64,000 bases of DNA. Origin: Luteibacter yeojuensis (lineage in GTDB: Bacteria > Pseudomonadota > Gammaproteobacteria > Xanthomonadales > Rhodanobacteraceae). The position numbers were made by a program, and so were the translations under genes. The notes under the pieces were generated by a model. That model did no database searches and was not told where the DNA came from. It was given only the letters and a program-made list of their open reading frames with translations. The stretch lies in contig NZ_JAAQTL010000001.1 in NCBI RefSeq assembly GCF_011742875.1, positions 1,240,001-1,304,000 on the forward strand, written 5' to 3'. Below are positions 1-64,000 of the stretch, piece after piece. Within the stretch, counting starts at the first letter, position 1. The number at the start of each line of letters is the position of its first letter.

Positions 1-3000
1 CCGCGCGTCGTGCGCACCGGTGAGCGCGTCGCCATAGTAACCGCCGACGGCATAGCCACCGTCCGCGAACGTCGCGGCACGGCCGACGACGGCATCGCGC
101 GACGTCGTCTGGTAGATGCGCATCGCACCCGGCAAGGTCGCGTACTGTGCCGGCAACAGCGTGTAATAACCGGCGGACAGGCCAGGCACACCGGAGAGAT
201 ACACCTGGCGGCCCACGCCAGGTTGGGCCACTCCGTTAGCATCCATGGCCAGGTCGTTTGGCGCGATTGCGCCGTGGTAGCCCGGCAGGATCGCATAGAC
301 GGCTGCGCCGTTCGGCGCCGTGGCAAGCAGGTCTCGTGTGCCGCCTGTGCCCGGCACGAACTCCGCGGCCTGCAGGCCGCCACCGCCATCGAGGTCGATG
401 GTCGCGCCCGCGTCGAGCGCCACGGCATCGCCCTGAATGTCGACCTGCTTGGCGGGCGGCGCATCGATAAGAGGCGCGGCGGTATTAGTCCTCAGGGCGT
501 AATGCCATTCCACGCCGTCCACGGTGTTGCCGTAGGGCACGGTGAGGCCATCGAGCGACACGGAGGTCACACTGCCAGGAGCGAGATGGACGCTCTTCGT
601 GTTGGCCAACGCCGGCAAACCGGCGGTCAGGCCGAAATCGGTGGCGCTCGCGGTCGGATCCGTCGTGCCCAGCACGAGCGTGCCCGAGGGCACGCGGATC
701 GTTCCCTGCTGTTCGATATGGTCGGCGCTGACCAGCAGCGCGCCTCCGGCGGACAGGGGCGTGGCCGGCGCGTGGCCGGATGGAAGGAAGGTGACGGTCG
801 TTTCGCGTGCATTGCCTGCCGCGTCGGGCAAGCCCGAGGCGTTCGCATCGATGGCGAAACGGTAGCCGCTGGTCGGATACACCTGCCCTGCCGAGAAGAC
901 CAGGTCGCCCGTGGAGAACAACATGCCTGGGACGACCTTCGAACCATCGCCCCCGGCAAAAAGAGATGGGAAGGTAAAGCGAATATCGTCGCTGGCGTTG
1001 AAACGGGCCTGTCGCCAGCCCTGCAGGTCGATCATGCCGCCCATGTCGATGTTGGCGGCGTTCACATCGAGGATGCCATCGCCCGCCACCGCTGCCGGCT
1101 TCGCCGCGCTACCGACGATCTGAACGTAGGGCGCGGCGATGCCTACATGGCCCGCGCCCTGCCCGTAGCCCGTCGGCATGCCGATGCCCGTGGCATTCGC
1201 GGGCAACGCCTCGATTCCGGATGCGTTGACGAGGACCTGGCGACCGAGATTGAGGTTGACGTCGCCGGCGAAAGCGAGCGGCAGGATCCGTTGTCCGGCC
1301 GGTGTCTCGTCTGCCGGAGGACCGAACTGCAAGGTGCTTATGCCCGAACCGTCGAGCACGTCGGCGGCAAATTCAATGGTGCCGTCCGCGCCGAAAACAC
1401 CGCCGTCGATGGCGTCATCGCCAGCGAAGGCTGGCTTGCCATCCTGCGACTGACGCACGAGGATGCCGGTGGGCCTGACCTTGGCGGAATCGTCGTCCCC
1501 ATCCAGCGCCACAATCTTGAGCGACCCGCCCTCCGCCGATGGCGCGCCGCCATGCGCGTCCAGCGTCGCGCCGATGTACAACCCCGCGGACGCACCGAAG
1601 ACGATGCTGCCCGCATCGCTCCATACCGCCGTCGGCACCACGTCGGCCGTCACGCCGTTGAGGCGGCGCGAGGCTCCAGGCAGATCGAAGGTATCCGCCG
1701 CACCGGAGACATCGATGCGGGCACCGTCGTCGGCGATCACGAAGGTTTCGTAGCTGCCGTTCAGGGCGACCGAGCCGCCTGCGAGCACGTCGCCGACACG
1801 CGGTACCGTGCGCCCAGCCGGGCCGTTCGCCGGGACCGCCTGCGGATCCACCAGCGCGACGCCGCTGGCATCGAGCACGGCATGGCTGCCGACGCGTATA
1901 CGTGAAGTCAGTCCCCCATCGGCCGTGGGGCGGGTGGTGGAAAGGTTGATCGCTCCCCCGTGCGCCACCAGGTTCCCGTCGACCTCGACGTTGTGCCTGG
2001 CCAGGATATCGATCAGGCCGCCGGCATCGACATCGACGACGGCACCCGTCCCGATCCTGGCCGATCCGGATACGCCCGGTATATCGGGCGCCTGCGGCGG
2101 GGATCCCGGATTTAACGCTACCCAGTTGAGATATTCGCCAGCCCGCACGGTGAGTCCTGGCGTCTGGTCCGCCGAAGTGCCGCGCGTTGCCCAGCGCTGC
2201 CAGTCGTCCAGGAAACCCACGCCGGTCACTGCCGGCGTATCGTAGAGGTCGGCACCGGTGGGCAGCACGCGCAGCCGATCGATGTCGCCGAGCATGTTGG
2301 CCGGCCGGACCACGACGCGCGTGCCCTCCGCCACCGTCGCATCGGTGACCGAATCCAGGTTGTAGCGGCTGAACCCCTGGCCAGAGAAGAAATCGGGCGA
2401 GAGCCAAAGGCCGTTCGGGAGCGCCATGTCCGAGGGATCGCCACCGACCTGGATCTGCGCGGCCCGCAACGTCAGTGCCCCGCCGCCGGAGAACCCCCAG
2501 CTTCGGAGCGTACCGTCCAACTCGATATGACCATGGTCCAGCGCGAGAGGCGGCGAGCCGCCATTCCAGACACCGCTGGCGCCATTCGGGCTGTATGTTT
2601 CTATCGCGACATTGCCGCCGCGCCCGCTCGGAACGCCGTGATCGAGGCTTACCCTGCCGCGCGTGTCCACGTAGCCGCCGCCGGAGACATCGATGACGCT
2701 GCCCTCCTCCAGCGCGATCGAGCCCGTACGGTCTCCGCCATCGCCGCTGCCTGGCGCAACGGCGGCCGTATAAGTGGTGAGCGTCACGTTCCCGCCGTTG
2801 ATCCAGCGGCCGCCCTGTGCATGGTTCGCGTCCAGGCCGCTGTCGTTCACCCACTGGCCGCGCGCGCTGAGCGACGCGCCGTCGTGAAGCGTCATGTCCG
2901 GATCCTGGGGCGGGGACGTGGACGATTGGCCCGGAGCCGGCACCAGATTGCCTGCCGCTATCGCGATATGGCCGGAGGGAGCCTCGATACTCCCATAGAT

Positions 3001-5481
3001 GTCGATCCGGCCTCCGGACATCGATACGCTGCCTCCCGGCTGCACGACGAGGCGAGTGCCGCTCGTTTCCTCGATGGTGTTCGCGCTCAGATCGAGCGTG
3101 CTGAAGCCCGCCTTCCCCAAAGTGTCGGCACCGATGACCATCCAGGGCGCATCGAGACCGGCCGCCACGTCCACGTCGCTCCACTGCGTATCCTTGTCGA
3201 AGCCCGGTGACAGGGATTCCAACGTACGCGACACCTCCTGCACGCGCAGGCCGCGGTTGCTTCGTCCGCCAAGAGACGACGTGGCAACGTCAAAAGCGAA
3301 CGAACCGCCGTCCGGCTGCGTGCCGCTACCCGTCTGCTGCGTTCCCGGCGTGGCCTGCGCCGACATCTCGCCATCGAGCGCCAGGGCGATATTGGCGTGC
3401 ACCGTCAGCTTTCCCGCGTCCGCGCCCTTGACGAAACCCTCCTGGTAACGGCGCGTACCGCCCATGACGGGCGAGTTATAGGTTTCGCTCACGCCCCATC
3501 GCGCGTGCGAGTTGGTGTACTGGCCCGCAAAGCCGACATAAGCCACGTCCGGGTCGGCCGAGGCGATGTTATAGATGCGCCCGTCCGCGCCGAGCAGGTT
3601 CGGCGTGGTGATCCAGCCCGACTGGTAGGCGAGGTAACCACCGTCCAGCGCCATGCGCGAGCCCGTGCGCGCGATGACCTCGTTGCCGTCGAGCGTGATC
3701 GATCCGCCTCGGGTAAGCATCTGGTCGATGTCGCGCGGCATGTTCTGCACGTAGCCGGCCGCGTTGAGGATCGGGCTGCCGATCCAGTCCAGACCATCCG
3801 CACGCGTACCCGACACCGTGCTGTCCAGCAGGATGTTCTTCTGCGTGTAGAGGAAGCTGTTGCGCAACAGCGGCGAATCGGCGAGTTCGTTCTGGCCGAT
3901 GCGCGGGATGCTGACCAGGAGGGCGGACATCGGCAATTCGACGTCGGCCAGACCCGATACGTCGATCGTCGCGCCGCTGTCGATATAGACCCGTCCATCA
4001 TTGGGTTGTGCGGTGGGTCCCCCTGTCGCTTGCGCGCGCAACGCGACGGTACCGCCAGGTGCCTCGATCAGCGAGCCGCCGTCGAGCGTGACCTTCGAGC
4101 CGGTCACCGTGATGCTGCCAGGCACGAACACCTTGTCGGCATCGGATGTGGAGGTGGTAGTGGTTCCATCCTTCTCGGGAAGGACAGCGGTTACCGACCC
4201 CGCGCCGAACTCGACGGGTCCCGTGATGTCGCCCCGCCTTGCGCCCTGAAGCGAGATAGTCCCGGGGCGCGAAATGCTGGTGGATGTCACGACCACGCCA
4301 TCCTGCGCGATATGCGGGCCAAACATCGTTATCGAACCGCGGCGCGCCTGAACCAACCCGCTGTTCTCCACGCCTCCTGTCAGCGGGGCCAAGGAGGGAG
4401 CGCTGGGGTCTACTACCAGATCCAGGGCACCGGCGGCTCCGACATTGGCAATCTGGCGCGCCGACGCCAGGACCACCTCGCCATCGTCGGCAACGATCGA
4501 CCCACGATGGATGACCTGTGGCGCTGCGAGAATAACGACCCCTTCGCTGCCGGCGTCGATGGACGCACCCTTTTCGACGACCACGCTATTGTCACTGGAC
4601 ACCGCCGCATCGGTCACGAACACGGGCATGTTGATGCGGGTTGGATCGGTGATGCCTGAAGCGAGGAATGTATCGTTACTGGTCTTCAGATCCTTCGAAA
4701 ACAGATACATCGAGCTGGCCAGGAGAGAGTGCGTATCCACCTGCGCCCCCTGCCCGAAAATGATGCCGTTCCGGTTGAGCAGGTAGACCGTACCTTCGGC
4801 CTTCATCCTGCCGAGGATCTGGCTGGGGTTGGCCGACGGATCGTTGACCCGGTTGAGCGCGATCCAGTCGTTGCCGCCGCCGGTAAGGTTGCCGCCGCTC
4901 TGGTTGAAGTACAGGGTGGTGTCGCGGCCGACGTTGAAGCTGTCCCAGGTCAGGATCGCCTTCTTCGCGGTCTGCTTCACTTCGACCGTGTGCTTGCCGC
5001 CGGCCACCGTATCGGTCGGCGCATGGGCGTTCTGCCACAGCGACGGATCCGCGGCGATACCGGCGGCCGGCTTCAAGCCGCCCTCGACCAGGCCGTCGGG
5101 CACCTTGGACACCCGTTGCGCCGCGGCGGCCTGGGCGTCCTTCTGCTGCTGCATCTGCGTTGCGAGCGCCGCGGCGGCGTTGTTGAGGTTCTGGATGGAA
5201 TTCTGGACGCGCCGCTGCAGGAGCGCGCTGCCCGGGGTGAAGCTGACATGGTTGCCGTTGTCGACTCCGGCGGACGGCGCCGAGGGCGGTCGTGCGCCCG
5301 GCTGCTTCGTCGCGAACCAGGCCTGGCTGAAGGCGGGCGGCGTGGTGCCCGCGTGCGCGATGCCGGTACCGAACAACGCCATGGCGATGAACTGGCACAT
5401 GGCGCGGCGATGCAGCGTCGGCCGGGGCTTGATCGGATTCGGGCGGCGGGTGTCGTTGGGAGTCTTGGTACGCACGATCAT
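1..5481 (-). CDS. TpsA filamentous-haemagglutinin-like exoprotein, DUF3739 type (3' end outside window)
   Basis: Large exoprotein of a two-partner secretion pathway, expected to cross the outer membrane through the TpsB pore at 11431-13041 and fold as a beta-helix on the surface. The frame is open from the ATG at 5481 to the window edge, giving 1,827 residues without the C-terminus. Visible parts are a basic N-terminus and hydrophobic stretch ending AHA at about residue 44 (Sec signal), an Ala/Gln-rich segment near 70-110, and the haemagglutination-activity domain with NRNGIIFGQGAQVD at 236-249. Long Gly/Asp/Val-rich repeats follow. Near residues 1767-1782 is the GYYTLLPAQYATLPG motif typical of DUF3739 exoproteins. 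A GAGG ribosome site precedes the ATG. It is the last gene of the locus. The adhesin role is inferred from the family; the ligand is unknown. Confidence 0.93.
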   Translation of the reverse strand, partial: MIVRTKTPNDTRRPNPIKPRPTLHRRAMCQFIAMALFGTGIAHAGTTPPAFSQAWFATKQPGARPPSAPSAGVDNGNHVSFTPGSALLQRRVQNSIQNLNNAAAALATQMQQQKDAQAAAAQRVSKVPDGLVEGGLKPAAGIAADPSLWQNAHAPTDTVAGGKHTVEVKQTAKKAILTWDSFNVGRDTTLYFNQSGGNLTGGGNDWIALNRVNDPSANPSQILGRMKAEGTVYLLNRNGIIFGQGAQVDTHSLLASSMYLFSKDLKTSNDTFLASGITDPTRINMPVFVTDAAVSSDNSVVVEKGASIDAGSEGVVILAAPQVIHRGSIVADDGEVVLASARQIANVGAAGALDLVVDPSAPSLAPLTGGVENSGLVQARRGSITMFGPHIAQDGVVVTSTSISRPGTISLQGARRGDITGPVEFGAGSVTAVLPEKDGTTTTSTSDADKVFVPGSITVTGSKVTLDGGSLIEAPGGTVALRAQATGGPTAQPNDGRVYIDSGATIDVSGLADVELPMSALLVSIPRIGQNELADSPLLRNSFLYTQKNILLDSTVSGTRADGLDWIGSPILNAAGYVQNMPRDIDQMLTRGGSITLDGNEVIARTGSRMALDGGYLAYQSGWITTPNLLGADGRIYNIASADPDVAYVGFAGQYTNSHARWGVSETYNSPVMGGTRRYQEGFVKGADAGKLTVHANIALALDGEMSAQATPGTQQTGSGTQPDGGSFAFDVATSSLGGRSNRGLRVQEVSRTLESLSPGFDKDTQWSDVDVAAGLDAPWMVIGADTLGKAGFSTLDLSANTIEETSGTRLVVQPGGSVSMSGGRIDIYGSIEAPSGHIAIAAGNLVPAPGQSSTSPPQDPDMTLHDGASLSARGQWVNDSGLDANHAQGGRWINGGNVTLTTYTAAVAPGSGDGGDRTGSIALEEGSVIDVSGGGYVDTRGRVSLDHGVPSGRGGNVAIETYSPNGASGVWNGGSPPLALDHGHIELDGTLRSWGFSGGGALTLRAAQIQVGGDPSDMALPNGLWLSPDFFSGQGFSRYNLDSVTDATVAEGTRVVVRPANMLGDIDRLRVLPTGADLYDTPAVTGVGFLDDWQRWATRGTSADQTPGLTVRAGEYLNWVALNPGSPPQAPDIPGVSGSARIGTGAVVDVDAGGLIDILARHNVEVDGNLVAHGGAINLSTTRPTADGGLTSRIRVGSHAVLDASGVALVDPQAVPANGPAGRTVPRVGDVLAGGSVALNGSYETFVIADDGARIDVSGAADTFDLPGASRRLNGVTADVVPTAVWSDAGSIVFGASAGLYIGATLDAHGGAPSAEGGSLKIVALDGDDDSAKVRPTGILVRQSQDGKPAFAGDDAIDGGVFGADGTIEFAADVLDGSGISTLQFGPPADETPAGQRILPLAFAGDVNLNLGRQVLVNASGIEALPANATGIGMPTGYGQGAGHVGIAAPYVQIVGSAAKPAAVAGDGILDVNAANIDMGGMIDLQGWRQARFNASDDIRFTFPSLFAGGDGSKVVPGMLFSTGDLVFSAGQVYPTSGYRFAIDANASGLPDAAGNARETTVTFLPSGHAPATPLSAGGALLVSADHIEQQGTIRVPSGTLVLGTTDPTASATDFGLTAGLPALANTKSVHLAPGSVTSVSLDGLTVPYGNTVDGVEWHYALRTNTAAPLIDAPPAKQVDIQGDAVALDAGATIDLDGGGGLQAAEFVPGTGGTRDLLATAPNGAAVYAILPGYHGAIAPNDLAMDANGVAQPGVGRQVYLSGVPGLSAGYYTLLPAQYATLPGAMRIYQTTSRDAVVGRAATFADGGYAVGGYYGDALTGAHDAR

Positions 5482-5539
5482 GACTGACCTCGGGAAGCAG
5501 AATGCGGCGCCCTCGCGCCGCGGTATGTGTGGGCGGCGG

Positions 5540-6061
5540 TCACGGTGCGTTCCCGCCCGCGAAGTCACCGGTCATCGTCGCCACTTCATCGTTCAATTCG
5601 GGCAGCGCGGCGAGCTCCCTGAGCTCGTCTTCGCTGAGTTCGCGCAGCACCGCGCGGATCGCCAGGCGGCGGCCGTCGTGGAGCCATGCGTTGAGCACGC
5701 TGGCGATCGCACGGATCGTCGGCAGCGCGGTTTCGTCCAGTTGCGGCTTGCGGTGGCGCAGCCGGTCTTCCACCGCATAGAGCACGCGCGAGCCCAGGAA
5801 GGCCGAGGATTGGCGCACCAGCGTTTCCAGCGCCTCGCGCGAGCAACGGTCCATCAGCACTTCCGCCGCCCTGCCCTGGCGCGCCGCGAAAAGCTGACGA
5901 AGCATTTCGGCCAGGGCATGCATGCAGTTCATGCCGCAGATCCGCGCATCCGCCGCGGCACGGGCACGCGAGCTGCGCGGCCGCTGCACGTGATAGGCGG
6001 GCAACGACGCGGGATCATGGTCCGGATACATGGCCGACCTCGCCGGATACAGGGGACACAT
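5540..6061 (-). CDS. Hypothetical protein of the TPS locus (173 aa)
   Basis: I do not recognise this family. The ATG at 6061 is chosen because GGAGGT lies four bases upstream; an upstream in-frame start at 6121 has no such site. There is no signal peptide or membrane segment. The N-terminus is Pro/Arg-rich with two cysteines (ICGMNCMHAL), and the remainder is predicted-helical, Leu/Arg-rich, with an acidic C-terminal part (ELSEDELRELAALPELNDE). It lies between the coiled-coil gene and tpsA on the same strand and is probably co-transcribed. Its position directly before the exoprotein suggests a cytoplasmic accessory such as a chaperone or regulator of TpsA, but that is only an inference from context. 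Confidence 0.6.
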   Translation of the reverse strand: MCPLYPARSAMYPDHDPASLPAYHVQRPRSSRARAAADARICGMNCMHALAEMLRQLFAARQGRAAEVLMDRCSREALETLVRQSSAFLGSRVLYAVEDRLRHRKPQLDETALPTIRAIASVLNAWLHDGRRLAIRAVLRELSEDELRELAALPELNDEVATMTGDFAGGNAP

Positions 6062-6133
6062 GGGGACCTCCGTGTCCGGTGCGGTGTCCCATGCCTTCCG
6101 TTGCGCCCCACCACTGGGCAAACCCGTCCCGTT

Positions 6134-6760
6134 TCATGGCGTGGCCGATGCCTGGCCGGCGCGCGGATCGAAGCGCTGCTCGTAGAGCCTGTCGCCGAAG
6201 GACTGCGCCGCGTTCTCCAGCTTCGCCCGTGCCTTCGCGGCGAAGGGCTGGCGGGAGGCGATCACGTCGCCCACGTCGAGCCTCTCGTAAGCGGAGACCA
6301 CTTCCTGGCCCACGCGGTACATCCGTACGTTGCGCGCGGTACAGGCGTCCACTTGCCCTTTCGCCGTCTCAAGCTCCTTCGCCAGTCGCGCGCGTTCGGT
6401 TTCGGCGGTGCGCAAGGCGACGGCCGCCGAGCCGGCATCGGCCTTGCCGCGCTGCAGCTCCGCCTCGGCGGCCTCGCGCTTCCGGCGCTCCGCGGCGAGC
6501 TCCCGGCTGGCTTCGGGCGACAGGCCGCCCGCGCTCTTCGCCGAGGCGCGCGCCGCCTCGGCTTCTTTCCTGGCATCGTCGCGCTCCTTCTCGAGCGACG
6601 CCTTCTCCGAAGCCCATTGCGACTGTCGGGCCTGCAAGTCCTGCAACTGCGCCCGCGCCTCGCGCAGCTGGTCGCGGATGCGGCTTTCCAGGCTGGCCGT
6701 CTGCGCATGCGCCACCGGCAGGACGGACAGCCATGCGAGTGCGATGAGGGTACGTTTCAT
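6134..6760 (-). CDS. Periplasmic coiled-coil protein of the TPS locus
   Basis: A 208-residue protein with a signal peptide of about 19 residues ending AHA. A long charged heptad-rich coiled coil runs from about residue 22 to 140 (Glu/Lys/Arg/Ala with regular leucines). A smaller C-terminal segment contains one cysteine (VDACTARN) and a mixed helical tail. Similar periplasmic coiled-coil proteins are often mis-annotated as DNA repair or ATPase-like proteins because of the coiled coil; nothing here supports an enzymatic role. The start has an AGGAGG-type site (plus-strand cctcct). The gene ends 72 bases before the unknown 5540-6061 gene and starts 9 bases after the porin gene ends. A spacer or chaperone role for the exoprotein in the periplasm is inference. 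Confidence 0.75.
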   Translation of the reverse strand: MKRTLIALAWLSVLPVAHAQTASLESRIRDQLREARAQLQDLQARQSQWASEKASLEKERDDARKEAEAARASAKSAGGLSPEASRELAAERRKREAAEAELQRGKADAGSAAVALRTAETERARLAKELETAKGQVDACTARNVRMYRVGQEVVSAYERLDVGDVIASRQPFAAKARAKLENAAQSFGDRLYEQRFDPRAGQASATP

Positions 6761-6769
6761 GTCGCCTCC

Positions 6770-8476
6770 TTAGAACCGCGCATTCATTTCGAGCTGGAAG
6801 ACGTCGATCGAGAGCGGCGGGCCGAAGACTTCCTTCGCGTTGAAGTAACGCGCACTCAGCCACGCGTACGGCGAGATGCCGTAGCTGCCGCCGAGGATGA
6901 AGCCCTTGGCATTGGTGCCGCCCAGATGGAAGTCGGTGTCGGTCAGGCCGTCGAGCGTCGCATCCGGCTGCAGGTACTTGTAGGCCAGGGCCATGTTCCA
7001 GTCGCCGGCGGCGTGCGGATTCACGTCGCCGAGCGTGGCGCGGACCATCCATCCCACCGGACCGCTCTTGTACGTGTTCTCGCTGAAGTCGCCGGCGCCG
7101 AAATTGTTCACCAGGCGATTGATGCCCACGTCATCGCGGAACGCGTCGCGACGGTGGTAGGCGAGGTTGCGGATATAGTCGGCCTCGAGGCGCAAGGGAG
7201 TGTCGGCCACCTTCATGTCGAGCTGGGTGTTCGCATCGGCCACGTGGTAGTCGTACACCAGGCCCACGTACTGCGGCTGCGCATAGCTCGACGGCGAGTT
7301 GGGGTCCGGCACGATGTCGCGGATGAGGAACAGCGAATTGCCCTTCTGCATGAACGCCGACCGGGTGGCATCCGTGTCGCAGTAGGTCACGCCGAGGTAG
7401 ATCGAGCACGGTGAGGACAGCTCGCCGCGCATGTGGTCGAAGCGGTAGTAGGCCAGGGCCAGCTTCCACTGCGTGTCCTCGTTGAACTTCCAGCTGCCAC
7501 CGATCTGGGCGCCGGTCATCCACTTGTCGCGGCTGGAGTTCTTGATGCCCTGCTGCGACGGGAAGTCGTCCGCCTGGTACTCGATCGGGAACATGCCCAG
7601 GTTCGCGAACGTGCCGATCTCGTCGGTCACCGGCATGTCGAACTTGCCCACGATGCCGTCGAAGTTCAGGTCGTTCGAATAGACCAGGTCCGTGCTCATG
7701 AACGGGTTCGGCATGCGACCGCCAATGACCTCTGCCCAGGAGGTCGGCTTCCACGCCAGCCAGGCCTGATCGAGCCAGAGATCTTTCTTCGCGAGGCCAC
7801 CGCCAAGGGTCTGGGTGGTGGAGACCGGGTTGTTGTCGTTGCCGGTGCCGATGCGGATACCGGCGCTCACGTTTTCGCCCAGGTCCACGTTCACGCCCAG
7901 GCGCGCACGGATACGCAGCGAATTCGTGCGGTTCTCGAGGGTATTGAGCAGCGGCGGCGGGTTCGCGCCGTTGAGGTCGTAGGGACCCGTGCGGTTCAGC
8001 TGCGCGAAGTCCACGACGGGATAGGCATTGCCTTTGTCGAAGTAATGGAATTCGTCGCGCACGCGCATGTCGCCTGACCAGCCGATGCGATCCAGCCACT
8101 CCGGCAGCTTGCCCGGCTCGGCCCAGTGCTCGCTCTTCGCCTGCGCCACGACTTCCTGGCGCAGCTCGTCCTTGATCTGGTTGCGCACCACTTCCGGCAC
8201 GTAGGTCACGCGCACCTGACCAGGGACCGCCGGCACGGCGTTCGCCGTGCCGGCCGCTTTCCGCACCTGCGCGGCCTCGGCATTCGCCTGGGCGATGAGG
8301 CCATCGGCGTCGGACTGGGTCAGCACGCCGCGCTTCACCAGGAGGCGCACGAGGTTGATGGTGGCGTTATCGGACGGCGCACTCTGTGCATGCGCGCCGC
8401 CGGCGCAAAGCGCCAGCACGATGGCGGCCGTCAGCATGGCTCGCGCGGGGCGGTGGCGGGCCTTTCCGATGGTCAT
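6770..8476 (-). CDS. Putative outer-membrane porin (Porin_5-like)
   Basis: A 568-residue beta-barrel protein. The ATG at 8476 is preferred because GGAG lies about eight bases upstream and it gives a clean signal peptide ending AHAQ; an ATG at 8515 overlaps the tonB stop (ATGA) and is an alternative. After the signal comes a short helical region with LLVKRGVLTQSDADGLIAQ, typical of this putative porin family, and a coiled segment. The rest is a barrel with alternating Gly/aromatic strands, ending in a terminal Phe (LEMNARF), as outer-membrane barrels usually do. It sits between tonB and the coiled-coil gene. The cargo is unknown; it could be an uptake channel, or a surface partner for the exoprotein. 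Confidence 0.85.
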   Translation of the reverse strand: MTIGKARHRPARAMLTAAIVLALCAGGAHAQSAPSDNATINLVRLLVKRGVLTQSDADGLIAQANAEAAQVRKAAGTANAVPAVPGQVRVTYVPEVVRNQIKDELRQEVVAQAKSEHWAEPGKLPEWLDRIGWSGDMRVRDEFHYFDKGNAYPVVDFAQLNRTGPYDLNGANPPPLLNTLENRTNSLRIRARLGVNVDLGENVSAGIRIGTGNDNNPVSTTQTLGGGLAKKDLWLDQAWLAWKPTSWAEVIGGRMPNPFMSTDLVYSNDLNFDGIVGKFDMPVTDEIGTFANLGMFPIEYQADDFPSQQGIKNSSRDKWMTGAQIGGSWKFNEDTQWKLALAYYRFDHMRGELSSPCSIYLGVTYCDTDATRSAFMQKGNSLFLIRDIVPDPNSPSSYAQPQYVGLVYDYHVADANTQLDMKVADTPLRLEADYIRNLAYHRRDAFRDDVGINRLVNNFGAGDFSENTYKSGPVGWMVRATLGDVNPHAAGDWNMALAYKYLQPDATLDGLTDTDFHLGGTNAKGFILGGSYGISPYAWLSARYFNAKEVFGPPLSIDVFQLEMNARF

Positions 8477-8511
8477 TCGAACTCTCCGGGTATGTAGTGG
8501 ATTGACGGCGC

Positions 8512-9192
8512 TCATGCGGGACGCCTCCCGCGGATGGCGACGCGCAAGGGGAAGCGCAGGGATGAGGGTGGCGCCACGTCGATGCGCGGCATCGCGCGCA
8601 AGGCGTCCATGAGCGCCGCGTCGGTCTTTTCGTTGCCGCTGGAGCCCACCAGCTCGGCACGCGTGAGGCGGCCTTCGGCATCCAGCCACACATCGGCGCG
8701 CACGTCGAAAACGAGACGGTTCACCCGCTCGTCGCGCTGCACGGCCTGCTGGATGGCATAACCGAGATACTGGTCGTAGCTGCCGGTACCGGTACCGCTG
8801 CCGCCGCCGGAACCCATCATGCCGCCGCCGTCGCCGGCACCGATGTTGAAGGCGTCGCTGCCGGCCTGGGCATCGCCCTTGATCGTCACGTTCTTAGCGA
8901 TGTCGTTGCTCGGCTTCGGCGCGTCGACCGGCTTCTGCGGCATATCCTGCGGTTTCTCGACCGGCTTCATTTCTTCCTCCACCTTCTTCGGCTCCGGCGG
9001 CTTTTCCTTCGGCGGCGGAGGCGGTGGGGGCAAGGGCGTGATCGTGGCGATGCGCGGCGCCTCGCGCCGCACGCCCACGCTGCTGCCGGCGAAGTGCCAG
9101 ACGAGCGCGGCGAGCAGCAGCACGACGGCACCGCCCAGCACGGGACCGAGCCAGCGGCGCTGGCGGCGGCGATGGTATGGCTGCGTCGTCAC
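8512..9192 (-). CDS. TonB-family energy transducer
   Basis: A 226-residue TonB-like protein that would carry proton-motive energy from ExbB/ExbD to an outer-membrane partner. Order of parts: basic N-terminus, one membrane segment at about 13-32, a proline-rich arm (PLPPPPPPPKEKPPEPKK near 54-71), a Lys/Pro/Glu linker, a glycine-rich hinge near 118-137, and a C-terminal TonB domain (VWLDAEGRLTRAELVGSSG) from about residue 150. It follows exbD by four bases, so the three genes form a translationally tight module. No TonB-dependent receptor is encoded in the cluster, which leaves TpsB or the porin as the possible local outer-membrane clients. Confidence 0.92.
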   Translation of the reverse strand: MTTQPYHRRRQRRWLGPVLGGAVVLLLAALVWHFAGSSVGVRREAPRIATITPLPPPPPPPKEKPPEPKKVEEEMKPVEKPQDMPQKPVDAPKPSNDIAKNVTIKGDAQAGSDAFNIGAGDGGGMMGSGGGSGTGTGSYDQYLGYAIQQAVQRDERVNRLVFDVRADVWLDAEGRLTRAELVGSSGNEKTDAALMDALRAMPRIDVAPPSSLRFPLRVAIRGRRPA

Positions 9193-9196
9193 GCGC

Positions 9197-9604
9197 TCAT
9201 CCCTTCGGCGACTTGCCGGTGACCAGGCCGACCTGCGGCAGGTCCACGCGACGCAGCAGGTCGAGCACGTCCATCACCTTCTGGTACTGGACGGTGGCAT
9301 CGCCCTTCACCACCACCGGAAAATCCGGATTGATCGCCTTGAGCGAGCGCAGGCGCTGCTCGAGTTCGTCGATGGTGACCGGATACGCGTCCAGGAATAC
9401 CTGGCCCGAATCGGCGATGGTGATCGCCTTCGTCTGCGGCTTGGCCATGCTCACCGCGGCGCTGGCCTTGGGCAGGTTCACCTTGATGCCCTGCACCGAT
9501 GCCGTGGTCATGATGATGAAGATGACGAGCAGCACATAGGCCAGGTCGAGCATCGGCGTGATGTTGATGTCGTCGTACGGTTTGTCGTCGTCTTGCGCGC
9601 GCAT
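9197..9604 (-). CDS. exbD: ExbD/TolR-family proton channel subunit
   Basis: A 135-residue ExbD/TolR protein. It has a short cytoplasmic N-terminus (DINITPMLDLAYVLLVIFI) with the membrane aspartate Asp20 in the position that carries protons in this family, one membrane helix at about 20-38, and a periplasmic domain ending DLPQVGLVTGK. The length matches the family. The ATG at 9604 lies 11 bases after the ExbB-fusion stop. It should assemble with the ExbB-like domain encoded at 9616-11391 and power the TonB encoded at 8512-9192. Confidence 0.95.
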   Translation of the reverse strand: MRAQDDDKPYDDINITPMLDLAYVLLVIFIIMTTASVQGIKVNLPKASAAVSMAKPQTKAITIADSGQVFLDAYPVTIDELEQRLRSLKAINPDFPVVVKGDATVQYQKVMDVLDLLRRVDLPQVGLVTGKSPKG

Positions 9605-9615
9605 GATCCGCTCCC

Positions 9616-11391
9616 TCAGGCCGCGACGGCGGAAGGCTTGGACGAACGCTGCTGTTCCGCCAGGCGCGTCACGAACTCGTCCACGAACACCTGCATGTTC
9701 GCGGTGACGTTCTTGTTGCGGATCAGCAGGTAGTTGTAGCCGAACAGCGCCGGGATCGCGACGAACAGGCCAGCGACGGTGGCAAGCAGCGCCGCGGCGA
9801 TGCCCGGGGCGATGGCGTTCACGTTCACGTCGCCGGCCGCGGCGATGGCCGCGAAGGTGATCATCACGCCCACGACGGTGCCGAGCAGGCCGAGGAAGGG
9901 GCCACCGGAGATGGCGATGGTCAGGAGCACCATCGACTTCGACAACGCCTGGTTCTCGCGAACCAGCACCGAGTCCATGGTGGCGCGGATGGCCTCGATC
10001 GATTCGGGAGCGATGCCGTCGTGGCCGTCGGCATCGTGGCGGCTCCACACTTCCGCGGCGCCGACCTTGTACAGCCGATAGAGCGACGCATCGCCCAGGC
10101 GTGCGGCGGCCGGATCGCGCGACAGCGCGAGGATGTTGCGGCCCTGCTGACGGAACGCATCGAGGAAATCGTCGTTCGCGCGGCTTACCTTGCTCACATA
10201 CGCGGCGCGCTGCCACATCACCAGCCAGGAGATGGCGGCCATCACGAGCAGGATGGCGATGACCACCCAGGCATCCGCGGTCACCGATTTCACGATGATG
10301 CCGAAATAGCCGAAGCCCACGCCCGACTGTTTCTCGTCCGCACCGTAGGCCAGCAGCCTCGACTCGGCGCCCTGCGCCTGCGCGTCCACGGCGATGAGCG
10401 TGGCCGGCCGGGCGATGCGCGACAGGCGCACTTCGTCGAGCATGCCCGTGAACGGCACGAAGGTATCCGCCTGTCCGGCGACGTCGCCGCCGAGGGTGGC
10501 CTGGCTGGTCATCGCCGGCAGCTTCGCGTCGAGCTTCGCATAGGGACGGCCATCGACGTACAGATCGATGTCGTTACCGGTGGCGGTGAGGGCAAGGTAC
10601 GTCCAGTCGCCGGCCTTGACCGCCTCGCCGGCAGCGCTGACGGCATCGTCCACCTGGACGAAGGGCACGCCATTGTCGAGCCCGACGATCAGCTTCCGGT
10701 CGCCCTGGCGACGCGCGTAGACGACGGAGCGACCTGCCGGCACCGGGTCGGGCTTGATCCAGCCGCTGAAGGTGAAGCTGCCGCCCTCGGCCACGTTCAT
10801 CGACACGCTGCCCGGCAGCGTGACGATCTTCGAGCCGTCGAAGCGCGCGGCCTTGCCGATGATGCCGTCGGCCGTGAGGATGTCGTTGCCCACCGCGTTG
10901 TTGGCATAGGCCGTGGCGTCGCGCGGCGGCGTACCGGCAGGTTCCTCGAAGTGGTAGACGGCGGCGTAGTCGGCGTCGAACACCGCACCGGCCTTCTCGC
11001 CGCCCTGGGCCTTCGGGTTGCCGTAGTACATCCATATCTGCTGCTGGCTGTCCGCGCCCAGCTGCGGCAGGTCCACCCAGACCAGTGCGACGCCCAGCAC
11101 CGGGTCGAAGCTCTCGATCTGGTAGTTCAGCGGGGTCTTGTCGTCCGAGGCGACGAAGCGCACGTCGGCACCGCTTTCGGACACGCCGTCGAAGGTGAAG
11201 TTGCCCGAATGCAGACGAACCAGCAGCGGCACGCGGCCCGCCGCGATGGCGACGTTGCCGCCCTTCGCGGTGGTGTCGACGGTGATGGCCTTGCGGAAGG
11301 CGAAGTCCTGGTTCCACCAGGAGGCGTCGGCATAGGCCGCCGGCATCCAGCCGAGAAGCAGCAAGCAGGTCAGTAGCAAGAGTCGAGTCAC
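9616..11391 (-). CDS. DUF2341-LamG-ExbB/TolQ fusion (proton channel with periplasmic lectin-like domain)
   Basis: A 591-residue fusion. Order of parts: signal peptide (about 1-22), DUF2341-type domain (about 30-135, with DSQQQIWMYYGNPKA), a concanavalin-like LamG domain (about 145-335, with FTFSGWIKPD and LDEVRLSRIAR), a membrane helix (about 374-394), and a MotA/TolQ/ExbB domain (about 440-590) containing GGPFLGLLGTVVGVMITFAA. The ExbB part should pair with ExbD and TonB downstream. The large periplasmic ligand-binding-type region is absent from ordinary ExbB (about 240 residues). DUF2341-LamG-ExbB proteins are known in TPS-linked clusters, but what the periplasmic part binds is not established. 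It lies 39 bases after tpsB. A role as tether or sensor for the exoprotein, glycan or cell wall is inference. Confidence 0.92.
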   Translation of the reverse strand: MTRLLLLTCLLLLGWMPAAYADASWWNQDFAFRKAITVDTTAKGGNVAIAAGRVPLLVRLHSGNFTFDGVSESGADVRFVASDDKTPLNYQIESFDPVLGVALVWVDLPQLGADSQQQIWMYYGNPKAQGGEKAGAVFDADYAAVYHFEEPAGTPPRDATAYANNAVGNDILTADGIIGKAARFDGSKIVTLPGSVSMNVAEGGSFTFSGWIKPDPVPAGRSVVYARRQGDRKLIVGLDNGVPFVQVDDAVSAAGEAVKAGDWTYLALTATGNDIDLYVDGRPYAKLDAKLPAMTSQATLGGDVAGQADTFVPFTGMLDEVRLSRIARPATLIAVDAQAQGAESRLLAYGADEKQSGVGFGYFGIIVKSVTADAWVVIAILLVMAAISWLVMWQRAAYVSKVSRANDDFLDAFRQQGRNILALSRDPAAARLGDASLYRLYKVGAAEVWSRHDADGHDGIAPESIEAIRATMDSVLVRENQALSKSMVLLTIAISGGPFLGLLGTVVGVMITFAAIAAAGDVNVNAIAPGIAAALLATVAGLFVAIPALFGYNYLLIRNKNVTANMQVFVDEFVTRLAEQQRSSKPSAVAA

Positions 11392-11430
11392 GGTAATACC
11401 CCTGGAATGTCTGAAAGTCCGACCTGCCGG

Positions 11431-13041
11431 TCAGAGATCCGCCTTGAGTGAAAAATGGATCCGCGTGTCGTGCGCGCGCGTCGCCTGCCCGTCCTTGAAC
11501 GGATAAGCGATCTCGAACGCGCCGGTGGCGATGTTGAAGATCTGGAAACGAGTGCCGAGACCCGCGCTGGACAGGTTGTAACTGTGGATGCGCGTGCTGC
11601 CGGCGTCGGGGTTCGCCGGGTCGACCAGGGTCGGCAGCGCGTTCATCAGCACGAGGTGCGCGGCGTCGACAAAGGCGTGCAGGCGCAGGTCGTTCACCCA
11701 CTCGCCGAGATGCCGGGCGATCGACGGCGAACGCAGCTCCAGCGAGCCGATGGCGCCGTGGTCCGCGGTCTGCTCGGCCTCGAGGTAACCGCGCACGGTG
11801 CTCTCGCCACCGGCCGCGTATTGCTCGCTGGAAATCAGCGAGGAATTCGACAGTTGCAGGCCGAGGCGTCCGGCGAGGGTGAAACCGCTGTCCAGGGTGC
11901 GCGTATGGCCACCGTCCACCTTCACGTAGAAGAAGTTCGCGCGCGCCTTGTAACGCTGGTTGTCGAACGCCGCTGCGCTGCTGCCGCCGGCGCGGAAGCC
12001 GACCGTGCCGCCGACGGCGACGGTGCTGGACGATTTCTCGCCGAACGACTGGCCCTGGTAGGTCACGTTCAGCGGGATGTACGTGATCGGCGACTTCGAG
12101 GTCTGGTCGGCCAGGCTGATGTCCTGGTCGAAATGCTTGCGTGTCAGGCCCATCGACAGCGACTGCGAATACTCGCTGTGCGTCGGGAGGTTGCGGATGA
12201 GGTTGAAGCCGAACGCATTGCCCTTGCCGAGCACCGTGGTCCCGCCCACGGCGTTGGCATTGCTGTTGGACTTGTAGGCCGAGGCGAGCAGGCTCCACTC
12301 CCCGCCCAGCGGAATCATGTACGACCCGGCCCAGACTTCGGCCGCGTCGCGATCCTGCGGCGCGACGATGTACGTGAGCGAGGCGGACTGACCTTCCTGG
12401 AAGAGGTTGTCGTCGCGGACACTGGCAACGGTACGCAGTTCCGGCGTGTTCACGCTGTGGTCGTTGTTGACCTCCAGGCTGGCATGCCACGGCGACGGAT
12501 CGGTGACCTTGAGCGTCACGTCCATCGTCTGCGGCAGCTTGCCCGGCGTCAGCACAGGAAGCACCTGCGCCCCGCTGCGGCGGTTCACGTCGGTGAGCTG
12601 CTGCTGGGCCCGCCTGAAGTCCGGCACCTCGCCTTCGCGCAACGCGGGCACCGCGTCGCGGATGTCCTTCGGCGACCGGTACGTCGCGCCTTCGACGCGC
12701 ACACGGCCGATCGTGTTCTCCGTGACCTGGAAGCGGATCACGCCACCCTTCACCTGCTGCGGCGGCAGGTCCACCACCACCGACTGGTAGCCGTGCGCCT
12801 GGTAGGCCTTCTGCAAGGCGTCGCGCGCGGCGGTCACGTCGTTCATCGACTTGCCGGGACCGAGGAACGGATAGACCGCCGTCTCGATGTCCAGGGCGTG
12901 GAGCGTGGTATTGCCGTCGACGACGTATTCGTTCACGTCGAACGACGTCGGCGCATCCTGGGCGGCCGCACCGCGCGCGAGGCCGAGGAACACGGCCAGC
13001 GCGAGTGCGCGCACCTGCCGGTGGGCCGCGATACGCATCAT
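11431..13041 (-). CDS. TpsB outer-membrane transporter (ShlB/FhaC/HecB family)
   Basis: A 536-residue Omp85-superfamily pore that exports the TpsA partner. After a signal peptide (about 1-27) come a POTRA_2 domain (about 33-108, including GYQSVVVDLPPQQVKGGVI) and a second POTRA (about 112-183). A beta-barrel follows with the conserved VRGYLEAEQTADHG segment that forms the L6 loop motif VRGY, and strands up to the C-terminal LKADL. The length fits the family. The gene begins 136 bases after fecR ends. That gap is the best place for a promoter read by the upstream ECF sigma factor; it contains a T-rich run (13139-13145 on the opposite strand) but no promoter I could assign. All downstream genes to tpsA follow on the same strand. 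Confidence 0.95.
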   Translation of the reverse strand: MMRIAAHRQVRALALAVFLGLARGAAAQDAPTSFDVNEYVVDGNTTLHALDIETAVYPFLGPGKSMNDVTAARDALQKAYQAHGYQSVVVDLPPQQVKGGVIRFQVTENTIGRVRVEGATYRSPKDIRDAVPALREGEVPDFRRAQQQLTDVNRRSGAQVLPVLTPGKLPQTMDVTLKVTDPSPWHASLEVNNDHSVNTPELRTVASVRDDNLFQEGQSASLTYIVAPQDRDAAEVWAGSYMIPLGGEWSLLASAYKSNSNANAVGGTTVLGKGNAFGFNLIRNLPTHSEYSQSLSMGLTRKHFDQDISLADQTSKSPITYIPLNVTYQGQSFGEKSSSTVAVGGTVGFRAGGSSAAAFDNQRYKARANFFYVKVDGGHTRTLDSGFTLAGRLGLQLSNSSLISSEQYAAGGESTVRGYLEAEQTADHGAIGSLELRSPSIARHLGEWVNDLRLHAFVDAAHLVLMNALPTLVDPANPDAGSTRIHSYNLSSAGLGTRFQIFNIATGAFEIAYPFKDGQATRAHDTRIHFSLKADL

Positions 13042-13177
13042 GCGTTCACCCGTACTGCTCTTGCTTGCACGCTCGATCCCCTGCTGTTCCGTTTGCCCAC
13101 AAGACGCGCGGGCACGGGTGGCACTGAACCGTTGTCACAAAAAATTCACCGGCCGTCGGCGGCAGCCGGCGACGTGC

Positions 13178-14143
13178 TCAGCTCAGCAGCACCCAACCGC
13201 CGGGCAGGTGCGTCGCGTGCGCGCCGTAGGCGTCCTCGATCAGCGTGGCCACGTCGGCCATCTGGTCGAGCGTGAAGCGCGCATGCACGCGCCTTTCGCC
13301 CAGCGTGCGATCGGTGATCACGATACGGCCCGGGCGATAGCGATTGATGTCGGCGACCACGTCGGCAAGCGGCTGGTTGTCGTAGATCAGCACGCGATTG
13401 CGCCACGCGAGCGCGGTATCCGTGTTCACGGCCACCGCCGCCGCCACGCCGCCGTCGTCGAAGGCCACCTGCTGCGCGGGCTTCACTCGCGTCTTCGTGC
13501 TGCCGACGGAGAGGATGGCCTCACCGTCGAGGCAGGTCACCGCGGATTCGCTGTCGATGCAACGCACGGCCACCGACGACCCCGGAACCGAAACGACCCG
13601 GGCATCGGCAATCTCCACCACGAAGGGAGCCTTCCGCGATGCGTCGACGCGCACGACCGCCTCGCCGCCACGCAGTCGCATGCCGGTCACGGCTTCTCCG
13701 CTGCCGCGCAGGCCGATGTCCGTGGCCGTGTTCATTTCGACGGTCACGCCCGGTACGACCTCGAGCCGCCGTTGCTCGCCCACGGCCGTACGCACGCGCG
13801 AGGCATCCCCGCCGCCGACACCGAGGTCCATGCCATGCCTTCCGACGAACAACGCCGCGATCGCTGCGCCGACGGCGGTGGCGAGGAACATCCGCCGCCC
13901 CATGCGCACGCCATGCCGCGGCGGCACGCGTTCGCTCCGCTCCGGGCGATCGTGGCGGGCGATGGCGGGACCGAGGTCCTCCCACATGCGCCGCGTGCGC
14001 GCGAAGGCTTCGGCATGCCCTTCGTCGGACAGGCACCAGCGACGGAACGCCTCGGCGTCCTCGCGGGTGGCCGTGCCCGATGTGAGGTGGACGAGCCACG
14101 CCCGGGCCTGGCGCTCGCTGTCCTCGATGCTGGTCGTTCCCAT
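13178..14143 (-). CDS. FecR-family anti-sigma/signal-transfer protein
   Basis: A 321-residue inner-membrane FecR-type regulator expected to bind the ECF sigma factor encoded just upstream. Parts: a cytoplasmic DUF4880-like N-domain with the WLVHLTSGTATREDAEAFRRW motif region (about 15-40), a membrane segment near 85-100 (MFLATAVGAAIAALFVG), a FecR domain (about 115-240), and a C-terminal domain with SVLIYDNQPLADVV-like STN/secretin-type fold to the end. The ATG at 14143 is chosen; a TTG at 14152 would overlap the sigma stop as TTGA. Neither start has a strong ribosome site, consistent with translational coupling. Normally FecR receives its signal from a TonB-dependent receptor. None is encoded here, so the STN-bearing protein at 14745-15446 is the candidate input. 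Confidence 0.9.
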   Translation of the reverse strand: MGTTSIEDSERQARAWLVHLTSGTATREDAEAFRRWCLSDEGHAEAFARTRRMWEDLGPAIARHDRPERSERVPPRHGVRMGRRMFLATAVGAAIAALFVGRHGMDLGVGGGDASRVRTAVGEQRRLEVVPGVTVEMNTATDIGLRGSGEAVTGMRLRGGEAVVRVDASRKAPFVVEIADARVVSVPGSSVAVRCIDSESAVTCLDGEAILSVGSTKTRVKPAQQVAFDDGGVAAAVAVNTDTALAWRNRVLIYDNQPLADVVADINRYRPGRIVITDRTLGERRVHARFTLDQMADVATLIEDAYGAHATHLPGGWVLLS

Positions 14144-14148
14144 ATCGC

Positions 14149-14757
14149 TCAAGACGGATCGCCCGCGCCGGGACCGAACCGCTGGATCGAGCGGCGCCCC
14201 ACTTTTGTGGCACAGGTCTCAAGAGCCTTCTTGAGTTCCTTGCCCACCATGCGCACCGATATGCCATGCCGGGACGCGATTTCCGTATGCGGCTGCTCTT
14301 CCACGCGGGCCGCGATGAGAATCTCGCGCTGGCGGCGCGTGAGGGCGTCGAGCGCCGCACCGAGCGCTTCCAGGTCCTGGCGCGAGGCCAGCACGGTCGG
14401 CGGATCGACCGGATCGTCCACGCCATGCAGCAGTTCGTCGACCTCGGCGCCGGTCAGCAGGCGGCCGGCACTTCGATGCTGGTCCACGGCCATGTTGAGC
14501 GCCATGCGGAACAGATACGCGGTGGGATTCGCGGGAAGAGGGCTTGCCGCAGACTCCATCGCGCGCGGACGCGCTTCCCACAGGACCGGGGACGATGCGT
14601 CACCCGGGGTCAGCCGTTCCACCTTCAGGTACGTCTCCTGCAATACGTCGTCGACCAGGTCGTCGGAACGCAGGCGGCGGCGCAGGCGCCTGCGGAAGTC
14701 CTCGTAGTTGTCGAGGAAGGTGCCGAGCAGCGTGGTCTCCACGGTCAACCTTCCCAT
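14149..14757 (-). CDS. ECF RNA polymerase sigma factor (FecI-like)
   Basis: A 202-residue ECF sigma factor with region 2 (about 10-90, DDLVDDVLQETYLKVERL and YLFRMALNMAVDQHR) and region 4 (about 135-190, LTRRQREILIAARVEEQPHTEIA with a helix-turn-helix ending in VGKELKKALE). The ATG at 14757 lies 13 bases inside the end of the upstream STN-protein gene, and its stop overlaps or abuts fecR, so the three genes are translationally linked. It is likely held by FecR and would switch on this locus. Promoters that it reads were not identified. Confidence 0.92.
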   Translation of the reverse strand: MGRLTVETTLLGTFLDNYEDFRRRLRRRLRSDDLVDDVLQETYLKVERLTPGDASSPVLWEARPRAMESAASPLPANPTAYLFRMALNMAVDQHRSAGRLLTGAEVDELLHGVDDPVDPPTVLASRQDLEALGAALDALTRRQREILIAARVEEQPHTEIASRHGISVRMVGKELKKALETCATKVGRRSIQRFGPGAGDPS

Positions 14758-15446
14758 GCGCCGGATTCGCTGCAGCGATGCCCGGCCGCCGGCGCGAGCA
14801 GGACGGTCACCGGACTGAAACGATGGAGCGTCGATGGAACCCGCACCGTGCGCACGGCCGCAAGGACCTTGTCGTCCCTCGCAGGGTCGTCGGACGGCGC
14901 GAGCGCGATCGCATTCGCGACCCTGCCGGCGGAGTCGATCCATACCTGCATGGCGAGACGGAACGCACCGGGGCGTGTCGCCACGCGCGCGCACAGTGCC
15001 CGCTCGAGGGCCGACTGCAGCAGGCCTGCCGTCCGGTCGTCCATCGCCGGGACATCGGCAGGCTCCGGCATGGCGGGAACATCGGTGGGTGCGGCGTCGG
15101 GCAATGCGACGGTAAAGGCGTTCATGGCCGAGAAACGCGCTTCGAGGCCGGTACCGAGCAGAACGACGCGCAGCGCATCGCGTGCCGTCGCCTCGCCGTG
15201 GATGCCCTGGCTCCGCTTGTCGGCAACAAGGGCGTCGTCGAACAGCACGGCCGTGCCCGATGCTTCGCTGAAGGCGCGCAACGCCGTGGCGAGAGCTTGT
15301 GCGTCGATGTCGAAGCGCGTTGGCGCATGCGTTCCTTCCGCCCCCTGTGGCCGATCCGCCGACGCCCGCTCCTGCGCCACCGATCCGGGTGGCGCGAGCA
15401 GGACCATGCACGCGACAAGCGCGAGGACGCTGCGTGCCACGGTCAT
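14745..15446 (-). CDS. Periplasmic STN-domain protein with TonB-like C-terminus
   Basis: A 233-residue protein with a signal peptide ending SVAQ (about 1-25) and an STN domain, the small secretin/TonB N-terminal fold used by FecA-type transducers, at about 42-105 (FDIDAQALATALRAFSEASG). A linker follows, then a TonB_C-like domain at about 150-225 (VWIDSAGRVANAIALAPSD). The ATG at 15446 was chosen for the signal peptide; GAGG is very close (one base) to it, and a TTG at 15506 is possible. STN domains are usually part of a receptor or secretin. A free periplasmic STN protein encoded with sigma and FecR suggests it delivers the signal to FecR. The TonB-like half implies contact with an outer-membrane partner (inference). 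Confidence 0.8.
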   Translation of the reverse strand: MTVARSVLALVACMVLLAPPGSVAQERASADRPQGAEGTHAPTRFDIDAQALATALRAFSEASGTAVLFDDALVADKRSQGIHGEATARDALRVVLLGTGLEARFSAMNAFTVALPDAAPTDVPAMPEPADVPAMDDRTAGLLQSALERALCARVATRPGAFRLAMQVWIDSAGRVANAIALAPSDDPARDDKVLAAVRTVRVPSTLHRFSPVTVLLAPAAGHRCSESGAWEG

Positions 15447-15627
15447 TCCTCGTGCATGGACGATGGGACGGGAGCGGGTCTTCGGGGGGAAGGCTAGGTG
15501 CGCCAAATGACAGAACGGCGCCGGGACGGTGACATGATTAATGACAACATCATGACGTCTTTCGATTTGCTTACGGCTGCAACCGGTTACGTGGTATTCC
15601 GTAAGCCGTTGCTACGGAGGGAAGGAC
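15447..15627. promoter_or_regulatory. Divergent control region between the TPS locus and the small secreted gene
   Basis: A 181-base gap between two divergent genes. It contains an inverted repeat CTTACGG at 15570-15576 and CCGTAAG at 15599-15605, with the palindrome AACCGGTT at 15581-15588 between the arms, about 23 bases before the start of the + gene. The repeat could be an operator or a leader hairpin. I could not assign a -35/-10 pair with confidence. Confidence 0.35.
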
Positions 15628-15975
15628 ATGGCTATCCGCTCGTCGATCGCAGCGTTACTTGTCCTGGCGACGGCTCGCGGCGTTCCGGCGCAGGTCGTCG
15701 ACCTGCCCGAGGTGCGCGCGACGGCCGACGCCGGCTGCGTCGAGCCGGCCCACGGCACATCGCCGGCCCTGTCGTATGCATGCCTCACCCGCATGATGAC
15801 GGGCACGCCGTCGACCCCGACCACCGCCTTGCAGGCCGACCCGAGCCAACGGTCCAGCAACACGCTGGGCCTCTACAACGCCAGCGGCCTGCGCCATCGA
15901 ATGGGCCCCAACCTGGGCACCTCGGTACAACCGTACCGGCCGAAGGTCACCTACCTCAACCCCTTGGCCCGGTAG
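15628..15975 (+). CDS. Small secreted protein of unknown function (115 aa)
   Basis: Not recognised. It has an N-terminal hydrophobic signal (about 1-21, ending VPAQ) and a mature part of about 94 residues with two cysteines (GCVEPA and YACLTRMM) that could form a disulfide. It is otherwise polar, with no membrane segment. The start is supported by a strong GGAGGGAAGG site just upstream. It is transcribed away from the TPS locus and converges with the type II secretin gene, whose stop is 13 bases away. It could be co-regulated with the TPS genes through the shared control region (inference). Confidence 0.65.
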   Translation: MAIRSSIAALLVLATARGVPAQVVDLPEVRATADAGCVEPAHGTSPALSYACLTRMMTGTPSTPTTALQADPSQRSSNTLGLYNASGLRHRMGPNLGTSVQPYRPKVTYLNPLAR

Positions 15976-15988
15976 CGGCTCCTGCAAC

Positions 15989-18316
15989 TCAAGGCTTGTT
16001 GAGCGGCACGGTTACCGTCGGCTCGCCGCTGCCCAGCTTCGCTTCGGCGCGATACGGACGCAGGGATTCGAATTTGCGCTGGTACTCGTCGGTAACGTCC
16101 TTGGCTTCCTGGCCATTGCTGATGACGCGTGGCGTGATCAGCACGATCAGCTCCGTGCGGTCGCGGTTCCGGGAGGTTGAACCGAACAAGCGGCCGATGA
16201 CAGGAATGCGATTAAGCCCCGGGATACCGGTATCGGTCACGCCTTCCTGCTGCTTGATCAGGCCACCGAGCAACACCGTCTGCCCGCTCTGCACCGCCAC
16301 CTGGGTGGCGACCTCGCGCTGCTGGATGGGGAAATTGCCCGTGGTCGTGTCTTTCAGGCCCGGCGCACTCACCACCTGGTTGATGTTGAGGTAGACCAGG
16401 CCGCCCGGATTCACGCGCGGGCGCACGTTGAGGATCACGCCGGTGTCCTTGTATTCCACCTGGCCGATCGTGTTGTCCGTGTTCGCGCTGGTGTTCACGA
16501 AGGTCTGCGTGATCGGTATCTGGTCGCCGACCTGGATGTGCGCCTTCTGGTTGTTCAGCACCACCAGCGAGGGCGCGGACAGCGTCTTGGTGTTGCCGCT
16601 GGTTTCCAAAGCCTTCAGCGCCACGGAAAGCTCGTTGTTCACGAAGGAATAGAAGAACGCGCTCTTGCCCTGCGTGAAGGTGTTGCCGCCGTCACCGAGC
16701 GCCCACTGCTGGTTGTTGCCCGGCTGGCCGACACTGCCGTTGGAACCCCCGACGAGGCCCTCCAGGTACCACTGCACGCCGAACTGGAACTGGCCGGTGA
16801 GCGCCACCTCGAGGATGCGCGTCTCGATCTGCACCTGCAGCGGCACGGCGTCGAGGCGCTTGATCGCCTGTTCGATTTCCGACCATTGCGAGGGACGGCA
16901 GCGCACCATCAGCTGGTTGTTCGAATCCACCGAGGTGATGCGCACGCCTTCATCCGTCGTGACCGGCCCGCTGTGCTGGCGGCGCGACGAGGAGTCGTCG
17001 CCGAAACCGCCGCCGCTCGAACCGAACGACCCGAAGGACGAACCGCCCATGCCGGACGACGAGGACGGATACGCGCCGTTGAGCCCATTGTTGTTCGTCG
17101 TATTGAGGAGCGAACCGGACGACGACGTGTTGCCGAAGCCGCCGGTGGTGCTGCCGAGCCCGGAGCCGTCGCGGTTGCCGAGGTCGCTGTCGCCGCCGAG
17201 CGTGCCCGAACTCAGCCCCGGCCCCACCCGGCCGCCGCTGTCGCCCGAACGGCCGCCACCGGAACCGCCTCCGTAGATGTCGGAAAGGTATTGCGCCAGA
17301 TCCGCGGCCTGCACATTGCGCACGTCGTACACGTACAACTGCGGTTCGTTGCCGCCGCCGCGATCGATCCGGTCGATCCAGCTCTTCACTTCCTCCAGGT
17401 ACGCCGGCTGCGGACTGATCACCACGAGCGAATTCGTCCGCTCGATCGGAATGAAGCGCAGCAGGCCCGCCATGGGCGTATTGCCCTTCTCCCCGAACAA
17501 CTTGTCCAGCGTCGGCGTCAGCTCCTTCACCTCCGCCCGCTGCAAACTGAACACCCCCACCGACATCCCGCGCAGCCAGTCCACGTCGAAGGTCTTCACC
17601 GTACGCTCGTAGTTGTCCAGCTCGCTCGGCGTACCGGCCATCACCAGCACGTTGCGCGTCGGATCGGCCAGCAGCGTCGCGTCCGGCCGCGCGAACGGCT
17701 TGATCAGCTTCTGCATCTCGGTGGCCGAGATGAAGCGCAACGGAAACAGGCGCGCCTGCAAACCGCCCGGCGGCGCCGCCGCGCCGATGCTCGGCACCAG
17801 GTTCCCCGCCACCGCCTCCTTGGACGGCAGCACCACGTAGCGACCGTTGGTCTGCACCAGCGCGTTGCCGGTCCACGACAGCAGCGTCTCCAGGATCGGC
17901 AGCGCCTGCTCGCTGGTCACCGGCTGCGAGGTGGAAAACGACACGTTGCCCTGCACGCCCGGCACGATCGAGTAGTTCTCGTGCAGCAGGTCGCCCAGGA
18001 TCGCCTTGACCACCGACTCCACCGGCTGGTTCTCGAAATTGAACGTCACCGTGCCCGACCCCGCCGCCACCGGCCTGGGCTTGGCCAGCCCCACCGGCTT
18101 GACGAACTCCCCCGTGCCCGTGGTGATGTCCGGTGCCGCCGCCGGCGGCACCGGCGGATTGCTGTCGCCGATCGCCAGCGGCCTGGGCGCCGGCTTCTCC
18201 GTCCCGGCCAGCGCCTCGCGCTGCAACGATCCATCGTCCCGCGGCTGCGGCAGCGTCGTGCAGCCGGCAAGCGCGACCGCGAGCGCCGTAGCGGCGATCA
18301 GAGAACTCTTAGGCAT
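15989..18316 (-). CDS. gspD: Type II secretion secretin GspD (XpsD-like lipoprotein)
   Basis: A 775-residue outer-membrane secretin that forms the exit channel of type II secretion. The start at 18316 gives a lipoprotein signal with lipobox LAGC (Cys19), as in Xanthomonas XpsD; a GTG at 18343 is in frame but would bury the signal. Order of parts: an N0 domain (FNFENQPVESVVKAILGDLL), N1-N3 domains, a Gly/Ser/Asn-rich insert at about 342-443, and then the secretin core with VPVIGRLFGS and ELIVLITPRVI near the C-terminus. No other gsp/xps gene is in the window, so gspD here stands apart from its usual operon. It lies downstream of gnd on the same strand with a 164-base gap and no obvious terminator. 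Confidence 0.94.
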   Translation of the reverse strand: MPKSSLIAATALAVALAGCTTLPQPRDDGSLQREALAGTEKPAPRPLAIGDSNPPVPPAAAPDITTGTGEFVKPVGLAKPRPVAAGSGTVTFNFENQPVESVVKAILGDLLHENYSIVPGVQGNVSFSTSQPVTSEQALPILETLLSWTGNALVQTNGRYVVLPSKEAVAGNLVPSIGAAAPPGGLQARLFPLRFISATEMQKLIKPFARPDATLLADPTRNVLVMAGTPSELDNYERTVKTFDVDWLRGMSVGVFSLQRAEVKELTPTLDKLFGEKGNTPMAGLLRFIPIERTNSLVVISPQPAYLEEVKSWIDRIDRGGGNEPQLYVYDVRNVQAADLAQYLSDIYGGGSGGGRSGDSGGRVGPGLSSGTLGGDSDLGNRDGSGLGSTTGGFGNTSSSGSLLNTTNNNGLNGAYPSSSSGMGGSSFGSFGSSGGGFGDDSSSRRQHSGPVTTDEGVRITSVDSNNQLMVRCRPSQWSEIEQAIKRLDAVPLQVQIETRILEVALTGQFQFGVQWYLEGLVGGSNGSVGQPGNNQQWALGDGGNTFTQGKSAFFYSFVNNELSVALKALETSGNTKTLSAPSLVVLNNQKAHIQVGDQIPITQTFVNTSANTDNTIGQVEYKDTGVILNVRPRVNPGGLVYLNINQVVSAPGLKDTTTGNFPIQQREVATQVAVQSGQTVLLGGLIKQQEGVTDTGIPGLNRIPVIGRLFGSTSRNRDRTELIVLITPRVISNGQEAKDVTDEYQRKFESLRPYRAEAKLGSGEPTVTVPLNKP

Positions 18317-18480
18317 GGAACAACGTACTCCCTCGTTGGACACGGCTATGGATGCCGACCCCTGGCCTGTTGCCGATCCGCCAACTCTAAAGGGAGGGTC
18401 CCTACAGCGCTAGCTCCCCGTGGCCGACCTGCTTCACGGGATTCGACTTACACCGAATTCAGAAAGTTCCTAGGAGTACA

Positions 18481-19893
<1,413 letters not shown>

Positions 19894-20061
19894 GGGAGGG
19901 TCTCCGACTGGGAAAGGCGTCAGGATGGAACCATGCGCATCAAAGCGCCATAACGGCCGCCGGTTCTTGCAAGTTTCCCGCACTGCGGCGAAGCCCTTCG
20001 CCGGGCTCGGCTATGATGGGCGGCGAACCGGCGGCCGGACCGCCCGGAAGGATCGAAGCGC

Positions 20062-20781
20062 ATGAACCAGGTGAAGTCGCACTCGCGCGACAAACGCGTC
20101 GCCAGCGCCCGGGAGGCGCTCGCGGGTCTCGTGGCCGACGGGCAGACCGTCGCCGTCGGCGGTTTCGGCCTCTGCGGCATACCGGAACTGCTCATCGAGG
20201 CGCTGCGCGACTCCGGCGTGACCGGCCTCACCGCCGTCTCCAACAACGCCGGAATCGACGGCGTGGGCCTGGGCCAGCTCCTCGGCACCCGCCAGATCCG
20301 GAAGATGATTTCCTCGTACGTGGGCGAGAACAAGGAGTTCGAGCGCCAGTTCCTCGCCGGCGAGCTGGAAGTGGAGTTCACGCCGCAGGGCACCCTGGCC
20401 GAGAAGCTGCGCGCCGGCGGCGCCGGCATCCCGGCCTTCTTCACCCGCACCGGCTACGGCACCCAGGTCGCGGAAGGCAAGGAAACCCGCGAATTCGACG
20501 GGCACATGTACGTGATGGAACGGTCCATCGTGGCCGACGTGTCGCTGGTGAAGGCGTGGAAGGCCGATCCGTCGGGCAACCTCGTCTACCGGAAGACCGC
20601 GCGCAACTTCAATCCGATGGTCGCGACGGCGGGCAAGGTCTGCATCGCCGAGGTGGAGATCATGGTCGAGGTGGGCGAACTGGACCCGGACCAGATCCAT
20701 ACGCCGGGCATCTACGTGGACCGCATCGTGCATAATCCCGCGCCGTCGAAGCGCATCGAACAGCGCACCGTGCGCGCCTGA
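20062..20781 (+). CDS. scoA: 3-oxoacid CoA-transferase, subunit A
   Basis: The 239-residue alpha subunit of a class I CoA-transferase (succinyl-CoA:3-ketoacid or related), which moves CoA between acyl donors. It carries the glycine-rich [12 protein letters not shown] motif near residue 34 and the family segment [20 protein letters not shown]. It is followed by subunit B after 10 bases, so the two form an operon. The ATG has a purine-rich GGAAGG upstream. The exact acyl substrate cannot be read from sequence; ketone-body type (scoAB) is more likely than 3-oxoadipate. Confidence 0.92.
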
Positions 20782-20791
20782 GGAGACCACC

Positions 20792-21427
20792 ATGGCCTGG
20801 ACCCGCGAACAGATGGCGCAGCGCGCCGCCCTGGAACTCTCCGATGGCGATTACGTGAACCTCGGCATCGGCTTGCCGACGATGGTCGCGAACCACCTGC
20901 CCCAAGGCGTGGACGTGTGGCTGCAATCGGAAAACGGCCTGCTCGGCATCGGCCCCTTCCCTACCGAGGAAGAAGTGGACGCCGATCTCATCAACGCCGG
21001 CAAGCAGACGGTGACCGCCCGCCCGGGCGCGTCGTATTTCTCCAGCGCCGATTCCTTCGCCATGATCCGCGGCGGACACATCGACATTTCCATCCTCGGC
21101 GCCATGCAGGTCACCGGCGAGGGCGACATCGCGAACTGGATGGTGCCCGGAAAGATGGTGAAGGGGATGGGCGGCGCCATGGACCTGGTGGCGGGCGTGA
21201 AGCGCGTCGTGGTGCTCATGGAACACATGGCGAAGGACGGCACGCCCAAGATCCTGACCGAGTGCACCCTGCCGCTCACCGGCAAAGGCGTGGTGAACCG
21301 GATCATCACCGACCTGGCGGTGTTCGACGTGGTGCCGGGCGGGCTCGAGCTCGTGGAGCTGGCGCCAGGGGTGGATGAGGCGCAGGTTCGCGCCGGTACT
21401 GGCTGCGATTTCACCTCGAAGGTCTGA
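20792..21427 (+). CDS. scoB: 3-oxoacid CoA-transferase, subunit B
   Basis: A 211-residue beta subunit carrying the catalytic glutamate in the SENG motif (Glu47, in [11 protein letters not shown]). Other family segments are [16 protein letters not shown] near 22-37 and [21 protein letters not shown] lies seven bases before the ATG. It is the last gene of the pair. A REP-like hairpin follows nine bases after the stop. Confidence 0.94.
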
Positions 21428-21435
21428 CACCGCCG

Positions 21436-21522
21436 TTGTAGGAGCCGCTATAGCGGCGAGGAAACCTCGCGGGAGCTTGCCCTTTCGCGAGATTGCTCTC
21501 GCCGCTATAGCGGCTCCTACAA
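21436..21522. repeat. REP-like inverted repeat, copy 1
   Basis: An 87-base element with about 25-base complementary arms (21436-21460 and 21498-21522), each holding the palindrome GCCGCTATAGCGGC. It lies just after scoB. The same element recurs at 38934, 41158 and 47973, with a short version at 32021. It has no T-tract, so it is not an ordinary terminator. Confidence 0.9.
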
Positions 21523-21691
21523 GGCCAGGCCGGTGTTTCCGGATGCAGAAAAGAAGTCGCCCCGCAGAGGACGCCTCAGCATGGGCCTCGGGGGGGGAGG
21601 TAGGCCGGATGCCGGTAGTTAGCGTCGATGCGGGGCGAGGGACCTACCGACCCAGGGGGAGGGGTTGGTGGTAGGTCGAGAAGAATCATAG

Positions 21692-21705
21692 ATTTCCTAG
21701 GAAAT
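21692..21705. promoter_or_regulatory. 14-base palindrome upstream of the LysR gene
   Basis: ATTTCCTAGGAAAT is a perfect palindrome in an AT-rich stretch 46 bases before the LysR start. Its size and position suit an operator, possibly for autoregulation. The rest of the 323-base gap after scoB holds the REP element and no gene I can support. Confidence 0.35.
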
Positions 21706-21750
21706 TCCGGCCAATATATCTTTCGGCACTCACTTATTCGAAATTCGACT

Positions 21751-22665
21751 ATGTTCGACCTCCGCCAGCTGCGCTACTTCGTCGAGGTTGCCGAAACCCT
21801 GAGCTTCACCCAGGCCGCGCAACGCCTGCATATTTCCCAGCCCCCGCTCTCTCAGCAGATCCAGTCGCTCGAGGCCGATCTCGGCGTGCGCCTGCTCGAC
21901 CGTAACCGCCGCCGCGTGGCCCTGACGGAGCCCGGCCGGCTGTTCCTCGCGGAGGCCAAGGCCATCCTCGCCCGGGCCGAGACCGCCCGGACCGTGGTCA
22001 CCGAAGCCGCCGCCGGCTTCACCGGCCAGCTGAGGCTCGCCTATGCCGTGTCGGTGTCTTTCCATCCGGCACTGCCGGAGACGTTGCTGCGCTTCTCCCA
22101 TGCGGTGCCTGGCGTCAGCCTGCACCTGGGAGAAATGTTCACGGGAGCCCAGTACGACGCCATCCTCTCCGGACAGATCGACGTAGGCCTCCTGCGCGCC
22201 CACCCGGAGGGCGTGGCGAACGCCCGCCAGCTCGACGTGGAAGTGATCGACCACGAACCCCTGGTGATCGCCCTCCCCATGGGCCATCGGCTCGCGAAGC
22301 AACCCGTCCTGCGCATGGCCGACCTCGCCGGGGAACGCTTCGTCGCACCGCCGCGCGCCCTGGCGGCAACGCTCAACGACCGTCTGGCTCTTCTGGCGAA
22401 CAAGGCGGGGTTCCGGCCGCACATCCGCCAGGAGGCCCAGCAGATCCCCTCCCTCCTTCCCCTGGTGGCTGCCGGCCTCGGCGTGGCGCTGGTGCCCGCG
22501 TCCCTGCGGGTGGTGCACCTGAAGGGCGTGGCCTTCGTGCCGGTCGACGATCCGGAGGCCCACCTGTTGCTCGCGGTGGCCTCGCGCGTGGACAATACGT
22601 CCCCGGTACTGGAGAGCTTCCTCCGCACCGTCCGCGAGGCCCGTTCGAAGCTTGGCCTCGGCTGA
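21751..22665 (+). CDS. LysR-family transcriptional regulator
   Basis: A 304-residue LysR regulator. An N-terminal winged helix-turn-helix (about 1-60, [20 protein letters not shown]) is followed by a substrate-binding effector domain (about 90-295). The ATG at 21751 begins the family's usual [10 protein letters not shown]; there is no clear ribosome site. It follows the CoA-transferase operon on the same strand, but the REP element and an AT-rich segment separate them, so it probably has its own promoter. The target genes and inducer are unknown; the CoA-transferase genes are a candidate by proximity only. Confidence 0.93.
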
Positions 22666-22686
22666 AAGACCAATGGTGGCCGGCGC

Positions 22687-22715
22687 TTGCGTAAGCCATG
22701 AGAGGCCGCTACAAT
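22687..22715 (+). promoter_or_regulatory. Sigma-70 promoter of rpmJ
   Basis: TTGCGT at 22687-22692 and TACAAT at 22710-22715 with a 17-base spacer, about 39 bases before the rpmJ start codon. Both boxes match consensus at four or five positions. Confidence 0.6.
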
Positions 22716-22753
22716 TCCGTTTTTCCTTGTCCGTAAAGTTTCAGGAGCTGGCC

Positions 22754-22879
22754 GTGAAGGTGCTTTCCTCTTTGAAGTCCGCGAAGTCGCGTCACCGTGA
22801 CTGCAAAGTCGTTCGCCGTCGCGGCAAAGTGTTCGTGATCTGCAAGAGCAACCCGCGTTTCAAGGCCCGTCAGCGCTGA
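22754..22879 (+). CDS. rpmJ: 50S ribosomal protein L36 (YkgO-type)
   Basis: A 41-residue ribosomal protein of the large subunit. It starts with GTG at 22754, with AGGAG seven bases upstream, and the sequence ([20 protein letters not shown] then [10 protein letters not shown]) matches the YkgO-type paralogue of L36. The usual zinc ligands are incomplete (only two cysteines, no terminal histidine), so this is the zinc-independent type. It is monocistronic, with its own promoter and a strong terminator immediately downstream. Confidence 0.93.
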
Positions 22880-22897
22880 TCCAGCCGCGACGTGTCG

Positions 22898-22929
22898 AAA
22901 AAAAAGGGCCGCGCAAGCGGCCTTTTTTT
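22898..22929. terminator. Bidirectional rho-independent terminator
   Basis: Stem GGCCGC (22907-22912) / GCGGCC (22917-22922) with a GCAA tetraloop, flanked by an A-tract on the left and seven Ts on the right. It can end both rpmJ on the + strand and the GGDEF gene on the - strand. Confidence 0.92.
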
Positions 22930-22951
22930 ATGCCGCATGGCCGGAGGGTCT

Positions 22952-24751
22952 TCATCCGCGCGCTTCGCTCAGGTACGGCGAATCCGGAATGTCGCCGGTA
23001 TCCCCCATGAAGACGCAATTGCGCCCCGCCCGCTTGGCCCGGTAAAGCGCCGCGTCGGCCACGACCAGCAGGCGGTGCAACTCGAAGCCGCATTGCATGC
23101 TGCCGGCGATGCCGAAGCTCGCCGTCACCGTGAGGTCGGGCCGCGCCTGCGTGGCCGAGGTGGCCGCGATCGAGAGGCGCAACTGCTCCGCGCGGGCGCG
23201 GGCCTGTACCGGACTGCAGTCGGGCAGCAGCACCGCGAATTCCTCGCCGCCGAGGCGACCGAAGACATCGCAGGCATGCAGCGCGCGGCGGCATACGTCC
23301 ACGCCGCGCTTGAGCACCTCGTCGCCGACGGCATGGCCGTAGGTATCGTTCACGGCCTTGAAGTGGTCGAGGTCGAACAGGATCACGCAGGCACCGCGAT
23401 CGGAACGTGCACCATACGCCAGCACGCGCTGCGCCTGCTCCACGAAGTGCTCGCGGTTGCAGATGCCGGTCAGCCCGTCGCGCCGCGCCAGCTTCATGAA
23501 GCGCAGCTGCGAGCGCCGCAACCACAGCAGCAGCCAGCCGATCGCGCCGAGGCTGGCGAGCAGCACCACGATGTACAGCCGTCCCGTCTCCACTTCCTTC
23601 CGGTCGAGCGCGCCGGTAAGCCGCAGGATCTCGTTCTGCTTGTTGAGCGCGTCGACCTCCGCCTTGCGGGCCAGGAGCTGCTGGTCGACGATCTGGAACG
23701 CGAGACTGCGCGCGCTCACGTCGTTCAGATAGCCCTTGTCGGCTTCCATGTACTTCTCATGGTAGGCCAGCGCCGCCTGCGCATTGCCGAGCCGACGCTC
23801 CACCTCATAAAGCACGCCGTATCCCGTGCGCCGCGGATCGGTGAATTCGTCCTTGATCGAACCCGCGACTGCGGAAAGCGCGAAACGCCTCGCGTTGGTC
23901 AGGTCACCCAGTGCGAAGTACGACTGCGCGAGCGTGGCGTCGTATTCCGTCAGCAACGCCGGGTAATTCAGGGTCCGCAGACCGTCCCGTGACTCCGTCA
24001 GGATCTTCACGGCTTCGGCGGCGCGGCCTTGCGAGAGATGGAATGCGGCGATGTCGGCGCGCATGGTGTCCGCGAACACGTCGTCGCCCGTCGCGTCGCA
24101 TACGTCCAGCGCCCGGAGGAACATCGGATCCAGCGTCTTCAGCCGGTTTGCCTCGCGCTCGGCGCGAAGCAGGTGCTGCGCCCCGATGCAGATCGTCCGC
24201 CCCGGTGGCGGGTTTTCCATCATCTCCCTGGCGTACGCTTCCGCTTGCTCGTATTGACCGGCCGAACTGAGCAACTGCGAGGCCTCGCCAAGCCCCTGGA
24301 AGCGCGCCTTTCCGTCGCGAATGGACGGCATCATTTCCTGCAGCTGGTTGAGCCGCACGAAAGCCTCCTGGTAACGATGCCCAACCCCGAGCAGGTTGAT
24401 CAGCGTCGCCGTCGCGCGGAAGCGCAGCACGATGTCGGTTGCGTTGTCCGCGACCTCCTCCAGGGCTTTCCTGCCGGCGTCGTAGTCGCCGAGCCAGGTA
24501 TACCGCCACCCCTGGAGGAAGCGCAGCCTCCAATGTTCGACCGGCGTCAGCTTCGCGTCGCGCGCCTCCAGTCCGTCGAGCAGGCGACCGAAGCCTTCGA
24601 AGTCCTTGATCTTGATGTCGTCGGCGCGGGACAGGATCGCCTCGGGGGACGACGGGATGCCCCCCTCGTCGGGTGCGGCACGCAATCCCGTGCAAACCAC
24701 CAGCAACACGGTGGCCAGCAACGGGAGAACATGGCGCAACGACGTCTTCAT
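22952..24751 (-). CDS. Membrane-bound diguanylate cyclase with periplasmic TPR-like region
   Basis: A 599-residue protein predicted to make cyclic di-GMP. It has a signal peptide (about 1-25), a long helical TPR-like sensor region (about 40-370), a membrane helix near 390-410, and a GGDEF domain with LARRDGLTGICNREHF and the active-site motif GRLGGEEFAVLLPD near residue 498. The inhibitory RxxD site five residues before GGEEF reads HACD, so product inhibition at that site is probably absent. The start at 24751 has GAGG just upstream. It follows the small acidic peptide gene by four bases and is therefore likely co-expressed with it. Confidence 0.93.
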   Translation of the reverse strand: MKTSLRHVLPLLATVLLVVCTGLRAAPDEGGIPSSPEAILSRADDIKIKDFEGFGRLLDGLEARDAKLTPVEHWRLRFLQGWRYTWLGDYDAGRKALEEVADNATDIVLRFRATATLINLLGVGHRYQEAFVRLNQLQEMMPSIRDGKARFQGLGEASQLLSSAGQYEQAEAYAREMMENPPPGRTICIGAQHLLRAEREANRLKTLDPMFLRALDVCDATGDDVFADTMRADIAAFHLSQGRAAEAVKILTESRDGLRTLNYPALLTEYDATLAQSYFALGDLTNARRFALSAVAGSIKDEFTDPRRTGYGVLYEVERRLGNAQAALAYHEKYMEADKGYLNDVSARSLAFQIVDQQLLARKAEVDALNKQNEILRLTGALDRKEVETGRLYIVVLLASLGAIGWLLLWLRRSQLRFMKLARRDGLTGICNREHFVEQAQRVLAYGARSDRGACVILFDLDHFKAVNDTYGHAVGDEVLKRGVDVCRRALHACDVFGRLGGEEFAVLLPDCSPVQARARAEQLRLSIAATSATQARPDLTVTASFGIAGSMQCGFELHRLLVVADAALYRAKRAGRNCVFMGDTGDIPDSPYLSEARG

Positions 24752-24755
24752 GGCC

Positions 24756-25064
24756 TCAACGGGACGGATCCTCGGGCGGCATGCGCGAGATGTTCCCGTC
24801 GGGCTCGCCGTCGCCGTTCTCGTCGTCTTCGTCGCCGGGATAGTCCTCCTCTCGCTGAGGATCGTCCGGCATCTGCGAACAGCAATATCCGCCCCGGCCC
24901 AACAGGGCGCGGAGCGCATCGCCGTCTGACCCGGACAGTGCGCGGCCGAGTTCGACGTCGTCGACACCGGCGTCGAGCAGCGCGATGCGCACGACATCCG
25001 CGGACGCGTGCCGCAGCGCCGCATCGCTGCCGGCGCGCGCAAGGAATTCGATGACCTTCCCCAT
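24756..25064 (-). CDS. Small acidic peptide with a Cys-Cys motif (102 aa), possibly RiPP-like
   Basis: Not a family I can name with certainty. The first 60 residues are helical and leader-like (MGKVIEFLARAGSDAALRHA, then DALRALLG), loosely like Nif11-type leader peptides. Next comes GRGGYCCSQMP with adjacent cysteines after a double glycine, then a very acidic tail (EEDYPGDEDDENGDGEPDG). The ATG at 25064 has a GAGG site. It is encoded four bases before the diguanylate cyclase gene. It could be a modified peptide precursor, or a small regulator of the cyclase; no modifying enzyme is nearby. A GC-rich hairpin (25081-25099) precedes it. Confidence 0.6.
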   Translation of the reverse strand: MGKVIEFLARAGSDAALRHASADVVRIALLDAGVDDVELGRALSGSDGDALRALLGRGGYCCSQMPDDPQREEDYPGDEDDENGDGEPDGNISRMPPEDPSR

Positions 25065-25080
25065 CTGCCTCGTCCTTTGA

Positions 25081-25099
25081 GCCGGGGCCCCACCCCGGC
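25081..25099. promoter_or_regulatory. GC hairpin in the leader of the peptide-cyclase operon
   Basis: GCCGGGG (25081-25087) and CCCCGGC (25093-25099) form a seven-base-pair stem with a five-base loop, 16 bases upstream of the peptide start. It may influence translation; no other evidence. Confidence 0.3.
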
Positions 25100-25246
25100 C
25101 CTCGCGGCGGACCTCCCCTCGAGGCCACTCGCGAGCGGATGATAGTCCTCTGGGCCAGTCCGGAGTAGTAGGCCAACCGGACCGGCCGAAGGGAATGCGA
25201 TGCAGATCAGATACCTGGCATGGCAGGTACCGGGAACGCGGAGTTA

Positions 25247-26869
25247 TTACAGCAGCGCGGCCGCCTTCTCCAGGGCGATCCACACGCCCACGAGGAACGG
25301 GATGCCCACGCCGAGCCATGCCAGCGTGCCCACCGCGCCGAACCGTCCGCGAGCCACGGCGGCAAGGTCTTCCTCCGACGCGGAAGCTTCGTGTTGCAGC
25401 GAACGCTCGCGCGCCAGCTCTTCCTCGGTCATGTGGTACTTAGGATCGACCGGGCGAACGAAGAGGTTGCAGACGAGACCCACGAGCAACAGGCCGGCGA
25501 GGATGTACAGCGTGCGGTCGTAGACCAGGGTCTTCTGCACGCCCGCGTTGAGTTGGGCTTCCCGCACGCCAGCGATCAATACCGGCCCGACGATCCCCGC
25601 CACCGACCATGCGGTGAGCAGGCGGCCATGGATGGCACCCACCATCTGCGTGCCGAAGATATCCGCGAGGTAGGCCGGCACGGTGGCGAAGCCACCGCCG
25701 TACATGGAGATGATCAGGCACACGGTGATGACGAAGGCACCCGCCATGCCCATGTGGCCCAAGGTGGGCAACAGGCAATAGAGCGCGATGCCGAGCACGA
25801 AGAACACCACGTAGGTGAGTTTGCGGCCGAGGTAGTCCGAGGCCGAGGCCCAGCCCAGGCGGCCAAGCGAGTTGAACAGGCTGATGAGTCCCACGAGGCC
25901 CGCCGCGGCCGCCGCGATCGCCGCCTTCTGCCCGGTGCTCAGCTCCGCCGTGGGATGCACGCCGAGCAGGCCCGCCCCGAACACGTCCTGGAGCATGGGG
26001 CTGGCCATCGATATGACGCCGATGCCCGCGGTCACGTTGAGGCAGAGCACGCCCCAGATCAGCCAGAACTGCGGTGTCTTCCAGGCCCGGTTGAGGTGGA
26101 CGTGGTGATGGGTGATGAGGGGAGCCTTCTTCGCGCCGGCCGCCTCCGGCTGGAAACCCAGCGGCTTCCAACCCTTCGGCGTCACGCGGAAGCCGAAGGC
26201 GCCCAGCGACATCACCACGAAATAGAGGATACCCATGCACACCAGGGTGGACGCGACGCCGGCCGCGACGCCGTTGCCGAACACCGTCATCAGTTTCACG
26301 GCGATGGGCGCACCGATCATCGCGCCGCCGCCATAACCCATGATCGCGAAGCCGGTGGCAAGGCCGCGACGGTCGGGGAACCATTTGATGAGGGTCGATA
26401 CGGGTGTGATGTAACCGAGCCCCTGCCCTACACCACCCAGGACGCCACAGCCGAGGTACACCAGCCACAGCTGGTGCATCGATACGCCGATGCCGCCGAG
26501 GACGAGGCCACCGCCCCAGCAACAGGCGGCGATGAAACCGGCCTTGCGCGGCCCCGCATGTTCCAGCCAGCCGCCCCAGATCGCGGCGGCCACGCCGAGC
26601 ATCGCAATGAAGGTTTCGAAGACGTGGTTGACCGCCGGCACCGTCCAGTTGCAGGTGGTAGTGGTGAGCTGGTCGACGAAACCCTGACCGGCGCAGAGCG
26701 CGGCATCCGCTCCCGGCACCAGCTTCGTCATCGGCAGCCAGAACACGGAGAACCCGTAGGCCATGCCGATACAAAGGTGGATGGCGAGCGCCGCCGGGGG
26801 CACGAGCCAGCGATTGAACTTCGGTCCCGCGATCGTACGTTCCCGCGCCAGCAAGCCGCCTGAAGCCAT
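25247..26869 (-). CDS. MFS transporter of the OFA (oxalate/formate antiporter-like) family
   Basis: A 540-residue inner-membrane transporter with about 12 membrane segments plus an extra hydrophobic segment at the C-terminus (about 515-540). Family features are the long second periplasmic loop with cysteines (GADAALCAGQGF and TTTTCNWTVPA), the KWFPDRRGLATGFAIMGYG motif, and the ADIFGTQMVGAIHGR motif in the second half. The ATG at 26869 has AGGGG upstream. The substrate is a small carboxylate by family, but this cannot be refined. Single gene; the 258 bases to the next gene contain nothing I can assign. Confidence 0.92.
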   Translation of the reverse strand: MASGGLLARERTIAGPKFNRWLVPPAALAIHLCIGMAYGFSVFWLPMTKLVPGADAALCAGQGFVDQLTTTTCNWTVPAVNHVFETFIAMLGVAAAIWGGWLEHAGPRKAGFIAACCWGGGLVLGGIGVSMHQLWLVYLGCGVLGGVGQGLGYITPVSTLIKWFPDRRGLATGFAIMGYGGGAMIGAPIAVKLMTVFGNGVAAGVASTLVCMGILYFVVMSLGAFGFRVTPKGWKPLGFQPEAAGAKKAPLITHHHVHLNRAWKTPQFWLIWGVLCLNVTAGIGVISMASPMLQDVFGAGLLGVHPTAELSTGQKAAIAAAAAGLVGLISLFNSLGRLGWASASDYLGRKLTYVVFFVLGIALYCLLPTLGHMGMAGAFVITVCLIISMYGGGFATVPAYLADIFGTQMVGAIHGRLLTAWSVAGIVGPVLIAGVREAQLNAGVQKTLVYDRTLYILAGLLLVGLVCNLFVRPVDPKYHMTEEELARERSLQHEASASEEDLAAVARGRFGAVGTLAWLGVGIPFLVGVWIALEKAAALL

Positions 26870-27127
26870 GTGTCATCCCCTGCAGATGAAGGTGCAATTG
26901 CGCTGGAGGCATCTTAGGCAGGTTTTCGGCAAGCGCCACCCTACCTTGGTCTTATGGCGGGGCTTCGGAGTGGCTTGTCAAGGCGAAGAGTCTCGACTTG
27001 ACGCGCTCCTTCTCGAGCTGAGACCCACGTCCACATCCCGGACTAGGTCGGGTCATTTTCGGAGTAGTCCTATAGCGAGGATTGTCCCTCCGCTCCAGGA
27101 TCCAGCCTTCCCTGCAGGAGCAAACAA

Positions 27128-28315
27128 ATGCGCAGACGGTTCACTCTGCCAATGATCGCCTTCATCCTGATGACGGCTTTCGAACTTCAAGCCGCAATGG
27201 CCGCGGGGCGTATCGAAGCCAAACTCGCTCTCTCGACGGATCCGAGGGCACCCAGCCCCGCCACCATTGTCGTTACACTAACCAACACCGGCGATGCACC
27301 GGTCAACGTCTTTCGCTGGTGGACACCTTTCGCCGCCCCGGACGGACGGCTACCTCAGCCTGTGTTCGATCTTACGGACGACACGGGAAAGCCGGTCAGA
27401 TATATGGGCAGGCGGGTGAACACGGGAGCGGTACGATTAGCTCACTTCATACAGGTGGCGCCAGGGGAAACACTTGAGCGCGAGGTCGACCTGACCAAGG
27501 AATACGATTTCATACGCGCGGGTTGGTATGACATCCGGTTCGACTTGCATCTGGAGACCTCGCTCGATCCGAAGAGGGCCCCCTTGGACGAATTGGAGCG
27601 CTTCGTTCCCAATGCCCAAGGCATCGTATCGACGAACCGCGTCCGGTTTCTGCTTCGCAATCCTATCCCGTGGATCCGCCGCGCTCCGGACGAGGTGGCC
27701 AGCTTGACCTGCGACGTTGAGCAGTCCGTCGACATCGAAAGCGCCCGTATCGGTGCCAGGGCCGACGCGACCCGTGCCGAGCGGTTCTTGAATACCATGA
27801 TTTACGTGTACGAGTTCACCGGTGACGACTTCGTGCTTACGTTTAGGCCTCACCCGCGATATTCGCGGTGGTTCGGAACGCACGATCCTTCCGAACCCAT
27901 GCCAGAAGATCCGGGTTGGGGAGCCGGGGACAATGCGCAGGTAAAACGCACTATAGAGACTGCAGCATTGCGCCTGGTCAATGGCGTCATCTCGCCTACG
28001 TGTGGCTGTAGCCCAGGGTATGAGGACACGATGGCATGGGCGGAAGATCACACCCCATATAACATTCACTTCTGCAAGAAGTTCTTCGATGCCTACAGCG
28101 ATGGTCGGGATTCACGGCGCTCGGCGGTCTACCATGAAATGACCCATTTCTTTGACCACCGCCTGGACGGACGGTCGGATTACTCGTTTGTTACCAACCA
28201 GGAAAGTGCAAAGAATCTCGCTACAACCAATCGCTCGCATGCGGTCCGAAGTGCTTTGAATTACGAATACTTCGTCACCGACACGAGCAATAGGGAAGAG
28301 GCTGAGGAGCGTTAA
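27128..28315 (+). CDS. Secreted M35-like zinc metallopeptidase (aspzincin type)
   Basis: A 395-residue protein with a signal peptide (about 1-25). An N-terminal beta-sandwich domain (about 28-175, typical of the non-catalytic part of this family) is followed by a catalytic domain with HEMTH at residues 336-340 and a following aspartate in GRSDYSF that would be the third zinc ligand, the aspzincin pattern of deuterolysin / peptidyl-Lys endopeptidase. Cysteines (TCDVE, TCGCS, FCKKF) could form disulfides. AGGAG precedes the ATG by seven bases. Its codons use more A/T in third positions than the neighbours, suggesting acquisition. It converges with ohr, the two stops being adjacent. Confidence 0.85.
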   Translation: MRRRFTLPMIAFILMTAFELQAAMAAGRIEAKLALSTDPRAPSPATIVVTLTNTGDAPVNVFRWWTPFAAPDGRLPQPVFDLTDDTGKPVRYMGRRVNTGAVRLAHFIQVAPGETLEREVDLTKEYDFIRAGWYDIRFDLHLETSLDPKRAPLDELERFVPNAQGIVSTNRVRFLLRNPIPWIRRAPDEVASLTCDVEQSVDIESARIGARADATRAERFLNTMIYVYEFTGDDFVLTFRPHPRYSRWFGTHDPSEPMPEDPGWGAGDNAQVKRTIETAALRLVNGVISPTCGCSPGYEDTMAWAEDHTPYNIHFCKKFFDAYSDGRDSRRSAVYHEMTHFFDHRLDGRSDYSFVTNQESAKNLATTNRSHAVRSALNYEYFVTDTSNREEAEER

Positions 28316-28810
28316 TCAGTTCTCAAGCCTCACGACGCACTCGATGCCCTGCCTCGCCATCTTCGCATACGGGCATAGCCGCTCGGTATGACGCACGAGG
28401 GCCTCGGCGATGGCACGCGGAACGCCGGGCAGCGCGATGATGACATGGGCTACCAGCGTGAACAGGCCGTCCATAGGGTCGCGGCCGAACGTAACTGCCG
28501 CGGTGACCGTGGCATCGCGGATCTCGATGCGCTCACGGACGGCCAGCAGGCTCAGCGCGCCATGGAAGCAGGCGGCGAAACCCGCGGCGAAGAGTTGCTC
28601 CGGATTGCTCCCGCCACCCGGCCCGCCCAATTCGGGGGGCAGGCGCAGGTTGATGTCGAGGCATCCGTCGGTGGACTGGGCGATGCCGGAGGCACGCCCA
28701 TGCGCGGCATCGCCTCCGGTGACGCGAACGGTACCCGTGTACAGCGGGGCGAATTCGGCTCCGCTGTACCGGTCGAGCAAGGACACCGGAGGCGGCGTCG
28801 GCTTGGCCAT
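28316..28810 (-). CDS. ohr: Organic hydroperoxide reductase (Ohr/OsmC family)
   Basis: A 164-residue peroxidase detoxifying organic hydroperoxides through two cysteines, both present: Cys81 in AAGFAACFHGAL (peroxidatic) and Cys146 in RLCPYAKM (resolving). It is slightly longer than usual at the N-terminus. No ohrR gene is adjacent. The stop codon abuts that of the peptidase gene on the other strand. It lies 15 bases after the SDR-type gene, so the two may be co-transcribed and form part of a redox-response island. Confidence 0.93.
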   Translation of the reverse strand: MAKPTPPPVSLLDRYSGAEFAPLYTGTVRVTGGDAAHGRASGIAQSTDGCLDINLRLPPELGGPGGGSNPEQLFAAGFAACFHGALSLLAVRERIEIRDATVTAAVTFGRDPMDGLFTLVAHVIIALPGVPRAIAEALVRHTERLCPYAKMARQGIECVVRLEN

Positions 28811-28825
28811 GATCGTGGGAGTCCC

Positions 28826-29596
28826 TCAGGCCGCCGAAGCGTACCGGGCGTACTTCGAGGTCTTCAGCCAGGCGGGGAAATCGATCTTCCCCAGGTGCGC
28901 ATCGGGGCCGGCCACCAGCGCGTCGTCGTCGAGCAAGGCGCCGAAGTACGGCGCCTTGGCGTCGCCGATCACCTTGTGCGGGTCCTGGATGATCTTCAGG
29001 AAGCGTGCCACAAGCTCCGACATGCGGAACTTCTCCGGGCCACCGATCTCGACCATGCCATTGACGGGCGTTCCGGTGGCCGCCAGGACCACCGCGGCGG
29101 CCACGTCGTCCGAGGCGATCGGCTGGATGTAGGCGGTAGGAAGCGTGATGCTGCCGCCTTGGGCGGCCGACTGCGCGATACCGCCCATGAATTCGAAGAA
29201 CTGCGTCGAGCGGACGATCGTGTACGCGATACCCGATGCGGCGATCAGTCTCTCCTGCGCGAGCTTGGCCACCATGTAGTCGCTGTCGGTGAGCCGGTCG
29301 GCGCCCACGACGGACAAGGCCACGTGGTAGCGGACACCCGCCCGTTTTTCCGCCGCAAAGATGTTCCGCCCCGCCGTCTCGAAGAAGGCGAGCACATCCG
29401 GACCCACGAAAACGGGCGAGTTGGCCAGGTCGATGACGGTGTCGACCCCGGTCATGGCCGCATCCAGGCCCTCGCCGGTGATCGTGTTCACGCCCGACTG
29501 GGGCGAGGCGGCGATCGCCTCGTGATGCATGTCGCGCAGCCGCTGCACGACCTTGCTTCCGATGAGGCCGGTACCGCCAATGACGAGGATTTTCAT
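28826..29596 (-). CDS. NAD(P)-binding NmrA/SDR-like protein
   Basis: A 256-residue atypical short-chain dehydrogenase with the N-terminal nucleotide motif VIGGTGLIGSKVV (residues 4-16), YMVAKLAQERLI in the active-site region, and an IRSTQFFEFM-like NmrA segment (YTIVRSTQFFEFMG). The ATG at 29596 is chosen for the motif position; AGAGGT lies upstream. Such proteins are quinone reductases, epimerases or redox sensors. It lies downstream of a LysR gene on the same strand and near an ECF41 sigma gene, whose partners include oxidoreductases and epimerases of this type. Confidence 0.9.
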   Translation of the reverse strand: MKILVIGGTGLIGSKVVQRLRDMHHEAIAASPQSGVNTITGEGLDAAMTGVDTVIDLANSPVFVGPDVLAFFETAGRNIFAAEKRAGVRYHVALSVVGADRLTDSDYMVAKLAQERLIAASGIAYTIVRSTQFFEFMGGIAQSAAQGGSITLPTAYIQPIASDDVAAAVVLAATGTPVNGMVEIGGPEKFRMSELVARFLKIIQDPHKVIGDAKAPYFGALLDDDALVAGPDAHLGKIDFPAWLKTSKYARYASAA

Positions 29597-29668
29597 GATC
29601 GTGACCTCTGCTGAACGTCGAATCATCCTAGATTCGGCCCGCTCGGCCCGGTAGCACCGTCCGGGGGA

Positions 29669-30670
29669 TCACGATGTTGCCATGGCAGCACCAATGGGCA
29701 GGATGCTGCCGCATTCCAGGTCCAGGGCGCGGATGGCGCCGATCATGAAGTCGATGAACACACGGATACGCGATGGCAGCTGCTGGCGGCTCTGGTAGCA
29801 GATGTAATGCCCGCGGTCGTCGGGCGCGTACTGCATCAGGCAGGGCACCAGGCGCCCCGAGCGCAGGTGCTCGCAGACCAGGTAGCCGGCCAGCTGGCCG
29901 ACCCCCCGTCCGTCCAGCACCGCCTGCAGGACCAGGTCGGTGTCGTTGAACACCTCCATGGCCGGGGGCAGCGCCTTGCGCAGGCGGCCGTCGACCTTGA
30001 ACTCCCACTCGTCGATGCGGCCGGAACCCGTGCGGTAATGAATGCCGCTGTGCGTCGCCAGCGCATCCACGCTTTCGATGGCCCCGTGTTCGCGCAGGTA
30101 TTCGGCCGTGGCGCATACGAACATCTGCATCGGCACGACCTGTCGCGCGACGATCTGGCTGTCTTCCATGCGGCCGTTGCGGAATGCCACGTCCACGCGA
30201 TCGCCGGTGAAATCGAACGGGCGATCGTCGAGCAGGAGGTCGATGGCGATCCCGGGATACGCATCGCGGAACGCGTTCAGCAGCGGCGCCACCACCTTGC
30301 GTCCGAAACCCACCGGCGCGCCGATGCGAAGCTGGCCGCGCGGCGGTCCGTCACGAAGCTCGCGCATGTCGTCCAGCGCCTGGGCGATACGCTCCACGCC
30401 CGGATGGCAGTTCTCGAAGAAGATCTCACCTTCGCGGGTGAGCGAGGTGCTGCGCGTGGTCCGCGAGAAAAGGCGCGCCCCCACCTGCTGTTCCAGCTTC
30501 TGCACGCTGCGGCTCACGGCCGAGCGGCCGATGCCGAGCCGGTCGGCGGCACGGGCGAAGCTGCCCTCGTTCACCACCGCGATGAAGGCGATCACGCCCG
30601 CATAGCTGGCGGAAAACGACGTGGCGAGCGCATCCGCGCCCCCGCCGCTCGACGGCGAATGGAAGTTCAT
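29669..30670 (-). CDS. LysR-family transcriptional regulator
   Basis: A 333-residue regulator with an N-terminal extension of about 20 residues, a winged helix-turn-helix (FARAADRLGIGRSAVSRSVQ) and an effector domain (RGQLRIGAPVGFGRKVVAPL onward). Its ATG overlaps the stop of the sigma-4-like gene as ATGA, so they are translationally coupled. It is upstream of the SDR-like and ohr genes on the same strand and probably controls them (inference). Confidence 0.93.
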   Translation of the reverse strand: MNFHSPSSGGGADALATSFSASYAGVIAFIAVVNEGSFARAADRLGIGRSAVSRSVQKLEQQVGARLFSRTTRSTSLTREGEIFFENCHPGVERIAQALDDMRELRDGPPRGQLRIGAPVGFGRKVVAPLLNAFRDAYPGIAIDLLLDDRPFDFTGDRVDVAFRNGRMEDSQIVARQVVPMQMFVCATAEYLREHGAIESVDALATHSGIHYRTGSGRIDEWEFKVDGRLRKALPPAMEVFNDTDLVLQAVLDGRGVGQLAGYLVCEHLRSGRLVPCLMQYAPDDRGHYICYQSRQQLPSRIRVFIDFMIGAIRALDLECGSILPIGAAMATS

Positions 30671-30951
30671 GGCAAATCCTCGTTCTGCGGCCGGGCGTGG
30701 TACGAACCGGCCGCCTGTATGTAAGAGCGTGCATCGTGGAGCAGCTCACGACAAGCGCCGGCATCGCGGCGCAGCAACATGGCCACCTCGTCGATGCCCG
30801 CCTCGAAGATGTCGCTCATCAGGAAAGCCACACGGGCATCCGGCGGCAGACCGTCGAGCGCGTCGAGAAGTCCATTGAGGACGGAGTCGACTGGCTGCCG
30901 TGTCGATAGCTGCCTGCGCAAACTTTCGTAGACGGTCGTATGCGGGTCCAT
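30667..30951 (-). CDS. Sigma-region-4-only protein (94 aa)
   Basis: A small protein whose C-terminal two thirds (LDGLPPDARVAFLMSDIF, then LRRDAGACRELLHDARSYI) aligns residue by residue with region 4 of the ECF41 sigma factor encoded at 32107 (LERLSPEARAAFLLREVL, then GKSEAACRQLVHRAKDQL). Region 2 is missing, so it cannot be a complete sigma factor. An upstream ATG at 30993 would add 14 residues, but the ECF41-type promoter at 30960-30986 would then lie inside the gene, so the ATG at 30951 is preferred (near-leaderless mRNA). Coupled to the LysR gene by ATGA. It may bind promoter or polymerase as an antagonist, or be a decaying remnant. Confidence 0.7.
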   Translation of the reverse strand: MDPHTTVYESLRRQLSTRQPVDSVLNGLLDALDGLPPDARVAFLMSDIFEAGIDEVAMLLRRDAGACRELLHDARSYIQAAGSYHARPQNEDLP

Positions 30952-30959
30952 ATCCAACA

Positions 30960-30986
30960 GACGAAGCGGACCCGCCGTCTGTGACA
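30960..30986 (-). promoter_or_regulatory. ECF41-type promoter of the sigma-4-like / LysR operon
   Basis: Read on the minus strand: TGTCACA (30986-30980), a 16-base spacer, CGTC (30963-30960), then eight bases to the ATG at 30951. This is the published ECF41 consensus (TGTCACA and CGTC). The same geometry occurs before the ECF41 gene. Confidence 0.7.
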
Positions 30987-31091
30987 TGGCCATTGGTGAC
31001 TGCCGGGCAACACCATGGTCACGCCCGGATACCTACTCCCGCGCCGGGGGCGGTCATAGCCTTTTCGCCATCCCCACAGAGGATCCACCCG

Positions 31092-31571
31092 ATGAGCCAG
31101 CGCCTCGATTACATGCAGCAGTCCCCGGACATGGTCAAGAAATTCATGGAGCTGAACGCCCTGATCAGGAAATCCACCCTGGGCGATACGATCCACGACC
31201 TCGTCAACATCCGGGCCTCGCAGCTGAACGGCTGCGCCTTCTGCATCGACATGCACCACAAGGAAGCGACGATCCACGGCGAGCGCGCGCTGCGCCTTTA
31301 CCACGTGGCGGTGTGGCGCGAATCCAAGCTGTTCGAGCCGCGCGAGCGCGCCGCCCTCGCCTGGACCGAAGCCCTGACCCAGATCCCCGCCGACGGCATC
31401 CCGGACGAACTCTACGAACGGGTGCGCGGCCAGTTCTCCGAGAAGGAACTCTCCGACCTGACCTTCCTGGTCATGTGCATCAACGCCTGGAATCGCGCGA
31501 ACGTCGCGTTCCTGCCCACCCCCGGCGCCTTCGACAAGGCCTGGGGCCTGGACAAGGCCGGCCTTTCCTGA
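31092..31571 (+). CDS. AhpD-like carboxymuconolactone decarboxylase family protein
   Basis: A 159-residue alkylhydroperoxidase-like protein with the thiol motif NGCAFCIDMHH, giving Cys48-x-x-Cys51 and His55 as expected for AhpD-type peroxidase activity. CMD-family proteins of this type are the commonest partners of ECF41 sigma factors, and one is encoded 535 bases downstream. AGAGG lies upstream of the ATG. The cupin gene follows after 22 bases, and the two probably form an operon. I did not find an ECF41 promoter directly upstream. Confidence 0.92.
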   Translation: MSQRLDYMQQSPDMVKKFMELNALIRKSTLGDTIHDLVNIRASQLNGCAFCIDMHHKEATIHGERALRLYHVAVWRESKLFEPRERAALAWTEALTQIPADGIPDELYERVRGQFSEKELSDLTFLVMCINAWNRANVAFLPTPGAFDKAWGLDKAGLS

Positions 31572-31593
31572 GCCCCCAACCGAGGACACTCCC

Positions 31594-32007
31594 ATGCGCA
31601 TCGTCAAGGTACTCGCCCTGCTTCTCGCCCTTTCCCCGGCGCTCGCCCTCGCCCAGAAGGATCCGGCGGACGGCGCTCCGCAGCCCGACGTCAAGGACCT
31701 GATGACCAAGGCGCTGAAAGATAATCCGGGCAAGGAGATCACCATGATTTCCGTGGACTACCCACCCGGCGCGATCGAGCACGTGCACCGCCACGACGCC
31801 CACGCCATGTTGTACGTGATCGAAGGCAACATCGTGATGGGCGTGAAGGGTAAGCCGGAGCAGAAGCTCAAGGCCGGCGACACCTTCTACGAAGGCCCGG
31901 ACGACATCCACACTGTCGGACGCAACGCCAGCAAGACCGAACCGGCGAAGTTCGTGGTGTTCATCCTCAAGGACAAGGACAAGCCGCTGATCATGCCCGC
32001 CCATTGA
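31594..32007 (+). CDS. Secreted cupin-domain protein
   Basis: A 137-residue protein with a signal peptide (about 1-20, ending ALAQ) and a single cupin barrel. Motif 1 is GAIEHVHRHDAHAMLYVIEG (metal-binding His residues) and motif 2 is around KAGDTFYEGPDDIHTVGRN. It is probably a periplasmic metal-binding protein with no assigned reaction. It lies between the AhpD-like gene and the ECF41 sigma gene on the same strand. Confidence 0.9.
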   Translation: MRIVKVLALLLALSPALALAQKDPADGAPQPDVKDLMTKALKDNPGKEITMISVDYPPGAIEHVHRHDAHAMLYVIEGNIVMGVKGKPEQKLKAGDTFYEGPDDIHTVGRNASKTEPAKFVVFILKDKDKPLIMPAH

Positions 32008-32020
32008 ACGCCGCGGCATC

Positions 32021-32050
32021 CTGCAGGAGCCGCCATAGCGGCTCCTGCAG
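32021..32050. repeat. Short REP-like palindrome
   Basis: CTGCAGGAGCCG and CGGCTCCTGCAG form a 12-base-pair hairpin with loop CCATAG, a half-size relative of the REP-like element at 21436. It lies after the cupin gene and has no T-tract. Confidence 0.8.
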
Positions 32051-32070
32051 GGACGATTTTGCTCAAGACG

Positions 32071-32097
32071 CGTCACGAACGGGCTGGCAGAATCGTC
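32071..32097 (+). promoter_or_regulatory. ECF41-type promoter of the ECF41 gene (autoregulation)
   Basis: CGTCACG (32071-32077), a 16-base spacer, and CGTC (32094-32097), nine bases before the ATG at 32107. It matches the promoter at 30960-30986 in spacer length, -10 box and distance to the start codon. This argues for the ATG at 32107 and for autoregulation. Confidence 0.65.
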
Positions 32098-32106
32098 TTG
32101 ATGGGT

Positions 32107-32997
32107 ATGAACGAAGCCACAGCGACCTTTTCCGCCCTGCGGCCCCGCTTGCACGGCATCGCCTACCGGATGCTCGGCTCGGTGGCGGAGTCGGAAGACG
32201 TGGTCCAGGACATCTGGCTGAGCTGGAACGGCGCCGAGCGCGACACCATCGACAACCCCGAAGCCTGGCTGGTGGCCGCCACGACACGGCGCGCCATCGA
32301 CCGGCTCCGTGCCGTCAAGGCGCGGCGCGAGGAGTATGTGGGCATCTGGCTGCCCGAGCCGATCCTCACGGACGACGGCGCATCGCCGGAAGACCTCCAG
32401 GAACTGGCCAGCGACGTCTCCGTCGCCTTCCTCCTGCTGCTCGAACGCCTTTCTCCGGAAGCCCGCGCCGCCTTCCTGCTGCGCGAGGTGCTGGACGCCG
32501 ACTACCCGGAAATCGCCAGCACCCTCGGCAAGAGCGAGGCCGCCTGTCGCCAGCTGGTGCATAGGGCCAAGGACCAGCTTCGCGACGAGCGTCCCCGGCA
32601 GACCGTGCCGCAGGACGCCCATCGGGTCCTGATGCGCCGCTTCGCCGACGCGATGGCCCGCGGCGACTTCCAGGCCTTGCGTTCCATGCTGGCGGCGGAC
32701 GCCGATCTCAGCGGCGATGGCGGCGGAAAAGTCACGAGCTTCCCAAAACCGATGCTCGGCGGCCAGCGTATCGCCCAGCTGTTCTATGCCGGACACCTCC
32801 GCTACGGCGACAAGGTGCAGGTGCGCGTGGTGCGCATCAACGGCGAATGGTCGTTGCTCCGATACATCAAAGGCGAGCTGGAATCCGCGCAGACCTTCGT
32901 CACGGACGGGGAGAAGATCCTCAGCATCCACGCCCAGCGCAATCCGGACAAGCTGTCCCGGATTGCGCGCGGACTACAGGGGTTCCATCCAGCCTGA
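32107..32997 (+). CDS. ECF41-family RNA polymerase sigma factor (SigJ-like)
   Basis: A 296-residue sigma factor with region 2 (about 10-75, YRMLGSVAESEDVVQDIWL), the linker motif WLPEP, region 4 (about 110-165, LSPEARAAFLLREVL), and a fused SnoaL-like domain (about 180-290) with the DGGGK motif. WLPEP and DGGGK are hallmarks of ECF41, where the C-terminal domain acts as a built-in regulator in place of a separate anti-sigma factor. The start at 32107 was set by the promoter; an ATG at 32101 and a TTG at 32059 are in frame. The neighbouring AhpD-like, cupin and SDR-like genes are the typical partners. Confidence 0.93.
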   Translation: MNEATATFSALRPRLHGIAYRMLGSVAESEDVVQDIWLSWNGAERDTIDNPEAWLVAATTRRAIDRLRAVKARREEYVGIWLPEPILTDDGASPEDLQELASDVSVAFLLLLERLSPEARAAFLLREVLDADYPEIASTLGKSEAACRQLVHRAKDQLRDERPRQTVPQDAHRVLMRRFADAMARGDFQALRSMLAADADLSGDGGGKVTSFPKPMLGGQRIAQLFYAGHLRYGDKVQVRVVRINGEWSLLRYIKGELESAQTFVTDGEKILSIHAQRNPDKLSRIARGLQGFHPA

Positions 32998-33001
32998 CGC
33001 T

Positions 33002-33090
33002 CGTCGCTCCTGCGGAGGCAGGAACCCGGCGACTCGTTCGTCCGTCACCGCACGAAGCCGCCGGAAGCCCCCGCCCTCGCAGGGACGACG
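33002..33090. repeat. Imperfect inverted repeat between sigma gene and greA
   Basis: Arms 33002-33018 (CGTCGCTCCTGCGGAGG) and 33074-33090 (CCCTCGCAGGGACGACG) are imperfect complements over 17 bases. It fills the gap between two convergent genes. It is a different sequence family from the GCCGCTATAGCGGC repeats; the CCTGCG-type core is also seen at 50703. Confidence 0.55.
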
Positions 33091-33099
33091 GTCGCGGCG

Positions 33100-33578
33100 T
33101 CAGCTGTAGCGGACACCCGTGATTTCGTAATTCCTCAACCCGTTCGGTGCCTTGAACTCGAATTCGTCGCCTTCCATCTTGCCGATGAGCGCACGCGCGA
33201 TCGGCGACGACACGGCGATGAGGTTCTGCTTGATGTCGGCTTCGATGTCGCCAACGATCGTGTAGGTGACCTCGGCATCGCTGTCGAGGTCGACCAGGTC
33301 GACGATGGCGCCGAAGACGATCTTCTTCCCCGGATTCAGGCGCTCGGTGTCGATGACTTCCGAATTCGACAGCGCGGCCTCCAGCTCGTTGATACGACCT
33401 TCGTTGAAGCCATGCAGCTCGCGCGCCGCGTGGTACTCGGCGTTCTCCTTGAGGTCGCCGTGCGCGCGCGCCTCTGCCACGGCATTGATCAGCTCCTGGC
33501 GCTTCGGACCCTTCAGCTGCTCCAGTTCCGCGCGAAGGCGGTCGGCGCCCTTCCTGGTCAGCGGGGGACGTGTGCTGC

Positions 33579-33582
<4 letters not shown>
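33100..33582 (-). CDS. greA: Transcription elongation factor GreA
   Basis: A 160-residue factor that rescues backtracked RNA polymerase by stimulating transcript cleavage. It has an N-terminal coiled coil with the acidic tip [16 protein letters not shown] (Asp and Glu present) and a C-terminal FKBP-like domain ending [20 protein letters not shown]. Its ATG overlaps the carB stop as ATGA, so it is translationally coupled to carbamoyl-phosphate synthase, forming carA-carB-greA. Confidence 0.96.
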
Positions 33583-36806
<3,224 letters not shown>

Positions 36807-36855
36807 GTGTTTTTCTCGCGAATCGATGGCGGATGGAGGACGGCGGGGATGGGCG

Positions 36856-37998
36856 TCAGGACGCCCGTTTCGCCTTGTGCGCTTCCATCGCGGCAATGAA
36901 CGTGTCGAACAGGTAGCCGACGTCTTCCGGGCCCGGGCTGGCTTCCGGGTGGCCCTGGAAGCAGAACGCCGGGCGGTCGGTCAGGGCAAAGCCCTGCAGC
37001 GAGCCGTCGAACAGCGAGGTGTGGGTGACGCGCACGTTGGCCGGCAGCGTCGCGGGATCCACGGCGAAGCCGTGGTTCTGCGAGCTGATCAGCACGCGGC
37101 CGGTATCGTGGTCCTTCACCGGGTGGTTCGCGCCGTGGTGGCCGAACTTCATCTTGAGCGTCTTCGCACCGATGGCCAGCGCCATGATCTGGTGGCCGAG
37201 GCAGATGCCGAAGGTCGGGATCATCGTGCCGAGGATCTGCCTGGTCGACTCGATCGCGTAGTCGCACGCGGCCGGATCGCCCGGGCCATTGGCCAGGAAG
37301 ATGCCGTCCGGATCCATGGCGAGCACTTCGCTCGCGGGCGTCTGCGCCGGCACCACCGTGATGTCCACGCCGCGGCCGGCGAGCAGGCGCAGGATGTTCT
37401 GCTTCACGCCGTAGTCGTAAGCGACCACCTTGAACTTCTTGGGGGCGTTGTAGAACGCCTGCTTGTCGAGGTCGTAGACGCCCTCGGTCCACTGGTAGGT
37501 CTTCGTGGTACTCACGACCTTGGCGAGGTCCATGCCGTTGAGGCCCGGGAAGGCCTTCGCCTTCGCCACCGCCGCGTCGGCGTCGATGGCGTCGCCCGCC
37601 ACGATGCAGCCGTTCAGCGCGCCCTTCTCGCGAAGGATGCGGGTGAGGCGGCGCGTGTCGATGCCGGCGATGGCCACGATGCCATGGCGCTGCAGGTAAT
37701 GCGGCAGCGGCTCCGTGCTGCGCCAGTTGCTGGCGAGACGGGGCACGTCGCGCACGATGAGGCCCGCCGCGTGGACGCGGTCGGCCTCGATGTCGACGTC
37801 ATTGGTACCGGTGTTGCCGATATGCGGGTACGTGAGGGTGACGATCTGGCGGGAATACGACGGGTCGGTCAGGATTTCCTGATAACCGGTCATGGCGGTG
37901 TTGAACACCACCTCGCCAACCGTCTCGCCGCGGGCACCGACGGCATGGCCGTGAAAAACGCTGCCGTCTTCGAGAGCAAGCAGAGCAGGAGTACGCAT
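36856..37998 (-). CDS. carA: Carbamoyl-phosphate synthase small subunit (glutaminase)
   Basis: A 380-residue glutamine amidotransferase subunit supplying ammonia to CarB. An N-terminal CPSase domain ([20 protein letters not shown]) is followed by a class I glutaminase domain with the nucleophile in [14 protein letters not shown] (about residue 266) and the His/Glu pair in [13 protein letters not shown]. The ATG at 37998 is preceded by a GAAGG-type site. It is transcribed with carB and greA from the promoter at 38090-38118. Confidence 0.98.
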
Positions 37999-38089
37999 GG
38001 GATGGCCGCCTTCGGGTGCAGCAAGGCCCGCAAGCCAGCGTGAAGCGGCTCGTGGGCCTTGGGGAAAAGGAATCGTTGGGCGGGTAAGA

Positions 38090-38118
38090 ATGATAGATGA
38101 CAGACAGCTTTCTGTCCA
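38090..38118 (-). promoter_or_regulatory. Sigma-70 promoter of carA-carB-greA
   Basis: On the minus strand: TGGACA (38118-38113), a 17-base spacer, TATCAT (38095-38090), about 92 bases before carA. Each box differs from consensus at one position. A small ACAGAAAGCTGTCTGT-type inverted repeat lies in the spacer. Confidence 0.6.
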
Positions 38119-38214
38119 CCGGAAACGATGTCTGAACGCGTAGGAAATTGCCGCTGGCAACCCGCTCCGTCACGATACAATGCCGGCCGAGGTATCCACT
38201 CGAGAACCGCCCGC

Positions 38215-38898
38215 ATGCTGCTCGACCCCACCCGCCTGGAACGTCCCGACACCGACATCAGGCACGAGCCGTTTTCGTTCATGATCGCCCACGGGCAACT
38301 CCCGGACGATGCCCGCAGCGACCTCGACCGCGATTTCCCTCAATACGGCAGCGCGGGGTTCTTTCCCTACGATGCGAGCGACTGCGGCCCGTCGGTGAAC
38401 GAACTGGTCAAGCAGATGACTTCACGGGAGTTTTCGGCGGCCGTCGGCCGGCACCTGGGCATCGAAGGGCTGGAGAACTACCCCACCCTGGTCACCCTTT
38501 GCCGCCTGCTCAACCGGCGCCACGGCACCATCCACACCGACAGCAAGTCGAAGATTGCGACGGCCCTCATCTACCTCAACCCGATGTGGCCCGACACCAG
38601 CGACGGCTGCCTGCGCTTCCTGCGCTCCATCAACGACATCGACGACGTCGTCGCCCCCGAGCTGAAGCCGCTGTACGGCGAATTCGCCGTGTTCCGCCGA
38701 GCCGAGAATTCCTTCCACGGCCACCTGCCCTACGAAGGCGAGCGCCGGGTGATCCAGGTGGCCTGGCTCACCTCCGAGGAGGAGAAGGCCCGCAAGACCA
38801 AGCGAGGCAAGTTCTCGCGGGCGTTCAAGAAGATCTTCGGGAAGCTGGACCGCAAGGTGGGCGCGGACCGGGACCGGAACGCGTCCCACCCAGATTGA
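38215..38898 (+). CDS. 2-oxoglutarate/Fe(II)-dependent oxygenase family protein
   Basis: A 227-residue protein with a jelly-roll oxygenase core. Iron ligands are His107-x-Asp109 in GTIHTDSKSK and a distal His in AENSFHGHLPYEGERR (His168 or His170), with a following Arg for 2-oxoglutarate. The C-terminal 40 residues are highly basic (KARKTKRGKFSRAFKKI). The substrate is unknown. It is transcribed divergently from carA. A REP-like element follows at 38934. Confidence 0.85.
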   Translation: MLLDPTRLERPDTDIRHEPFSFMIAHGQLPDDARSDLDRDFPQYGSAGFFPYDASDCGPSVNELVKQMTSREFSAAVGRHLGIEGLENYPTLVTLCRLLNRRHGTIHTDSKSKIATALIYLNPMWPDTSDGCLRFLRSINDIDDVVAPELKPLYGEFAVFRRAENSFHGHLPYEGERRVIQVAWLTSEEEKARKTKRGKFSRAFKKIFGKLDRKVGADRDRNASHPD

Positions 38899-38933
38899 AG
38901 CCTCTATTAGTAGCGAGAAGCCCAAGCCGAACT

Positions 38934-39016
38934 GTAGGAGCCGCTATAGCGGCGAGGAGCCAACGGGGCGACGAAGCGGCAAGGCAAGCTCCCCTCGCCG
39001 CTATAGCGGCTCCTAC
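38934..39016. repeat. REP-like inverted repeat, copy 2
   Basis: An 83-base element with GTAGGAGCCGCTATAGCGGC at the left end and the complementary arm at the right end (38992-39016). Same family as the element at 21436. It lies between convergent genes. Confidence 0.9.
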
Positions 39017-39032
39017 GAAGGACATCGCACTT

Positions 39033-40040
39033 TCAGCGGCTGCCGAAGTACCAGCCCACGAACACCGCGAACACGCCGTAGAGCGCCCCGATCGGCATCA
39101 GCCAGCGCGCCTCGACCGAGCCGCGCCGGAACATCGCCCAGAGCGCGACCACCGCCAACCCCGTGATCGCGCCCGCCACCACCAGCGGCGTATCGAACAG
39201 CCAGGGCGTCGCAAACAGGGCCAGGGAACTCGGGATCGTCGCCTGGATCATCATGGCGCCCGAGATGTTCGCCAGCGCCAGCCGCTCCTTGCCCTGCCGC
39301 ACCCAGATCAACGCGTTGACCGTTTCGGGCAGCTCGGTCGCGACCGGGCTCAGCACCAGGGCCACGATGTGCGGCGAGAGCTGGAAAAAGTGGCCCAGCG
39401 CCTCGAGCTGCCACACGAAGGTGCGCGAGGCCACGGCGATCACCACCAGGGCCAGTCCCGTCTGCAGCGCCACCCAGCGCATGGCCGGGTTCGGGTCGTT
39501 GCGGCGGAAGATGAGCGGCTCCAGCTCCTCGTCTTCCGGCGCGCTGGTGTCGTCGCGCATTTCCCGCCATACATAGAAGGCGTAGGCGAGGAGGAAAAGC
39601 ACGCCGAGCCACGGCTTCCAGGCGAAGGCCACCAGACCCAGCCCGATTTTCACGACGAAGATGCCCAGGAACCAGGACTGGTCGCGGGCCAGCCGGCGGT
39701 TGTCCACCCGGACCCGGGAATCCGCGCGATTCAAGCGCTTGCGGCCCGCATATAAAGCGAATCCGACCACCGAGTAGGCAATGGTGGCCAACACGAGCGG
39801 GCCGCCCAGGGCGGCACCGACGCCGATATCGCGGGCCTCGGGGGTCTTGCCGAAGATCACGGCGACGAAGGTGACCGCGCTTTCCGGCAGTGCGGTACCG
39901 AACGCCGCCAGCACCGTGCCGGTGGTGGTCGCGCCAAGGTTGAGCTTGCGTCCGAACCATTCGACGCCGTTGACGAAATATTCGCAGGCGAAATAGATGG
40001 CCCCGGCCGACACCAGGAACAGGAAACACGTAAGCAGCAT
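39033..40040 (-). CDS. CaCA-family sodium/calcium (possibly manganese) exchanger
   Basis: A 335-residue inner-membrane antiporter with ten or so membrane segments and the two alpha-repeat motifs of the Ca2+:cation antiporter family: GTALPESAVTFVAVIFGK in the first half and LSPVATELPETVNALIWV in the second. An acidic cytoplasmic loop (APEDEELEPL) separates them. The ATG at 40040 begins the first membrane segment; it has no clear ribosome site, which may be sequestered. The long leader contains a yybP-ykoY riboswitch (40112-40252), so the gene is probably induced by manganese. This makes Mn2+ export, alone or with Ca2+, a likely role. Confidence 0.92.
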   Translation of the reverse strand: MLLTCFLFLVSAGAIYFACEYFVNGVEWFGRKLNLGATTTGTVLAAFGTALPESAVTFVAVIFGKTPEARDIGVGAALGGPLVLATIAYSVVGFALYAGRKRLNRADSRVRVDNRRLARDQSWFLGIFVVKIGLGLVAFAWKPWLGVLFLLAYAFYVWREMRDDTSAPEDEELEPLIFRRNDPNPAMRWVALQTGLALVVIAVASRTFVWQLEALGHFFQLSPHIVALVLSPVATELPETVNALIWVRQGKERLALANISGAMMIQATIPSSLALFATPWLFDTPLVVAGAITGLAVVALWAMFRRGSVEARWLMPIGALYGVFAVFVGWYFGSR

Positions 40041-40051
40041 GGATGACTTGA

Positions 40052-40102
40052 GGCCGGGCGAGCGCAATGAACCGATGGCACAACGACACCGCTCGCCCGG
40101 CC
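40052..40102 (-). promoter_or_regulatory. Expression-platform hairpin of the Mn riboswitch
   Basis: A perfect 13-base-pair stem (40052-40064 with 40090-40102, arm GGCCGGGCGAGCG) between the aptamer and the exchanger start. No T-tract follows, so control may be by masking the start region or by Rho rather than by intrinsic termination. Confidence 0.6.
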
Positions 40103-40111
40103 CGGGTGAGC

Positions 40112-40252
40112 ATGTCGATGGCCAAAGGTCTCGCCGGGCGGGCGGCGCGTCCTGCAGCGCCGTTGCCGTTCGCGCCATGGGGTCGTTAGACCGCCAAGTC
40201 TGTTGACGCGAACTCCTCAGGGGGAACGAGGATGGCTACTCCCCAATGACAT
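40112..40252 (-). promoter_or_regulatory. yybP-ykoY manganese riboswitch aptamer
   Basis: Read on the minus strand, the conserved parts occur in order: GGGGAGTAGCC (near 40244-40234), CGCGTCAACAGACTTGGCG (near 40210), and GCGAGACCTTTGG (near 40134-40122). A closing helix ATGTC/GACAT joins 40248-40252 to 40112-40116. These are the signature loops of the yybP-ykoY family, which binds Mn2+. It lies upstream of the CaCA exchanger and is transcribed with it. Confidence 0.92.
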
Positions 40253-40295
40253 CGGCGCGAATCTTAACACGGCTTCGAGGTTTGGGTAGGCGCAC

Positions 40296-41090
40296 TCACC
40301 CCTTGGTGGCGATCACGTCCTCGATGGACCATGCACCCGGTGCGCGGCCGGCGATCCAGGCCGCCGCTTCGAGCGCGCCCCGCGCGAAGATGGCGCGATC
40401 CGTGGCACGGTGGCCGAGTTCGATGCGCTCGCCCTGACCCATCAGCAGCGCCTGGTGTTCGCCGACGATGTCGCCGCCGCGTACGACCGCGAACCCGATC
40501 GTGCCCGCCTTGCGGGCGCCCGGCCGGCCTTCGCGCGCATAGACCGCCAGGTCGTCGAGTCGGGCGCCGCGCCCTTCCGCCGCCGCGTGGCCGAGGGCCA
40601 GCGCCGTACCGGAGGGAGCGTCTTCCTTGCGGTTGTGATGCACCTCGACGATATCGAGGTCCCATCCCGGCAGCGCCGCGGCCGCTTCGCGGAGCAGGCG
40701 CGTGAGCACGGCGACGCCGAGGCTGAAGTTGGCGGCGCGCAGCACGGCGATGCGCTCGGCGGCCTTTGCAAGGCGCTCCTCGAGCGCGGGCGACAAGCCG
40801 GTGGTCCCGGTGACCAGGGCCGCTCCGCCGGCTTCACAACGATCCAGCGCGGCGGCGAGCCCTTCCGGCCCGCTGAAATCGACCACCACATCGGCTTCGC
40901 CCTCACCCGACCAGTCGCCGAAACGAAGCGGCGATACATCGGCGTAAACCGGCTTGCCCAGACGGGCCGATGAGGAGGAAACCACTGCACGCGCCAGCTC
41001 GAAGCGCTCGTCGTCGCGCACGAGGGACAGGAGCGCGAGCCCCATGCGACCGGAGGCGCCGCTGATGGCGAGACGGATGGGTCGGGTCAT
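40296..41090 (-). CDS. dapB: 4-hydroxy-tetrahydrodipicolinate reductase
   Basis: A 264-residue enzyme of the diaminopimelate/lysine pathway. It has the NAD(P)H-binding motif ISGASGRMGLALLS and the catalytic segment VEVHHNRKEDAPSGTAL with the His pair and Lys. The ATG at 41090 starts the canonical N-terminus. It follows dnaJ on the same strand in the order dnaK-dnaJ-dapB, with a REP-like element in the gap. The stop lies 43 bases upstream of the riboswitch leader of the exchanger gene. Confidence 0.96.
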   Translation of the reverse strand: MTRPIRLAISGASGRMGLALLSLVRDDERFELARAVVSSSSARLGKPVYADVSPLRFGDWSGEGEADVVVDFSGPEGLAAALDRCEAGGAALVTGTTGLSPALEERLAKAAERIAVLRAANFSLGVAVLTRLLREAAAALPGWDLDIVEVHHNRKEDAPSGTALALGHAAAEGRGARLDDLAVYAREGRPGARKAGTIGFAVVRGGDIVGEHQALLMGQGERIELGHRATDRAIFARGALEAAAWIAGRAPGAWSIEDVIATKG

Positions 41091-41157
41091 GCAGAACGCT
41101 CGGCGGATGGGAAACGCAATGCTAGTGGATAGCCGACCCGGGCGCTCGCACACGCTC

Positions 41158-41238
41158 GCAGGAACCGCTGTAGCGGGGAGAAGCCGACGAGGCGGAAGCG
41201 GCGAGGCAGGCTCCCCTCGCCGCTATAGCGGCTCCTAC
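41158..41238. repeat. REP-like inverted repeat, copy 3
   Basis: Same family as 21436, with a less well conserved left arm (GCAGGAACCGCTGTAGCGGG) and a perfect right arm ending in GGCTCCTAC. It sits between dnaJ and dapB. Confidence 0.85.
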
Positions 41239-41248
41239 CGAAGTGGGG

Positions 41249-42379
41249 TCAGGAGGTGACCCGCGACCAGAAGTCCTTCACGCCGTCCATGAACGTGGTG
41301 GAGCGCGGCGTGTGTTTCGCCGCTTCCTCGCCGACGAAGGTGGCCTCGAGCTGCTGGAGCAGGTCGCGTTGTTCCTTCGTGAGGCGCACCGGCGTCTCGA
41401 CGACCACGGTGCAGATGAGGTCGCCCGTACGGCCGCCGCGCACCGACTTCACGCCACGCCCGCGCAGGCGGAACTGCTGGCCTGTCTGCGTTTCCGGCGG
41501 CACGTTGACCGGGATCTCGCCTTCGAGCGTCGGCACCATCAGTTCGGTGCCCAGCGCCGCCTGGGCGAAGCGGATCGGCATCTCGCAGTAGAGGTCGGAA
41601 CCGTCGCGCTGGAAGATCGCATGCTCGCGCACACGCACTTCCACATACAGATCGCCTGCCGGCGCACCGGCCGGACCGGCTTCGCCCTGCCCCGTCAGAC
41701 GGATGCGGTCGCCGTTGTCCACGCCCGCGGGGATCCGCACCGACAATGTGCGCTCTTCCTCGAGACGACCCTCGCCGTGGCACTTCTTGCACGGCTTCTC
41801 GATCTGCTGGCCGGAGCCATGGCAGGTGGGACACGCCTGCTGGATGGAGAAGATGCCGTTCTGCATGCGCACGCGGCCATGACCGGCGCAGGTGGCGCAC
41901 TTCGACACCTTGCCGTCTTCCGAGCCGGTGCCGTTGCAGTGGTGGCAGTTGACCTGGGTGGGCACCTCGATCTTCTTCTCGACGCCGAACACGGCCTCTT
42001 CCAGATCGAGATCCATCATGTAGCGCAGGTCGGCGCCACGGCGCGCGCGCTGGCGTCCGCCGCCACCGCCGAAGATGTCGCCGAAAATATCGCCGAAGAT
42101 GTCGCCGACGTCGCCGAAGCCGGCGCCGTTGCCGCGACCGAAACCGCCACCCTCGAAGGCGGAATGACCGTACTGGTCATACGCCGCGCGCTTCTGCGCG
42201 TCGGAGAGGATGTCGTAGGCCTCCTTGGCCTCCTTGAATTTCTCGATCGCCTCCGGGTCGTCCGGATTGCGGTCGGGGTGGTACTTCATCGCGACGCGAC
42301 GGAAGGTTTTCTTGAGGTCGCCCTCGGTCACGGTGCGTTCGACACCGAGGATTTCGTAATAGTCGCGCTTGCTGCTCAT
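41249..42379 (-). CDS. dnaJ: Co-chaperone DnaJ
   Basis: A 376-residue Hsp40 that delivers substrates to DnaK and stimulates its ATPase. It has an N-terminal J domain with HPD in [11 protein letters not shown], a Gly/Phe-rich linker (about 75-105), and a zinc-binding region with four CxxCxGxG repeats ([40 protein letters not shown]). A C-terminal substrate-binding domain follows. The length is standard. It follows dnaK by 81 bases. Confidence 0.98.
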
Positions 42380-42460
42380 TGCACGCTTGCATTCCCTGGA
42401 CGAATAAGGGCGACGTGCCGCGGACCCCTCGCCCGCGACACGTCACCGCCTGTGGACGAC

Positions 42461-44386
42461 TTACTTCTTGTCGTCCTTCACTTCCGTAAACTCGGCATCG
42501 ACCACATCGTCCGGCTGGGCCGAACCGCCGCCCGGAGCCGACTGCTGCGAGGTGTCCTGCGAACCGCCGGCCTGGGCCGCGGCGTACAGCGACTGGGCCA
42601 CCTGCTCAAGGTTGGTGATCTTCGATTCGATGGCCGACTTGTCGTCGCCCTCCTTCACCTTCTCGAGCTCGGACACCGCGGCGTCGATGCTGGCGAGCTG
42701 CTCGGCCGGCACCTTGCCGCCGTGCTCCTTCAGCTGGCTGCGCGTGGCGTGGACCAGCTGGTCGGCCTTGTTGCGCACCTGCACCAGCTCGTGGAACTTC
42801 TTGTCTTCCTCGCGGTTGGCCTCGGCATCGGCCACCATCCGCTGGATCTCTTCGTCCGAGAGGCCCGATCCGGCCTTGATCTCGATCTTCTGCTCCTTGC
42901 CGGTGTCCTTGTCCTTCGCCGACACGTGCAGGATGCCGTTGGCGTCGATGTCGAAGGTGACCTCGATCTGCGGCGTGCCGCGCGGTGCCGGGCGGATGCC
43001 CTGCAGGTCGAACTTCCCGAGCGACTTGTTGGCGTTGGCGCGCTCGCGCTCGCCCTGCAGCACGTGCACGGTCACGGCCGTCTGGTTGTCGTCGGCGGTG
43101 GAGAAGACCTGCGATGCCTTGGTCGGCACCGTGGTGTTCTTCTCGATGAGCTTGGTCATCACGCCGCCCATCGTCTCGATGCCGAGCGACAGCGGGGTGA
43201 CGTCGAGCAGGAGCACGTCCTTCACCGAACCGCCCAGCACGCCGCCCTGGATCGCGGCGCCGACGGCCACGGCCTCATCCGGGTTGACGTCCTTGCGCGC
43301 TTCCTTGCCGAAGAAGTCCTTCACGGCTTCCTGGACCTTGGGCATGCGGGTCTGACCACCGACGAGGATGACCTCGTGGATGTCGGACACGCGCAGGCCG
43401 GCGTCGTTGAGCGCGGTGCGGCAGGGCTCGATGGTGCCCTTCACCAGGTCTTCCACCAGCGACTCGAGCTTGGCGCGGGTCAGCTTGATGTTGAGGTGCT
43501 TCGGGCCCGAGGCGTCGGCCGTGACGTACGGCAGGTTCACGTCGGTCTGGTGCGACGACGAGAGTTCGATCTTCGCGCGCTCGGCGGCGTCCTTCAGGCG
43601 CTGCAGCGCGAGCTGGTCGGTGCGCAGGTCGATGCCCTGCTCCTTCTTGAACTCCTCGACGAGGTAGTCGATGACGCGGTTGTCGAAGTCTTCGCCGCCT
43701 AGGAACGTGTTGCCGTTGGTGGCGAGCACTTCGAACTGCTTCTCGCCGTCGACGTTGGCGATCTCGATGATCGACACGTCGAAGGTACCGCCGCCGAGGT
43801 CGTACACGGCGATCTTGCGGTCGCCCGTGGTCGACTTGTCGAGGCCGTAGGCCAGCGCGGCCGCGGTCGGCTCGTTGATGATGCGCTTGACTTCGAGGCC
43901 GGCGATGCGACCCGCGTCCTTCGTGGCCTGGCGCTGGCTGTCGTTGAAGTAGGCCGGCACGGTGATCACGGCTTCGGTGACCGGCTCGCCCAGGAAGTCC
44001 TCGGCGGTCTTCTTCATCTTCATGAGGACCTTCGCGGAGACTTCCTGCGGCGCCATCTTCTTGCCGTCGGCGGTCTGCACCCAGGCGTCGCCGTTCTCAT
44101 GCTCCACGATGCCGTAGGGCACGAGCTTGATGTCTTTCTGCACCTCCGCGTCGGTGAACTTGCGGCCGATGAGGCGCTTCACCGCGTAGAAGGTGTTCTT
44201 GGGGTTGGTGACGCTCTGGCGCTTGGCCGGCGCGCCGACCAGGACTTCGTTGTCCTTGGTGAACGCGACGATGGACGGCGTGGTGCGATCGCCCTCCGCG
44301 TTCTCGATGACGCGTGCGGTCGAACCCTCCATCACTGCGACGCAGGAGTTGGTCGTTCCGAGGTCGATGCCGATGATCTTGGCCAT
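42461..44386 (-). CDS. dnaK: Molecular chaperone DnaK (Hsp70)
   Basis: A 641-residue Hsp70. The nucleotide-binding domain (about 1-385) has [18 protein letters not shown] at its start and [16 protein letters not shown]. It is followed by the substrate-binding domain (about 390-505) and the helical lid, with an acidic tail ending [16 protein letters not shown]. It acts with the DnaJ and GrpE encoded next to it. A sigma-32-type promoter lies at 44439-44466. Confidence 0.98.
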
Positions 44387-44438
44387 TGCAGTTGCTCCGA
44401 AATATCTATGCGGCCCCCGCGGCCGCGACTGTGTTTGA

Positions 44439-44466
44439 AAGTGGGGCTCGGCCCCATCGATTCAAT
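44439..44466 (-). promoter_or_regulatory. Heat-shock (sigma-32-like) promoter before dnaK
   Basis: On the minus strand: ATTGAAT (44466-44460), a 13-base spacer, CCCCACTT (44446-44439), close to the sigma-32 consensus CTTGAA and CCCCAT. About 52 bases upstream of the dnaK ATG. Confidence 0.6.
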
Positions 44467-44478
44467 GCCTTGTGAGAC

Positions 44479-45012
44479 TCAGTTGTCGCGCACCACGGCC
44501 ACCAGCGCCGGGCGCAGGAGGCGATCGTTCAGCACGAAACCCTTCTGCACCACCGCGACCACCGTGCCCGGCGGGTGTTCGTTGGATTCGACCGAGCTGA
44601 TCGCCTGGTGGTGTTCCGGATTGAACGGCTGGTGCAGCGGATCGACCACGCTCAGGCCATTGGCCTGGGTCACCTTTTCCAGCTGCTTCAGCGTCAGCTC
44701 CAGGCCTTCGCGCAGCGTCTTCGCGTCGGCCGAGTCGTTGCTCAGACCGAGCGCGATGCCGTCGTAGACCGGCAGCAGGTCGCCCAGCAGCTTCTCGTTC
44801 GCGAAGCGGCGGGCCTGATCCAGGTCGCGCTGGAGGCGGCGGCGCTGGTTCTCGATCTCCGCCCGCTCGCGCAGGACCGTCTCGCGCGCCCCGGCCAGTT
44901 CGGACTCGAGGGCGGTCAACTTCGCGGTGAGGGCGTCGAGGTCGGCATTGACGCCGGCATCGTTCGCGCCGTCCTGCACCGGATCCGGCACATGGGGATC
45001 GTTGTTCTGCAT
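44479..45012 (-). CDS. grpE: Nucleotide exchange factor GrpE
   Basis: A 177-residue nucleotide exchange factor for DnaK. An acidic N-terminus is followed by a long dimerising coiled coil (about 25-90, LTAKLTALESELAGARETVL) and a C-terminal beta domain (about 115-175). GGAG precedes the ATG. The leader has a small hairpin (45039-45055, CCCCCT/AGGGGG). It lies between hrcA and dnaK, the usual order. Confidence 0.96.
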   Translation of the reverse strand: MQNNDPHVPDPVQDGANDAGVNADLDALTAKLTALESELAGARETVLRERAEIENQRRRLQRDLDQARRFANEKLLGDLLPVYDGIALGLSNDSADAKTLREGLELTLKQLEKVTQANGLSVVDPLHQPFNPEHHQAISSVESNEHPPGTVVAVVQKGFVLNDRLLRPALVAVVRDN

Positions 45013-45098
45013 GCTTGCTCCAAATGTCAGCTAACCGGCCCCCTCCATGAGGGGGTCGAACATTCGCGGGAAATAGTAAACCCGCCTCCCGGGGCGGT

Positions 45099-46160
45099 TT
45101 ATGAGGTCGCCGCGGCGCGATTCAAGGCGTCGCTGAGCAATCCGGCGGTGGCCTGTACCACCGGGATCACCCGCTCATATGCCATACGCGTCGGTCCAAT
45201 AACTCCGATCGCGCCGAGCATGCGGCCATTCGTGCCGTAGGTGGCGGTGACGATGCTGCAGCCGTCCAGGGCCGAAAAGCCGGATTCCTCGCCGATGAAG
45301 AGGCGGACGCCCGGAGCCTGGACACACATTTCCATCAACTGGAGCAGGTCGCGCTTCTGCTGGAAGGCGTCGAACAGCTCGCGGAGACGGTCGATGTCGG
45401 CCAGTTCGGAATAGCCCATGAGGTTGGTCTGGCCACTGACCAGGACATCGTCGGCGTCCCCGTCCGTGGTGAACGAGGCCGTGGCCAGCTCCACCGCGCT
45501 TGCCAGCATCCGGTTGAGTTCGCCGCCGGCCTCGCGCAGTTCCGAGGCCAGGTGGGCGCGAATGTCGGCCAGCCGGAAGCCGGCGAACTGCGCGTTGAGG
45601 TAATTCGCCGCCTGTTCGAGTTCGCCGCTGTCCAGGGGGCGGGCCAGCTGGACCACCCGGTTCTGCACCTGGTTGTCGGAGAACACCAGGATCACCAGGA
45701 CGCGGGCGTCCGGCAGCGAGACGAAATCGATGTGGCGTAGCGGGAAGTCGCCCTGGCGCGGCACGGTGACCACACCGGCGAAGCGGGTCATGGCCGAAAG
45801 CAGGTTGGACACGTTGCCGAGCAGGTCGCGCGTCGTCGTCTGGTGGGGCGGCAGGCCGCCCTGGAGGCGCGCCATCTCGTCGCGCGGCAGGGGCTTGAGT
45901 TCGAGCAGGCTGTCGACGAACAGGCGCAGGCCGCGTGGCGTCGGCACGCGGCCGGCCGAGGTGTGCGGCGACGCGACCAGCCCGGCGTCTTCCAGGTCGG
46001 CCATGATGTTGCGGATCGTCGCCGGACTCACTTCCAGGCCGGAAGAGCGCGCCAGCGTCCGCGAGCCGACCGGCTCGCCGTCGGAAAGGTATTGGGAAAT
46101 CAGGGTCCGCAGCAGCCGGCGCGCGCGAGCATCGATGTCGTGACCGGAAAACGGATTCAT
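45099..46160 (-). CDS. hrcA: Heat-inducible transcription repressor HrcA
   Basis: A 353-residue repressor of heat-shock genes through the CIRCE operator. It has an N-terminal winged-helix domain (about 1-80, SRTLARSSGLEVSPATIRN) and a C-terminal GAF-like domain (about 110-345, ending in GVIGPTRMAYERVIPVV). The ATG at 46160 is chosen for the conserved N-terminus. It heads hrcA-grpE-dnaK-dnaJ and is divergent from recN. I found no CIRCE element in the hrcA-recN gap. Confidence 0.96.
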   Translation of the reverse strand: MNPFSGHDIDARARRLLRTLISQYLSDGEPVGSRTLARSSGLEVSPATIRNIMADLEDAGLVASPHTSAGRVPTPRGLRLFVDSLLELKPLPRDEMARLQGGLPPHQTTTRDLLGNVSNLLSAMTRFAGVVTVPRQGDFPLRHIDFVSLPDARVLVILVFSDNQVQNRVVQLARPLDSGELEQAANYLNAQFAGFRLADIRAHLASELREAGGELNRMLASAVELATASFTTDGDADDVLVSGQTNLMGYSELADIDRLRELFDAFQQKRDLLQLMEMCVQAPGVRLFIGEESGFSALDGCSIVTATYGTNGRMLGAIGVIGPTRMAYERVIPVVQATAGLLSDALNRAAATS

Positions 46161-46194
46161 GCGCAGGCTGGGTCGGGAAGGGTCGGATCGTCCG

Positions 46195-46227
46195 CTATCA
46201 ATAAGGTCTTGCCGTCCGGCTTGCAAG
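46195..46227 (-). promoter_or_regulatory. Candidate promoter of hrcA
   Basis: On the minus strand: CTTGCAA (46227-46221), a 14-base spacer, CCTTATT, resembling a weak sigma-32 promoter. The same bases also read as TTGCAA-N17-TATTGA for sigma-70. About 35 bases upstream of hrcA. Confidence 0.4.
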
Positions 46228-46292
46228 TCTCGGCTCCTGCGACGCCGCTCCCGCTACAATCGGCGCGATTCCCTCCGCCACCCCCGGTGCCC

Positions 46293-47963
46293 ATGCTCAC
46301 CTCGCTCTACGTCCGCCAGTTCGCCGTCGTCGAAGAAGCCGAGGTCGCGTTCGGGCCCGGCCTCACCGTGGTCAGCGGCGAGACCGGTGCCGGCAAGTCC
46401 CTGCTGGTGGACGCGCTGATGCTCCTGGCCGGTGCCCGCGCCGACAGCGGCATGGTCCGTGCCGGCAGCGACCGCGCCGAACTGGCCGCCGAGTTCGATC
46501 TGACCGGCCTGCCGGAAGCCTCGGACTGGCTGCGCCAGGAGGAACTGGACGACGGGGACACCTGCCGGCTGCGCCGCGTGATCCGTACCGAGGGCAGCTC
46601 GCGCGGGTGGATCAACGGCCGTCCCGCCAGCCTCGCGCAGATGGCCGCGCTGGCCGCACTGATCGTGGAGATCCACGGCCAGCACGAACACCAGGCCCTG
46701 CTTTCGCGCCAGCACCAGATGGCCCTGCTCGACGCCTATGCGGGCAACGAGGAACGGCTGGCGCGCGTCCGCGATACCGCCCGCGCGTGGCGCGACGCGG
46801 TGTCGCGCATCCGCGCCCTGTCCGGCGGCGACGACCGCGAGCGCCAGATCGAACTGCTCGCCCACGAACTGGAAGAACTCGAGCGCTGGGCCCTCGCCCC
46901 TTCGGCACTCGAAGAGCTCGAAGCGCAGCATCGCCGCCTCGCCAATGCGGGCCGCCTCGCCGAAGGCGCCAACGGCATCGTCGAGATGCTCGACGGAGAG
47001 AGCGAGTTCGCCATCGGCCGCGCGCTGCTCCGCGCCCACGCCGAACTCTCGCGCCTGGCAGAACTCGACGCCACCCTCGCCCCGCTCCTCGAACTCCTCG
47101 ACAGCGCACAGATCCAGGTGGGCGAAGCCGTGGACGGCCTCGGTCGTTACGCGCAGGACGTGGAGCTGGACCCGGCGCGCCTCGCCGAGGTGGACACCCA
47201 CCTCGCCCACCTGCACGACCTGTCGCGCCGCTATCGCCTGCCCATCGAGGAACTGTTCGCGAAGGCGGACGAGGTCCGCGAGCGCCTGGCGGAACTCGAA
47301 GGCGCGGGCGACGCACTCGATCGCCTCGCCGGCGAACGCGATCGCCTGCGCAAGGAATACGACGTCGCCGCGGCCGCCCTCTCGAAGGCGCGCGCGGACG
47401 CGGCGGGCCGGCTAGGCGCCTCTGTGGCCGCCCTGATGGGCGAACTCGGCATGGCCGGCGGCCGCCTCGAGGTCTCGCTGGAGCCGGCCGAAGGCGACGA
47501 ACCGGACCCGCAGGGCCGCGAACGCTGCGAACTGCTGGTCAGCGCCAATCCCGGGCAACCGCCCCGCCCGCTGCGCAAGGTGGCCTCGGGCGGCGAACTC
47601 GCCCGCATCAGCCTCGCCATCGAGGTAGCCACGCTGGGCAACGACAACATCGGCTGCATGATCTTCGATGAGGTGGACACCGGCATCGGCGGCGCGGTGG
47701 CCGAAGTGGTCGGCCAGAAGCTGCGCGCCCTGGGCGAGCGTGTGCAGGTACTCTGCGTGACCCACCTGCCGCAGGTGGCCGCGCAAGGCCATTCGCACCT
47801 GCAGGTGGCGAAGGAAAGCGACGGCGAAGCCACCCGCACCCGCATCCGTGCGCTGGACGCCGCCGGCCGCCGCGACGAACTCAGCCGGATGCTGGGCGGC
47901 GTGGAGATCACGAAGGAAACCCGGGCCCACGCGAAGAAGATGCTGGACCGCGCGCAAGGTTGA
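46293..47963 (+). CDS. recN: DNA repair protein RecN
   Basis: A 556-residue SMC-like ATPase for double-strand-break repair. It has the Walker A motif GETGAGKSLLVDALMLL at residues 30-46, a long coiled-coil middle (about 150-370), and C-terminal signature and Walker B segments (KVASGGELARISLAIEVAT and IFDEVDTGIGGAVAEVVG). The ATG at 46293 gives the typical MLTSLYVRQFAVVE start. Divergent from hrcA, the usual arrangement. I did not find a clear LexA box in the gap. Confidence 0.97.
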   Translation: MLTSLYVRQFAVVEEAEVAFGPGLTVVSGETGAGKSLLVDALMLLAGARADSGMVRAGSDRAELAAEFDLTGLPEASDWLRQEELDDGDTCRLRRVIRTEGSSRGWINGRPASLAQMAALAALIVEIHGQHEHQALLSRQHQMALLDAYAGNEERLARVRDTARAWRDAVSRIRALSGGDDRERQIELLAHELEELERWALAPSALEELEAQHRRLANAGRLAEGANGIVEMLDGESEFAIGRALLRAHAELSRLAELDATLAPLLELLDSAQIQVGEAVDGLGRYAQDVELDPARLAEVDTHLAHLHDLSRRYRLPIEELFAKADEVRERLAELEGAGDALDRLAGERDRLRKEYDVAAAALSKARADAAGRLGASVAALMGELGMAGGRLEVSLEPAEGDEPDPQGRERCELLVSANPGQPPRPLRKVASGGELARISLAIEVATLGNDNIGCMIFDEVDTGIGGAVAEVVGQKLRALGERVQVLCVTHLPQVAAQGHSHLQVAKESDGEATRTRIRALDAAGRRDELSRMLGGVEITKETRAHAKKMLDRAQG

Positions 47964-47972
47964 CCCCTACTT

Positions 47973-48057
47973 TGCAGGAGCCGCTATCGCGGCGAGGGAA
48001 TGAACCTCACCGCTTCATCGCTCCGCAGGCTTCTCGCCGCTATAGCGGCTCCCACAG
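47973..48057. repeat. REP-like inverted repeat, copy 4
   Basis: An 85-base element with TGCAGGAGCCGCTATCGCGG at the left and a complementary arm ending TATAGCGGCTCCCACAG at the right. It lies between convergent recN and the response-regulator gene. Confidence 0.88.
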
Positions 48058-48062
48058 TCAAG

Positions 48063-48692
48063 TCAGCTGCGGATCAGCCCGCGCTCCTGCGCCATCCGGT
48101 AAAGATCCAGCTCCGATCCCGCGTTGAGCTTGTTCATCACCGCGGCACGGTGGATGTAGATCGTCTTCTGCCCGATGCCCAGTTCCGCCGCCACCTGCTT
48201 CGGCGCGCGGCCGATCGCCAGCAGCAGGAACACCTCGCGCTCGCGGGCGGTCAGCCGGTTGAACGGATCGAGGTCCGTCGTGGGCCGGCCGGAGCGGCGC
48301 TCGCGCAGGTCCGAACTCAGGTATTGATCGCCGCCGAGCACGGAACGCACCGCCGCCACGAGCTCCTCCGGCGCCACGCCCTTGGTGACGTAACCGCGCG
48401 CACCGCGGCGTAAGGCTTCCGAAACATAAGGCTCGCCGTCGTGCATGCTCAGCACGACGATCCGCATGTCGGGCGCGATGCTCGCGAGGTGTTCGATCAG
48501 CGGAAGTCCGCTGCCGTCGGGCAGCGACAGATCCACCGCGACCAGGTCGGGCCGATGCTGCGTGACCGCCTCCACCGCCTCGTCGGCGTTGCGGGCTTCC
48601 GCGACGACGTCCAGGTCGGGTTCCAGCTCGATGAGGCGCTTGAAACCCTCGCGAACGATGGCATGGTCATCTACTAGGACGATTCTTGGCAT
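48063..48692 (-). CDS. NarL/FixJ-family response regulator (UhpA-like)
   Basis: A 209-residue regulator. The receiver domain (about 1-118) has Asp8/Asp9, phosphoacceptor Asp54 in VAVDLSLPDGSG and Lys104. The LuxR-type DNA-binding domain (about 145-205) contains LTAREREVFLLLAIGRAPKQ. The ATG at 48692 is the natural start. It is divergent from the histidine kinase gene with an 87-base gap, so the two probably form a two-component pair controlled from a shared promoter region. Its targets are unknown. Confidence 0.94.
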   Translation of the reverse strand: MPRIVLVDDHAIVREGFKRLIELEPDLDVVAEARNADEAVEAVTQHRPDLVAVDLSLPDGSGLPLIEHLASIAPDMRIVVLSMHDGEPYVSEALRRGARGYVTKGVAPEELVAAVRSVLGGDQYLSSDLRERRSGRPTTDLDPFNRLTAREREVFLLLAIGRAPKQVAAELGIGQKTIYIHRAAVMNKLNAGSELDLYRMAQERGLIRS

Positions 48693-48779
48693 GGGTGGAA
48701 TGTAGCAGGCTCTCCCGACGCATGCGTATGGGTGCGTAAAACCCGCCGAAGCCGCATACCCGCCGTGTACCATTCCGGC

Positions 48780-50399
48780 ATGCGCTTATCTGGCTCTTCC
48801 CGCTTCGTCGGTCCCCTCATCGCCCTGGCTTATGCCGCCACCTGGGTGATGCTGTGGCCGACCGAACAGCCGTATTGGGTCCTGCCCTTCGGCCTGCGTT
48901 TCGGCGCCCTGCTGCTCACCCGCAGCCGCGACTGGTTCTGGATCCTGGGCGCGGAGATCGTCGCCAGTGCCTTCTGCGAGTGGCGCAGCGGCCTGCCCAT
49001 CGGCGGCGCCGGCTTCGTGCTCGGCGACGCGCCCGAGCCGCTGATGGTGGCCGCATGCCTCTGGCTGCTGCGCCGGGCCCATCTCCATGCCAGCCTGAAT
49101 ACCCCCGAGGACGTGGCCCGCCTGCTGCTCTCGGCCATGGTCACGGCCACGGTGGCGACGGCCGGCAATGCCGCGATGATGGCCTCCATGCATCCCGCGG
49201 CTCCCGTGGAAATGCTGGGCACCACCTTCGGCAGCGACCTGCTCGGCAACTACCTGGGCGTGCTGCTGGTGGTGCCGGTGATGATCCTGGTCTTCCGCGA
49301 GCGACCCACGCAGGCCTCGCTGGCGGAACTCCTGCTCGACGGCCTGCTGGTGATGCTGCCCTCGCTGGCCATCCTCATCACCCTGGCCGAGTACTCCCCG
49401 CAACCGCAATTCGCCCGCGTGCTTTCGCTGGCACCGGTGCTGTTCTTCGCCTTCCGCCACGGTTGGCGCGGCGCCGGCCTGGCGATGCTGATCACCAGCG
49501 TGGGCCTCAACGTGACCGAGGACATGATCGGCCGCGGCGCGCCCACCGCCGCCGCCCACCTTTTCCTCGCGGTGGCCGGTACCGGCACGCTCATGCTCGG
49601 CGCCGCCACCGACGCCCTCCGCCGCAGCAGCGAGCGCGTAGCCCAGCAGAACACCCACCTTGCGGCGGCCAACCAGCGTCTCGACCAGTTGGCCCGGCAG
49701 TTGCGCGACGCCGCCCGAGGCAATCTCCAGGCCGAGGAAAACCTGCGCCGCCACATGGCCGCCGAACTGCACGACGAGCTGGGCCAGAACCTCACCGCCA
49801 TCCAGACCCACCTGAAGCTGGCCCAGACGCGCCTGGGCAGCGCGGGCCTGGACGACATCGGCATGTCGATCAACGGCATCCTCGGACACATGCGCAAAGC
49901 CCTGCACCGAATGCTGGACAGCCTGCGTCCGTCGGTGCTGGACGAATTCGGCCTGTTGCGTGCGCTGGACGAAGGTCCCATCCGCGACATGCTCACCGCG
50001 GCCGGCATCACCTACGTGACCGACCTGCGCGGCGAACCACGCCTGCTCGACGACGACACGCTCACCGCCATCTATCGCGTCGTGCAGGAAAGCGCGACCA
50101 ACGTGGTTCGCCACTCCGGCGCCAGCCGGATGACCCTGCGCCTGCGTATCGGCGTGCGCGACAGCGGTCCGGTCGCCATCCTCGACATACGCGATAACGG
50201 CAACGGCCTTTCCTCCAATCCGCGGCCCGCCCGCACGGACGGAGGCGGTCGCGGCTTGCAGGGAATGAGCGATCGCATCACCGCTCTCGGCGGCCTCTTC
50301 CGCATCCGCCCGGAACCCGTGGGACTTCACCTTCGTGTGCTGCTTCGCAGCACAAGTATCGGATCCGGCATAGGAAATTTTCCAATACCGGGGCAGTGA
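48780..50399 (+). CDS. MASE1-like membrane sensor histidine kinase (UhpB-like)
   Basis: A 539-residue kinase with about eight membrane segments forming a MASE1-like sensor (about 1-285), a coiled linker, a HisKA_3 dimerisation domain with phosphoacceptor His331 in MAAELHDELGQNLTAI, and a HATPase_c domain (N box VVQESATNVVRHSG, G box GGGRGLQGMSDR). The ATG at 48780 follows from alignment to the first membrane segment; an upstream in-frame start at 48732 lacks support. It pairs with the divergent NarL-type regulator. The signal is unknown. A structured RNA begins just after its stop codon. Confidence 0.94.
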   Translation: MRLSGSSRFVGPLIALAYAATWVMLWPTEQPYWVLPFGLRFGALLLTRSRDWFWILGAEIVASAFCEWRSGLPIGGAGFVLGDAPEPLMVAACLWLLRRAHLHASLNTPEDVARLLLSAMVTATVATAGNAAMMASMHPAAPVEMLGTTFGSDLLGNYLGVLLVVPVMILVFRERPTQASLAELLLDGLLVMLPSLAILITLAEYSPQPQFARVLSLAPVLFFAFRHGWRGAGLAMLITSVGLNVTEDMIGRGAPTAAAHLFLAVAGTGTLMLGAATDALRRSSERVAQQNTHLAAANQRLDQLARQLRDAARGNLQAEENLRRHMAAELHDELGQNLTAIQTHLKLAQTRLGSAGLDDIGMSINGILGHMRKALHRMLDSLRPSVLDEFGLLRALDEGPIRDMLTAAGITYVTDLRGEPRLLDDDTLTAIYRVVQESATNVVRHSGASRMTLRLRIGVRDSGPVAILDIRDNGNGLSSNPRPARTDGGGRGLQGMSDRITALGGLFRIRPEPVGLHLRVLLRSTSIGSGIGNFPIPGQ

Positions 50400-50423
50400 A
50401 CGCTTCGTTACGATCCCATTATC

Positions 50424-50620
50424 GATGTGGGGGAGCCGCCGTCGAGAGACGGCGAGCCCGGGTCGGTCGTGGGGACGATCGACCCGATGAGGCGACAGGA
50501 TGTCAGCCTCGCCGGTACGACATGGTGGTCCGTGGACCAGCGAGCAACTCGCATTCCACGAGCCATGACGAAGCCGGATCAGCCGTCGGTGGACAGGAGT
50601 CCACCGACGGCGTTTTTATT
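50424..50620 (+). ncRNA. Structured small RNA with GGA loops, candidate CsrA/RsmA-sequestering sRNA
   Basis: About 195 bases between the kinase stop and the fur terminator with no coding potential I trust. In order they fold into these hairpins: 50438-50453 (GCCGTC-GAGA-GACGGC); 50460-50485 (11-bp stem, GGGG loop); 50489-50510 (stem with loop GGA inside ACAGGATGT, the optimal CsrA-binding sequence); 50526-50539 (TGGTCC-GT-GGACCA); and a terminator hairpin 50582-50611 whose loop is AGGA. Additional GGA triplets lie at 50432-50434 and 50574-50576. Repeated GGA in hairpin loops is the design of CsrB/RsmZ-type RNAs. The 5' end is not determined; a weak -10 (CATTAT, 50417-50422) is the only promoter hint. 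It could instead be a 3'-UTR of the kinase gene. Confidence 0.6.
50582..50616 (+). terminator. Rho-independent terminator of the structured RNA
   Basis: A perfect 13-base-pair stem (50582-50594 with 50599-50611), loop AGGA, followed by GTTTTT. Very strong. Confidence 0.93.
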
Positions 50621-50702
50621 TGGGGGCTCGAAACGCGCCCCCCTCATGCCGCCCGCCCCATCGGGCATCCCTTCCGCCCGCAGGCCATTCCTCCCGCCTC
50701 AC

Positions 50703-50730
50703 CTCATCCCTGCGAAAGCAGGATCCAGCG
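50703..50730. repeat. Short CCTGCGAAAGCAGG repeat
   Basis: A hairpin CCTGC-GAAA-GCAGG (50709-50722) followed by ATCCAGCG. Short elements of this form are common in intergenic DNA of Xanthomonadales; the core resembles the arms at 33002-33090. Confidence 0.5.
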
Positions 50731-50765
50731 CCTTCCCACCCGACAAGGGCCGCCTCCCCCAAACG

Positions 50766-50785
50766 AAAAAAGCCCCCGAAGGGGC
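50766..50785 (-). terminator. Rho-independent terminator of fur
   Basis: On the minus strand: stem GCCCC/GGGGC with a TTCG loop followed by a T-run (A-tract at 50766-50771 on the + strand), 26 bases after the fur stop. Confidence 0.85.
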
Positions 50786-50810
50786 CCGGTCAACCACTGG
50801 AAGAAACGCC

Positions 50811-51224
50811 TCACCGCTTCTTCTTGGGCCTCACATACAGCACCAGGCTGTGATCCTCGATCACATACCCATGCCGGTCGGCGATCTCGTGCTGGAGCCG
50901 CTCGATCTCCTCGCTCATGAACTCGATGACCTTTCCGCTGTCCACGTCGATCATGTGGTCGTGGTGCTTGCCGCGGTCCAGTTCGTAGACGGCCTGGCCG
51001 CCCTCGAAGTTGTGCTTCATGACGATGCCGGCCGCTTCGAACTGGGTCAGCACCCGGTACACCGTGGCAAGCCCGATGTCCTCCTGGTGCGAGAGCAGGC
51101 GCTTGTAGATGTCTTCGGCAGTAAGGTGGCGCTCCTCGGCCTCCTCGAAGATCTGCAGGATCCGCATGCGCGGGTGCGTGACTTTCAGGCCCGCCTTGCG
51201 GAGTTCTTTGGTTTCCTGGTCCAT
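50811..51224 (-). CDS. fur: Ferric uptake regulator Fur
   Basis: A 137-residue iron-responsive repressor. It has a winged-helix DNA-binding domain (about 1-85, TAEDIYKRLLSHQEDIGLATVYRV-type core) and a dimerisation domain with the metal-binding HHDHMIDVDSGKVIEF. The CxxC pair that binds structural zinc in E. coli Fur is replaced (DVDSG), and the protein has no cysteine at all. It is divergent from bamE, the arrangement known for fur and omlA in Xanthomonas. Its own terminator follows. Confidence 0.97.
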   Translation of the reverse strand: MDQETKELRKAGLKVTHPRMRILQIFEEAEERHLTAEDIYKRLLSHQEDIGLATVYRVLTQFEAAGIVMKHNFEGGQAVYELDRGKHHDHMIDVDSGKVIEFMSEEIERLQHEIADRHGYVIEDHSLVLYVRPKKKR

Positions 51225-51296
51225 GTCAGACCCCTCGCGGTGCCGGAAGGCGCTTAGTGTATCATCACAGGCTTCACGATCCGGACGTAACTACGC

Positions 51297-51782
51297 ATGC
51301 AAAAGCTCATCCGCACGCTGGGTTTGGCCATGATGGCAGCCGCCATCGCGGGCTGTGGCCTCGTCTATACCCCCGACGTGCAGCAGGGCAACCTGCTCGA
51401 CAAGAAGAACGTCGACCAGTTGCAGCCCGGCATGACCAAGCGCCAGGTGCTCGTCCTCCTGGGCACCCCGTCGGTCATCTCGCCGTTCGACCAGGATCGC
51501 TGGGACTACGTATCGACTTTCTCGCACCGCGGGAAGCCGATGACCAAGCGCACCCTCACCCTCACCTTCAACAACGACACCCTGGTCCGTACCGAAGGCG
51601 ACTTCTTCGCCCAGGACGCCGAGCAGTTGCTGAAGGACTCCAAGAAATACAAGGCCAACCCCACGGGGGATGCCGAGGGCGACAAGAACACCAGCGGCAA
51701 GAAGGACGACGACGGCGGCTTCGGCGTCGGCGTGAGCGGCTCCTCGGACGACAGCCCGGCCAGCAAGCGCAACCAGAAGTAA
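51297..51782 (+). CDS. bamE: Outer-membrane assembly lipoprotein BamE (OmlA)
   Basis: A 161-residue lipoprotein of the BAM complex, which inserts beta-barrels into the outer membrane. The lipobox is IAGC (Cys20). The SmpA/OmlA domain spans about 30-105 (QLQPGMTKRQVLVLLGTPSV). An unusual charged Gly/Ser/Asp/Lys-rich tail (about 118-161) follows. It is divergent from fur with a 72-base gap. Confidence 0.96.
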   Translation: MQKLIRTLGLAMMAAAIAGCGLVYTPDVQQGNLLDKKNVDQLQPGMTKRQVLVLLGTPSVISPFDQDRWDYVSTFSHRGKPMTKRTLTLTFNNDTLVRTEGDFFAQDAEQLLKDSKKYKANPTGDAEGDKNTSGKKDDDGGFGVGVSGSSDDSPASKRNQK

Positions 51783-51789
51783 GCCTCGT

Positions 51790-52068
51790 TCAGGCGCCGC
51801 GCGCCGCGCGGCGCCGCCTGGCTTCCATCGGGTCCAGGATCAGCGGGCGGTAGATTTCCACCCTGTCGCCCTCTTCGAGTACCCGGCCGGCGGGCACCTT
51901 CTTCGAGAAAATCCCCAGGCGACCCGGGTCCGGCGTCACGCCGGACGGCAATCCCGTCCTCGCCAGTTGCACGGCATCCCAGGCGGTTGCACCGTCCGGC
52001 ACGGCGAGTGGGATGACCACCTGGCCCTCCGGGCCCGCATAGGCGACCTCGACGACGATCTCAGCCAT
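51790..52068 (-). CDS. rnfH: RnfH-family protein
   Basis: A 92-residue ubiquitin-like-fold protein of the RnfH/UPF0125 family with FSKKVPAGRVLEEGDRVEIY near the C-terminus, ending in a basic tail. It overlaps ratA by eight bases on the same strand. The cluster bamE/rnfH/ratA/smpB is conserved in gammaproteobacteria. No biochemical role is firmly known. Confidence 0.93.
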   Translation of the reverse strand: MAEIVVEVAYAGPEGQVVIPLAVPDGATAWDAVQLARTGLPSGVTPDPGRLGIFSKKVPAGRVLEEGDRVEIYRPLILDPMEARRRRAARGA

Positions 52069-52489
52069 ACTGCCGGCGCGCCTCGTCGCAGAAGTCGTCC
52101 ACCATCCGGTTCGCCAGTTGCTGGAAACCCATCTTCAGCACGCTGCCGCCGAGGCCGGCGTAATCGAAATCCAGTGCCAGGGCGATCTTGCATCCGATGT
52201 CGCCGAGGGCCTGGAAGGTAAAGACACCATCCAGCGAACGGAACGGCCCCTCCACGAAGGTCATGGTGAGGCGCTCGGGGCGCTGCATCGTGTTCCGGGT
52301 GGTGAAATGCTGCTTCAGCCCGGCGAACTTGAGATCCAGCCGGGCCACCAGCATGTCGTCCTGCCGCTCGACCACGGTGGCGGCATCACACCAGCCGAAG
52401 CGCTTTGGGTATGCTTCCACATCGTTGACCAGGTCGAACATCTGCGCGGGCGTGAACGGCACGATCGCACTGCGGCGGATTTCAATCAT
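52061..52489 (-). CDS. ratA: RatA/COQ10-type START-domain protein
   Basis: A 142-residue lipid-binding START/SRPBCC protein (AEAYPKRFGWCDAATV-type core in DVEAYPKRFGWCDAATVVER). Bacterial RatA has been described both as a toxin that blocks ribosome subunit joining and as a COQ10-like ubiquinone-binding protein; sequence alone does not choose. It overlaps rnfH and is divergent from smpB. Confidence 0.94.
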   Translation of the reverse strand: MIEIRRSAIVPFTPAQMFDLVNDVEAYPKRFGWCDAATVVERQDDMLVARLDLKFAGLKQHFTTRNTMQRPERLTMTFVEGPFRSLDGVFTFQALGDIGCKIALALDFDYAGLGGSVLKMGFQQLANRMVDDFCDEARRQYG

Positions 52490-52566
52490 GAAGACCTCGT
52501 CTCATTCGCCGGCGCCAGGATCCGCCGGTCTTGTATCAGGGACCCGATAGACCGATTTTAACGGAC

Positions 52567-53067
52567 ATGGCAAAAGCGAAAGCAAAGGACACGGAAAAGG
52601 ACGGCGGCGGCACCATCGCGCTGAACAAGCGCGCTCGCCACGAATATCACATCGACCAGCGCTTCGAATGCGGCATCGAGCTGCAGGGCTGGGAACTGAA
52701 GGCCTTGCGTGCCGGCCGGATCAACTTCGGCGAAGGCAGCTACGCGATCATCCAGCACGGCGAGGTGTTCCTCGTGGGCGCCCAGATCCCGCCGCTGATC
52801 AGCGCCTCCACCCACGTGGTGGCGAACGACCGGCGCACGCGCAAGCTGCTGCTCCACCGCGAGGAGATCGATCGCCTGATCGGCGCGGTGGAACGCAAGG
52901 GTTACACCCTGGTGCCCACCGCCCTGTACTGGAAGCACAACAAGGTGAAGTGCGAGATCGGCCTGGCGAAGGGCAAACAGGAGCACGACAAGCGCCAGAG
53001 CGACAAGGAGCGCGAATGGGCCGTGGACAAGCAACGCGTGATGCGCGCCCATAACCGGGTCGGCTGA
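52567..53067 (+). CDS. smpB: SsrA-binding protein SmpB
   Basis: A 166-residue partner of tmRNA in ribosome rescue. It has an OB-fold core (IDQRFECGIELQGWELKALR) and the conserved C-terminal tail (KGKQEHDKRQSDKEREW) that enters the mRNA channel. The ATG at 52567 is preferred to an upstream start at 52531, which adds residues foreign to the family. It is followed directly by ssrA. Confidence 0.97.
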   Translation: MAKAKAKDTEKDGGGTIALNKRARHEYHIDQRFECGIELQGWELKALRAGRINFGEGSYAIIQHGEVFLVGAQIPPLISASTHVVANDRRTRKLLLHREEIDRLIGAVERKGYTLVPTALYWKHNKVKCEIGLAKGKQEHDKRQSDKEREWAVDKQRVMRAHNRVG

Positions 53068-53090
53068 CTGAACGCGGGGGCGCGTGCCCA

Positions 53091-53119
53091 TTGTGACGCC
53101 CCTCCCCCGCCCCTATACT
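53091..53119 (+). promoter_or_regulatory. Sigma-70 promoter of ssrA
   Basis: TTGTGA (53091-53096), a 17-base spacer, TATACT (53114-53119), 31 bases before the first base of mature tmRNA. Confidence 0.75.
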
Positions 53120-53149
53120 TCGAGTCGGTAGTCTCACAACAGTTTCCCC

Positions 53150-53541
<392 letters not shown>

Positions 53542-53548
53542 ATACCGA

Positions 53549-53580
53549 AAGCCCAAGCAATTGATTGCTTGGGCTTTTTG
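53549..53580 (+). terminator. Rho-independent terminator after ssrA
   Basis: Stem AAGCCCAAGCAA (53549-53560) / TTGCTTGGGCTT (53565-53576) with loop TTGA, then Ts. Confidence 0.93.
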
Positions 53581-53670
53581 GTTTTTGGACCCGGCCCGAT
53601 GACGGCCCATTTGGTCCCGATTAGGTCTGTGTTGTCCCCTACGCGGGACGGATTTGGGACGGGTTTTCGA

Positions 53671-54036
53671 TCACGAACGGTCGTCCGATCCCTTCGGTTT
53701 GCGCGGTGGCAATGCTGCCGATTCGGTGTTCAGGAATCGCCGGCGCGCTTCGGCCAGAGCCCGAGGATCGCGCGGCATGTGGTAACGCAAGTAGTGCTCG
53801 ACGAAGTACTTCGCCCGGGCTTCGCTTCCGGTGTAGCAATCCATGTCGCGGCGCCAGTCATCGGTGTGCTTGATCTGCGATCGCCACCGCCCGTCGTTGA
53901 TCTCGCGCACGCAACCGATCTCGATGCCGCCGTCGATAGCCTTGGCCCACCAAGGGCCGCACGGTTCCATGGCCGCGCCATAGACGGCTTGCTCCCATAT
54001 GATGGGAAGGTCGAGCGTTGGCGCGTGTCGAGGCAT
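53671..54036 (-). CDS. Phage hypothetical protein (121 aa)
   Basis: Not recognised. A soluble protein with tryptophans near the N-terminus (GPWWAKAIDGGIEIGCVREI) and a basic C-terminus (RKPKGSDDRS); it could be a small phage packaging or regulatory protein. An upstream GTG at 54045 is an alternative start. It is the gene closest to ssrA and ends 90 bases after the ssrA terminator. Same strand as the virion genes. Confidence 0.6.
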   Translation of the reverse strand: MPRHAPTLDLPIIWEQAVYGAAMEPCGPWWAKAIDGGIEIGCVREINDGRWRSQIKHTDDWRRDMDCYTGSEARAKYFVEHYLRYHMPRDPRALAEARRRFLNTESAALPPRKPKGSDDRS

Positions 54037-54084
54037 GGCGCGCACTCTACGCGCCCGGCGTCTCAGGCCGCGCGATGCACCTGG

Positions 54085-54291
54085 TTACCGCGGCCTAACG
54101 GGGGCGACGGGCTTCGGGAGGGAGGGATGGGGAATTCGCGCGGAAGACATCGCCGCGGCGCCCATGAGGCCGGCTGCGGACGGAGGCTGCCCTTGCGGCA
54201 GCGCGGGGCGCGGGAGGGAGGGAGCGGCAGCCGCAGGGGTCGCCGTGGTGCCGAAGGTCGAGGGGAGATAAGGGGACGTCGGCATGGTCAT
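54085..54291 (-). CDS. Small proline/alanine-rich phage protein (68 aa)
   Basis: A short frame on the same strand as, and downstream of, the polyvalent protein gene. It is Pro/Ala/Ser-rich (PSLPRPALPQGQPPSAAG) with no domain. It fits the gap between two phage genes and could be a small virion or spanin-like protein, but composition alone could produce such a frame. The ribosome site is weak. Confidence 0.35.
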   Translation of the reverse strand: MTMPTSPYLPSTFGTTATPAAAAPSLPRPALPQGQPPSAAGLMGAAAMSSARIPHPSLPKPVAPVRPR

Positions 54292-54427
54292 CGCTCTGTT
54301 AGCGTCAAGGGCATGCGTGCTCGCGATGCCCTGTTGATCCTGTCTGCACCGGCGCAGGCCGCAGCCGTCGGCCTCGCGGCCGGCGTGCTCGTGTTCGCCG
54401 CGATCCTGGCGCTGACCGCGGGCGGCA

Positions 54428-57400
54428 TCACTTACCCGGTGTGGGCACCGCTCGCTTCCGTTGTTCGTAGAGGCGCAGGAAAGCGGCCATCAGGCCACCA
54501 CGCTGATCCTGAAGCTCACGAATGACGCGCGTGCGCTCGGCGACAGGCAGCTGGTAGGCGCGCTGGATCTGCCGGTTGTAGTCGGCGACACCGGATTGCA
54601 CCTTCTCGCTGTAGCCGGTGTCCTCGTTGCGCTGGCTCAATCCGCCGCTGGCCTCGCGGTAGGCCGCGTACAGGCTGCCCGGCACCGCGCCGACCTGGTA
54701 GGTGCGGACGTCGCCGCGATCGGTGTGCTTCAGGCGCATTGCCGGCGAACCGTCCTGGTTCGTCTTCACGGTCATGCCGTCGGCGAACACTCCCGCCTCG
54801 CGCGCGACGCGCTGCGCACCCTCGAGATCGCCGTCATCCAGCTTCGCCTGCACCATCGCCTTCGTGCGCTCGATCTGGTCACGGATGTCGTAGAAGCGAT
54901 CCGACCGCGCCCGATTGCTATCGGTATCCCAGCCGAAGGACTTCACGATGGGGAAATCGCGCAGCATCGCCTGCCAATCAACCGCGACCGAACCGTCCTT
55001 CTTCGCCTTGTAGTTGCCGGCAAGCAGTTTCTCTGCCGACGTCCAGGTGCCGCTGGCGAAGCTACCCAGGCCACCGAGCATCGTGTTCGACAGGTATTGC
55101 AGATCCTCGGGGCTCCAGTCGAGCAAACCACGAGCGATCTCGGGGGGACGGAAATCGGGATCGCCGCCGCCGGCGCGATTCAGAGCGCGCGCCAGCCACA
55201 CGTAAGGCGCCGCCGTGCCGGTCTTACCCATCGCCGTGCGCGGCATGTCGTAGGTGGCATAGGGCTGGTCGGCGGTGATGCGCCGGCCGAAGTCGTCGCG
55301 GTTCTCCGCCAGGTGTAGCGGGATCTTGAAGAGTTCCGGGGCGAGGCCCGTGGGACCGTTGTCGAGCGGGATGGGCGAGAAGGCCTGGAGCATGCCTGCG
55401 CCGAGGTCGTTGACCAGGTTCCCCTTGGTCGACGGCTCGCGGTTCAGCGCAGCCTGCGTGAGGCGGCCGCCGGCGAACACCATGAAGCCGAATTCGTACG
55501 GCATCGGCAGCGCGAAGTAATGGCCCTGGCCAGGCAGCGCGATGATGAGCGATCGCTCCTTCTTCCAGTCCGGGATGGCATCCCAGTCGCTCACGCCGTC
55601 GTCGCCCTTGCGCGACATCAGGAGCGCCGTCTGCGCGCCCTGTAGGGCGGCGATGCTGCCCAGGAATCCCAGCACCTTTGGATTGCGCATCAGCTGCAAG
55701 CTGCGGCGGACACCCTGCGCGCTCGCGTTGTAGAACAGGTACAGCGTATTAAGCACGCCGGCCCACTGGCCTTTGCGGTTGAAATTCACCGTGAGGTCTT
55801 TCGCGTAGGCTGCGGCGCGGTCGGGCGACATGCCTCGCTTACGAAGCGCCACGTACGAGGCCAGGCGCAGTGCGTTCTCCGTCGCCTCGTTCGCCAATTC
55901 GACGACGTGCGCGATCGGCTGGAGCTTTTCCAACGCCTTCCCGGCAGCGGCCAGCGGCCGCAGTTCTCCGAGCAGTTCCATGCCGCTCCGGAACTTGTCT
56001 TCCAGCGCGCGCGAGGTGGACTCGACATCGTTGAAATGCACAAGGCCCGTCTTGCCGCCGCGCTCCGCGAACTCTCGCGCCCAGTCGTCCATGGACTTCT
56101 GGGCATCCGGCACGCTCGCATCCCCCGGTGCATGCGCAGCGTCCCGCCAGGAGGATCGCAGCGCCGGCAGGTAGTTCGCCGCCGCATCGGCCGCAGCCGC
56201 CGCGCCATGCTCGGCGGTGAGGCCGGTCATGCCGAGAGTCATATCGCGCAGGGCATTGATCGGGGTAAAGGCCGGGTTGTAGCGGGTGCTCACGGCCGAG
56301 AGCCAGCGGTTGAACCGACCCAGCGTGTTCACCAGCCACTGCGCCTTTTCCGCACCCAGGTTCAGCACCGCGTCGCGGATGCGCGGATCCTTGAGGCGAA
56401 CCATATACGGCTTGCCGTCGTGCATGACCGTCAGCACGTCCTGGTCGTTCGTCGGACGCTTCGGTGCGAGGTAGGCCTCGCCAGTGGATTCCGAGAACCG
56501 CCACTCGAGGTCGACGGGCTCCACCTGCCAGAGGTCGGGATTCGGGTATTCCGCCGCGAGCTTGAGCACGGCGCGCCCGACCCTCGCCTTCTCCGCCTGG
56601 ATGATGGCGCGCTGCGCATCGCCCACGATCTCGGCGAGGATGTTCGGCGGGGCGACATTGCCGGCGCCACGGCCGAGCGCACGCTTCACCGGCTTGCCCT
56701 TGATGTTCACCCCGCGGCCGGCGCCCTTTGGCGTCTCCGCCTCGCCTTCCTTGCCGCGCAGGGGTACATAGTGCTGCCACTGCTTGCGCAGCTGACCGGC
56801 CAATTGCGGGGTGATCTGCCCCGATCCTTCGAGCGTGGCGATGGTCTGGTCGCGTACGCGGTCGACACGCGCCGCCAGCGCCTGGAGCTTGGGCATGTCG
56901 GCCGCGCTGATCTTCTGGCCGGAATACGGTCCCGGCGCATTGCCGGCGAGGATATCGCGGGCTTCCTGCGTCGTCAGGCCGGACCCGCCGTCCGGCATGT
57001 CCTTGTTGATGGTCGCAATGCGGGCGTTACGCTCCGGCGCGTGCCGCGCGTAGAGGTAATCCATGAGCAGCTTCGGGGTGACACCAAAACCTTTCATGGC
57101 CTTCAACAGCGGCTTCACCGACGTGCGATCGAGCGCGTCGAGGCGATCCGCCGCACGGCCGTGCATGAGGTTTTCGAGCCGGTAGACGTCGGCATCGTCC
57201 GCGATGGTCTGCCCGGTGGCGTCCGTGATCGCCCCCTCCGCGCGGCGCAGCGGGTCCATCTTGTCGAACAGCCCAGCGATCGCCTTCTGCACGCCACCAC
57301 GCCACCCTTCATATTCGGCGGGGTTGCCGGTCCAGCCGATTGCACCCTGGCCGTACCCCTGTGCGGCTAGGTGCGAAAGGATCGACGTGCGCGCCGCGGC

Positions 57401-60400
57401 GGCCTGCTGTCGCACCTGCGCCGCCGGCGCGCGCGAGAAGCGGATATCGGGATTCGTGGCATCGAACGTGCCACGGTTCTCGCTGGCCGATTTGATCTGC
57501 CGCGAGTCGAACGCGATCCACTGGCGGCCGTCCTTGATGTGGATGCCATCGTAGCCCTGCGCCTCGAGGTCGCGTCGAAGCTGACGGGCTTCCTCCGGCG
57601 AGTCCACCGCCTGCAGTTGCTCGAGGGTCATTTCAGTGGGATGGCGCACAGCGAGGTAGGCATCGACCACGCGCTCCTCGGCCGGAACGCCATCGCTCGC
57701 GTTGCGCGCATAGTGCTCGGCCTGGGCCCGCCGCTCGGTGAAGAAATGCCCCAGCGACGCCGTCGCGTGGCCCGTGGCGCGACCAGAGACGTCGCCACGA
57801 AAGACGGTATGGTCCGAGGCGGTGCCGTGGTACACCGGACGCGGTCGGCCTTCCTCGTCGACGACACGGGAGCCGTCGAAGAAGCGACGGAATGCCTCCG
57901 ATTCGGGCGGCTCGCTGCGGCTGAAAACCGGCGCGCCTTCGATGCTCGATGCGCGCCAGTCCTGCACACCGTCCGGCTCGACTCGCGCGCGCGTCGGCCG
58001 CTCACCACTGGCTGCAGCGCGCAGCATGTCGCGCGCCGTGCGCCGGATGGCATCGGCGTCCGATTCGAGCAGGCTGACCGGAATACCGACACGGTTCAGG
58101 CCGCGCTTCAGCGCGTCGACCACGCGTGTCACGATGCCGTGGCCAGGCGTATGTTCGGCGAGGTACGCCATCGCTTCCTCATGGAGAGCGCGCGCCGGCG
58201 TGCCGACTTTCTCGGCGTGCTGCCAGGCCTTCACCATGTCCTTGTCACCGGCAGCGATCGCCCGATTGACCATGCGGCGCAGAGCGAGACGATCCGTCTC
58301 GGTGGTGAGGCGGTCATAACCATAATGCAGACCGGCCTCGTGCAGCACGATGCCCGGCACCTCGGCGAGGTCGCGCACCTGGTCAGCCAGGATGTAGGCC
58401 CGCCCGTCGTGGTACAGGCCCTTCACGCCGCGGAGTTCGTCAGCGGACGAGGCCAGCCCACGGGAGACGGCCTCGTCGGTATCGATGACGTGCAGGACGC
58501 CCTCGCGCTCCAACTTGCCGATGAAGCGATTGCCCCACGCCCGGGTGGCTGCCTTCCGCACCTGGTCGCGGGAGGCCGCGCCCTGCCCCGCCTCGAGGTC
58601 GGCGGAGAACGCGGGGCGTTTCTTGAATGCCTCCCGCAGCTGCGCTATCGTGGGCTCGGACCCCGGCGAACCCTGGGCGCCTGCCGCTTCGGCCAGGCCC
58701 CTATCTGCGGCACCGGGGTCTTCCATTTCAAAGCCCCGGAAATCGTAGAACCGGCGGCCACCTTCCTGACCCACGCGATAGATCATCTTCACGCCGTAGG
58801 TCTTTCCCTCGATTTCCACCGGCACCGCCGCGTAGGCGTAGGCCATGCCTTCGCGGTTCGCACGATCCGCGGCTTCCTCGATAACGGGCGCGCGCGCGGC
58901 GAGTTCGGGCAGCTGACGGATGATGCCCATGCGGCGCGCGTCCCGGCGGCCCGTCGACAATGCCTTGGTCCGTCCCGACGACGAAAACACCACGGGCGTG
59001 CCGTCCGGCGACGTCACCTGCTTGCCTTGCACGTTGTCGCGGAAATACTGGTTCGCGGCGTAGAACTGCTGATCCTCCGCCTCCTTGGCCGGCTCCACGT
59101 GCAGCGGCGCGACCGGGGCCTCGTCGGGCGGCGGCGTATCTCGGCTGGCCATGGCCTCGCCGCGCGCCACGGGGCTTTCGGCGACAGGCGGGTTCTCCAG
59201 CGCGCTCCACCACGGCGAGGACGTGCCCTCGGCGACAGGTGCGGGCGGACGCACTTCGGCAGGCCGCACCGGTGCGTCATCGACGCCCGCAAGGCGAATG
59301 GCGAACTGACGCAGTTCCTCGTCGTTGTCGACGCGGGACAACCGATCCCGGAGTTGGCGCGCCTGGTTGCCGGCGGCAACGGCTTGCCGGTGGTCTTCGA
59401 GTGCACCGCGGGTTGCGGCAAGACGCTGCTCGGCGTCGGCAAGCTCCGCGTCGGAGAGGCTGTTCGACCCCGAGCGCACGACACCGGATTGCCGCTTCGC
59501 GTACTCCCCGCGAAGCAGATCCTCGAGTTCGCCTGCTTCACGGCCCAACGTCCGCAGATCCTCGTTCGGGCGAGCACGTGCGGCGATAGCGTCGAGCGCG
59601 GCAAGACGATCATCGATCACCCGGCCAGCGTCCTGGAAGGATAGACCGGGCGGCGGCGCTTCGGGCGAAGCGGGAAGCGCGCTATCGACTGGCGGCGCAG
59701 CCACCTCGCCAGCGCCGGCATCAACAGGCGCCGTGTCGGCCTTACCGGTGAGCTTGTCGAACGCTGCGATATCGGCAGCGGCGGCGGCCCGCTCGGCGTC
59801 AGTACTCGCCCCACGCCACGCCTGCACCAGGTCATCACGCGTCGCACCAGCAGGTGCTTGCGGCAAGGACGGCTCGCGCGGCACAACGTCACGCAACGCT
59901 TCCGGCGCGATCGTCGGCGCATCCGTGATGGGGGCAGGTGCAGCCGCCACCGCCTGCTGCGCATCGGCAAGGATCTGGTCCGCCGCGGCCGCGCCGGCTT
60001 CGGCAGGTCCGCGCGGTGCGCGCAAGAGCGCGTCGACGCTGGTCCCGTGCTCCTGGGCCACGGCGGCGGCAAGCTGCTGTGCGATGGCATCGGGAACCGC
60101 GCCGCCAGTCTGCTCCGCGGCCTGCCCCATGCGCTCGTCGAAATCCTGACGTGCGACACCGTCGCGCAGGAAGTCCGTGCGATTGCCGAACGCGATCTGG
60201 TCAGCGAGCGAACGCCCTTCGTCGGCGAGCGACGCCGAGTGATGGCCCGGCAGCACGCCCAGGGCGGCCCCGAAACCCGCCGCCAGTGCAGCGCCACTTC
60301 CCAGCGGGCGGCCGGTCACGACGTTGTTGGCTTCGTTGGTGGCCTCTCCAACAGCAGCGCCCGAGGCGACACGCGCCGGCAACGACCATCGGCCTGCCAT

Positions 60401-61789
60401 CGGCACCAGGTTCGCCGCCGTCGCGGTCGACGCCATCGTGACGAGTTGGTCGGCAGAAACCGGCTTGCCCTCGGCCTCCAGCTGTGCGGCTTCGTTGCCC
60501 GCCTGCGTTGCGCCAAGGAACGCGGCAGTGCGAGCCTGCGGACTGGCCAGCGCGACGCGTGCCGCACCCATGAGGCCGGTTCCCGTCGCCGCTGCTTCAC
60601 CAGCACCACCGGTCAGCGAACCAATCGACAGCTGCGAGCCGAGGTTGCCGATGGCCTGCGTCGTCAGCGCGCCAATCCCTGCATCACCGGCGGGCTGAAG
60701 TTCGCGCGTGCGTTCGACGGCAGGAGCCTCCACATAGCGCTGCCACCACTGGCCAGCCGTGGGGCTCACGGCGGAAATACCGCGGCCGAGCAGTTCGCCG
60801 ACACCGGCATTGATCGACGCCGCGCCCTGGCCAAGACCGCGAGTCAGCGGGTTGTCGATGAGGTAACCGGCACCTTCGCCATAGCTGGCACCATCGCCAC
60901 CACCGCCGAGCTGTTGCTTCCACCAGTCTCCGGAAAGGAACGCAGGCCCCGTCGGCTCGTTCGTCGGATCGACGTTCACCGCGCCATAGCCGGCCGCGGT
61001 GCCGGCGCCGAAGCGTGCATCGAACGCTGCCGCCGGCGCTGCCCTCAATGCCTGCACGAAGCGGTTCGGGCCTATCAGGTCGGATGCGCTAGAAGCCGCG
61101 CCCGAGTAGGCCTTAGCCTGTTCATCGTGCAGTTGTCCGGCATAAGCGTCCGCCGATTCTTCGTTTGAAAAAACACCGAGATTTTCGCCAGTCCGCTGGA
61201 AGTGAGCGATCGCCTCCTTGTTCGATACAACACGATCGCCGACAACGGTCGGGATGAGGATCGCCTTACCGTCGTCCGCGGTGATCGTGATACTGCGCAC
61301 CGTGCTGTAGCTGCCGTCCTTGTTGTGCACGACGGGTCGCTTCGACAAGTCGATGTTCCCCGGACGGAGCATGCCGGCCGGCGCTTCGCCGGCCACGTAG
61401 GTCGGGGCACGCGGCAAGACACCACCGCTATCGCCGTCCCGCGCGGCATAAGCGACGGCCGCCTGCTGGTTTTGCAGACCCTGCACGTCCTGGTTGGTCG
61501 GCACCGATGCGGGTTGACCATTGGCGTCCAGATGCGGAACGTCATCGACGGCACCGACCTGGTACGCCCCGGGAGGCATGCTCTCGGCCGACGGCGCGCG
61601 CGAGGCCCATCCCCAGTCGCCAGCCGCCATGCCACCGGCGAGCTCGTTCTCCTGCTGCACGGCGCCCTGCTCCATCGCCGCCCACCACGGCCTACCCGAC
61701 GCGGCGGAGACGGGCGGAGGCGGAACAGGCGCGGGCGTGGGCGCGGGAGCCGCTGCAGCGCCGTCGTATTGATCCCACCAGTTCGCCAT
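54428..61789 (-). CDS. Giant phage polyvalent protein (2,453 aa) with ART and LPD domains
   Basis: A large virion or injected protein of podovirus-like phages. Parts seen, in order: a Pro/Ala-rich N-terminus with WW motifs (MANWWDQYDG, RPWWAAMEQ); a phage domain at about 146-225 (RPVVHNKDGSYSTVRSITI, then ILIPTVVGDRVVSNKEA); hydrophobic Ala/Gly-rich stretches around 240-500; an LPD3/BECR-nuclease-like domain at about 910-1025 (VFSSSGRTKALSTGRRDARR, then KMIYRVGQEGGRRFYDF); a segment with LHEAGLHYG near 1148 like degenerate zincins; and an ADP-ribosyltransferase-like domain at about 1300-1450 (PRPVYHGTASDHTVF, then LGHFFTERRAQAEHYA). The C-terminal part is LPD38-like (RYNPAFTPINALRDM, then LTVNFNRKGQWAG). 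Such proteins are thought to enter the host with DNA and disarm defences. Domain limits are approximate. Confidence 0.85.
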   Translation of the reverse strand: MANWWDQYDGAAAAPAPTPAPVPPPPVSAASGRPWWAAMEQGAVQQENELAGGMAAGDWGWASRAPSAESMPPGAYQVGAVDDVPHLDANGQPASVPTNQDVQGLQNQQAAVAYAARDGDSGGVLPRAPTYVAGEAPAGMLRPGNIDLSKRPVVHNKDGSYSTVRSITITADDGKAILIPTVVGDRVVSNKEAIAHFQRTGENLGVFSNEESADAYAGQLHDEQAKAYSGAASSASDLIGPNRFVQALRAAPAAAFDARFGAGTAAGYGAVNVDPTNEPTGPAFLSGDWWKQQLGGGGDGASYGEGAGYLIDNPLTRGLGQGAASINAGVGELLGRGISAVSPTAGQWWQRYVEAPAVERTRELQPAGDAGIGALTTQAIGNLGSQLSIGSLTGGAGEAAATGTGLMGAARVALASPQARTAAFLGATQAGNEAAQLEAEGKPVSADQLVTMASTATAANLVPMAGRWSLPARVASGAAVGEATNEANNVVTGRPLGSGAALAAGFGAALGVLPGHHSASLADEGRSLADQIAFGNRTDFLRDGVARQDFDERMGQAAEQTGGAVPDAIAQQLAAAVAQEHGTSVDALLRAPRGPAEAGAAAADQILADAQQAVAAAPAPITDAPTIAPEALRDVVPREPSLPQAPAGATRDDLVQAWRGASTDAERAAAAADIAAFDKLTGKADTAPVDAGAGEVAAPPVDSALPASPEAPPPGLSFQDAGRVIDDRLAALDAIAARARPNEDLRTLGREAGELEDLLRGEYAKRQSGVVRSGSNSLSDAELADAEQRLAATRGALEDHRQAVAAGNQARQLRDRLSRVDNDEELRQFAIRLAGVDDAPVRPAEVRPPAPVAEGTSSPWWSALENPPVAESPVARGEAMASRDTPPPDEAPVAPLHVEPAKEAEDQQFYAANQYFRDNVQGKQVTSPDGTPVVFSSSGRTKALSTGRRDARRMGIIRQLPELAARAPVIEEAADRANREGMAYAYAAVPVEIEGKTYGVKMIYRVGQEGGRRFYDFRGFEMEDPGAADRGLAEAAGAQGSPGSEPTIAQLREAFKKRPAFSADLEAGQGAASRDQVRKAATRAWGNRFIGKLEREGVLHVIDTDEAVSRGLASSADELRGVKGLYHDGRAYILADQVRDLAEVPGIVLHEAGLHYGYDRLTTETDRLALRRMVNRAIAAGDKDMVKAWQHAEKVGTPARALHEEAMAYLAEHTPGHGIVTRVVDALKRGLNRVGIPVSLLESDADAIRRTARDMLRAAASGERPTRARVEPDGVQDWRASSIEGAPVFSRSEPPESEAFRRFFDGSRVVDEEGRPRPVYHGTASDHTVFRGDVSGRATGHATASLGHFFTERRAQAEHYARNASDGVPAEERVVDAYLAVRHPTEMTLEQLQAVDSPEEARQLRRDLEAQGYDGIHIKDGRQWIAFDSRQIKSASENRGTFDATNPDIRFSRAPAAQVRQQAAAARTSILSHLAAQGYGQGAIGWTGNPAEYEGWRGGVQKAIAGLFDKMDPLRRAEGAITDATGQTIADDADVYRLENLMHGRAADRLDALDRTSVKPLLKAMKGFGVTPKLLMDYLYARHAPERNARIATINKDMPDGGSGLTTQEARDILAGNAPGPYSGQKISAADMPKLQALAARVDRVRDQTIATLEGSGQITPQLAGQLRKQWQHYVPLRGKEGEAETPKGAGRGVNIKGKPVKRALGRGAGNVAPPNILAEIVGDAQRAIIQAEKARVGRAVLKLAAEYPNPDLWQVEPVDLEWRFSESTGEAYLAPKRPTNDQDVLTVMHDGKPYMVRLKDPRIRDAVLNLGAEKAQWLVNTLGRFNRWLSAVSTRYNPAFTPINALRDMTLGMTGLTAEHGAAAAADAAANYLPALRSSWRDAAHAPGDASVPDAQKSMDDWAREFAERGGKTGLVHFNDVESTSRALEDKFRSGMELLGELRPLAAAGKALEKLQPIAHVVELANEATENALRLASYVALRKRGMSPDRAAAYAKDLTVNFNRKGQWAGVLNTLYLFYNASAQGVRRSLQLMRNPKVLGFLGSIAALQGAQTALLMSRKGDDGVSDWDAIPDWKKERSLIIALPGQGHYFALPMPYEFGFMVFAGGRLTQAALNREPSTKGNLVNDLGAGMLQAFSPIPLDNGPTGLAPELFKIPLHLAENRDDFGRRITADQPYATYDMPRTAMGKTGTAAPYVWLARALNRAGGGDPDFRPPEIARGLLDWSPEDLQYLSNTMLGGLGSFASGTWTSAEKLLAGNYKAKKDGSVAVDWQAMLRDFPIVKSFGWDTDSNRARSDRFYDIRDQIERTKAMVQAKLDDGDLEGAQRVAREAGVFADGMTVKTNQDGSPAMRLKHTDRGDVRTYQVGAVPGSLYAAYREASGGLSQRNEDTGYSEKVQSGVADYNRQIQRAYQLPVAERTRVIRELQDQRGGLMAAFLRLYEQRKRAVPTPGK

Positions 61790-61792
61790 GCA

Positions 61793-62509
61793 TCAGGCTC
61801 CGGGAATCTGCATGACGCGACCCGACGGCAGCCGCACCCACGTTCCCGGCGGCGGCTGCGTGGCGGTGGAGGTTGCATCCAGCGGATTGTCTTGCGACGA
61901 GCCAGCGGCCGCCGGAGCGGCAGGCGCGGGGGCAGTGAAAGCCGCCGGCGCACCGAGGGCACCGTTCAAGGCACTTCCTGGGCCGGGCGTGCCGCCGCGC
62001 GTGCGCGCACCGACGCTGCCGCCCTGGGTCCATACCAGGTTGCCTTTTTCCGGCGGCGCCTCGTCGGGCTTCACCAGGACGTTCTGTCCATCCGGCAACT
62101 GCCAGATCTGCTCGCCGCGCGGCTTCGCCTTGCCCTCGGCATCGGAGCGGATGGTGGCGGCCTGGATCGTCGCGTTGGCCGACAGGCCGCTGCGCTTTTC
62201 CTCGGAGGCCCGATCCATCGCCTTCTGTTCCGCGTCGAAGCCTTGCTTCTTGTCCTCGAGGGAGGCCTTCGCCTGGTTGTCCTGCGCGTGCAACTGGCTG
62301 TCGGCGGCGAACTGCATCGTGATCTTGTCGTAGTTCGCCTGCGACTGGTACTGGTATTTCATCGCTTCGAGCGCGCGCTCCTCAGCCGCCTTGGCCTCCA
62401 GGAGTCGCTGCGTGCGGATATCCGCCTGCTCCTGCTGGATCTGCTGCTGCAGTCCGCCAAGGAAGCCCTGGGCGGCACCCATCAGGCCGTAACCGAGTGC
62501 GCGATTCAT
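61793..62509 (-). CDS. Phage coiled-coil virion-type protein (238 aa)
   Basis: Not a named family. The N-terminal half is a Gln/Glu/Ala-rich coiled coil (GFLGGLQQQIQQEQADIRTQ), followed by an Ala/Pro-rich linker and a C-terminal small domain with TWVRLPSGRVMQIPGA. Its ATG overlaps the stop of the next upstream gene as ATGA, and its own stop is three bases before the polyvalent gene start. It probably encodes an internal or tail-associated virion protein. Confidence 0.75.
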   Translation of the reverse strand: MNRALGYGLMGAAQGFLGGLQQQIQQEQADIRTQRLLEAKAAEERALEAMKYQYQSQANYDKITMQFAADSQLHAQDNQAKASLEDKKQGFDAEQKAMDRASEEKRSGLSANATIQAATIRSDAEGKAKPRGEQIWQLPDGQNVLVKPDEAPPEKGNLVWTQGGSVGARTRGGTPGPGSALNGALGAPAAFTAPAPAAPAAAGSSQDNPLDATSTATQPPPGTWVRLPSGRVMQIPGA

Positions 62510-63063
62510 TGGGCTGCTCCCATGAGACCATTACCTTGCGGCGGCGCGGCGGCCGGTGAAGCTCCTGCCGGAGCGCCGCCCTGCTGCCCCTGCGCCTGCG
62601 CGAACGGATTGACGCCATTTCGCTGCCCGATATCCGAGAGCGTCGATTGCGCGTCGCCGAATTCCTGCGGGCTGACTTCCTTCAGCGCTTCCTGCGCCTC
62701 ACGCTGCGCTTCGCTGCCATCGGGCAAGGAATCGGCGTAATCGTTCAGGGCCTGCGTAAGCGCTTGCAATCCCACGGCCTGCGCGTCGAACTGCATGTTC
62801 ATCGCGGCCGCCATCTTCTCCAGCGACTCGATCAATTCGGTGGCGACACCCATCAGCAGATCCATGCTGAAGTCGTGCCCGGCCTTGTGGCCCTGATCGG
62901 CGCCCTGCTGCACGAGCGCGAAGGTGATGTGCCCAATGACCGTGCCCAGCGTGTCCGGCGTGGCCTGCTGGATCTGACGCTGGATATCGGCCTGGCCCTT
63001 GCCCCACACCCAGTCCAACAGGCCGGCCAGCATCGTTTCGAAGAGTTTGCGTTCGTCCGCCAT
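62506..63063 (-). CDS. Phage virion-type protein (185 aa)
   Basis: Not a named family. It is soluble, acidic and helical (KLFETMLAGLLDWVWGKGQA near the start) with a Gln/Ala/Pro-rich tail (QGQQGGAPAGASPAAAPPQG). The ATG at 63063 is preferred; upstream in-frame residues look foreign. It overlaps the next gene (61793-62509) by four bases. Context suggests a minor structural or ejection protein. Confidence 0.7.
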   Translation of the reverse strand: MADERKLFETMLAGLLDWVWGKGQADIQRQIQQATPDTLGTVIGHITFALVQQGADQGHKAGHDFSMDLLMGVATELIESLEKMAAAMNMQFDAQAVGLQALTQALNDYADSLPDGSEAQREAQEALKEVSPQEFGDAQSTLSDIGQRNGVNPFAQAQGQQGGAPAGASPAAAPPQGNGLMGAAQ

Positions 63064-63067
63064 GGGA

Positions 63068-64000
63068 TCAGTTCCAGTAGATCGGGTTGCCGTTTGCATC
63101 GACCGGGAGGCCCGAGTCCATATCCCAGCCAGCTGCCATGAGCCCACGGTTCCCGTTGGGCGCGGTGCGGAACGAGTTGGCATTCAACTGCGCCGCGGGG
63201 TTCGTGTTGTTCGCGCCGCGCACCGGACCGGTGATCTGGTCCGGAGCCGCCGCGGGCTGACCGGTGAGCGTGGCGCCGGCATCGAAGGGACTCGTGATGG
63301 CACCGCCGCCGTTGTCATCGCCGCGCGCACCGACACCCCAGTACGACATCGGCTTCTCGCGGTCCCACTGATCGTCGGCAAGCTCCTGCTGCTGCTTGCT
63401 CTGCATGTAGCTCGATACGCCCTGGATGCCGGACGAAATCAGCGGAACGGCGAGTTTGCTGTTCAGCACCTTCGACATGAGGCCAGGCTGCGCGGCATTC
63501 GCCGTCGTCGTCGTGAGACCTGCGCCCGCGGTGGTGCCCGTGCCGGCACCGATCGCGCCGCCCGTTCCGGCCGCGCCAGCCGTGGTCCCGGCAAGCGATC
63601 CGGTCGCCCCTGCGTTGGCGAGATAGCTCGCGTTCGCCGCGGTCGACCCGGCGCCGGTATAGGTGCCGGCGCCGGTCAGCGCGTTGAAACTGCCACCGGC
63701 AGCGCCCGCCGCACCGCCCGCGGCAGCGCCACCCGAGGCGGCGGCCGGCGCATAGGTCGAGGCGGCAGCACCCAGGCTCTGCGCTGCCGCACCCGTACCC
63801 AAGGTCAGGCCCGCACCACTGGAGACGCCAGCCATCACCGGCGCCGAGGCGAACGCACCGCCAGCCGTGGACGCGGTGACACCGCTGCCGATGCCGACAC
63901 TGCCACCGATCGCGGCCGCGCCAGCGACCATCGTGGACCCTGCGGCTGACATAAAGCCTGCGAATCCCCCGCCGGCCGTGGCCATGGCGCTACTGAATCC
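63068..64000 (-). CDS. Gly/Ala-rich phage structural protein (partial at window edge)
   Basis: The frame is open to the right edge. Low-complexity Gly/Ala/Ser sequence with hydrophobic N-terminal stretches (STMVAGAAAIGGSVGIGSG) is followed by a more ordered C-terminal region (YMQSKQQQELADDQWDREKP) ending GLPVDANGNPIYWN. This composition is typical of internal virion or DNA-ejection proteins of podoviruses. The true start may lie outside the window; an ATG occurs at 63985. Confidence 0.7.
   Translation of the reverse strand, partial: GFSSAMATAGGGFAGFMSAAGSTMVAGAAAIGGSVGIGSGVTASTAGGAFASAPVMAGVSSGAGLTLGTGAAAQSLGAAASTYAPAAASGGAAAGGAAGAAGGSFNALTGAGTYTGAGSTAANASYLANAGATGSLAGTTAGAAGTGGAIGAGTGTTAGAGLTTTTANAAQPGLMSKVLNSKLAVPLISSGIQGVSSYMQSKQQQELADDQWDREKPMSYWGVGARGDDNGGGAITSPFDAGATLTGQPAAAPDQITGPVRGANNTNPAAQLNANSFRTAPNGNRGLMAAGWDMDSGLPVDANGNPIYWN

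Follow-up and report, generated by a model that had tools for sequence, protein, structure and literature searches.

The window analysed here, a stretch of 64,000 nucleotides of Luteibacter yeojuensis DNA, contains a predicted small RNA gene of ~197 nt located between a histidine kinase gene and fur (Table 1). The limits of the RNA were taken from the conserved ATCGATG at its 5′ end and from the T-run of the terminator, and the stop codon of the kinase gene lies ~20 nt before it. An earlier note on this DNA had placed the RNA at 50424..50620; conservation and the -10-like TACGAT indicate that the 5′ end is better set near 50421. The window also holds tmRNA (ssrA; 53150-53541, + strand, Rfam 192.9 bits) and a yybP-ykoY manganese riboswitch (40060-40256, - strand, Rfam 63.8 bits).

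Table 1. Features of the RNA locus, numbered from the first nucleotide of the window.
Feature	Position	Strand	Basis or remarks
LuxR/NarL-type response regulator, MctR/UhpA-like	48063..48698	-	start codon inferred; divergent from kinase
Membrane histidine kinase, UhpB-like	48732..50399	+	MASE1, HisKA_3, HATPase_c
Conserved dyad TAGGAAATTTTCC	50371..50383	+	proposed response-regulator site, centred ~43 nt before predicted start
-10-like TACGAT	50409..50414	+	alignment
Small RNA gene, predicted transcript	50421..50617	+	alignments (n = 30), covariation, fold z
5′ GUGGGGGA	50427..50434	+	unpaired ~half the time; no variation among the 30 aligned copies
Hairpin 1	50435..50457	+	GAGA loop; stem covaries; loop without GGA in L. 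yeojuensis
Hairpin 2	50459..50486	+	GGGG loop; U-A closing pair; GGA partly exposed
Hairpin 3	50489..50510	+	GACAGGAUGUC; CsrB-type CAGGAUG element; small loop
Hairpin 4	50521..50567	+	long irregular arm; GCGAGCAACUCGC at its end
Terminator hairpin	50582..50611	+	GGAC-AGGA-GUCC loop, then GTTTTT; candidate CsrA site within terminator
fur	50811..51224	-	convergent downstream neighbour; context, outside the RNA

The region 50400-50640 (241 nt) folded with a minimum free energy (MFE) of -133.1 kcal/mol. Its shuffles had a mean of -96.74 (sd 4.22), which corresponds to z = -8.62, and 0 of 200 were equally stable. The earlier note had described five hairpins, two loops with exposed GGA, a GGGG loop followed by A, and a very strong terminator, and all of these were recovered. 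The terminator is a 13-bp stem with 10 G-C pairs, closed by the AGGA loop and followed by GTTTTTATTT. The mean unpaired probability over GGA was 1.0 in both hairpin 3 and the terminator loop. In hairpin 2, which carries the GGGG loop, the GGA was only partly exposed (0.67), and the value for the 5′ GGGGGA was 0.46. The GUGGGGAC of hairpin 2 was invariant across the 30 alignment rows.

Covariation was assessed on an alignment of 30 oriented copies (A3), from which the covariance model R1 was also built. The 42 pairs in five helices were paired in 97.8% of cells, and 21 of the 42 showed two-sided changes (shuffle mean 8.6; 0 of 500 shuffles reached 21; slid controls 0-6). Hairpin 4 entered this count with its distal GCGAG stem only, as the columns of its lower part align poorly. 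An outer helix proposed by RNAalifold (columns 2-12 with 89-97) is part of R1 and was left out of the pair count because it competes with hairpin 3. The helices contained 80 G-U cells versus 5 A-C cells, which places the RNA on the + strand. Judged by covariation and the terminator, 50421-50617 is almost certainly a conserved RNA gene. By its sequence it would be a stand-alone gene, given the terminator and the upstream dyad and -10 element at near-fixed spacing.

A DNA search of 61 genomes located the RNA in 31. This number includes L. yeojuensis itself and a weak match of 39 bases from outside the family, which is Rhodanobacteraceae by the named matches. Model R1 matched 145 of 233 family genomes (the 30 included), representing 18 of 26 genera. 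It also matched 97 of 398 genomes drawn from the order, and all 97 lie within the family. Opposite-strand matches in two genomes (G012 and G016) were weak and overlapped the RNA itself; second weak matches were found in two others (G142 and G143; E 1.2e-4 and 3.8e-4). The R1 searches used stricter filters, which lose weak matches, and the copies in genera g2 and g40 were missed, so diverged copies outside the family are possible. A pattern scan of named genomes returned 115 stretches. Dyella, Rhodanobacter, Frateuria, Fulvimonas, Oleiagrimonas and Pinirhizobacter were among the 80 of 115 listed, and some listed matches in unrelated groups presumably arose by chance. For the motif analysis we used 64 RNAs, comprising the 30 aligned copies, 20 distant members chosen by genus and 14 more; 56 came from the 145 R1-positive family genomes and eight from the R1-missed genera g2 and g40, where both ends of the RNA were placed by hand with short anchors.

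Rfam gave no CsrB, CsrC, RsmX, RsmY or RsmZ match, either in the whole window at the gathering threshold or over 50350-50850 up to E = 10. Six Rfam matches near the locus were rejected as chance-level; all lie on the opposite strand and none belongs to a Csr/Rsm family. Among the titles and abstract openings listed in literature searches, none described the RNA, which does not prove its absence from print.

The order regulator, kinase, RNA, fur was found in 19 of the 20 distant loci that were read. The best models for the regulator were MctR, UhpA, MadR and NarL, and its scores were below every cut-off among the 25 of 90 families listed. Kinase relatives (E 1e-40) occurred in 164 of 233 family genomes and in 143 of the 145 with an R1 match, the two exceptions being G193 and G194. 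The kinase was present without an R1 match in 21 family genomes. Thirteen of these belong to g2 and g40, and two (G204, G215) have kinase fragments at a contig start. The other six, from g9, g36 and g41, have weaker, non-syntenic kinases, some at partial loci, with no adjoining fur match and no such RNA visible by eye in the stretches displayed. Ten of the 13 g2/g40 genomes were read, and eight contained the RNA together with the dyad; in G163 the kinase pair had no fur, dyad or RNA adjoining it, and in G164 the contig ends there. Four members carry the RNA without an adjoining kinase (G193, G194, G210 and G211), and the kinase of G210 lies on another contig. When 151 genomes of the order were searched with the kinase, three outside the family matched at E 1e-50, with 31-39% identity.

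Upstream of the RNA, the dyad TAGGAA-N3/4-TTCY was present in 60 of the 64 members, and in 58 of the 60 the distance from its first base to the RNA 5′ end was 49-51 nt. In L. yeojuensis, the open frame of the kinase runs through it. The dyad was absent from L079, L209, L211 and L213, the first three of which (from G194, G193 and G210, respectively) have no adjoining kinase. We also observed that in some g42 genomes (L079, L209, L211) the RNA is kept by fur, the kinase is gone from there and the dyad is changed (TGGGAA... or further), as if these RNAs had been released from the regulator. The exact dyad occurs once in the L. yeojuensis genome, at the RNA, and one-mismatch sites number three more, versus one for the control. 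In its 13-base form, the dyad had 50 exact sites in 61 genomes, most of them at the RNA, versus three for the reversed pattern. Further TAGGAATTTTTCC sites at fifteen loci of relatives, and the three one-mismatch sites of L. yeojuensis, looked scattered, and no similar RNA was seen there by eye. A scan of 50200-50900 (+ strand) found no sigma-70 pair or -35 consensus, as expected for an activator-dependent promoter.

Related palindromes were noted elsewhere. At L226 (G100, g36), CTGGAATTTTTCCAG closely follows a related kinase fragment and precedes an apparent protein gene, and the RNA is absent. This palindrome fits a regulator-linked site, and paralogous pairs may carry such sites with other targets. 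At L233 (G007) and L235 (G001), which are from two species, TAGGAATTTTTCCTAGG lies upstream of what seems to be the beginning of a similar protein, possibly as a second, species-limited site.

Three GGAs of the L. yeojuensis RNA place two or more of their bases in a hairpin loop, compared with 0.82 in shuffled sequences (P 0.03, 200 shuffles). Among 636 background stretches of equal length from the window, 5 reached three hairpin-loop GGAs, and the reverse strand of the RNA locus had none. When a GGA was counted only if none of its bases was paired in the MFE structure, there were two, versus 1.07 in shuffles (P 0.29). In the same window, the tmRNA and the yybP riboswitch each contain two hairpin-loop GGAs. 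Taken alone, the GGA enrichment of this RNA is suggestive, and the case rests on conservation. The shuffle test was applied to 19 of the 64 RNAs. For hairpin-loop GGA, P was ≤0.05 in 12 and 0.055-0.085 in five, and in the other two (L019, L087) the number was not raised over shuffles; for fully unpaired GGA, P was ≤0.05 in only seven of the 19. Sequence by sequence, the excess over shuffles is modest.

The earlier note had named a lack of conservation of the GGA loops among relatives as an outcome that would refute it. The loops were kept, with at least three GGAs of mean unpaired probability >0.5 in 62 of 64 RNAs; the exceptions, L087 and L209, have one exposed GGA each. Conservation in the 30 rows was 100% for the GGGGA at the 5′ end, for that of hairpin 2 and for the terminator AGGA, and 90-100% per column for the AGGA of hairpin 3. 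Whether paired or not, CAGGA(U/A/C)G was found in 54 of the 64 RNAs and ACA(N)GGA(N)GU in 58. GUGGGGA was found in 56 of 64 and the 5′ GGGGGA in 30 of 30. The element GUGGGG(G)A occurs twice in the RNA (50427-50434 and 50469-50475) and is invariant in the 30-member alignment. CsrA binding alone does not explain these invariant elements, which are conserved beyond what it needs and may serve another ligand or take part in pairing.

In the diverged members that R1 missed, the helices turn over, and the GGA loops persist or arise at other hairpins. The eight g2/g40 RNAs have three or four exposed GGAs each. The 5′ hairpins of L217, L218 and L220 carry GGA, unlike hairpin 1 of L. yeojuensis, and the first hairpin of L220 contains CAACAGGAUGUUG. 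L205 and L219 carry CACAAGGACGUG, which has the ANGGAX form. The terminator loop of L206-L208 is CACGGAUC, and ACAUGGAGU or ACAAGGAGU is found in the terminator hairpin of L213, L214 and L086. The GGA of hairpin 3 is lost in L019 and L020; L087 has lost it from both hairpin 3 and the terminator, and its GGAUGGAUGGAUGG is present but unexposed in the predicted fold. The whole folds of g2 members were barely above shuffle stability (z -0.7 for L205 and -1.8 for L219).

The CsrB repeat of E. coli is reported to be CAGGA(U/A/C)G, and the SELEX consensus RUACARGGAUGU (PMC7652899). The earlier note had taken ACAGGAUGU of hairpin 3 for an exact match to the best-binding consensus. This is correct for the CsrB repeat and incorrect for the SELEX consensus, of which the R between ACA and GGA is absent. 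Moreover, hairpin 3 and the terminator loop both lack the N of ANGGAX. A missing N has been linked to 10 to 1000-fold weaker binding, and the RsmZ loops SL3 and SL4, also without N, have an affinity below that of ANGGAX (PMC4005645). The stems of the L. yeojuensis RNA are long, unlike those of most SELEX winners, which have ≤4 contiguous pairs (PMC7652899). We must also note that about four GGA sites are few for a CsrA sponge, which is a point against that reading.

The L. yeojuensis genome contains one csrA match, a 65-aa frame that starts with MLILTRRVGE and contains VHREEIY, and csrA was found in 58 of 61 genomes, L. yeojuensis included. Some family genomes have csrA but no R1 match (G023, G026, G030 and G035, of which G023 has a diverged RNA), and csrA therefore does not require the RNA. 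A GacA dyad lies upstream of Csr/Rsm RNAs. The GacA box, searched with ≤2 mismatches, gave 26 matches per strand in the L. yeojuensis genome versus 41 for the control, and none at the RNA. Two GacA-box loci, L248 and L249, were rejected as RNA sites; they hold protein genes. With the GacA model (cut-off 280), the regulator adjacent to the RNA scored 132.9 bits versus 227.9 at another locus, and none of 54 matches exceeded the cut-off. The higher-scoring locus (G000:C1:223476-224111) is the best GacA/UvrY-like regulator of L. yeojuensis, itself under the cut-off.

For what was computed here, namely the structure of the RNA, which is conserved and assigned to a strand, its terminator, the conservation of GGA loops with helix turnover, the spacing of the dyad and the co-occurrence of the kinase, a CsrB/Rsm-type role as a CsrA sponge is the best explanation, and we consider it highly probable on sequence grounds. 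The description of the RNA as CsrB/RsmZ-like in the earlier note is supported as a matter of design, with no recognised Rfam homologue; the adjoining two-component system and the promoter dyad, absent from that note, add the most information. The RNA is probably switched on by this system. We infer its transcription, its activation by the adjoining regulator, its binding of CsrA and the titration of CsrA in the cell. The MASE1 histidine kinase would sense a signal, leading to phosphorylation of the LuxR-type regulator, which would bind the dyad TAGGAAATTTTCC ~43 nt upstream of the start and turn on the -35-less promoter. The ~197-nt RNA would be transcribed independently, with Rho-independent termination. 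Its GGA motifs in hairpin loops would bind several CsrA/RsmA dimers, and CsrA would thereby be withdrawn from mRNA leaders.

The RNA could instead be a base-pairing (antisense) sRNA of the same two-component system, with G-rich elements that pair with C-rich mRNAs and GGA as an incidental feature. Some base-pairing sRNAs are indeed also CsrA ligands (PMC7652899), and the conservation of GUGGGGA and of the 5′ GGGGGA is stronger than a CsrA site needs. However, the loops look like the Shine-Dalgarno sequence itself rather than its complement, and ribosome sites would therefore not be masked by them. By eye, the alignments showed no conserved unpaired seed other than the 5′ GUGGGGGA. Diverged members also carry their GGA loops on other hairpins, which is what one would expect if a protein recognises the motif rather than if it acts as a seed, and we regard the antisense reading as improbable. 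CrcZ of Pseudomonas is a sponge RNA that adjoins CbrAB, the two-component system that should drive it, and carries CA-rich repeats for Hfq/Crc. The layout of the L. yeojuensis locus is that of CbrAB-CrcZ, and the RNA might be a sponge or decoy for a ligand other than CsrA, e.g. a structural relative of CrcZ. This is very unlikely: the CA-rich repeats were not seen by eye in the sequence, what recurs in the loops is GGA, and the genome contains csrA. It is scarcely credible that the stretch is no RNA regulator at all, be it an extended 3′ UTR or terminator belonging to the kinase gene or an element that acts as DNA. Against this, and in spite of the short distance from the kinase stop codon, the 5′ end is conserved and the conserved dyad and -10 keep a near-fixed distance from it. 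In genomes that lack the kinase or have it on another contig, the RNA is still found by fur. The covariation, too, is of the RNA type with strand bias.

Starting from the CsrA-sponge role, we lean, with some reserve, towards a self-contained CsrA-antagonist module. A dedicated non-GacA (UhpBA/MctSR-like) system would have the adjoining sponge RNA as the sole target conserved across relatives; the module would be kept in most sampled family genomes and act in parallel to the separate GacA-like regulator. If so, CsrA would receive input from a second, membrane-embedded MASE1 sensor via a private RNA. An RNA family with a non-GacA neighbour system would give one family of the order a CsrA antagonist and would demonstrate that other sensors, too, can come to control sponge RNAs. 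With GGA loops that move and a locus that mostly stays, the 64-member set helps to learn how CsrA sponges evolve, and the covariance model is a means of finding more members.

Among known two-component systems, the pair is closest in description to UhpBA and MctSR. The kinase scored 158.7 bits against UhpB (equivalog cut-off 408), and the regulator scored 166.6 against MctR and 147.1 against UhpA (cut-offs 300 and 258). All of these NCBIfam equivalog scores are far below the cut-offs, and the pair was not assigned to UhpBA by them. Unlike in UhpBA and MctSR, the neighbour here is an RNA gene. The locus shares with CrcZ a sponge beside a two-component system, and differs in its motif, which is GGA and not CA-rich. 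Within the order, RsmU of Xanthomonas campestris is also described as an RsmA-binding RNA; its long form contains four GGA motifs, and it arises by processing of the comEA-like XC1332 mRNA, from the 3′ UTR (PMC7694677). Going by this description, the L. yeojuensis RNA is distinct from RsmU: its upstream gene encodes a histidine kinase and not comEA, and it has a promoter-like region of its own. The same report states that no sequenced Xanthomonas genome has a significant homologue of the known CsrB/Rsm RNAs (PMC7694677). According to another study, GacA/S orthologues are present in every species whose RsmA-regulating RNAs have been validated experimentally, and other activators are predicted; its main text does not mention Xanthomonas, Xanthomonadales, Dyella, Rhodanobacter or Frateuria (PMC5568370). 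Compared with CsrB/CsrC of Enterobacterales and RsmX/Y/Z of Pseudomonas, the L. yeojuensis RNA has no covariance-model match, its adjoining regulator is not the best GacA/UvrY candidate, its dyad is TAGGAA-N3/4-TTCY, its usual place is between the kinase gene and fur, and it has the extra conserved GUGGGG(G)A. Like them, it is highly folded and terminated, with GGA in hairpin loops. It has the exact CAGGAUG element in common with CsrB, in an organism that has CsrA, and, as in the CsrB/Rsm systems, where a role of UvrY has been reported (PMC7652899), a dyad lies upstream, near a gene for a LuxR-type regulator.
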